Positions 1 through 33,830 of a stretch of DNA of 33,830 nucleotides are shown here, piece by piece. The position numbers and the translations under genes are program-made. The DNA lies in the NCBI GenBank assembly GCA_017555745.1, contig JAFZFU010000037.1, positions 1 through 33,830 on the forward strand, written 5' to 3'. This DNA is from Bacteroidales bacterium (lineage in GTDB: Bacteria; Bacteroidota; Bacteroidia; Bacteroidales; P3). The stretch's first letter is position 1, and every line of letters starts with the position of its first letter. The notes below the pieces were generated by a model. That model worked only from the letters and a program-made list of their open reading frames with translations. It did no database searches and was not told the origin of the DNA.

Positions 1-1
1 A

Positions 2-619
2 TTAGTAATTACGTTGGCTTGTATGCTGACATTAGGAGCAATTCAGGCTCAGGAAGTAGAAAAGGAAAATAAATTCTTTATGGAAGCGAAAGTCGGAATG
101 GAAACTTTCAATAACTATTCGGCAATATCGGTCTTTGCCGATGAAGTTGCAAACTATTCCGGTACAACAACAGAGCTCAATTTTGGTTATCGTTTTCCCC
201 AAAATGCTGCTATTGAGTTGTCGCTTTTTTCTGGAGGTATAAATTCTTCCTATGTTGCAATCAATGAATACTTCTACTACAATGAAGCTACTATTGGCTT
301 TAGAAAACACTTCGCTATTACCGAGAAATCGGAATTTTATTGCGGATTACGTATGGGTATGACACGATGTCAAAACACTCTTACATACCAAAACGAAGAT
401 TATAAAATAGTACGATATGGAATTAAAACGCAATTGGTAACAGGATACAACTACTACATTACTCCACGAAATTATATAGGTATTTCTGTAATATTCCCCT
501 CATTCGGATTATTCAACTCTAATGGTGATATTCCTACAGAATTGACGAACTTCCCGGTTAACCAAAAGACCGGTCTTCAAGGATATAGCGTAAATATTGG
601 TTTTGGTGCAAAATTTTAA
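2..619 (+). CDS. outer-membrane beta-barrel protein, 5' end outside window
   Basis: The reading frame is open from the first bases of the window. The first residues (LVITLACMLTLGAIQAQ) look like the hydrophobic part of a signal peptide ending at an Ala-Gln-Ala-Gln cleavage region, so the true start lies upstream of position 1 and the TTG at 14 is not a credible start. The mature part, about 185 residues, alternates aromatic/hydrophobic and polar residues (for example ELNFGYRFPQNAAIELSLF and YSVNIGFGAKF) and ends in Phe, the usual last residue of an outer-membrane barrel recognised by the BAM complex. It resembles small Bacteroidota porin-like or OmpW-like barrels, but I see no family-specific motif. 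A hairpin terminator follows 31 bases after the stop, so this is the last gene of its transcript. Role unknown. Confidence 0.6.
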   Translation, partial: LVITLACMLTLGAIQAQEVEKENKFFMEAKVGMETFNNYSAISVFADEVANYSGTTTELNFGYRFPQNAAIELSLFSGGINSSYVAINEYFYYNEATIGFRKHFAITEKSEFYCGLRMGMTRCQNTLTYQNEDYKIVRYGIKTQLVTGYNYYITPRNYIGISVIFPSFGLFNSNGDIPTELTNFPVNQKTGLQGYSVNIGFGAKF

Positions 620-650
620 GAAAATACTTTATCATAAAAATTGATGAATT

Positions 651-688
651 ATCCCTTGTCCTTAGTCGGGCAGGGGATTTTTGTTTTT
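651..688 (+). terminator. Rho-independent terminator of the barrel gene
   Basis: ATCCCTTGTCC (651-661) pairs with GGGCAGGGGAT (668-678) through 11 base pairs including two G-U pairs, with a 6-nt loop, and is followed by a T-rich tract TTTTGTTTTT. Confidence 0.8.
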
Positions 689-815
689 AGAGTGTTTTGT
701 CCTGAAAAAAGTTGACACTAAAATCAAGAAAAAAGCATAAAGAAAGTAAAAGAAAAGGAGAAAAAAAATTCATATACCTATTCTTTCGACAAAAGTAGCT
801 GTAGTAATAAAATTA

Positions 816-899
816 CCCCTACCCCTTTTTGTACAAACCCCTACCCCTTTCTATACAAAACCCCTACCCCTTTTTGCACAAAACCCCTACCCTTTTTTT
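816..899. repeat. four C-rich tandem repeats, 22-23 bp period
   Basis: Four consecutive units begin CCCCTACCCC (the last is CCCCTACCC), each followed by a T-run and, in the first three, a GYACAAA- or ATACAAAA-type tail. Unit starts are 816, 838, 861 and 884, so the period is 22, 23, 23. On the minus strand each of the first three units reads GGGGTAGGGG, so seven G4 tracts and one G3 tract occur within 84 bases, a pattern compatible with G-quadruplex formation. A small hairpin, AAAAAGAT-TATC-ATCTTTTT, follows at 901-920. No gene is visible here. Confidence 0.85.
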
Positions 900-1015
900 G
901 AAAAAGATTATCATCTTTTTTTGAAGCAATCAAATTGTTTTAAAAAAGGACTGATACCATCACAAAAAAGAAAACCGGGTATGAAAAAAACGGTGTCGTT
1001 ATAGACTGTTTTTCC

Positions 1016-1483
1016 CATCCCGATGCCGTCGAAATTTCCTCGTGATGAAAATTGAACTCCCTCACGATGTAGATAAAACCGCAGCGTGATGTAATTTTAT
1101 CGCCTTTATCAGCAATAAACTTTCGTGCAATATGGTTTATAGTACGATGCTCGATGGTATAATATATGGTGCTGTATGGTATAATATATGAAGCTCTATG
1201 GTACAATATTTGCCATCCCAAAGTCTTTGGGGTACCATGCCAAAGTCTTTGGGAGCATTAGCCAAAGACTTTGGGGGTATTAGCGAAAGTCTTTCGCACA
1301 CCAATGTTTATACCACGCTGCGTGAACATTTGTACCATAGAAAATTATGGTTTATACCATAGCCCATCATCACAAGAGGCTCACTTCGGGATAAAAACCA
1401 TGCGGTTTACGACCCAAAACTACGGCACTTACACCTCAAAACTGCCATAGTTGTGTGTACAAAGATAGCAGTTGTCGATTGGA
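1016..1483. repeat. array of degenerate 22-bp-phased units (array 1)
   Basis: Short motifs recur at exact 22-bp steps through about 470 bases. GATG starts at 1022, 1044, 1066 and 1088. ATGGT starts at 1132, 1154, 1176 and 1198. The 13-15 bp palindromes CCAAAGTCTTTGG (or variants) are centred at 1224, 1246, 1268 and 1290. TTRTACCA starts at 1308, 1330 and 1352. AAC starts at 1396, 1418 and 1440. Neighbouring units resemble one another, but units far apart share little beyond the phase. Many units contain a small dyad, such as CATCCCGATG (1016-1025) or GCGAAAGTCTTTCGC (1283-1297). No ORF with coding character lies here. The same phase and a related CNYGAKG core recur at 17175 and 27309. Confidence 0.75.
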
Positions 1484-1487
1484 TAAA

Positions 1488-1529
1488 ACAAAAAAAGAGC
1501 GATACTTGAGTATAATCCCAAATATCGCT
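1488..1529 (-). terminator. minus-strand terminator
   Basis: Read on the minus strand, AGCGATA (1529-1523) pairs with TATCGCT (1504-1498), followed by a run of T from the A-run at 1488-1496. It would stop transcription coming from greA and the HIT gene after it has crossed the palindromic element at 1541-1735. Confidence 0.65.
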
Positions 1530-1540
1530 TACACAATAAA

Positions 1541-1735
1541 GGCAACTTCTAAAAATTCCACATTCTAGGAAATTGAATTAATTGCAGAAAGAACTTTTGC
1601 GTGCTTTGCGTTTTTTACCGAAATTTTTCTATTTCTTTTTCAATCGCATAGCCCGCTATGCTCAATCAAAAGAAACTAGAAATCTTTCTAGTAAAAATTC
1701 GCAAATCACTTGCAAAGCAATTTTTAGAAGTTGCC
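1541..1735. repeat. 195-bp MITE-like palindromic element
   Basis: The ends are a perfect 17-bp inverted repeat: GGCAACTTCTAAAAATT (1541-1557) and its reverse complement (1719-1735). The interior is also an imperfect palindrome, with a tip hairpin GCATAG-CCCG-CTATGC (1646-1661) and paired flanks such as TTTCTATTTCTTTT against AAAAGAAACTAGAAA. TAAA lies directly outside both ends (1537-1540 and 1736-1739), a possible 4-bp target duplication, though the area is AT-rich. There is no transposase and no coding ORF. A small non-autonomous element or a long structured RNA are both possible. Confidence 0.6.
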
Positions 1736-1752
1736 TAAAAAGAAAAATCAAA

Positions 1753-2148
1753 CTATTCCATTTCTTTTGCTATTGCGGCAGCAAGGTCGGTAAACTCTTG
1801 CTCCAAAAGCGCTACACGTTCCTTTTTAAAATCGAGGTCCCCTACCCCATTGATAGGCACTAAATGGATATGGGCATGAGGCACATCGATGCCTATAACA
1901 GCCACACCCACTTTAATACAGGGAACTGCCTTGGCCAACGCCTTGGCAACCTTTTTGCTGAAAAGATGAAGACGAGTGAAGGTTTCATCGTCCAAATCAA
2001 AGATATTATCAACTTCTTTCTTAGGTATTACCAACACATGACCTACTGCAATAGGCGATATATCCAAAAAAGCCAAACAATCTTCGGTTTCGGCCACACG
2101 GTAGCAAGGAATCTCACCATTGCATATTTTTGTGAATATTGATGCCAT
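1753..2148 (-). CDS. HIT (histidine triad) family protein
   Basis: This 131-residue protein is a histidine-triad nucleotide-binding hydrolase of the HinT/HIT type. The family hydrolyses nucleoside phosphoramidates or related nucleotide conjugates in the cytoplasm. The signature HAHIHL, with His91, His93 and His95, is complete, and the N-terminal part (IFTKICNGEIPCYRVAETE, then FLDISPIAVGHVLVIPKK) is typical of the family. Length is normal. The start codon lies 18 bases after the greA stop, so the two are probably co-transcribed from upstream of greA. The stop is 14 bases from the end of the palindromic element at 1541-1735. The exact substrate cannot be told from sequence. Confidence 0.93.
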   Translation of the reverse strand: MASIFTKICNGEIPCYRVAETEDCLAFLDISPIAVGHVLVIPKKEVDNIFDLDDETFTRLHLFSKKVAKALAKAVPCIKVGVAVIGIDVPHAHIHLVPINGVGDLDFKKERVALLEQEFTDLAAAIAKEME

Positions 2149-2166
2149 AGTATACTGTATTTAAAT

Positions 2167-2640
2167 TTAACGTTGAACAGAAAGCACCTCGAAGTTTATA
2201 GTACCTGCAGGCACTTGCACCTCTACAATATCGCCGACACGTTTACCCAACAATGCTTTGGCAATAGGCGACGACACCGAAATCTTGTTCTTTTTAATAT
2301 CAGCTTCACTTTCGGGAACTATCTCGTAGGATATCTTGGTATTTGTTTTAGTGTTTTTTATTTCCACTTTCGACAAAAGCAATATCTTCGAAGTATCCAA
2401 TTTCGATTCATCGAGCAAACGAGCATTTGCCACCAAGTCTTGCAACTTAGATATACGAGCTTCCAACAAGCCTTGAGCTTCTTTAGCGGCATCGTATTCG
2501 GCATTTTCCGAAAGGTCGCCCTTATCGCGAGCCTCAGCAATAGCAGCCGAAGCGGCAGGACGCTCTTTAGTGATTAAGTAATTCAACTCTTCTTTAAGTT
2601 TTCTTAATCCTTCTTCACTATAATATTTTATTTCTCCCAT
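2167..2640 (-). CDS. greA: transcription elongation factor GreA
   Basis: GreA binds the secondary channel of RNA polymerase and stimulates cleavage of backtracked transcripts. The protein is 157 residues, about the E. coli length. Residues 1-75 form the antiparallel coiled-coil finger with the conserved tip KGDLSENAEYDAAKE, in which Asp42 and Glu45 are the acidic tip residues. The C-terminal FKBP-like globular domain ends with the usual ALLGKRVGDIVEVQVPAG motif (about residues 129-146). It is the first gene of a two-gene unit with the HIT protein and has the ordinary ATG start GEIKYYSEEGLRKLKEEL. Confidence 0.97.
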   Translation of the reverse strand: MGEIKYYSEEGLRKLKEELNYLITKERPAASAAIAEARDKGDLSENAEYDAAKEAQGLLEARISKLQDLVANARLLDESKLDTSKILLLSKVEIKNTKTNTKISYEIVPESEADIKKNKISVSSPIAKALLGKRVGDIVEVQVPAGTINFEVLSVQR

Positions 2641-2749
2641 AACTTATCGGTTAAGATTAAATATTTTTATCTACTTATTAATTCTACATTATCAAGAATA
2701 TCTATAAACAAATATTATCCATCTTTTGTTTTTCGATATACAATTAAAA

Positions 2750-2782
2750 CATTAGGAAAGACCATTTAGGTCTTTCCTAATG
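2750..2782 (-). terminator. strong hairpin terminator after the PorV/PorQ gene
   Basis: CATTAGGAAAGACC (2750-2763) and GGTCTTTCCTAATG (2769-2782) form a perfect 14-bp stem with a 5-nt loop. On the minus strand the stem is followed by TTTTAATTG. It ends the envelope operon. Confidence 0.85.
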
Positions 2783-2809
2783 TAAAAAGTTATATGTACA
2801 AATCTTCGA

Positions 2810-3880
2810 TTAGAAGCTCAATACAACTCCAATAGAGTGCGATCCTTTGAAAGGAGCAGCCGATCTATACGAGTAATCCAAACCTATAGAAGAAGCAGGT
2901 TTGTCGCCTTTTTGTTTCGACAAAGGAATCTTTACCGAAGCACCGGCAGTAGGACCGGTCATAGCACTTGTACGATTAGCTTCGCTGAATATATCGTTTT
3001 GATAAACGAAACCACCACGTACTTGGAACATATTCAACAACGAATATTCGGCACCAACTATGAAATTATCTTTCATAAAAGCATTGGAAGTAAAGTTACC
3101 AGCCAATGTCAAACGTTGGTCGTAAGCGTCGAATAAGAAGTCGTAAGACAAACCGATGTTCAAACAAGTAGGCATTTCGAATGCTTGCGAGCGTTCTTCA
3201 ACAGTTTTAGAAACACCACCCCAGTCAACTAAAGTACGAGCCAAACCGTCGCCCGAGAAACTCAAAGCGGGTCCGATGTTCTTTAACGAAACACCAAATT
3301 TAAATTCATCATCATCACCGGTTACATACTGGATACCTGCGTCGATAGCAATACCCATAGCCGAAACGTTGTCGGTAGATTCGGAAATAACTTTGATATT
3401 AACACCACCATGTATACTATTCGAGAACGAGTGAGCATACATTACGTTTATATTAAACAACGATGGCGAGTAAGTACCATTACTTCCTTGTTCAGGACTT
3501 TCAACGGTAGTGATAGGAATATCGCCAAAACCAACCCCCATGATAGCAAGACCGATAACATCGGCAGCACCCAAACGTTGGCCAAAACCAAAGGCATTGA
3601 TAGAAGCGCCGTAGCCACTAAACCATTGTGTATTTGAATAAATAACCTCTGTTTTGCCTAAAAAAGACAAACCTGCAACGTTGGTATAAACAGCTTCAAC
3701 ACCTTGTGCACAAGCAGTGTTTACGCCACCCCAACCGGCACTACGTGCCCATGGATTTATAAGCAATTCACTTGCACCGGCTGTACCACGACGGTCATCA
3801 TTCCCTGCCATAGCGGTTCCGGCTGATAGCACTGCTATCAGCGAAACCAAGACTAATATTTTACTATATCTATTTTTCAT
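2810..3880 (-). CDS. PorV/PorQ family outer-membrane protein
   Basis: This 356-residue protein starts with a signal peptide (residues 1-25, ending TAMAGNDD). The mature part has the features of the PorV/PorQ family: an N-terminal GTAGASELLINPWARSAGWG segment, then EAVYTNVAGLSFL, many beta strands, and a final SIGVVLSF ending in Phe. Family members include PorV, a shuttle and attachment-complex component of T9SS, and PorQ, but many Bacteroidota encode further paralogs beside particular secreted proteins. Here it is the last gene of an operon after a TonB-dependent receptor and a large secreted protein with a T9SS-like tail. A dedicated partner for that cargo is therefore a reasonable inference, more so than the housekeeping PorV. 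It starts 31 bases after the upstream gene and ends at a strong terminator. Confidence 0.8.
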   Translation of the reverse strand: MKNRYSKILVLVSLIAVLSAGTAMAGNDDRRGTAGASELLINPWARSAGWGGVNTACAQGVEAVYTNVAGLSFLGKTEVIYSNTQWFSGYGASINAFGFGQRLGAADVIGLAIMGVGFGDIPITTVESPEQGSNGTYSPSLFNINVMYAHSFSNSIHGGVNIKVISESTDNVSAMGIAIDAGIQYVTGDDDEFKFGVSLKNIGPALSFSGDGLARTLVDWGGVSKTVEERSQAFEMPTCLNIGLSYDFLFDAYDQRLTLAGNFTSNAFMKDNFIVGAEYSLLNMFQVRGGFVYQNDIFSEANRTSAMTGPTAGASVKIPLSKQKGDKPASSIGLDYSYRSAAPFKGSHSIGVVLSF

Positions 3881-3911
3881 ATCAATTTCTATATTTTATC
3901 TTCTAGTTAAA

Positions 3912-6900
3912 TTAAAATTGGAATGCATTTAAGTCAACCGGACGCATTGTTCCAAACCATTTCACTATTCTTTCACCCATGTCTGTCTTGACGTGAATCA
4001 AATACATACCTCCTGATATTGGCAAACCTGTATGTGTCTTCAAATCCCAATCCAAAGTATAGCCTGTATTAGCATTACCGGCATCATCCGGAGTAGGTCC
4101 TAAAGTACGTACTAGAGTTCCATCCACTGTATAAATAGATACTGTAGATTTTGCAGGAAGATTGGTTATACGTACACGTGTATCCAATTGGCTCGATGTT
4201 TCGTAAGCCGAGTTGCTATAGTATGGATTTGGAACAACTGCGATATTGTCTAATATAGAGTTAGTCAAATCTTCGTTGTTTTTGTATTGATCGGTCAATG
4301 TTATTACATCGCTTGTCAATTCAAATTCATACATAGGATTATTAGCGTTGAATTCTTCCAATCCTGAATGTGCAGGTTTGCTTTGGTTGTGGCTATAGAA
4401 TTTAGAATATGGTTTCGACACGTTCAAATCTATAGTTACATCACAAGGTATTTCGTCATACGAAGTAAATACAAATTCTTCAGATGTTACCAAAGGCATA
4501 TTTACCCACATTACACTCGAGAACAAGAATGCCGAAGAGTCGCGCAACGAAACGCAGAATTTTTGGTTTTCGGCAGTGAACAAACCATGATCGATATGAC
4601 GAGTATCACCCTTATATGGTTCCGACATCAAACGATCCAAAGACGACAACATCTTCCAAGCCCATCTACCTTCATCGTATGAAGGAGTGATATAGTATTT
4701 GTACGATCTATCTTCTTTAGACAAATCTTTGTATATTTGGTTGTTTGCACCAAGTATATATAAGAAGTGACGACCACCCATTACATAATCACTCGAACCT
4801 AACATAGTTCTCGATGTTGGATTCCACAACATATCTTTACCGTTTTCTGATGGATAACGAGAGTCTTCACCATACATTACGTTCAAACGCTCACCGGTTT
4901 CGATATTAATAACATATCCTGGGAACCAACCCATACCATATTTGTATTCTGCAGTATCAATGTTACCATCTTTGTCGATAGAAGGAGCAGCACGCAATTG
5001 GAAACGACGTACATTGCCTTCAGATTGTGTATAGTTGTCACTCATTTCCAATACCGGACAACGAGTCCATTTAGATCTATCTTTGGTAATAACTACACGG
5101 ATACTCGATACATTACTCATATCATTGTAGTTCAAAGAAGCGTTGGTTGCAGGATCGTAGTAAGCACGATATATTTTTTCATATGGTTCTTTAAATCTGT
5201 TGCAACCACCACCGGCACCAACTTCTTTACCATTTTCATCCCATACGAATCTCGATTTATCAGCTACAAAGTGACGTAACGAGAATCCCGGGTGATAATC
5301 CAAAGTAGACACTAAAGCGTATGGAGCCCATGTACCGTTAGAAGCAGATGAAGTTTGTAAAACTTTTTCGAAAGTTTCGTTTTTATCCAAAGCATATGTT
5401 TCAGTTCTACTAGTTTCAAGATCTATAACATATTTATAGTAGTCTTCATCCAAATAAGCTTCAGCAGATACTTGTACTTCGCCTGTTTGACCCAAGAAAA
5501 TATCTCTATTTTCTCGTATATATTGGTTACCTGCGCGAACCCAGTTGTAAGCCATGTAGTTGTCATTATCTGGCAAACCGGTCAACCACATTTTGGTAAC
5601 ATCTTCAAATTCCATAGTAGCACCCAAGAAAGTACCATCGTTGATATAACCACCACCGTAAGCGCCGGTAGCTGTAGTTGTATTTACGTCTATAGAAGAA
5701 GCAACAGCGTTAGCATTCGACAAGCATATAGATATACCTAAGTCTAATATCAATTGTTCATTGTAACGACTAATAGGATGTTCCGAAGTTATTTCATAAA
5801 CATTATCGTATATAGGTTGACCATCCTTGCGAGTTACTACCCAAGTAGCAGCCGAATCAACACCCGAGAATTTGATTACAAATTCACCAGGTTTTACGTT
5901 CAATGGGTCTACTATACGTATCGACAATGGACCATAGTTCTTTTCGTAACGAGGATGAGTTATAATCCAAGGATCGTTTACACCATTACGTCCCAATTCA
6001 GCAGCATGGTATGTAGGTTCTTGACCTGGAGCACCCATCAATTCTTCAATAGAACTTTCGGTCAAACGTAGAATGTTGTTTCCATTACCGAAACCTTCGA
6101 TACGGGTAATTTCAGGAGAAGTACCGTAAGCAGCTTGGATAATAGTACCGCCATTTTCGTTAGCAGGATTGTGAGGCATAACTTTTATAGCTTCGATAGA
6201 ACCTTGTTTTTCGTTTTTACGACCTGCAAGGTAAGGAGTTTTTTGACCATCCAATTTAGCGGCGTCAGTAGGATCGTAAGCTTTGTAACGGTTGTGAGCG
6301 TAAGCAACAGCTATAAAATAGTATTCTTTATTGTTTACCAAACGAGTGTTGTTGCCCGGAGCAAAAGCATCGTTAGTAATTCTGAAAGAGTGTTGTATAC
6401 CTTTGTTAGCACCCGATACCTTAACCGAAGGAACCAAAGCACCGATAGAACCATTCATTTCGTAGTTAACCAATTTTCCGATAGGCAATGTTTTAGCTTC
6501 ATCGTAGTAGTTTTCGATATCACATTGAGCTACCAAACGAGCTTTGGTTTCGTCGCCAAGGTCGGTAACAGAAACTGTAGCATCTTTTAATTGGTATATT
6601 TGATAACCTTCAAATTTGAAAGATCTTTCGTCGTCAGTATATGGTATTGTTTCAGTTTCTTGACGAGTAGTAGTAACAACATCGCCGTTGATATCTACAA
6701 GAGGATTACCATCAGCACCAAAAACAGTGTCAGTCACTGTAACCAAATTCGAAGAGAATTTAGCGATAGAAGGATCTTGTTCGTTGTATCTTTCATTGTA
6801 GTTATTCGAGTTAGGATTATCGTAAGTCAAATAAAGGATAACTTCGTTTTCCAATTCTTGAGCTACAAGAGTAGGAGCATCAGGACCGTCGATAATTTTG

Positions 6901-8792
6901 AAACAGTTTTCGAACAACGATTGACATTTATCATCGATTTGACGCAACAAAGCAACCGAAGCAGCAGGACCACCACTTGCAGCTTGAGCAAAAGGAATAC
7001 CCACTGTAATGTAGTTAACAGCACCTGGTTTCAAAGTAAACGGACCGGCAGATTGCATGAAACGACGGTCTCCCGGAGGATTAGAATTGCCAGCACCATC
7101 AATATTCTTTTCAGTCCATTCATATCCTGGATCTTTACCATCGGTACCCCAATTCCATGGGTCACTATCACCTGGGAACATAAAGTCAGCATCTATTTCG
7201 GTAGTACCGTCTGCGTTAAGACCATCACCACCAAATTTCATACGAGCTTTATTTTTCCATCTACCTGTTAGATAGTTATAGAAGTCGTATGCTTTTTGAG
7301 GATCACTATTATCTCCGCTTGTTCCAATGTTGTAGTATACAAAACGACGCATACCGAAACGTTCGTCATCCACTATACCATTACCAAAATTTACACCATT
7401 GATAGCACAGTTGTTGATAGCTTCGCCCGGTTTGAAATACCATACACCACCGGTTTCGTCATCGTAGAACAAATCAGCGTCTTCTGACAATTGGATAGTA
7501 TCGTAGCATTGTTTGTCTTCCAACCAATAGCTTTGCAAATATTTGCTATATTCAGGGTGGATTTTAGCTTTTTCGATATCAATTTTAGGATTGTCTTTTC
7601 CATCGGCATCCATATAAGGACCTTGGAAGAAGTCGATACCTACAGCAGGAGGATTGCCCGAGTAAGTTTCGGCAGTACCGAAACCATCTTGGTCTACACC
7701 ATTGTAGCAATAACCCAAACCACGTTTTACGTCGCAACCTACGTAGTCGTCACCGGCAAAACCCAAATCAGTATCCACCCATTGGCTGAAGTAAGTATTC
7801 TTCAATTCATAAGTAGAACGGTTGATGATTTCATAGGTATAGAAAGTCATGTTGTTGATTTCATCGTTAGTAGAGAACGCGAAAGCTTGAGCACGAATTT
7901 CCAAACCGATAGATTGACCTTTCGATTCTGTGTGAGAGTTACCATTATCGTTGAACACCCACCAAATGGTTTGGTCACCTTTAAGCACTTGGTCAGAAAG
8001 AATACTACCTGTAATCAATTGAGCACCACCTGTACCTTCAGTTTGTTCCATCGAACGAGCAGGTTCGTATTTTTCGCCCGGAGCAAGGTTAGCTTTCAAA
8101 GTTTTAGGACATAATTCATTGTCGAAATCATAGTAAGGATAATCACCTTTAGTGTAATCGTATATACCATCACCATCGGCATCAAAGAAAGGTGCCAAAT
8201 ATCTTGATTGGTTTTTAGAAGTATTGCCATGAGCAGGCCATTCTTTTATTACGTCAGGTATAGCACCTTCGTCATAGTTCTCGTTTTGCATAGGAGCACC
8301 ATCTTCCGAGTAATTAAACATACTACGGAAAGTTTGTACTTCAGCTTGAGATATTTTGTAATGTCTGTCGTATTCATTACAAACATCCAACGATACATTA
8401 GCTTGACCATCTACAGTCAAAGGACCGGGCCAATAGTCATCACCCGACGAACCGAATGTTAAAGCTGCTATACGAAGTTGGTCGTTAACGTCGGTACCAC
8501 CAATCCAAAGAGCAGCACAATACATGGGAGTAGAAGAACCATTTGCAGGGATATAATACTTAGCAATGGCACCATCAAACCACATATTACCATAAGCATT
8601 GATAAGAGCACGCACATTGTTGATGTTCAACTCTGCTGTACTTTGAGCTCTCTTACAACGCGACTCATCTTTTGTTGCAACAGTCTTTTTAGCCATCTTC
8701 TTCGCACCGATATACTCGCGAGCCGTAGCTGTTTGCGAAAAAGAAGCACAAAGGAATGCAACTAATATTATTCTACTAAATATATTTTTCAT
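3912..8792 (-). CDS. large secreted protein with T9SS-like C-terminal domain
   Basis: A 1626-residue exported protein of unknown function. Residues 1-24 are a signal peptide (MKNIFSRIILVAFLCASF, cleavage near TATA-RE). Residues 204-215 carry an acidic DADGDGIYD motif of the calcium-binding, thrombospondin-3-like type. The middle is rich in Asn, Asp, Tyr and Gly with no repeat I recognise. The last 100 or so residues (from about 1525, NIAVVPNPYYSNSAYE) have the Ig-like FlgD/T9SS sorting-domain pattern: STVSIYTVDGTLVRTL, then SGGMYLIHVKTDMGERIVKW. Standard type A signals end just after the lysine-rich strand; here another 13 residues follow, ending in Phe. It sits between a TonB-dependent receptor (38 bases upstream) and a PorV/PorQ protein (31 bases downstream), so surface display or secretion by T9SS is likely. 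Ligand or substrate unknown. Confidence 0.75.
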   Translation of the reverse strand: MKNIFSRIILVAFLCASFSQTATAREYIGAKKMAKKTVATKDESRCKRAQSTAELNINNVRALINAYGNMWFDGAIAKYYIPANGSSTPMYCAALWIGGTDVNDQLRIAALTFGSSGDDYWPGPLTVDGQANVSLDVCNEYDRHYKISQAEVQTFRSMFNYSEDGAPMQNENYDEGAIPDVIKEWPAHGNTSKNQSRYLAPFFDADGDGIYDYTKGDYPYYDFDNELCPKTLKANLAPGEKYEPARSMEQTEGTGGAQLITGSILSDQVLKGDQTIWWVFNDNGNSHTESKGQSIGLEIRAQAFAFSTNDEINNMTFYTYEIINRSTYELKNTYFSQWVDTDLGFAGDDYVGCDVKRGLGYCYNGVDQDGFGTAETYSGNPPAVGIDFFQGPYMDADGKDNPKIDIEKAKIHPEYSKYLQSYWLEDKQCYDTIQLSEDADLFYDDETGGVWYFKPGEAINNCAINGVNFGNGIVDDERFGMRRFVYYNIGTSGDNSDPQKAYDFYNYLTGRWKNKARMKFGGDGLNADGTTEIDADFMFPGDSDPWNWGTDGKDPGYEWTEKNIDGAGNSNPPGDRRFMQSAGPFTLKPGAVNYITVGIPFAQAASGGPAASVALLRQIDDKCQSLFENCFKIIDGPDAPTLVAQELENEVILYLTYDNPNSNNYNERYNEQDPSIAKFSSNLVTVTDTVFGADGNPLVDINGDVVTTTRQETETIPYTDDERSFKFEGYQIYQLKDATVSVTDLGDETKARLVAQCDIENYYDEAKTLPIGKLVNYEMNGSIGALVPSVKVSGANKGIQHSFRITNDAFAPGNNTRLVNNKEYYFIAVAYAHNRYKAYDPTDAAKLDGQKTPYLAGRKNEKQGSIEAIKVMPHNPANENGGTIIQAAYGTSPEITRIEGFGNGNNILRLTESSIEELMGAPGQEPTYHAAELGRNGVNDPWIITHPRYEKNYGPLSIRIVDPLNVKPGEFVIKFSGVDSAATWVVTRKDGQPIYDNVYEITSEHPISRYNEQLILDLGISICLSNANAVASSIDVNTTTATGAYGGGYINDGTFLGATMEFEDVTKMWLTGLPDNDNYMAYNWVRAGNQYIRENRDIFLGQTGEVQVSAEAYLDEDYYKYVIDLETSRTETYALDKNETFEKVLQTSSASNGTWAPYALVSTLDYHPGFSLRHFVADKSRFVWDENGKEVGAGGGCNRFKEPYEKIYRAYYDPATNASLNYNDMSNVSSIRVVITKDRSKWTRCPVLEMSDNYTQSEGNVRRFQLRAAPSIDKDGNIDTAEYKYGMGWFPGYVINIETGERLNVMYGEDSRYPSENGKDMLWNPTSRTMLGSSDYVMGGRHFLYILGANNQIYKDLSKEDRSYKYYITPSYDEGRWAWKMLSSLDRLMSEPYKGDTRHIDHGLFTAENQKFCVSLRDSSAFLFSSVMWVNMPLVTSEEFVFTSYDEIPCDVTIDLNVSKPYSKFYSHNQSKPAHSGLEEFNANNPMYEFELTSDVITLTDQYKNNEDLTNSILDNIAVVPNPYYSNSAYETSSQLDTRVRITNLPAKSTVSIYTVDGTLVRTLGPTPDDAGNANTGYTLDWDLKTHTGLPISGGMYLIHVKTDMGERIVKWFGTMRPVDLNAFQF

Positions 8793-8830
8793 CTTTATCT
8801 TATTTTACAAATTACAAATATGCTTCACTA

Positions 8831-11800
8831 TTAGAATTGATAAGTTAATTCAAGACGTATAACACGAGGCGAAGAATAATTCCAACCACTCATCAACATG
8901 ATAGCATACAAATCTCTGTAAGAATCAGGATTCAAGTAAGAATTGATGATTGATTGTGTTTCAGGGTCAGTAAGATAACCATTATCATCAGGGTTACCTG
9001 TTACAGAATATACGCCTAAGATATTACGGATATCAAACAAGTTACTTACAGCAACAGCGGCTCTCAAATAAGTTTCGCGTTCTTTTTTACCAACTTTGAT
9101 AGTCCACATCTTATCAGCAACAGCATCAACATAGAAACCCCATGGCAAACGAGCACCACGATAGCTACCTACGATAGTTGATTGCATATTAGATAAAGCT
9201 TTGGTATAAGGACGACCTGACTGAGCAACAGCATTGATGTTTACACCGAAGTTTTCCAACAAATTAACTGTTTTAGCACGTTCTTCACCATTTTCATCTT
9301 TTACTTTGCGAGTCCAAGTAGGTCCATTGTATTTACCACCTGCACCATAACGGAAGTCTAAGTTCAATTTAAACTCGTGACGACGGTCGTCGGCGATAGG
9401 AGACAACACTTTCAACGAAGAGAAACCTTCTTTGATAAGTTGTTGCATGGTAGTTTGTGATATACCTGTACCTTCGGCATATTGCAATGTGTAGTTAGCA
9501 CTCAAACGGATATTTTTTGTTTGACGCAAATCGTAAGCAATCGAGAAACCTTTAGTGGTTTTGAAGTCGATGTTGTCATACGAATAGTAGTTAGGGTTAG
9601 GATCGGCACCTACATATTGAATCAATTGGATAAGATCTCTAGTTTCTTTATAGTAAGCCGAAATCTTAACAGCTGAATTTTGGTTCAAAGCTTGTTCGAA
9701 ACCTAATTCGTAGTTAGTAATCTTTTCAGGTTTCAAATTAGGGTTGCTTATTGCTGAAATTTGAGTCATATATAAGTAGCTATAGTAGTCTGCTTGCCAT
9801 GCCGAAGAAGGACGGCGAGCGATAATGTCGTAACTTGCTTTAAATTGCGATTTGTCAGAAACAGGGAACGAGAAAGCAATACGAGGCATTACTACCAATT
9901 GAGGTTCGTAGTCTTCGAAAGCGTCGGCAGACAACTTAGGAGTAGAAGAACCATCTTTACGGTAAGGAGTAGGTTTACCCGAAGCACCTTTTACTGAATA
10001 TGGGTCAGCAACTTCAACACCATTAGCATCGTACCAAGTAGAACCCGAACGATAACCAACAATAGTAGGAGTACCAGATACAGCGTCTACGTATGGAATC
10101 CAATCATTTCCTATATGTTCAGGAATAATAGGATTACCCGATTCGTCTAAAGTAGTAGCATTAAAAGCAACACCACCTCTCAATTCGCCTACAGTATAAG
10201 AATCATATAACAAATAAGGATCTTTCAATACCATTTGGTTAGCATCGAAACGGTCAACACGAACACCTATGTTGAAGATAAGGTCGTTGTTGAATTCGAA
10301 TTGGTCTTGGATATAACCGGCCATGTATATTGGCGAGAAAGCACCAATAGGACGATTAACTTTATCATCGAAGAATGCTTGCAACGAAGTTTTTCCGTTA
10401 GTTACATTACCTTTATAGTCGTATCCGTAGTACGATACAATAGCGTTACCACTATTGAATAATTCTTCGGCCGACAACATATCCATCGAGAATGAACTTG
10501 GATCGTAAGCATCAACATCAATCCAATCAGTAGCCGACAAACCATATCTTTCGCGGAAAGCAGCATCAAAATAAGTTTGACCATCACCCACCAAACGATC
10601 GTAGCTAACTACAGGATATTCGCCCGATTCGTCGATAATAGGATTCGACAAATCCATCTGCATGATGTGAGAGTTGGCAGATTGACGCATTATAGTCCAC
10701 AAGCTACGAGCTGCTAAACTATAAGAGTGAGTAGTACGTTGATCGTATTGGAAACCTAATTCCAAAGAGTGTTTTCCGATATCAACGCCGGCTCTTGCTT
10801 GAACGAAGATATAATCAGCCAATACTTTGCTGTACGACGAAGAGTTAAGACCAACGTTGCTTATCAAACCATAGATAGATGAAGGAGCGTCACCATTACG
10901 AAGACCTCTAAAACTCACCAAATTATCAGAGTTAGTCAACCAAGAAACTACATCAGCAAATTCGGGAGAATAATAAAGTTGGTTGTTGTAGTTAGCCAAC
11001 AAAGGATTGTATTCCGAACCTGCAACATAAGTCATATTATCTTGCCATGCTTGTTGTACCAAAGCCATTTGTTCTACGCCATTAATTACCATACGTTGGT
11101 AAGCGTAAGTAGGTATTTTTTCTGTTACGAAAGTACCTACGTGACCATATTTGAATACGTCAGCACCGAAATTAGGATCGTACGATTCTTGCCATACTCT
11201 TTCGAATTGAGCAGTAAGGTTGTACATAAGGTTTTTCATAGTCAAACCTGATTTAGATTTAGGCATAGTAGCGTCGCCTTGCGAAGCATTTTCGTCAGCA
11301 TCAGGGAAACGGTGAGTAAAGTCAGCGTTGATAGAATATCTACCTTGATCGGTTACAGAACCGGCACCGTCGTTATAATACATATTTAGAGGGCTGTTGC
11401 TTTTCGAATAGCTAAATTCACCCGATAAACGAAGAATAGCATTTTCTGTGAAAGCGAAATCCAACGAACCTTCTGCATATCCCATGTAGTAATCAGAACT
11501 TTTTCTACGTTTTATTGTTGTGAAATCATCTTTGGTTAAATATTCACCTGCATAGTTTATAGCACCTGTCAAAGGATCGTATACCAAAGGACTTTGTTCC
11601 ATTTCTTCTCTCTTTTCGTCGTTTACTATTTGATACAAACGTTCGTTAGGACGATAATATGAAGTATGAGCATATTGACCCATACCGCTAAAACGGAAAC
11701 CGATCAAAGTTCTCTTAGCACCTAAAGTACCATCTTCAGCTTTGGGTTGAACTGTAACTACAGGACCCGAAAGGTAAGCCGACAATCTGTTGTACAATCT

Positions 11801-12529
11801 GTAATCCAAATAAGTTTCGTAACGCAACGAACCATGGTACAAGTTTGAAGGAGGACGCAAAGTAATAATTTGTGTACCACCGATAGCTTCACCGTAGCGA
11901 GCAGGAGTACCACCCAAGATTACTTGGATTTCTTCGATAGCTTCTTTAGGAACCGACACACCTGTATTCTTACGAGCATTACCTACGTAAGTTACCATGC
12001 CTTCTTCACCACGAGCAGTACCTGCACCACCATCGCTATAACCAACGCCGGCGGTAGTTGTTGCTACGATAGAAGAAACGTCGCTGGCCGACATGCGTTG
12101 GATATCTTCCTTACTTACGCGTGCTCCGGACTCAGGACTACCTTTTTCTACCAAAGGAATCTTGTGTTCCACAATTTTGATTTCACCAAGAGTCGTTGAT
12201 GTCGACTCCAATGTAATAGTTTCTGCATAAGAGAAACCACTGGCTTTTACAGGAACAGCTTTAATCATTACAGTTCCCATACCTACAGCTGATACTTTGA
12301 CATCGTAGTTACCCGGAGCCAAAGGCTTGATAGTATAACTACCGTCAAAATCGGTGGTGGTACCGCCTTTTTGTTCACCATTCTGAAGAACGATTACATT
12401 CACAAAAGGCTCAGGCTCTTTTGTTGAGCCATTCATAACGATACCTTTTAGGGTACCTTGTGCGAAGGCTACAACATTGGTTGCAAGTAGCAACCCGACT
12501 GTTAGCAGTACTTTTCTAAACATACTCAT
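8831..12529 (-). CDS. TonB-dependent receptor with carboxypeptidase-regulatory-like domain
   Basis: A 1232-residue outer-membrane TonB-dependent transporter/receptor. Residues 1-23 are a signal peptide (MFRKVLLTVGLLLATNVVAF). Residues 25-110 are a CarboxypepD_reg-like beta-sandwich (GTLKGIVMNGSTKEPEPFVN, then TTDFDGSYTIKPLAPGNYDV). A plug follows (about 130-235, with VSKEDIQRMSASDVSSIVA and EEIQVILGGTPARYGEAIGG), then the 22-strand barrel ending RVIRLELTYQF. There is no SusD-like lipoprotein beside it. Instead a T9SS-like cargo and a PorV/PorQ protein follow, so this is not an ordinary SusCD glycan locus. Energy comes from TonB-ExbBD, but I see no clear TonB box. It lies 40 bases after the small acidic gene and shares its promoter. 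Confidence 0.92.
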   Translation of the reverse strand: MSMFRKVLLTVGLLLATNVVAFAQGTLKGIVMNGSTKEPEPFVNVIVLQNGEQKGGTTTDFDGSYTIKPLAPGNYDVKVSAVGMGTVMIKAVPVKASGFSYAETITLESTSTTLGEIKIVEHKIPLVEKGSPESGARVSKEDIQRMSASDVSSIVATTTAGVGYSDGGAGTARGEEGMVTYVGNARKNTGVSVPKEAIEEIQVILGGTPARYGEAIGGTQIITLRPPSNLYHGSLRYETYLDYRLYNRLSAYLSGPVVTVQPKAEDGTLGAKRTLIGFRFSGMGQYAHTSYYRPNERLYQIVNDEKREEMEQSPLVYDPLTGAINYAGEYLTKDDFTTIKRRKSSDYYMGYAEGSLDFAFTENAILRLSGEFSYSKSNSPLNMYYNDGAGSVTDQGRYSINADFTHRFPDADENASQGDATMPKSKSGLTMKNLMYNLTAQFERVWQESYDPNFGADVFKYGHVGTFVTEKIPTYAYQRMVINGVEQMALVQQAWQDNMTYVAGSEYNPLLANYNNQLYYSPEFADVVSWLTNSDNLVSFRGLRNGDAPSSIYGLISNVGLNSSSYSKVLADYIFVQARAGVDIGKHSLELGFQYDQRTTHSYSLAARSLWTIMRQSANSHIMQMDLSNPIIDESGEYPVVSYDRLVGDGQTYFDAAFRERYGLSATDWIDVDAYDPSSFSMDMLSAEELFNSGNAIVSYYGYDYKGNVTNGKTSLQAFFDDKVNRPIGAFSPIYMAGYIQDQFEFNNDLIFNIGVRVDRFDANQMVLKDPYLLYDSYTVGELRGGVAFNATTLDESGNPIIPEHIGNDWIPYVDAVSGTPTIVGYRSGSTWYDANGVEVADPYSVKGASGKPTPYRKDGSSTPKLSADAFEDYEPQLVVMPRIAFSFPVSDKSQFKASYDIIARRPSSAWQADYYSYLYMTQISAISNPNLKPEKITNYELGFEQALNQNSAVKISAYYKETRDLIQLIQYVGADPNPNYYSYDNIDFKTTKGFSIAYDLRQTKNIRLSANYTLQYAEGTGISQTTMQQLIKEGFSSLKVLSPIADDRRHEFKLNLDFRYGAGGKYNGPTWTRKVKDENGEERAKTVNLLENFGVNINAVAQSGRPYTKALSNMQSTIVGSYRGARLPWGFYVDAVADKMWTIKVGKKERETYLRAAVAVSNLFDIRNILGVYSVTGNPDDNGYLTDPETQSIINSYLNPDSYRDLYAIMLMSGWNYSSPRVIRLELTYQF

Positions 12530-12569
12530 CTAATTTTCATGTAAAGAATTAAGTAATTTATTTATTTAT

Positions 12570-12995
12570 CTATTTTTTCTGGTCTATATACGGGTTTGTA
12601 ATTATAGTGGAATATATAACAGCCTTTCGTAAGTCGAATTCCACTTCTCGTTCCAAACTCGTTTTGTTCTCATCCTTAGGTTCTTCTTCTACATTCGTTT
12701 CTTTCTTCTCTACCCTTACGCATGTATCTTTGCCGGTTACCAACGTTTCTCTTTCCAATATTTCGTCTTCGTACGAATAATATTCGCCAAACTTTTCTTG
12801 TGTTTCGTTGTTGTAATCACAAGCCGGAGTCTCTTCTTCGATAGGTTTCATCACCTCTTCGTCGTCCAAGAGCAAGTCTTCCGGTACTTCTTCCATATCA
12901 ACAGAAGAAGTACTACCCTTTCTCTTCTTTATAGAGGAGAGAGAAGATAATACCATCAGTACAATCGACCCTACTATGACCCAAATATCATCCAT
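12570..12995 (-). CDS. small acidic protein with N-terminal membrane anchor
   Basis: A 141-residue protein of no family I can name. Residues 4-22 (IWVIVGSIVLMVLSSLSS) form one membrane segment, followed by a short basic stretch KKRKG. The basic side suggests the rest is cytoplasmic. Residues 30-125 are strongly acidic and low in complexity (many Glu and Asp). The last part, FDLRKAVIYSTIITNPYI, looks like a folded or docking motif. It is the first gene behind the promoter at 13018-13048 and precedes the TonB-dependent receptor by 40 bases. A regulatory or scaffolding role for the operon is possible but not shown. Confidence 0.7.
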   Translation of the reverse strand: MDDIWVIVGSIVLMVLSSLSSIKKRKGSTSSVDMEEVPEDLLLDDEEVMKPIEEETPACDYNNETQEKFGEYYSYEDEILERETLVTGKDTCVRVEKKETNVEEEPKDENKTSLEREVEFDLRKAVIYSTIITNPYIDQKK

Positions 12996-13017
12996 TTTTT
13001 ACGTCCGAAATAATGTA

Positions 13018-13048
13018 CAAAATTAAACAATCTAAATCCTAATTCAAA
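13018..13048 (-). promoter_or_regulatory. Bacteroides-type promoter of the envelope operon
   Basis: On the minus strand TTTG (13048-13045) lies exactly 19 bp before TAATTTTG (13025-13018), matching the Bacteroides sigma-ABfr consensus TTTG / TAnnTTTG. The predicted start would be near 13011-13013, giving a leader of about 16-18 nt before the ATG at 12995. Confidence 0.75.
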
Positions 13049-13068
13049 CCTAAAAATTGTTATATAGA

Positions 13069-13110
13069 TTTTCAAGGGGCTGAATAAACTAATTCTCAAC
13101 CCCTTGAAAA
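13069..13110. terminator. long hairpin after secDF, possible terminator
   Basis: TTTTCAAGGGGCTGA (13069-13083) pairs with TCAACCCCTTGAAAA (13096-13110) over 15 positions with one G-U or C-A position depending on strand, and a 12-nt loop. There is no clear U-tract beyond the stem on either strand, so intrinsic termination is uncertain. It lies just after the secDF stop and before the promoter of the next operon, where a terminator is expected. Confidence 0.5.
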
Positions 13111-13119
13111 AATACAGTT

Positions 13120-16100
13120 TTATTTCTTTTCTATTTTGGCAGCTGCTTTTTCTTCCTTACGTTTTAGCAAATCGAATACGATTGGACCCGAAATGCATAC
13201 CGAAGAGAATGTACCGGCAGCAACACCCATAAGCAATGCGAATACGAATCCGCGTATTACTTCGCCACCAAAAATGAACATGATCAACAATACTATCAAA
13301 GTAGAACCCGAAGAGTTGAATGTACGACTCAAGGTTGAATTGATAGCTCCATTGATGTGTTCTTGCAACGAACGTTTTGGATAAAGAGCTTTGTATTCGC
13401 GAACACGGTCGAATATTACCACTGTTGCATTGATAGAGTAACCTATCACTGTAAGGATCGCAGCAATAAACGATTGGTCAACTTCCATATTGAAAGGTAA
13501 TATACCGTGGAACAATGCGAAAGCACCTATTGCTATCAAAGCATCGTGAGCCAAAGCTATAATACCTGCCAAACCGAATTGCCAATTTCTGAAACGTAAT
13601 CCTATGTAGATAAAGATCATTAACAAACCTGCCAACACTGCAAGTACAGCATCGCGTTGGATATCTTTAGCCATTGTAGGTCCTACGATTTCGGAACTGA
13701 TAATTCCAAGAGGATTAGTTTCTGTAGAAGAGAACTCAGTCAATGTAATTTCATCTTTGAAGAATGTTTTTGTACCTTCGTACAATTTTCCTACGATTTC
13801 AGATTTCACTGCATCGTTATCTTCTTTGATTTTGTATTTAGTGGTTACCTTTATTTGGTTAGAAGGTCCGAAAGTTTTTACTTCGGGAGCATCTTCAAAT
13901 TGTTGTCCTAAACTTGCACGTACATCCACTGTGCTCAAAGGTTGGTCGAAACGGATAACATAAGTTCTACCACCTTGGAAGTCGATACCATAGTTCAAAC
14001 CACGGATAGCCAACGAAGCAACACCTACAAGAATCATTGCACCGGCCAATATGTAGAATACTTTACGTTTTGCTATAAAGTCGTAGTTTACATTTCTCAA
14101 GAAGTTTTCAGAGAATGAGAACGAGAATGTCATATTTTTCTTGCGGTTCAACATCCATTCGATGCACAAACGAGTGATAAGGATACTTGTAAATAATGAA
14201 GTAAGGATACCCACACACAATGTAACGGCGAAACCTTGAACAGGACCCGAACCGAACAATATCAATACCAAACCGGTCAACAATGTGGTAACGTTACCGT
14301 CGATGATAGCCGAGTAAGCATTTTTGAAACCATCGGTTATCGAAGAAGCAACGCTCTTTCCTTCTCTCAATTCTTCTTTTATACGTTCGTATATAATAAC
14401 GTTAGCATCCACAGCCATAGCCATAGTAAGTACGATACCTGCTATACCGGGCATAGTAAGTACAGCGCCAAGCGAAGTAATAACACCCATCAAGAAGAAC
14501 ATATTTGTTATCAAAGCTATAGAAGCAACGATACCTGCTTTGCTATAGAAGATAATCATATATATAAGTACGATGATGAAAGCTATTATGAACGAAATCA
14601 ATCCCGAGTTGATAGATTCTTGACCTAACGAAGGACCAACCACAGCTTCTTGAACGATATTGGCAGGAGCAGGCAATTTACCCGATTTCAAAATGTTTGC
14701 CAAGTCTTTTGCTTCTTCCAAAGTAAAGTCGCCTGTTATCGACGAACGACCGCCGGGTATTTCGCCGTTTACATTAGGAGCCGAATATACTACGTCGTCC
14801 AAAACTATAGCGATAGCTCTTCCAACGTTGGCACCTGTAATTTTTTTCCAAGCACGAGCGCCTTCACCATTCATGGTCATCGATATTTCGTTGCCACCGG
14901 TAGCAGTGAAGTCTTGACGAGCATCAGTAATAACATCACCACCTAACAATGGCGAACCGTCGCGGGTAGTAACGTTGATAGCATATAATGCATAAGTATT
15001 GGTACCTTTAAGAGGTTTAGCCGACCACAAGAATTTAACTGTCGAAGGAATAATTTTCTTTTCGCGAGCTTTAGTTATCATGTCGTCAACGGCACCTTTA
15101 TCTTTCAAAGCGCTATAGCCAACCACAGGACCTACTCCTATTTGACCACTTTGAGGGTCTACGTTAGGATAAAGAACAGCGTAAAGCGGATTAGCTTTTG
15201 CATATTCTTCTTGGGTCATTTGTGATTTGTCGTTAGTATTGTTTTCAGTCAACGAATCCAACAACGAAGCAACACCTTCTTCTGTAGCGTTGGTGTCAGC
15301 CACTATAGTTTCTTCAGCTATTTCTTCTATGTTGCCTATCGAAGCAATATATTTATTTATTTCTTCCAAATAAGGCATAGCATCTTTAGCTTCGTGAGCC
15401 AACCAGAATTCCAATTGAGCAGTACCTTGAAGAAGTTTGCGAACACGTTCGGGTTCTTTCACACCGGGAAGTTCAATCAAAATTCTTTCCGAAGCAGAAA
15501 GTTTTTGAATGTTAGGTTGAGCCACACCGAATTTATCGATACGTTGTCTCAAGATTTGGTAAGTTCTGTCGAAAGCGTCGGCAGTTTCTTGTTTCACCAC
15601 GCTCATAACAGTGTTGTTGTCGTCGTTTACCTTGATTTTGTCGCGAAGTTGCGCAGAGAAGTAACCGGCCAACTTCACATCTTTATCTAACGAATAGATA
15701 GATTTTTCGAACAAGGAAACGAAATCGGTGTTTGATGTACGTTTTTGTTCTTCCAAAGCCATATCGATAGCCTTGTTGAACAATGAATCTGTTGTATGGT
15801 TAGCCAAAGCGCGAACCACGTCAACAGTGGATACTTCCATCATCACGTTCATACCACCTTTCAAATCCAAACCTAAGTTCAATTCTCTTGCCTTACATTC
15901 TTTATAGGTATACTTGCGCAACCAGAAAAAGTTGTAAGCTGACTCATTCGATACAGAATCAATGTAATAAGCTTCTCTTGCTATCGCAATTGAATCAGTA
16001 AGGAATTGTTCTTTTAAACTGTTGCCCTTGGCCAAATCTTTTGCCATTTTCAGGGTCATCTCATTGTATGCGTATTCATTTGCCTTACTCTCCACTCTCT

Positions 16101-16185
16101 TAGCGAAATAAGTGAACGATAGCTGGTATAAACATACCACTGCAAATGCAATCGCAAAAAACCTAATAGCACCTTTATTTTGCAT
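13120..16185 (-). CDS. secDF: fused protein translocase subunit SecDF
   Basis: SecD and SecF as one 1021-residue inner-membrane protein that uses the proton gradient to help Sec-dependent export. Residues 8-28 are the first membrane helix. LGLDLKGGMNVMMEV (104-118) and the P1 segment LIELPGVKEPERVRKLLQGT are SecD hallmarks. The first transmembrane bundle holds AMAVDANVIIYERIKEELREG (DANV near residue 591). The SecF half starts near 685 with another helix, has LNYGIDFQGGRTYVIRF, and ends with the bundle containing INATVVIFDRVREY (near 920). The C-terminus is Lys-rich. Fusion is usual in Bacteroidota, which also explains the length above E. coli SecD alone. An insertion rich in Glu/Thr (about 285-320) lies in the periplasmic region. 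It is monocistronic by position, divergent from radC, with a promoter at 16234-16264. Confidence 0.97.
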   Translation of the reverse strand: MQNKGAIRFFAIAFAVVCLYQLSFTYFAKRVESKANEYAYNEMTLKMAKDLAKGNSLKEQFLTDSIAIAREAYYIDSVSNESAYNFFWLRKYTYKECKARELNLGLDLKGGMNVMMEVSTVDVVRALANHTTDSLFNKAIDMALEEQKRTSNTDFVSLFEKSIYSLDKDVKLAGYFSAQLRDKIKVNDDNNTVMSVVKQETADAFDRTYQILRQRIDKFGVAQPNIQKLSASERILIELPGVKEPERVRKLLQGTAQLEFWLAHEAKDAMPYLEEINKYIASIGNIEEIAEETIVADTNATEEGVASLLDSLTENNTNDKSQMTQEEYAKANPLYAVLYPNVDPQSGQIGVGPVVGYSALKDKGAVDDMITKAREKKIIPSTVKFLWSAKPLKGTNTYALYAINVTTRDGSPLLGGDVITDARQDFTATGGNEISMTMNGEGARAWKKITGANVGRAIAIVLDDVVYSAPNVNGEIPGGRSSITGDFTLEEAKDLANILKSGKLPAPANIVQEAVVGPSLGQESINSGLISFIIAFIIVLIYMIIFYSKAGIVASIALITNMFFLMGVITSLGAVLTMPGIAGIVLTMAMAVDANVIIYERIKEELREGKSVASSITDGFKNAYSAIIDGNVTTLLTGLVLILFGSGPVQGFAVTLCVGILTSLFTSILITRLCIEWMLNRKKNMTFSFSFSENFLRNVNYDFIAKRKVFYILAGAMILVGVASLAIRGLNYGIDFQGGRTYVIRFDQPLSTVDVRASLGQQFEDAPEVKTFGPSNQIKVTTKYKIKEDNDAVKSEIVGKLYEGTKTFFKDEITLTEFSSTETNPLGIISSEIVGPTMAKDIQRDAVLAVLAGLLMIFIYIGLRFRNWQFGLAGIIALAHDALIAIGAFALFHGILPFNMEVDQSFIAAILTVIGYSINATVVIFDRVREYKALYPKRSLQEHINGAINSTLSRTFNSSGSTLIVLLIMFIFGGEVIRGFVFALLMGVAAGTFSSVCISGPIVFDLLKRKEEKAAAKIEKK

Positions 16186-16233
16186 ATCTTATGTATTGAA
16201 GTGTTTGTTTAGTTAATAGACTTTTTGAACGTG

Positions 16234-16264
16234 CAAAGGTATGAAATTTTGTTCATATATCAAT
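16234..16264 (-). promoter_or_regulatory. secDF: secDF promoter
   Basis: On the minus strand ATTG (16264-16261) is 19 bp before TACCTTTG (16241-16234), a good match to the Bacteroides -33/-7 pattern. The leader before the ATG at 16185 would be about 45 nt. Confidence 0.65.
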
Positions 16265-16369
16265 AACTTTTCAACAGAAAATTTATAAACACACTATTTA
16301 TCAATAAAATAAAATGCGAAAAAGTTTTTCAAAAACACGATTTTTCCCGTTTTTTTTGCGAAAATATTG

Positions 16370-16377
16370 TATCTTTG
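16370..16377 (+). promoter_or_regulatory. radC: radC -7 box
   Basis: TATCTTTG fits the TAnnTTTG consensus and lies 18 bases before the radC ATG. I see no convincing -33 TTTG at the expected distance. Confidence 0.55.
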
Positions 16378-16395
16378 CACAAAAATTGAGGCTAT

Positions 16396-17109
16396 ATGAG
16401 CAAGATAAAATTATCAGTAAAACAGTGGTCGGACGACGATAAACCACGCGAAAAAATATTGCAAAAAGGAATAAAAAGTGTAAGCGATGCCGAACTGATA
16501 GCAATCCTTATAGGTAGTGGTTGTGGCGATGAGAATGCCGTAGAACTGGCCAAGCGTATTTTGAATGGTGCCAACAACAAACTTTCGCAATTGGCAGCCA
16601 CCTCAATCGACGAACTTATGAAAAGTTACAAAGGAGTGGGCGCAGCAAAGGCTATCAGCATATTGGCAGCCATGGAACTGGGCTACAGGGCATGCCACGA
16701 AGACCCCGAAAAGATAGAGGTGGCGTCGATGAGCCAAGATGCCTACAAGGCCATATACAGCAAGATAGGTAATATAGCTCACGAAGAATTTTGGGTGATA
16801 CACCTCAACAATGCCAACAAAATACTTTACAAACAGCATGTTGCATCGGGTGGACTGACACGCACAGCGGTAGACATACGCATTATATTTAAAGCAGCCA
16901 TGGAAAAAGGATCGACAGGGTTGATATTGGCACATAACCACCCGTCGGGAAGGCTACACCCCAGTGCCGAAGACATCAACCTTACAAAAACAGTAAAAAA
17001 TGCTGCTAATATATTTGATATAAGAGTATTGGACCACATAATAGTGGGCAACGAATCAATCGCCCCCCTGCCCTACTACAGTTTTGCAGACGACGGCATG
17101 ATGCCATAA
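16396..17109 (+). CDS. radC: RadC family JAB/MPN-domain protein
   Basis: A 237-residue RadC-like protein. Residues 1-75 hold a helix-hairpin-helix-type region (SDAELIAILIGSG, LMKSYKGVGAAKAISILAAME). Residues 105-230 are the JAMM/MPN+ metalloprotease-like domain: Glu in EEFWVIHLNNANKIL, then LAHNHPSGRLHPSAED with the two His and the Asp expected to bind zinc (about residues 178-192). The family was named for DNA repair, but that role was withdrawn for E. coli RadC and the true function is unsettled. Full length, ATG start, and no gene coupled to it: the next 640 bases are non-coding. Confidence 0.95.
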   Translation: MSKIKLSVKQWSDDDKPREKILQKGIKSVSDAELIAILIGSGCGDENAVELAKRILNGANNKLSQLAATSIDELMKSYKGVGAAKAISILAAMELGYRACHEDPEKIEVASMSQDAYKAIYSKIGNIAHEEFWVIHLNNANKILYKQHVASGGLTRTAVDIRIIFKAAMEKGSTGLILAHNHPSGRLHPSAEDINLTKTVKNAANIFDIRVLDHIIVGNESIAPLPYYSFADDGMMP

Positions 17110-17174
17110 GGCAATATATCCCACACTCGAAATGTTAAACAAAATCGGCAAATGTTAATCAAACACACTATTTT

Positions 17175-17310
17175 CCCTCACGAGGACAGCAAAAAGCCCT
17201 CGTGAGGACTGCAAAAATACATCGCGATTGGGTAGAAAAACCATAGCGAGAAAAAAATAAGACCCTACTGTGAAGAGCGTGAAACCCTGGTGTTCGACAC
17301 ATCCATGGTA
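17175..17310. repeat. 22-bp-phased units (array 2)
   Basis: About six units in a 22-bp phase. CACGAGGAC starts at 17179 and CGTGAGGAC at 17201, followed by CGCGAT at 17223, AGCGAG at 17245 and ACTGTGAAG at 17267. Units tend to have an A-run in the middle and end in CCCT or CCAT/ACAT. The first two units create the inverted repeat CCTCACGAGG (17176-17185) / CCTCGTGAGG (17198-17207). The core resembles those of arrays 1 and 3. No gene is present. Confidence 0.7.
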
Positions 17311-17715
17311 TATCACAACCAAAACAGCTATATAATGAGTTTATCAGCAAAAGACAACAACATTAGGAATCAATATATTATAAGAACAACTCGAATTTAA
17401 GGCGATATTTTTCTAAAAAACACATTGAGCAGAGAAATACACGATTCTGCAAGTTAAACCAATCACAGTTAATATATGATAATTTTATTATCGTGTTAAC
17501 ATATAAAGCAAGCAATATTCCACAGGCCTTTGCGGCAATACATCGGCATATAATTTACATATCCCAAACACAGCCCGACAGAGCACAGATTAAAGCATCC
17601 AAAACACATGCTATCAAACATATAAACACCGAGCAAAACCATCGGCAAACGATGTTTGTTTATAATTAACGAATCTATTTTTGTCACAAAAGAAGAAAAA
17701 TACGGAATAAAAACG
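17311..17715. other. non-coding stretch upstream of sufB
   Basis: I see no gene, RNA or strong repeat here. It is AT-rich with scattered CA-rich patches. A weak hairpin GATAA-TTTTA-TTATC occurs near 17478-17492. A leader RNA or long regulatory region for sufB cannot be excluded. Confidence 0.4.
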
Positions 17716-17723
17716 TATCTTTG
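17716..17723 (+). promoter_or_regulatory. sufB: sufB -7 box
   Basis: TATCTTTG fits TAnnTTTG and lies 28 bases before the ATG at 17752. It also argues against the upstream in-frame ATG at 17656 as start, because that codon would lie before the transcript start. Confidence 0.6.
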
Positions 17724-17751
17724 CAAAGGAAAACATACTAATAAAAAGGCT

Positions 17752-19197
17752 ATGTCTGAAAACAAAAACAATATAATACAAGAAGTTACAAACGAAGATT
17801 ATAAATATGGATTTGTAACAAATATCGAAACCGAAACGTTGGAAAAAGGGCTCAACGAAGATGTAATCCGTTACATTTCGGCAAAGAAAAACGAACCCGA
17901 CTGGCTGCTCGAATTTCGATTGAAAGCATACCGCAAATGGCTTACGATGGAAGAACCATCGTGGGCACATCTTAAGTACGACAAAGTTGATTATCAAGAT
18001 ATAATATATTATGCTGCTCCAAAAAAGAAAGAGCTTAAAAGCCTCGATGAAGTAGACCCCGAATTGTTGGACACCTTCAATAAGTTGGGTATATCGCTCG
18101 AAGAGCAGAAGAAACTAAGCGGAGTGGCAGTTGATGCCGTTATGGACAGTGTATCGGTAAAGACCACGTTCTCCGATACTTTGGCAAAAGAAGGCATACT
18201 TTTTTGTTCGTTTAGCGAGGCCGTACAAAAATATCCCGACATAGTAAAACAATATCTTGGCAGTGTAGTGCCTATCGGCGACAACTTCTTCGCCGCCCTC
18301 AACTCGGCGGTGTTCAGCGATGGCTCGTTCTGCTATATACCCAAGGGCGTGCGTTGCCCCATCGAACTATCTACATACTTTAGAATCAACGCCGCCAACA
18401 CCGGACAATTCGAACGTACACTAATCATCGCCGACGAAGGTGCCTACGTAAGTTACATGGAAGGCTGCACAGCACCGCAACGCGACGAAAATCAGCTACA
18501 CGCCGCCATAGTGGAAATTATAGCCCTTAAAGATGCCGAAGTAAAATACTCGACAGTACAAAACTGGTATCCCGGCGACAAAAACGGCAACGGCGGTATC
18601 TATAACTTTGTTACCAAACGAGGAATATGCAAGGGCAACCGCTCCAAAATATCATGGACTCAGGTGGAAACAGGCTCTGCGGTAACATGGAAATACCCCA
18701 GCTGCATACTACAAGGCGACGACTCTACTGCCGAATTCTACTCGGTGGCCGTTACCAACAACCACCAACAAGCCGACACCGGCACAAAAATGATACATAT
18801 AGGCAAAAACACCAGCAGTACAATAATTTCGAAAGGCATATCGGCCGGCCATAGCCAAAACAGCTATCGCGGATTGGTAAAAATAGGAAAAGGTGCCTCC
18901 AATGCCCGTAATTATTCACAATGCGACTCGTTGCTACTCGGCGACTCGTGTGGTGCACACACCTGGCCATACATCAAAGCCAACAACCAAACGGCAATAT
19001 TGGAACACGAGGCCACCACATCAAAGATTTCGGAAGATCAACTATTCTATTGCCAACAACGAGGCATATCGCAAGAAAGTGCCATAGGCCTGATAGTAAA
19101 TGGTTATGCCAAAGATGTGCTAAAAAAACTACCTATGGAATTTGCCGTAGAGGCTCAAAAACTATTATCCATCTCGCTCGAAGGCAGCGTAGGGTAA
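17752..19197 (+). CDS. sufB: Fe-S cluster scaffold protein SufB
   Basis: SufB is the scaffold subunit of the cytoplasmic SufBC(2)D iron-sulfur assembly complex. The 481-residue protein (start [17 protein letters not shown]) has the SufB-specific [20 protein letters not shown], the beta-helix repeats and the C-terminal active region: [12 protein letters not shown] with Cys391, equivalent to the Cys of E. coli SufB used in cluster assembly, and [10 protein letters not shown] with Glu418-His419-Glu420. An in-frame ATG at 17656 would add 32 residues but precedes the -7 box at 17716, so 17752 is chosen. sufC, sufD and sufS, often adjacent in other genomes, are not here: a terminator follows 52 bases after the stop and the next gene is convergent. 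The partners must be elsewhere. Confidence 0.96.
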
Positions 19198-19249
19198 TAC
19201 ATCATGGTATCAGATTATTATATACAAAAAATACACAACAAACACCTAA

Positions 19250-19286
19250 AAAAAAGATGCCGACCAAATATCGGCATCTTTTTTAG
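19250..19286. terminator. bidirectional terminator between sufB and the PepSY-like gene
   Basis: GATGCCGA (19256-19263) and TCGGCATC (19271-19278) form a perfect stem, flanked by A-run and T-run, so it works on both strands. It ends sufB and faces the convergent gene at 19344. Confidence 0.9.
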
Positions 19287-19343
19287 TATCTAACGGCAAT
19301 ATATACCAAGCAAACTCACATCTACCACTTGATTCCATGATTT

Positions 19344-19787
19344 TTACACTTCCATATTCATCTTTCGTCCTTCTCGGTCGAAAAATATTTCTTTCCGATT
19401 CGACAGCAACACCCTCAACACACTCTTACGCTTCTTTTCTATCTCCATCACATCCGACGAAGCATAATATTCTTTCACATAAAGCCACACTTTTTCGGGC
19501 ACCAGATTTTTCGGCAGTCCCTTTTTGTCAGACAGCATATCTATCCAGTCGCCGTTAGAGTCGAATTCTATCTTCAACCCATTGGCAAACACAGCCAAAT
19601 ACTCCTTACGCAAAAACAACGTTCTACTCTCCTTTACATACACTATGCGTTCTTTTTCGAGATTTACGTCAATAAAGTTTTGAGCCTTGACCGGCAACCT
19701 ATCCTTTCCCTGCACAAAAATATTCCCCTTCGACAAAGCAACCAAACTAACACACATCAACAAACTTGCCACTACAACCGTTTTCAT
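19344..19787 (-). CDS. secreted PepSY-like (DUF2874-type) protein
   Basis: A 147-residue exported protein. The start at 19787 is chosen over the upstream ATG at 19817 because GAAGGAGGTG, a strong Shine-Dalgarno, lies just before it and because it begins a clean signal peptide (MKTVVVASLLMCVSLVALSKG). The mature part contains LPVKAQNFIDVNLEKERI and GLKIEFDSNGDWIDML, matching the Bacteroidota periplasmic PepSY-like pattern in which a short beta-alpha-beta unit ends with FDxxGxW. LPKNLVPEKVWLYVKEYYAS follows, probably the second, degenerate unit. Members are proposed to bind or inhibit periplasmic proteins, but function here is unknown. It is convergent with sufB and divergent from the decarboxylase gene. 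Confidence 0.7.
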   Translation of the reverse strand: MKTVVVASLLMCVSLVALSKGNIFVQGKDRLPVKAQNFIDVNLEKERIVYVKESRTLFLRKEYLAVFANGLKIEFDSNGDWIDMLSDKKGLPKNLVPEKVWLYVKEYYASSDVMEIEKKRKSVLRVLLSNRKEIFFDREGRKMNMEV

Positions 19788-19792
19788 AAACA

Positions 19793-19799
19793 CCTCCTT
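19793..19799 (-). promoter_or_regulatory. strong Shine-Dalgarno deciding the start
   Basis: On the minus strand AAGGAGG lies 5 nt before the ATG at 19787. Bacteroidota genes usually lack such a site, which makes this one unusual and fixes the start. Confidence 0.7.
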
Positions 19800-19807
19800 C
19801 GTTCTTA

Positions 19808-19840
19808 AACAAGACAATATATAATCAACAAGACAATATA
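19808..19840. repeat. short direct repeat between divergent genes
   Basis: AACAAGACAATATA occurs at 19808-19821 and again at 19827-19840, a 19-bp step. It lies in the divergent promoter region and could be a paired binding site or a chance duplication. Confidence 0.5.
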
Positions 19841-19998
19841 CAATCCATAACTTTCATACTTACAACAAAAAACGACAGCAGTTGTTTTATACAATTGCGA
19901 AACAAATTGATTCTATGCTAAAAAAGATTAATCCGGAAACAATAAGCCGACAGCCAATGTTTGAATAGCAGTCATTAACCATTAATAAAAATAATAGT

Positions 19999-21411
19999 AT
20001 GAAAAATAAAATTGAAAATCGTCCCGATACAATCGACACATCAGTTTTCGGATCGGAAGAGGCTTTACGAGTATCCCCAAAATACGAAATTCCCCAAAAG
20101 CCCATGCCCCAAGAGATAGCCTACCAAATAGTACACGACGAAGCCATGCTCGACGGCAATGCCCGTTTGAATATGGCCACCTTTGTTACCACATGGATGG
20201 ACGAAGGAGCCCGCCAACTTATGATGGAGTCGATGGACAAAAACATGATAGACAAATCGGAATATCCACAAACCGCCGAAATAGAACGTAAATGCGTCAA
20301 CATAATGGCCAAACTATGGAACAGCCCCGAACAACCCTACTGCACAGGTGCCAGCACCGTAGGATCGAGCGAAGCCTGTATGCTAGGAGGCTTGGCAGCA
20401 CTATTTCGCTGGAAAACACGTCGCAGAGCACAAGGCAAATCCACGGACAAACCCAACTTCGTAATATCGACGGCATACCAAGTAGTGTGGGAAAAATTTG
20501 CACATTATTGGGAATTGGAAATGAGAGTGGTGCCAATCAGTTTCGACAAGCCATGCATGCAAGCGGACGATGTGATTAAACACTGCGACGAAAACACATT
20601 CCTTGTAGTGCCTATACAAGGCGTTACACACACCGGGATGAACGACGATGTGGAAGGAATAAACAATGCCCTCGACGAGTTGAACACCAAAACTCAATGG
20701 GATATACCAATACACGTAGACGCTGCCACCGGCGGTTTTATATTACCATTCCTATATCCCGAAAAGAAATGGGACTTCCGTCTTAAATGGGTACTATCGA
20801 TAAGCACATCGGGACATAAGTTTGGTCTTGTATATCCCGGATTAGGCTGGGTAATATGGAAAGACAAAAAATACCTCCCTGATAACATGGTATTTAATGT
20901 AAATTATCTCGGCAACGAAGTAGGCACTATAGCCATCAACTTTTCTCGCCCCGGTAACTATGTTCTGGCACAGTACTACCAATTTATACGCCTCGGCTTT
21001 AAAGGCTATCGCGATATACAATACAATGTAATGGAAACCAAGAACTACCTTGCCGAACAAATAAAACATTTGGGATTCACTCTATTAAACGAAACCACCC
21101 CGAACCCGCTGTTTTGCTGGTACATGAAAGATATGAAGAAAAAGAAATGGACACTCTACGACCTCTCCGACTCTATGCGACAAGACGGCTGGCAAATACC
21201 GGCATACTCGTTGCCTAAAGATATGGAAGACGTTGTAGTTATGCGTATTGTAGTGCGCCAAGGCACCGGTATCGACCTTGCCGACCGTCTAATCGACGAT
21301 ATGAAACGTCATATCGAAACCCTAGATAGTCGCAAAGAACCTACCGACACATGGCATATACTCAACAAAGCACAAAAAATCAAAGACCGTGGCTTCTCGC
21401 ACAACAGATAA
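19999..21411 (+). CDS. gadB: glutamate decarboxylase (PLP-dependent)
   Basis: Converts glutamate to GABA and CO2, consuming a proton. The 470-residue protein is collinear with E. coli GadA/GadB (466). The PLP-lysine motif STSGHKFGLVYPGLGWVIW places the Schiff-base lysine at residue 274. Other family landmarks are TGASTVGSSEACMLGGLA (phosphate and substrate binding), HVDAATGGFILPF with the PLP-contacting Asp and Ala, and the C-terminal PTDTWHILNKAQKIKDRGFSHNR. No glutamate/GABA antiporter (gadC) or glutaminase gene is adjacent in this window, so the acid-resistance partner, if any, is elsewhere. A single-gene unit ended by the terminator at 21483-21531. Confidence 0.96.
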   Translation: MKNKIENRPDTIDTSVFGSEEALRVSPKYEIPQKPMPQEIAYQIVHDEAMLDGNARLNMATFVTTWMDEGARQLMMESMDKNMIDKSEYPQTAEIERKCVNIMAKLWNSPEQPYCTGASTVGSSEACMLGGLAALFRWKTRRRAQGKSTDKPNFVISTAYQVVWEKFAHYWELEMRVVPISFDKPCMQADDVIKHCDENTFLVVPIQGVTHTGMNDDVEGINNALDELNTKTQWDIPIHVDAATGGFILPFLYPEKKWDFRLKWVLSISTSGHKFGLVYPGLGWVIWKDKKYLPDNMVFNVNYLGNEVGTIAINFSRPGNYVLAQYYQFIRLGFKGYRDIQYNVMETKNYLAEQIKHLGFTLLNETTPNPLFCWYMKDMKKKKWTLYDLSDSMRQDGWQIPAYSLPKDMEDVVVMRIVVRQGTGIDLADRLIDDMKRHIETLDSRKEPTDTWHILNKAQKIKDRGFSHNR

Positions 21412-21482
21412 TCTATTTATACCATGATATTTATAAAGGTATTCATTACACAGGATTTCCACATATAATATCATACACCCAT

Positions 21483-21531
21483 CGCTCCACAATACCAAGA
21501 ATGAGTTTTTGACATTGTGGAGCGTTTTTTT
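21483..21531 (+). terminator. terminator after glutamate decarboxylase
   Basis: CGCTCCACAAT (21483-21493) and ATTGTGGAGCG (21514-21524) form a perfect 11-bp stem with a 20-nt loop, followed by seven T. Confidence 0.8.
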
Positions 21532-21728
21532 GATACAAAACATGTCAAAATTCCGAAAAACAGAAGGCAAAAGAAGAGAAAATACCCTATTTTAGAGCCT
21601 CTGTACAACCAAAAACAAAGAATATTTACAACACAAGAAAATACTGATACTATGATTTTTATATAGTAAATATAGGAGGTCGAAAAAAAATATATTTCAT
21701 TTTTCTATTATAAATAAAAAATAATTAG

Positions 21729-21736
21729 TACTTTTG
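21729..21736 (+). promoter_or_regulatory. -7 box of the tRNA cluster
   Basis: TACTTTTG matches TAnnTTTG and lies 27 bases before the first tRNA base. The three tRNA genes are probably transcribed together from it. Confidence 0.6.
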
Positions 21737-21763
21737 CAAACGCAAAACGAAAAAATAAAATAT

Positions 21764-21836
21764 GTCTTCGTAGCTCAGTTGGTAGAGCAAATGACTCTTA
21801 ATCATTGGGTCCAGGGTTCGAATCCCTGCGAGGACA
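21764..21836 (+). tRNA. tRNA-Lys (anticodon CTT)
   Basis: Full cloverleaf of 73 nt. The acceptor stem GTCTTCG pairs with CGAGGAC, the anticodon stem AATGA pairs with TCATT around loop CTCTTAA (anticodon CTT at 21797-21799), and the T arm is CAGGG-TTCGAAT-CCCTG. The discriminator is A. CCA is not encoded. Confidence 0.97.
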
Positions 21837-21852
21837 CACACATAAGTATGAT

Positions 21853-21926
21853 CGGGGTGTAGCGCAGTTGGCTAGCGCGCCACGTTCGGGACGTGGAGGC
21901 CGGAAGTTCGAGTCTTCTCACCCCGA
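21853..21926 (+). tRNA. tRNA-Pro (anticodon CGG)
   Basis: Cloverleaf of 74 nt. The acceptor stem CGGGGTG pairs with CACCCCG, the anticodon stem CCACG pairs with CGTGG around loop TTCGGGA (anticodon CGG at 21887-21889), and the discriminator is A. The first pair C-G is characteristic of bacterial tRNA-Pro. CCA is not encoded. Confidence 0.97.
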
Positions 21927-22023
21927 CGTTTTTGTTTTATGGAGACTCCCGAAAAGATACTTAATCCATTTCATCAAGTATTTTATTATCCTACAAAGCA
22001 GAGATAATCAGGAGTTTGGTTGT

Positions 22024-22096
<73 letters not shown>

Positions 22097-22105
22097 CAAA
22101 AAATT

Positions 22106-22143
22106 AAAGGCCGTTTAGTTGTTACTACCAAACGACCTTTTTT
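22106..22143. terminator. bidirectional terminator between tRNAs and yifB
   Basis: AAAGGCCGTTT (22106-22116) and AAACGACCTTT (22130-22140) form a stem with one mismatch and T-rich ends on both strands. It separates the tRNA cluster from the convergent yifB operon. Confidence 0.7.
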
Positions 22144-22166
22144 AATTGTATCTATATAGTCTTTAT

Positions 22167-23705
22167 CTATCTTCCCCAACTGTCTCTGTCCAAACTACGA
22201 TAGTTTATAGCCTCGCTCAAATGCTCCACCGTTATATGGTCCGAATTATCCAAATCGGCAATGGTACGAGACACCTTCAATATTCTATCATAAGCTCTGG
22301 CGCTCAATCCAAGCTTATCCATGGCTGCTTTCATCAAATCTTGACAGTCTTGGTCTATGTCGCAATATTGGCGAAACAACTTTGTGGTCATCTGCGCATT
22401 ACAGTGTATACCTTTATAGTCCTTATATCGCTCTTCTTGTATCTTTCGAGCTGCTATCACGCGTTGACGTATCACCTCGCTAGGCTCGCCAAGTTTCTTT
22501 TCCGAAAGAGCCGAGTGACTTAAAGGAGTAACCTCGATATGCAAATCGATACGATCCATTAACGGACCACTCACTTTGTTGAGGTATTTATTCACCATAC
22601 CCGGATTGCATGTGCAGTCGATATCGGGGTGATTGTAGTATCCACAAGGGCAAGGATTCATTGCAGCCACAAGTATAAACGAAGCCGGATATTCGGTAGT
22701 CATTCGTGCACGGCTTATCGTTATTCTGCGTTCCTCCATAGGCTGACGCAACACCTCCAACACAGCCCTCTTAAACTCAGGCAACTCATCGAGGAAAAGC
22801 ACCCCATTGTGAGCCAGACTTATCTCTCCCGGCTGTGGATTAGTCCCACCTCCTACCAATGCCACATCCGATATTGTGTGATGTGGGCTACGAAACGGCC
22901 GTACCGAAATAAGCGAATCTTCGCGTCGCATTTTACCCGCCACAGAGTGTATCTTGGTAGTCTCCAACGATTCGTGTAAATTAAGAGGAGGCAATATCGA
23001 TGGCATACGCTTCGCCAACATCGTTTTGCCCGAACCCGGAGGCCCTATCAATATAACATTGTGTCCACCGGCCGCAGCTATCTCCAATGCACGCTTTATA
23101 TTTTCCTGACCTTTCACATCCGAAAAGTCGAACTCATAATCGTTCAAGCTATTATAAAACTCTTTCCGGGTATCCACCACCGTTTTCTGCAACGAGTCTT
23201 TTCCCTCAAAGAAATCTATCACCTGCCCAATATTTTCGGCACCATATACATCCAAGTCGTTCACTATGGCAGCCTCACGTGCATTCGACATGGGCAGTAT
23301 TATACCTTTAAACCTCTTGTTTCGAGCCTCTATAGCTATTGGCAAGACACCTTTTATAGGCTGCAAACCGCCATCGAGCGACAACTCACCCATTATTATA
23401 TATTCGCCTATATTATCGGCCTTTATCTGTTCCGAAGCCGCCAATATCCCTATAGCCAAAGTAAGGTCGTAGGCCGACCCCTCTTTTTTCATATCGGCAG
23501 GCGCCATATTTATAACTATCTTGCGTCCCGGAATACGATAACCATACTGATGCAATGCCGAATCGATACGCTGCTGACTCTCCTTTACAGCATTGTCGGG
23601 CAAACCTACAAGAGTAAAGTTTACACCCTGTTCCACATTCACCTCAACGGTTATAGTCAAAGCATTGACACCATAAATAGCACTGCCATACGTCTTTACC
23701 AACAT
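22167..23705 (-). CDS. yifB: YifB/ComM family Mg-chelatase-like AAA+ ATPase
   Basis: A 512-residue protein collinear with YifB/ComM. Residues 1-165 are the Lon-protease-like N-terminal domain (LVGLPDNAVKESQQRIDSAL, KIVINMAPADMKKEGSAYDL). The AAA+ domain has Walker A GPPGSGKT at 221-228 and Walker B VLFLDELPEF near 300-309. The C-terminal Mg-chelatase-like domain includes LGLSARAYDRILKVSRTIAD. ComM is a hexameric helicase that drives branch migration of donor DNA during natural transformation; the family is widespread and need not imply competence. It is the last gene of the cluster, 12 bases after the DUF4296 gene. Confidence 0.95.
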   Translation of the reverse strand: MLVKTYGSAIYGVNALTITVEVNVEQGVNFTLVGLPDNAVKESQQRIDSALHQYGYRIPGRKIVINMAPADMKKEGSAYDLTLAIGILAASEQIKADNIGEYIIMGELSLDGGLQPIKGVLPIAIEARNKRFKGIILPMSNAREAAIVNDLDVYGAENIGQVIDFFEGKDSLQKTVVDTRKEFYNSLNDYEFDFSDVKGQENIKRALEIAAAGGHNVILIGPPGSGKTMLAKRMPSILPPLNLHESLETTKIHSVAGKMRREDSLISVRPFRSPHHTISDVALVGGGTNPQPGEISLAHNGVLFLDELPEFKRAVLEVLRQPMEERRITISRARMTTEYPASFILVAAMNPCPCGYYNHPDIDCTCNPGMVNKYLNKVSGPLMDRIDLHIEVTPLSHSALSEKKLGEPSEVIRQRVIAARKIQEERYKDYKGIHCNAQMTTKLFRQYCDIDQDCQDLMKAAMDKLGLSARAYDRILKVSRTIADLDNSDHITVEHLSEAINYRSLDRDSWGR

Positions 23706-23717
23706 ATCTTTGTATAT

Positions 23718-24071
23718 TTATTTGTTATTCAACTTTAATATTACCTTTTCGTATATCGCACTGAAAGTTTCGGGGCGATCGCTATAATAATCGATGGATT
23801 TTGTAAATCTATCGGCTGTAACACCATGTTTTTCGAATATAGCGGAATATGCAATAGACATACTATCAGACATATATTCTTCAAGATAAGCAGGCTCATA
23901 CATCTCGTAAAAATATGCATCTATCAAATGCACATCCACAAGTATGGGCACCATATCATCTTCGGATATAAGGTAATCGGGAGCCTTGTCGGTCGAACAC
24001 GAAGCCCACAACACCACACACATGCCCAACAGCAAAAACAATCTCTTATTCAACATCTTTATCATATACAC
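23718..24071 (-). CDS. DUF4296 lipoprotein-like protein
   Basis: A 117-residue protein of the Bacteroidota DUF4296 type. An N-terminal hydrophobic stretch is followed by LWASC (Cys25), a lipobox that is slightly unusual because Trp is at -3. The domain then shows the typical pattern: DDMVPILVDVHLIDAYF, YSAIFEKHGVTADRFTKSID and YYSDRPETFSAIYEKVILKL. The start could be the ATG at 24071 or the one at 24056 (MLNKRLFLLL). Function is not known for the family. It lies between the MntP-like gene (12 bases upstream) and yifB (12 bases downstream), so co-transcription is likely. Confidence 0.85.
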   Translation of the reverse strand: MYMIKMLNKRLFLLLGMCVVLWASCSTDKAPDYLISEDDMVPILVDVHLIDAYFYEMYEPAYLEEYMSDSMSIAYSAIFEKHGVTADRFTKSIDYYSDRPETFSAIYEKVILKLNNK

Positions 24072-24083
24072 TTTATTTTTTGT

Positions 24084-24653
24084 TTAGGCGAGTTCGAAAA
24101 ATAGTTTTACTGCTATCTCCACCAACAGCAAAGCCTCCACAGCCACCAACATACGTGCAGGTATAGCCTTATTTTGTCGACCTATAAACACCCCCACCAA
24201 CGACACCAAAAATCCTAATACCATGATAATTACAGCCGACAAAACAAACTGCCCGGGATCGAAACAAAAACCCATACCCATACCCACTACAAAAGCATTC
24301 ATCGATGTGGCAATGCTCAAAAACAATGTAGACTTAAAGCTCGTTATAGCTATAGCTTCTTTCACCTTTTCTTTTTTGACAACTCCGGCCAGCAGTTTTA
24401 CGGCCATTATTACCAATACACCGGCAGTAAGCCACTTATCATATTCGGGAGCTCCCATTCTGAAAAGCGAAGCTATCCACACCCCCGCATACAAAAACAA
24501 AGCCTGAAAACAAGCCATAAACACAGACTGCAATATACCCCTGGTATAACGCATATTGCCACCTTTGGCTGCCGCCACCATAACAACAAACATATTGACA
24601 ACCATTGTCAAGGCCAAAGCTATTGAATCCAAGATAGATAAAGTCATACTCAT
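24084..24653 (-). CDS. MntP-like membrane protein with Asp-to-Asn changes
   Basis: A 189-residue, six-helix inner-membrane protein with the internal pseudo-repeat of the MntP (YebN) manganese exporter family. Each half begins with a helix where MntP has Ser/Met-Asp-Ala; here the equivalent segments read MVVNMFVVMVAAAKG (Asn20) and IATSMNAFVVGMGMG (Asn119). E. coli MntP has Asp at both positions, and from memory these acidic residues are needed for Mn export. Asn at both suggests an altered or lost metal specificity rather than simple decay, since the rest of the protein is intact. It starts 6 bases after rsmA and is followed closely by the DUF4296 gene. A relation to the LysE/cadmium-efflux superfamily is possible instead. 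Confidence 0.7.
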   Translation of the reverse strand: MSMTLSILDSIALALTMVVNMFVVMVAAAKGGNMRYTRGILQSVFMACFQALFLYAGVWIASLFRMGAPEYDKWLTAGVLVIMAVKLLAGVVKKEKVKEAIAITSFKSTLFLSIATSMNAFVVGMGMGFCFDPGQFVLSAVIIMVLGFLVSLVGVFIGRQNKAIPARMLVAVEALLLVEIAVKLFFELA

Positions 24654-24659
24654 TATATA

Positions 24660-25448
24660 TTATTTAATTTCTATAGTTTCGTTTTGTAATATCGAAGTAA
24701 GAGCCACAAAATCCTGTGACGACAACTGTTCGGCACGAGCCTGCAAATAAGAATCCGGCACATTATCCAACGATATGTTTAATGCTTTCAAAGCATTACG
24801 CAACGTTTTCCTACGTTGATTAAATCCTGCTTTAACCACTTGCACAAACAATTTTTCGTCGCACTCCAAACGTTCCACTCCGTTACGCTTCAACCGTATA
24901 ACGGCCGATTTCACTTTAGGAGGAGGGTTAAACACATGCTCGCTTACAGTAAAAAGATATTCTATATCGTAATACACCGACAGCAACACACTCAAAATAC
25001 CATATATCTTGCTGCCCGGCTTGGCAGCCACACGCTCGGCCACCTCTTTCTGAAACATACCCACAACCTCGGGAATACGATTACGATTGTCGAAAACTTT
25101 AAACAATATCTGGCTCGAAATATTGTAAGGGAAATTACCTATTACGGCAAATTTTTCGGCGGCAAAGAGAGTCGACAAATCGATACGTAAAAAATCGCCA
25201 AAACAAATACGATTGCTCAAATCAGGATAATGCGTTTGAAGATATTCCACCGATTCGCTATCAATTTCTATAACCCAAAAATTGGGCCGTTTCTGCTCCA
25301 ACACATATTTGGTAAGCACACCCATGCCGGGACCTATTTCCAATACATTGCCCACATCTTCCGACAAACTTTCGGCTATACGTCGAGCTATACTCTCATC
25401 TTTCAGAAAGTGCTGTCCCAAGTATTTTTTAGCTTTTACACTGTCCAT
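24660..25448 (-). CDS. rsmA: 16S rRNA dimethyladenosine transferase RsmA/KsgA
   Basis: Dimethylates the two adjacent adenosines near the 3' end of 16S rRNA during small-subunit maturation, using S-adenosylmethionine. The 262-residue protein has the N-terminal KKYLGQHFLKDESIARRI, the SAM-binding EIGPGMGVLT (37-46), the acidic EIDSESVEYL, and the catalytic NFPYNIS motif (105-111). PPPKVKSAVIRL and FNQRRKTLRNAL are further family signatures. It is the first gene of a four-gene minus-strand cluster. The ribosome-maturation gene rbfA begins divergently about 250 bases away. Confidence 0.97.
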   Translation of the reverse strand: MDSVKAKKYLGQHFLKDESIARRIAESLSEDVGNVLEIGPGMGVLTKYVLEQKRPNFWVIEIDSESVEYLQTHYPDLSNRICFGDFLRIDLSTLFAAEKFAVIGNFPYNISSQILFKVFDNRNRIPEVVGMFQKEVAERVAAKPGSKIYGILSVLLSVYYDIEYLFTVSEHVFNPPPKVKSAVIRLKRNGVERLECDEKLFVQVVKAGFNQRRKTLRNALKALNISLDNVPDSYLQARAEQLSSQDFVALTSILQNETIEIK

Positions 25449-25686
25449 ATATATCTAATCATTTTATTTTGCATACAAAACATTGGAATATAACGATTTT
25501 ATTTATCCAAAATTGTATTGCACACTTCACATTATTCAAAATTGGTCTTTTTTATACATCGCCAAACGGCCCAAAAACATATTTCACAACACTATAATAC
25601 AAGCCCCAATGCACTAAAAACGACATTACAACAATATGATAATCAAACAATAGAAAAATTATTTTTTATATATAAATAATTATTAG

Positions 25687-25694
25687 TACCTTTG
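25687..25694 (+). promoter_or_regulatory. rbfA: rbfA -7 box next to the start codon
   Basis: TACCTTTG matches TAnnTTTG and ends only 5 nt before the rbfA ATG at 25700. Bacteroides transcripts usually start about 5-7 nt after this box, so the message would be leaderless or nearly so unless another promoter lies upstream. Confidence 0.55.
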
Positions 25695-25699
25695 CAATT

Positions 25700-26044
25700 A
25701 TGGAAAGTACAAGACAACAAAAAATAGCTCGCCTTATACAACAAGACATGAGCGAGATTTTTCAAAGAGAAACCAAAAGCATTTTGGGCAATTCGATGAT
25801 AACGGTAACACGCGTTCGCATATCGCCCGATTTGTCTATTGCACGCATATTGGTAAGCATATTCCCCATAGGAGGCGATACCAAAGAAGACGTAATGAAT
25901 AAGATACAGGAAAATATTCCCGACCTTCGTCGAAGATTGGGCATGAGAGTGGGCAAACAACTACGCATAATACCCAACCTTTTCTTTTATCTCGACGATT
26001 CGCTCGATTATATCGAAAACATCGAAAATCTGCTAAAGCAATAA
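25700..26044 (+). CDS. rbfA: ribosome-binding factor A
   Basis: A 114-residue KH-fold protein that binds the immature 30S subunit and helps 16S rRNA 5'-end processing and cold adaptation. The N-terminal RQQKIARLIQQDMSEIFQRE, the central TVTRVRISPDLSIARILVSI and the C-terminal LRRRLGMRVGKQLRIIPNLF are all typical, as is the final DDSLDYIENIENLL. The gene has a single clear ATG. It precedes the LolC/E-type permease gene by 28 bases and is probably co-transcribed with it. Confidence 0.95.
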   Translation: MESTRQQKIARLIQQDMSEIFQRETKSILGNSMITVTRVRISPDLSIARILVSIFPIGGDTKEDVMNKIQENIPDLRRRLGMRVGKQLRIIPNLFFYLDDSLDYIENIENLLKQ

Positions 26045-26072
26045 ACCACCCTATCTGTTTCCCGGTCTAGCG

Positions 26073-27281
26073 ATGAAGGTAGCCTTGTTTATTGCCCGAC
26101 GATACCTTTTTGCACAAAAAAGGCGAAGCGTTATCAATGTGATATCGTGGATATCGCTTGTGGGTATAGCCGTAGGCACAATGGCTCTGATAATAGTCTT
26201 GTCGGTATACAACGGCATAGGCAACCTCACCCAGTCGCTATTCAACGTATTCGACCCCGAACTGAAAATAGAAGCTTGCGAAGGAAAGACATTCCACACA
26301 ACACAAATACCATACAATCAAATACTATCGTTACCACAAGTAAAACACTCTTCGCTCATAGTGGAAGAAAACATGTGGGTAACATACAAAAAAAGCAACA
26401 AAATAGCCACAGTGCGAGGTGTCGACGACAGCTATGCCCCAATGACCGGTATCGACAGCTTGATGTTTGTAGGGCAATACATGCTTAAAAACTCCACCAA
26501 TAACCACTACATAGTAATGGGACAAGGACTATACTATAGCTTGGGTATAAGTAGCTACGACGCTCACACCCCGGTAGGAATACATATCCCGAAACGCAAT
26601 GCCCCGATAGGACTGTCGTTTGAACGTACATTTAACAGCGAATATGCCTTACCCGTGGGCAACTTCAACATACAAGACGACTACGATCAAAAATACATAA
26701 TAGCCGATATCGACTTTGTGAGAAACCTGATGAACTATTCGTCCGACGAAGTGTCGAGCATAGCCATAAGCCTACACCACGCCGACGAGATAGATATAGC
26801 CAAACAACGAATATCACAAATACTTGGCCCTCAATACACCGTAAAAGACCGCTTTGACCAACAACCCCTATACTACAAAATATTTAAATCCGAACGAATG
26901 GGAATATTCCTAATACTGTCGCTCATAATACTTATAGCCACACTAAACCTCGTGGCATCACTATCGTTGCTGATAATAGACAAACGCAAAGACGTCAAAA
27001 CACTACAAAGCATGGGAGCCGACAGCCGACTGATACGTAGCATATTTTTTACCGAAGGACTTATGATATCGGTAGTTGGCGTAGGTATAGGAATGGCATT
27101 AGGCTTCGTAACATGCTTTTTGCAACAAGAGTTCGGCATCATAAAAATGGGAGCCAACTTTGTGGTAAGCAGTTTTCCCGTAGCCATGCAGGCAACCGAC
27201 TTCGTGGTAGTATTCTTTCTCGTAATAGCCCTGTCGCTCATATCGGTAACCGCCACCGTAATGAGGAACGTGAAAGAATAA
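26073..27281 (+). CDS. LolC/LolE-type ABC transporter permease (FtsX family)
   Basis: A 402-residue inner-membrane protein with the MacB/FtsX architecture: helix 1 at about 22-45 (VINVISWISLVGIAVGTMAL), a periplasmic core domain of roughly 230 residues, then three helices near 277-300, 325-350 and 370-395, with the cytoplasmic KRKDVKTLQSMGAD loop that contacts the ATPase. The N-terminal ARRYLFAQKRRSVINVISWI is characteristic of LolC/LolE, which release lipoproteins from the inner membrane for delivery to LolA. No LolD-like ATPase is adjacent. It follows rbfA by 28 bases. The next 187 bases contain a 22-bp-phased array and then the first RHS-core gene. Confidence 0.88.
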   Translation: MKVALFIARRYLFAQKRRSVINVISWISLVGIAVGTMALIIVLSVYNGIGNLTQSLFNVFDPELKIEACEGKTFHTTQIPYNQILSLPQVKHSSLIVEENMWVTYKKSNKIATVRGVDDSYAPMTGIDSLMFVGQYMLKNSTNNHYIVMGQGLYYSLGISSYDAHTPVGIHIPKRNAPIGLSFERTFNSEYALPVGNFNIQDDYDQKYIIADIDFVRNLMNYSSDEVSSIAISLHHADEIDIAKQRISQILGPQYTVKDRFDQQPLYYKIFKSERMGIFLILSLIILIATLNLVASLSLLIIDKRKDVKTLQSMGADSRLIRSIFFTEGLMISVVGVGIGMALGFVTCFLQQEFGIIKMGANFVVSSFPVAMQATDFVVVFFLVIALSLISVTATVMRNVKE

Positions 27282-27308
27282 AATATATCATTGATACAAC
27301 CGAAATCC

Positions 27309-27420
27309 CTCCCGATGCCGAGATAACAACGTCCCGATGTAGCACAAAAATCCACGCGAGGAAAATCTCGCAACGTCGGGATGAAAAATATTTAATGGAA
27401 AAGTCGGGACAAATGTATGT
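27309..27420. repeat. 22-bp-phased units (array 3)
   Basis: Five units start at 27311, 27333, 27355, 27377 and 27399 with CCCGATG, CCCGATG, CGCGAGG, CGGGATG and AAAAGTCGGGAC. CCCGATGCCG (27311-27320) is identical to positions 1019-1028 in array 1. The last unit and the following 22 bases recur before the third RHS-core gene at 30690. A local hairpin GCGAG-GAAAAT-CTCGC lies at 27356-27371. Confidence 0.7.
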
Positions 27421-27446
27421 TATATCAAAATAAATGTGTAATTTTG
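27399..27446 (+). promoter_or_regulatory. control region of RHS cassette A
   Basis: AAAAGTCGGGAC begins at 27399 and TAATTTTG, a TAnnTTTG box, is at 27439-27446, exactly 22 nt before the ATG at 27469. The same arrangement, with the same 40-base offset between the two motifs, occurs at 30690-30737, and the box and spacing recur at 29096-29103. Confidence 0.65.
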
Positions 27447-27468
27447 CAGTGCGAAAAGTAATTGAATT

Positions 27469-28449
27469 ATGGAACATTTTGCCATACATAAACTATCAAA
27501 AACACATACTTCGTTGCTGCCAAAGGTTAGCAATAGTTTGTGTTGTGGCAATCCAAATTCAACAGTATACTTCTATCATAGCGACCATCTTGGCAGTGCC
27601 TCATGGATAACCGATGGTGTCGGTACACCTATACAGCACCTACAATATATGCCATACGGCGAACCATTTGTAAACGAAAGAATTTCTTCGTATGAAGAAC
27701 GTTTTACTTTTACGGGAAAAGAAAGGGATAGCGAAACGGGATATAGTTACTTCGGAGCACGGTATTACGATTCGGATATTTTGACCGGGTGGCTGTCTGT
27801 AGATCCAATGGCGGATAAGTTTCCTAATATCTCTCCATACAATTACTGCAATTGGAATCCTGTAAAACTTAAAGACCCTGATGGGGAATTTCCTTTCGTT
27901 ACAAATATCGTGGGTGGTGTAGTATCTGTAGTCGTAGAATATGGCAGCCAGGTTATTGAAAACTGTATAGAAAATAACGGATTATCTATTGGTGCATTCA
28001 CAGATGTTGACGTATTCGATTTAGGAGTTGCTGCAATGGAAGGTTTTGTAACAAGTGGGACTAATATAGTAAAAAAAGCAGTAGTAAAAACAGCAACGGA
28101 AGTTGGAGCATCTATTGTAACTAATGCTGTTGACATATCTACAGATGGAGATGTTAAGATAAATGCTGTTACAGAAATTGGTGTAGGTGTTATCACAGAT
28201 AGAGTAGGTGAAATAAAAGTACTTAATAAAAAATTACATTCTCCTATACCAAAATCAGCAAATAAAGCAGTAAAAGAAGCAAGAGCAGAGAAAGGATCAC
28301 TTCCAACCAAACAAGCTAAACAAATAGCAGAAAAACAAAGGAAAAAAAATGAAGATCAAAAAGCTGTTTATAAAATGCTTGAAGATCAAATTCAAAAACA
28401 TCCAAGTAAAGTATTTGAAGCGATGATAAATAATTTAACGCAAGAATAA
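27469..28449 (+). CDS. RHS-core protein with variable tip, cassette A
   Basis: A 326-residue protein. Residues 30-80 carry a single Rhs repeat end (VYFYHSDHLGSASWITD, then LQYMPYGEPFVNER). Residues 82-140 are the RHS-associated core, TGKERDSETGYSYFGARYYD through GWLSVDPMADKFPN to DPDGE. The tip (141-326) is unlike the other cassettes: a hydrophobic Val/Gly/Thr-rich part (143-235), then a Lys/Glu-rich helical part (about 255-315). It has no signal peptide and lacks the many Rhs repeats that would form a shell. In polymorphic toxin systems the region after the core is the toxin, so this is a candidate toxin tip of unknown activity. The following small gene is the candidate immunity gene. It is the longest of the five cores and the most divergent at DNA level, so it may be the oldest. 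Confidence 0.75.
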   Translation: MEHFAIHKLSKTHTSLLPKVSNSLCCGNPNSTVYFYHSDHLGSASWITDGVGTPIQHLQYMPYGEPFVNERISSYEERFTFTGKERDSETGYSYFGARYYDSDILTGWLSVDPMADKFPNISPYNYCNWNPVKLKDPDGEFPFVTNIVGGVVSVVVEYGSQVIENCIENNGLSIGAFTDVDVFDLGVAAMEGFVTSGTNIVKKAVVKTATEVGASIVTNAVDISTDGDVKINAVTEIGVGVITDRVGEIKVLNKKLHSPIPKSANKAVKEARAEKGSLPTKQAKQIAEKQRKKNEDQKAVYKMLEDQIQKHPSKVFEAMINNLTQE

Positions 28450-28458
28450 ATAACTAAT

Positions 28459-28833
28459 ATGAAGATTAAGAAAAAAAAGAAGCCTACAAAAAAAAGAACC
28501 ATACCTTTAGCTTACATAATTACATGTTTTTTGCTAGGTATAATTTTTATTAGAGCAGAAATAAAAGGTTCTCAACATCAAGAAATGTTACAAGAGATAC
28601 TCAAAGATCCAGTAAAAACACATGCTGTTGTGTATGATAAGGTCAACAAAAGAAGAAAAAGAGCACACCGTAAATATTGTTATAAATTTAGTGTAGATGG
28701 AGTTATTTACAAGGGTAAAGCTACAGAGTTCCACAGCACTAAAAATTTGCACAAAACTAAAATTGGTGACAAGATAGAAGTGCTGTATTTACGAAGTGAT
28801 CCTTCAAAACATGCTTATATAGAAGAATTTTAA
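28459..28833 (+). CDS. DUF3592-like one-TM protein, candidate immunity for cassette A
   Basis: A 124-residue protein starting 9 bases after the cassette A stop. A very basic N-terminus (KIKKKKKPTKKR) precedes one membrane helix (about 18-34, IPLAYIITCFLLGIIF). The rest is predicted to be mostly beta and matches the DUF3592 pattern: THAVVYDKVNKR, YCYKFSVDGVIYKGKA, then KIGDKIEVLYLRSDPSKHAY. DUF3592-like proteins are common as neighbours of toxin tips. Immunity is inferred from position only. Membrane anchoring would fit a toxin acting at or crossing the inner membrane. Confidence 0.6.
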   Translation: MKIKKKKKPTKKRTIPLAYIITCFLLGIIFIRAEIKGSQHQEMLQEILKDPVKTHAVVYDKVNKRRKRAHRKYCYKFSVDGVIYKGKATEFHSTKNLHKTKIGDKIEVLYLRSDPSKHAYIEEF

Positions 28834-28907
28834 TTTAAATCATCATAGTTATATAGAAACATGGAAATAATTTACGACCTTTTACACCTCGAAACTAAGC
28901 AACAATT

Positions 28908-29069
28908 ATGCTACAAACAACCTCAAATATAACCCCGAAATACAGGCAAGAAACGCTCTCTATCCCTATGAAAAATAGTGATTTTTGTGTCTCTGATTGT
29001 TCTCCGTTTTTGTACTATCGTTTCGTTACTACTGCACTTACCGCACAAATTCCTACGGAAACGCTATAA
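28908..29069 (+). pseudogene. remnant of an RHS-cassette leader
   Basis: An open frame of 53 codons begins MLQTTSNITPKYRQET, which aligns with the leader of cassette B (MQQTSTNIIPKYKQKT), but it then diverges and lacks the TGKERDSETG core. In another frame, 29033-29080 reads CTYRTNSYGNAIRYE and stop, where YGNAIRYE looks like an Rhs repeat. Both suggest debris of an earlier cassette or recombination event. A real small gene is possible but less likely. Confidence 0.4.
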
Positions 29070-29095
29070 GATATGAATAATTCAAAATAAATCCG

Positions 29096-29103
29096 TAATT
29101 TTG
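29096..29103 (+). promoter_or_regulatory. -7 box of RHS cassette B
   Basis: TAATTTTG lies exactly 22 nt before the ATG at 29126. The preceding TCAAAATAAAT matches the same position before cassette A. Confidence 0.6.
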
Positions 29104-29125
29104 CAAACCGAAAACAAGTAAAAAC

Positions 29126-29929
29126 ATGCAACAAACAAGCACAAATATAATACCAAAATATAAGCAGAAAACCACTACTTTTTGTAGTGTATCCTCCACC
29201 GGGAAAGAAAGAGACTCAGAAACAGGCTTTTCCTACTTCGGAGCGAGGTATTACGATTCGGATATTTTGACGGGGTGGCTTAGTGTAGATCCGCTTGCGG
29301 ATAAGTACCCTTCGTTGTCGCCTTATGCTTACTGTGGGTGGAACCCTATTAATACAACTGATCCTAACGGCACGGATACGGTTCGTACGCCAAATGGAAT
29401 AACAAATGTAGGAGAAGGATACAAAACGACACCTGATGGAAAATATCTTTATGGTGAAGGTTTACAAACAAAATGTTGGAATCCTGACCTAGAGATTGGA
29501 GGTGTTATTGGTGAAGATCTTCGTGGAGGGTATGAGAATTGTGATAATAGTGGAATATCTGTAATAAATAATATTGAAAATACATTAGCAGTTGGAGTTC
29601 CTGCTGTAGTATCGATAGGAAGTGTTTTGTCCGACATTGTTATGGATGCAACAGCTATAATTGAAGCAACCGCTATAAGGTTTCTTGGAATTTTGGGTGG
29701 AAGTTTATTACTCTCTGGAGATACAAGGCAAACTAAAGAAATGTCTCAACATGGAAAAAAGAACATAAAACTTTCTCCAGAAGAAGTCAAACGTTGTAAA
29801 GATATTCTTAACAACCCAAAATCAACAAAAAAAGAAAGAACTGAAGCAAAACAAAAACTAAAAACTCATGAAAAGTCAGAAGGAATACGGCAATCTAGAC
29901 AATCAAAAGATAAAAAAACAAAAAAATAA
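29126..29929 (+). CDS. RHS-core protein with basic tip, cassette B
   Basis: A 267-residue protein with a short leader (1-24, NIIPKYKQKTTTFCSV) followed directly by the RHS core at residues 25-82, ending TTDPNG. The tip has a Thr/Gly-rich part, a hydrophobic stretch (about 155-196, AVVSIGSVLSDIVMDATAII and AIRFLGILGGSLLL), and a strongly basic end (about 208-267, LSPEEVKRCKDILNNPKS, then KQKLKTHEKSEG). A basic terminal domain would fit a nucleic-acid target, but I see no catalytic motif, so its activity is open. It has no signal peptide and no Rhs repeats. The last 62 bases overlap the start of the next gene in another frame. The tip is more AT-rich than the core. Confidence 0.72.
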   Translation: MQQTSTNIIPKYKQKTTTFCSVSSTGKERDSETGFSYFGARYYDSDILTGWLSVDPLADKYPSLSPYAYCGWNPINTTDPNGTDTVRTPNGITNVGEGYKTTPDGKYLYGEGLQTKCWNPDLEIGGVIGEDLRGGYENCDNSGISVINNIENTLAVGVPAVVSIGSVLSDIVMDATAIIEATAIRFLGILGGSLLLSGDTRQTKEMSQHGKKNIKLSPEEVKRCKDILNNPKSTKKERTEAKQKLKTHEKSEGIRQSRQSKDKKTKK

Positions 29930-30566
29930 TATACTAAATTTTGATTTTCTATCTGAAGAAAGAAAAGACTACATTCTTTTAAGTGAAGAATTAAATGCAA
30001 TATTAGATATCCCTAAGTTATCAAAGAAAATATTTAATATCATTCTTGATGACAAAACTTTAAATAAGCTCTCTGTCGGAGATATCCTAGAAAAGTATGA
30101 GAATTTTACGAAAATACAATTAATCAAAATTAGAAGATATATACATTCTCACCTATATGATAAAAATCCATTATTTGTGTCAGATCTTATAGATTGTGCA
30201 AATTGGAATAACATAGAGAGTGATATTATTTTTGATTTTTGCATAAATGCAATTAAAAAATATCGGACATCTCCTATCGTTTTATCGGCTATCACGTATG
30301 TTTTTGAGCATATGAAAATATCGCAGAGTGTGGTCGTCGTTCCTATTTTTGATCGTCTTCTTAATAACAAAACATATTATCAAGACTGTCAAATTATTGC
30401 AGCATTCTGTTTATTTCGTATCACAATGAATCCAAAATATTTACAAGTGATAAAGGAATTAACCATATTAGATAATGAATTACACAACGTATTAATAAAT
30501 AAAATGCTACATATGGATTATAACAAGAAGAATTGTTTTTTTTATCAAAAAGACGATTTTATTTGA
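29868..30566 (+). CDS. HEAT-like helical protein, candidate immunity for cassette B
   Basis: A 232-residue, all-helical protein. About residues 60-215 show repeating paired helices in the HEAT/Armadillo style (TKIQLIKIRRYIHSHLYD, SDIIFDFCINAIKKY, SPIVLSAITYVFEHM, DCQIIAAFCLFRITMNP). HEAT-like proteins are frequent immunity partners of polymorphic toxins. The only in-frame ATG is inside the end of cassette B, giving a 62-base overlap; its first 20 residues are Lys/Asn-rich and may be shorter in reality if a non-ATG start is used. Position and fold suggest immunity, not proven. Confidence 0.6.
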   Translation: MKSQKEYGNLDNQKIKKQKNNILNFDFLSEERKDYILLSEELNAILDIPKLSKKIFNIILDDKTLNKLSVGDILEKYENFTKIQLIKIRRYIHSHLYDKNPLFVSDLIDCANWNNIESDIIFDFCINAIKKYRTSPIVLSAITYVFEHMKISQSVVVVPIFDRLLNNKTYYQDCQIIAAFCLFRITMNPKYLQVIKELTILDNELHNVLINKMLHMDYNKKNCFFYQKDDFI

Positions 30567-30689
30567 ATTTATCAAACTTAAACTTTTGACGTAATTCTAA
30601 ATTAATAATTTAATTATAAAGGTTAACGAGGTCATTAACAGTATCTAATTTATTGCAGTAAATTATTTTTGTGGTATAATATTTCATGT

Positions 30690-30737
30690 AAAAGTCGGGA
30701 CAAAACTACTCTATATCGAAATAAATGTGTAATTTTG
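30690..30737 (+). promoter_or_regulatory. control region of RHS cassette C
   Basis: Starts with AAAAGTCGGGAC at 30690, has ATAAATGTGTAATTTTGCAG around the -7 box TAATTTTG at 30730-30737, and is near-identical to 27399-27446. It is 22 nt before the ATG at 30760. The 123 bases between the previous stop and this region hold no feature I can support. Confidence 0.65.
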
Positions 30738-30759
30738 CAGCCGCAAACTAATGACAATT

Positions 30760-31542
30760 ATGGTGCAAATACGACCAAAATATAAGCAAAAAAACACTCT
30801 GTTTGTGTCTCTCACCTCTACCGGGAAAGAAAGAGACTCAGAGACAGGCTTTTCCTACTTCGGAGCAAGGTATTACGATTCGGATTTGATGACGGGGTGG
30901 TTGTCTGTGGATCCTATGGCGGATAAGTATCCTGGTTTGTCGCCTTATGGTTATTGTGGTTGGAATCCTATAGGATTAATTGATACTAATGGAATGGAAT
31001 ATGGTGGTTGGGATAAATTCAAACGCTACGCTAGTGGGGGATTAAATATAGCGGCTGGTGGATTTACTGTTTTGGGAGGAGCATTTGTAGGTGCGGGATT
31101 AACTATATTAGGATGCGGTCCATTGGCATTTACAGCAGGTGCTTTCATGTTTACTACGGGAGCATACGAGATAACACAAGGTATCCATAAAATAACAAAC
31201 GTAGCAACTGATACTCCTGAATCTCAAGATCCTCAATATACTACTCCTCTTGGAGAAGCAACAAATAACACCTATGTTGATATGGGAACATCTATTTTAG
31301 TTGGATATGGACCAGCTGCTGTTTCGAAACTTTCAAAACTTTCAAAAGCAACATCAAAACTTTCTGATGAAAAACAAGCAACAATGAGTTGGGGAGCATT
31401 TGTAACAGGTGCAGATATTACATTTCCATTAATAACTACACAACAAAAAGATAACCAATCAAAAGACAATAAAGTTTATAGTCAAGATAATAAAACTTCG
31501 TATCAATATAAACCAGAAGAGATTCAAGTGCCATTTTTATAG
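30760..31542 (+). CDS. RHS-core protein with Gly-rich hydrophobic tip, cassette C
   Basis: The start at 30760 is preferred over the ATG at 30751 because it keeps the 22-nt distance to the -7 box seen in cassettes A and B. The 260-residue protein has leader VQIRPKYKQKNTLF, then the RHS core (about 21-80). The core ends LIDTNGME: the proline of the usual DPNG or DPDG is Thr here. The tip contains a long Gly/Ala/Phe-rich hydrophobic segment (about 92-142, LNIAAGGFTVLGGAFVGAGL), typical of membrane-inserting pre-toxin or pore-forming regions, then a Ser/Lys-rich stretch and a polar end. Candidate membrane-acting toxin; no enzyme motif found. Confidence 0.72.
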   Translation: MVQIRPKYKQKNTLFVSLTSTGKERDSETGFSYFGARYYDSDLMTGWLSVDPMADKYPGLSPYGYCGWNPIGLIDTNGMEYGGWDKFKRYASGGLNIAAGGFTVLGGAFVGAGLTILGCGPLAFTAGAFMFTTGAYEITQGIHKITNVATDTPESQDPQYTTPLGEATNNTYVDMGTSILVGYGPAAVSKLSKLSKATSKLSDEKQATMSWGAFVTGADITFPLITTQQKDNQSKDNKVYSQDNKTSYQYKPEEIQVPFL

Positions 31543-31551
31543 TAATAAAAT

Positions 31552-32163
31552 ATGAAACAACGATTTATATATGATTTAGGTAAGGATAAGAATTTTATAC
31601 AAATGTTTTTAGGAGATATTGTTAGAGAATTAAAACTAGGTATTCCATTATTAACTATGGCGGTTTTTGCCAACTATAATGAAGGTGATTCTTTACTTAA
31701 GGTAATAATGATTATATATGCAACTTGTTTTGTCCTATTTTTACCCAAAATTATATCCTATTTCCGTAAACATAAATATCTTGCATATGAATTATTCTTT
31801 GATGAAAAGTCTTTAACCATCACTTATGCTAAGTACTTTGTTATAAACAAAAGTATTTCGATTTCTTATAATGATTTATCATTTGCAGTAAAGACATTTA
31901 CTTACGCAGGATACTTTCCAGACGAAACATGCATACGAATATACTCAAATCATAAGTTTGTATTATTTTTAAGAAGTGGTGGCTGGTATCAAGAAATAAT
32001 AATAGAAATAATAAAGGTTTTACTTGATGTTACCAATAATACACTCGAAGTTCCTCTTAATAAAAGAAAATTATTCAAAGAGGAATATCTTTACACTATG
32101 GAATTAAAGAAATCAGGAGTGGCAAAACAATTAATAGCTATTAGTAATAAAATGAATAAATAA
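31552..32163 (+). CDS. two-TM protein, candidate immunity for cassette C
   Basis: A 203-residue protein starting 9 bases after cassette C. Two membrane helices lie close together near residues 28-40 and 49-72 (LGIPLLTMAVFA; VIMIIYATCFVLFLPKII), followed by a beta-rich soluble part (YELFFDEKSLTITYAKYFVI, TCIRIYSNHKFVLFLRSG) that resembles YcxB-like or PH-like membrane proteins. An inner-membrane immunity protein fits a toxin that inserts into membranes. Its stop overlaps the next start as TAATG, so cassette D is probably translationally coupled to it. Confidence 0.6.
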   Translation: MKQRFIYDLGKDKNFIQMFLGDIVRELKLGIPLLTMAVFANYNEGDSLLKVIMIIYATCFVLFLPKIISYFRKHKYLAYELFFDEKSLTITYAKYFVINKSISISYNDLSFAVKTFTYAGYFPDETCIRIYSNHKFVLFLRSGGWYQEIIIEIIKVLLDVTNNTLEVPLNKRKLFKEEYLYTMELKKSGVAKQLIAISNKMNK

Positions 32164-32924
32164 TGCCTCAAAACCAACTGAAATACAATCAAAAATACTC
32201 TCAACCTTTTACCGGGAAAGAAAGAGACTCAGAGACAGGCTTTTCCTACTTCGGAGCACGATATTACGATTCGGATTTGATGACGGGGTGGTTAAGTGTA
32301 GATCCGCTTGCGGATAAATATCCATCTTTGTCGCCGTACAACTATTGTGCATTAAATCCTATTCGAGTTGTAGACCCAAATGGGGATAGTTGTGCAGTAC
32401 TGCTAGTTGATGATAGATTTCCTTACGTTGGACATATGGCAATACTTGTTCAAGGTGAAGGAGATGATAATAATTGGTATCTTTATTCTAGAGATGGTGA
32501 AGGCAAGTCCGTATTAGGAACTCCGAATCAAGTAGAAGTAGGACCTTATGAATCTGTTCAAAAGTTTATTGATACTTATAAACTTGATGACACAGATAAA
32601 AATCCTTATTATACAGAAGCGTATATTTTACCTACTAGCCCTGCTCAAGATAAGATTATTCGAGAAACTATGACAAAAGAATTAAAAGAAGACTATAATT
32701 TACTGTTAAACAATTGTGCTCAAGCTGTAAATAATTCATTGATTGCAGCCGGGGTAAATACTGATGGCAATCCTTTTTCCACAGGTAGTCCCCTGCACAC
32801 TACTTTACCATTTACCCATCTATTAAAAAATATAGAAGATAATATTATGCCATTTCCGATGTATCGTAATATAATGTATTCCAATCCAAATGGTAGAATA
32901 GTAAAAAGAACAGGTAAGAAATGA
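32163..32924 (+). CDS. RHS-core protein with permuted papain-like tip, cassette D
   Basis: A 253-residue protein. The leader is only 16 residues (QLKYNQKYSQPF), the RHS core is 17-74 (TGKERDSETG to VVDPNG), and the tip is 75-253. The tip has VGHMAILVQGEGDD followed by NWYLYSRDGEG, and later YNLLLNNCAQAVNNSLIAAG. His91 before Cys185 in an NNCA context is the order seen in permuted papain-like enzymes (LRAT/NlpC-P60-like, DUF4105-like). Such tips may act as amidases or peptidases, possibly on peptidoglycan or lipids. The start codon overlaps the previous stop (TAATG) and the stop overlaps the next start (ATGATG). No signal peptide and no Rhs repeats. Confidence 0.72.
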   Translation: MPQNQLKYNQKYSQPFTGKERDSETGFSYFGARYYDSDLMTGWLSVDPLADKYPSLSPYNYCALNPIRVVDPNGDSCAVLLVDDRFPYVGHMAILVQGEGDDNNWYLYSRDGEGKSVLGTPNQVEVGPYESVQKFIDTYKLDDTDKNPYYTEAYILPTSPAQDKIIRETMTKELKEDYNLLLNNCAQAVNNSLIAAGVNTDGNPFSTGSPLHTTLPFTHLLKNIEDNIMPFPMYRNIMYSNPNGRIVKRTGKK

Positions 32925-33622
32925 TGAAAAGAATTTTTATAGTAATATTAACATCGTGTATTTCTTTTAGCATAAAAAGTTGTTTGCCTAAAGGAGGTGG
33001 TTTTACAGAGACTTGTTCATATGATTCCGAGATGTCGAAAGAATATGGTGTGTTTATCAGCTATTATGACATGCTTTCTCCTTTTGAATATCGAGATAGT
33101 ATATTCTATGTAAATTTGGCATTCAGTGAGGTATTTGCAGAAACAGCTTATACTCATCGTCTCGAAATAGTACCGAGATATGATTCTGCAGGAATGCCTT
33201 TTTTTCGACAAAGTTTGGTAGCAGTAATAGATACTTCTATTTCAGAGGTAGAATATTTTAAAGGAGAAAATTATGTAGCTGAATATTCCGAAAGTATGTA
33301 CAAACTTTGTTTTAGACATTTGGCATTCGAAAATACTAGATTTGTAACTCGATTTCACTACAGAGAGCCTATTTTAACTCCACCATATTATGATGGTTGC
33401 GGAGGCATACCTGATACTTTAAAGGTAGAAGTTAGAGCATACACTACATATAAAATATTGTGTGGAATTCCAGATAGTGTAAATGTAATATTTGGCGAAA
33501 TGGTGTTTGTGAAAAGAAAGGATACTCTCAGTGATAAAATATCGGATAAGAAAATAAGGAAAAAAAGAAAAAAATTACCAATTATACCAAAAGAGAAAAA
33601 TTATATAGCCCATGATGTATAA
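32921..33622 (+). CDS. exported protein, candidate immunity for cassette D
   Basis: A 233-residue protein with an N-terminal signal peptide (MKRIFIVILTSCISFSIKS) and a Cys at position 21 that could be lipidated, although Lys at -2 makes the lipobox poor. The mature part is predicted to be mostly beta with several Cys residues and ends with a Lys-rich tail (SDKKIRKKRKKLP). It starts within the stop region of cassette D and is thus translationally coupled. An exported partner fits protection against a toxin acting in the periplasm, in line with the papain-like tip of cassette D. No family recognised. Confidence 0.62.
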   Translation: MMKRIFIVILTSCISFSIKSCLPKGGGFTETCSYDSEMSKEYGVFISYYDMLSPFEYRDSIFYVNLAFSEVFAETAYTHRLEIVPRYDSAGMPFFRQSLVAVIDTSISEVEYFKGENYVAEYSESMYKLCFRHLAFENTRFVTRFHYREPILTPPYYDGCGGIPDTLKVEVRAYTTYKILCGIPDSVNVIFGEMVFVKRKDTLSDKISDKKIRKKRKKLPIIPKEKNYIAHDV

Positions 33623-33830
33623 AACTATACGTAATTATTATCAAAATATAACAACAAAATACCCTCAATCCTTTACCGGGAAAGAAAGGGATTCAGAGAC
33701 AGGCTTTTCCTACTTCGGAGCACGGTATTACGATTCCGATATTTTGACTGGTTGGCTTAGTGTGGATCCTATGGCGGATAAGTACCTTGGTTTGTCTCCT
33801 TATGCTTATTGTGCTTGGAACCCGGTGAAT
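33612..33830 (+). CDS. RHS-core protein, cassette E, cut by window end
   Basis: ATG at 33612, inside the last 11 bases of the preceding gene, opens a frame with leader YKTIRNYYQNITTKYPQS and then the RHS core (TGKERDSETGFSYFGARYYD, GWLSVDPMADKYLG, YAYCAWNPVN). It is open to the end of the window. The tip and its immunity gene lie outside. It shows that the tandem series continues. Confidence 0.75.
   Translation, partial: MMYKTIRNYYQNITTKYPQSFTGKERDSETGFSYFGARYYDSDILTGWLSVDPMADKYLGLSPYAYCAWNPVN

Follow-up and report, generated by a model that had tools for sequence, protein, structure and literature searches.

The spacer between two convergent genes near the left end of the window (the whole stretch of 33,830 nucleotides that was analysed) raises the question of why very different short motifs should follow one another at a common step of 22 bp. 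The window corresponds to contig 16 of G000, a 2.38-Mb Bacteroidales metagenome genome with a fragmented assembly, whose nearest named relatives are genomes from sheep rectum and water-buffalo rectum. Within 1016–1483, 222 of 446 positions match at lag 22 (z = 12.5 against dinucleotide-preserving shuffles); the same test gives z = 7.8 at lag 44, z = 4.2 at lag 66 and no excess at lag 11 (z = −1.5). Tandem Repeats Finder (TRF) independently detects the period of 22 at 1131–1209 and 1218–1294. The 22-bp repetition proposed in a preliminary description of this DNA is thus real. Chance periodicity or an assembly artefact is scarcely credible as its source: the metagenome assembly is fragmented and short repeats can collapse, but none of the 500 shuffles reaches the observed value, and the compound element described below recurs in independently assembled genomes.

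The periodicity is not, however, a single strict phase running through some 470 bp, as it had been first described. Likeness between units is confined to five blocks of three or four units each, with the motifs GATG, ATGGTAYAA, CCAAAGWCTTTGG, TTRTACCAT and AAACC..GGTTT, and at the block junctions the unit lying 22 bp further on matches only at the chance level. The parts of the locus are the following.

651–685, plus strand: intrinsic terminator of the left gene (14–619), with an 11-bp stem and a T tail, −18.2 kcal/mol
815–898: C-rich array beside array 1, 3.7 copies of the 23-bp unit ACCCCTACCCCTTTTTGTACAAA (TRF)
1016–1103: block 1 of array 1, four 22-bp units with CATC(N2)GATG-type dyads, neighbours matching at 10–14 of 22 positions at offset 0
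1104–1125: spacer without lag-22 similarity
1126–1213: block 2, four units with ATGGTAYAA, neighbours matching at 13–19 of 22 positions, containing the first of the two TRF runs
1214–1301: block 3 (core), four units with the palindrome CCAAAGWCTTTGG / CGAAAGTCTTTCG, centred at 1224, 1246, 1268 and 1290
1302–1367: block 4, three units with TTRTACCAT, the inverted form of the block 2 motif
1368–1389: spacer CATCACAAGAGGCTCACTTCGG, which by the alignment of copies belongs to the conserved compound element
1390–1455: block 5, three units, AAACCATGCGGTTT / AACTACGGCACTT / AACTGCCATAGTT
1498–1529, minus strand: intrinsic terminator on the HIT side, facing the array from the right

Perfect dyads are found at exactly the four core centres that had been predicted, and neighbouring units are indeed the most alike, the identity being 0.50, 0.42, 0.35, 0.28 and 0.25 at a distance of one to five units (chance 0.26), so that the likeness is down to the chance level about four units away. 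The run of repeats had been estimated at about twenty units ending at 1483; about 18 are recognisable and they stop near 1455, since 1456–1483 has no lag-22 excess. The dyad centres of blocks 2–5, taken modulo 22, lie at 14.5, 14, 13.5 and 15.5, a common register within about 2 bp. The centre of the GATG block lies at 8.5, about 5.5 bp or roughly half a helical turn away, and the suggestion that all sites face the same side of the DNA therefore fails for the whole stretch.

Array 1 is one of many such arrays in this genome. In a first sample of 319 kb, 32 segments were periodic at lag 22 versus at most five at any other lag between 13 and 41; this sample had been picked partly for array matches, so the test was rerun on 378 kb chosen otherwise, where lag 22 gave 17 segments and lag 44 gave 12. 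A marginally altered set of gene calls yields 17 and 13, against a mean of 0.06 per lag in shuffled sequence. Period 22 outranks every other period in the intergenic DNA of the 378-kb sample. Arrays occupy 16 of its 121 spacers, which extrapolates to about 100 arrays per genome; all these genome-wide figures rest on sampled stretches of G000. The motifs differ from array to array and many are palindromic (CTATCGCCGATAG, TGCGAGTGCCACTCGCA, AAAGTACTTT, CATCACGATG, and GAGTTAACTC in the relative L011). Perfect 6-bp dyads are about six-fold enriched inside arrays (23 versus 3.7 expected) and close to expectation outside them (46 versus 40). In the window itself, a second 22-bp array with CCCTCACGAGGACAGCAAAAAG units is present at 17175–17292, downstream of a radC-like gene. 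Farther along, at 27469–32924, four successive ORFs each contain an Rhs/YD-repeat-like segment (TGKERDSETGFSYFGARYYDSD..GWLSVDPLADKY) followed by differing tails, with small ORFs interleaved; the region resembles a series of Rhs C-terminal cassettes arranged in tandem, some of the small ORFs perhaps being their partner genes.

The genes around array 1, named from their sequences, are an outer-membrane-type gene ending at 619 (plus strand) and, on the other side, a HIT-family gene ending at 1753 (minus strand), followed by a greA-like gene. As array 1 is enclosed by the facing terminators at 651–685 (plus) and 1529–1498 (minus), it separates the 3' ends of two transcription units that converge on it, and is probably not part of either mRNA. 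The right-hand terminator is parted from the HIT gene by a MITE and lies directly 3' of that gene in the MITE-free orthologue L009. The MITE itself (1540–1736), which is missing from the orthologous locus L009, has perfect 18-bp terminal inverted repeats, AGGCAACTTCTAAAAATT; each of the six genomes of the genus contains about 46–58 scored matches to it.

This arrangement bears on the possibility that the array acts as a structured RNA, either a transcript of many small hairpins or a stabiliser of mRNA 3' ends. The predicted folds are better than shuffled on both strands (z −5.8 and −6.2). In addition, blocks 2 and 4 pair across the core as an inverted repeat (1166–1206 / 1330–1370, 73%), the pairing is retained in most of 13 copies, and at some stem positions these copies carry pair-keeping changes on both sides. 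A count of covarying 13-mers was set aside, as its selection favoured paired stems. Palindromic DNA, however, necessarily yields an equal fold signal on both strands, and the array folded as DNA scores z −5.5. Array 1 matched no known RNA family in Rfam, and the sole match to a Bacteroidetes-type promoter, at 1460–1492, is near the chance level. Across the sample, a terminator is detectable before the array at 18 of 31 gene ends that face one (only such ends being counted), and the arrays have no bias to convergent spacers (4 of 22 convergent, 6 of 69 co-directional and 6 of 30 divergent spacers contain one). The RNA reading of the preliminary description is weakened accordingly and we consider it very unlikely. 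The family as a whole generally appears to occupy intergenic spacers outside transcripts.

The DNA of array 1 was found in each of the six genus members but not in any of 15 further genomes, and each of the six has related copies at several non-orthologous loci. Blocks 2–5 recur as a compound element in the order [ATGGTAYAA]n – (CCAAAGWCTTTGG)n – [TTRTACCAT]n – [AAACC..GGTTT]n, each of the best-sampled genomes having it at a few loci. Units related to block 1 occur at dozens of loci in the genus, and block 5 is also dispersed alone at more than 90% identity. Copies of 81–95% identity in G002, G004 and G005 have flanks that differ from those in the window, which rules out homology across loci by way of flanking genes. 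A shared gene 3' end, read as a leader ...NKLRHVIAHYMVAVWY, was also rejected, the frames concerned being short ORFs that run into the array and not real genes. The 95%-identical copy in G002 sits at a different locus from the HIT spacer, and the G002 spacer that does lie beside HIT (L009, with genes 90.7% identical) contains only a short, different AAACC-type array. The compound element has therefore moved, or copies were lost differentially.

Copies differ from each other mostly by whole steps of 22 or 44 bp. When loci listed twice are counted once, there are 12 distinct gaps of 22 bp and three of 44 bp between copies, and no 22-bp gap in the neighbouring MITE used as a control. One orthologous spacer, which follows a MORN-like gene, contains 6 cores in one species, 1 in a second and 7 in a third, so that tandem units vary in number by whole units as they do in a VNTR. 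All 40 spacings between neighbouring cores in the genus are 22 bp, and two compound copies align without gaps, at 72% identity over 267 bp and 69% over 207 bp. Small gaps per substitution amount to 0.032 in arrays versus 0.075 in the MITE, a rough comparison affected by the kinship of the copies and by alignment noise in the small gaps of arrays.

Several kinds of known element were considered as a source of such dispersed copies. A mosaic of palindromic modules that is intergenic, dispersed and variable in copy number could be made of REP-type mobile palindromes (BIMEs) spread in trans by a Y1 transposase (RAYT). A match to Y1_Tnp is, however, found in none of the six genomes of the genus, versus 10 of 15 other Bacteroidales genomes, and this explanation is largely refuted unless the transposase was lost or was missed in the incomplete genomes; we give it a very small likelihood. 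Phage or plasmid origin was rejected as no match was found in 50,697 phage records, 72,556 plasmid records and viral contigs. A CRISPR array was rejected as well: the units are a contiguous palindrome and linker and are not separated by spacers, and no cas-like ORF was recognised in the ORF list of the window.

The palindromic cores are found in both orientations within units that otherwise share one orientation. In a single array of L009, the core AAGTGCCATACTT is followed, two units further along, by its exact reverse complement, AAGTATGGCACTT, while the linkers keep the same orientation. Among 53 array cores the centre base is T in 31 and A in 22, and never G or C, and core pairing persists through two-sided changes (46 of 53 versus 35 expected, and 35 of 53 versus 27). 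The reverse-complement core of L009 and the restriction of the CCAAAGWCTTTGG core to A or T at its centre jointly suggest that cores invert in place, as by hairpin-templated strand switching. Alternatively, the A/T-only centre could stem from selection on a binding site; a selected W in that position would account for this feature, though not for the reverse-complement pair of L009.

On balance, and with moderate confidence, we regard array 1 as belonging to a family of mosaic minisatellites, rich in palindromes and specific to the genus, which resembles BIMEs and BrickBuilt elements and evolves by slippage of whole units and by template switching at palindromes. The arrays would lengthen and shorten through in-register slippage between adjacent units. 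Hairpins formed by the palindromes during replication may lead to template switching, which would both repair the palindromes and invert their centres in place, and pieces of the mosaic would be copied to new spacers without a Y1/RAYT transposase. The phase would be retained because exchange requires register, and a need for two helical turns may add to this. In favour of the minisatellite are the single 22-bp unit length that spans unrelated motifs, the short homogeneous blocks and the mostly whole-unit gains and losses. Of the three readings in the preliminary description, the slowly evolving minisatellite has the best support, from the whole-unit differences and the decay of likeness with distance, but array 1 is not a lone minisatellite, being a member of a mosaic family dispersed across the genus. 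Against it, slippage alone fails to account for unrelated motifs that all share 22 bp, and the two gap-free alignments at about 70% identity represent more conservation of phase than neutral sequence should show. No target-site duplication, element ends or mobilising protein were found for the array family.

The shared length may go back either to one founder whose descendants kept its register or to a physical constraint near two helical turns. One such constraint would be a nucleoprotein platform phased at two turns: each unit would serve as a dyad for a dimeric protein, either DNA-binding or of the nucleoid, and neighbouring dyads would be held one or two helical turns apart by selection. 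We consider this a possible but not a probable account. Exact 22-bp spacing across unrelated palindromes, the gap-free alignments, and the single register of blocks 2–5 with a phase unusually well kept inside the compound element are all as such a platform would have them. The motifs, however, are wholly different from array to array, so that one sequence-specific protein would not suit them all; the GATG block is shifted by half a turn; 22 bp drifts relative to the 10.5-bp helix; and the predicted curvature is raised only modestly (mean z 1.3, from wedge values). Nor was a common phase found between neighbouring arrays, where the mean offset is 4.9 against 5.5 by chance (six pairs only).

Other lineages give evidence on both sides. 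G007 belongs to another genus of the family and carries separate intergenic arrays of 21 bp (eight segments at lag 21 and four at lag 42; L112–L114, L218–L224), which are little palindromic (7 dyads versus 5.1). Across 77 sampled Bacteroidales loci, the tandem period seen most often between genes is 11 bp (8 loci, the next having 3), in several cases in the form of the long hairpins of L023, L042 and L044 given below. These cases agree with a platform. G006, from yet another genus of the family, has intergenic periods of 8, 16, 24, 32 and 40 bp (L109–L111, L230–L233) and one long hairpin made of 11-bp repeats (L111, 12400–12501); its 8, 16 and 24 bp, as well as the 23 bp of P. gingivalis (PMC4596501), speak against one. 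Long near-perfect hairpins with stems of 11-bp repeats were also noticed in other Bacteroidales, at L023 1319–1485, L042 4539–4629 and L044 4540–4628, the latter two just downstream of a HIT gene. Periods of one or two helical turns are recurrent among Bacteroidales lineages but not universal. As regards the two options, the absence of a common register in the six pairs and the varied periods of other lineages incline towards one founder, and the gap-free alignments and the separate 21-bp case incline towards a physical constraint.

A broader reading, which we think rather unlikely, is that the intergenic DNA of Bacteroidales is built to a length rule of one or two turns of the helix, at 11, 21 or 22 bp according to the lineage, with unrelated palindromes kept at this spacing because a general nucleoid protein or a topological process needs or creates it, and with the spacing conserved instead of the sequence. 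The unit lengths of bacterial minisatellites are normally arbitrary. Here, dozens of arrays of unrelated sequence have one exact unit length, and a sister genus does likewise at 21 bp, so that something may measure length; should it be a protein or a process of replication, it could be assayed naturally in these genomes. If palindrome centres do flip in place, they would also preserve a legible trace of replication errors templated by hairpins.

Among known systems, the literature searched contains no description of these 22-bp arrays beyond a lead to the 23-nt BrickBuilt elements. BrickBuilt elements of Porphyromonas gingivalis consist of imperfect 23-nt tandem repeats in about 19 intergenic copies per genome, with whole-unit length variation among strains, a leader–repeats–tail mosaic structure and predicted long stem loops; their ends carry terminal inverted repeats like those of IS5-family elements, with target-site duplications at some copies (PMC4596501). 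The 22-bp arrays resemble them in the Bacteroidales host, the near-equal unit length, the intergenic copies, the whole-unit variation, the mosaic and the predicted stem loops. BrickBuilt is, however, one repeat family, whereas here many unrelated motifs are built on a 22-bp unit and most arrays have their own palindrome; only the neighbouring array at 815–898 has a unit of 23 bp. Nor were terminal repeats or duplications found for the 22-bp arrays: where BrickBuilt has 12-bp inverted repeats at its leader and tail, no inverted pair bounds 1016–1455 or 1105–1452, the ends of the element being undefined.

Iteron and plasmid centromere arrays, with repeats of about 11–22 bp in helical phase, are similar in their dimensions. 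They are single-locus, conserved in sequence and adjacent to rep or par genes, none of which is true of array 1; an origin or centromere was rejected for a locus whose neighbours are an outer-membrane-type gene and HIT/greA and whose family occupies dozens of loci per genome. The intergenic DNA of E. coli has an 11-bp ApA/TpT periodicity, a statistical phase of dinucleotides (PMC516772), which is likewise a period of helical scale concentrated in intergenic DNA; the 22-bp arrays, by contrast, are genuine tandem repeats, and array 1 has no excess at lag 11. Closer are the REP/BIME sequences, which are also mosaics built from short palindromes with linkers, intergenic, dispersed, tandem and alternating in orientation, and the 22-bp arrays do form an intergenic mosaic of palindromic units in many copies. 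The differences lie in the strict 22-bp unit imposed on unrelated palindromes, the lack of any RAYT (Y1) match in the genus and the usual position beyond a terminator. By the features compared, with no RAYT, no 23-nt unit and no terminal repeats found, the array family fits neither BIME nor BrickBuilt. It is probably a family of repeats that spreads, comparable to the mosaic elements known from other bacteria, and not a device of established function.
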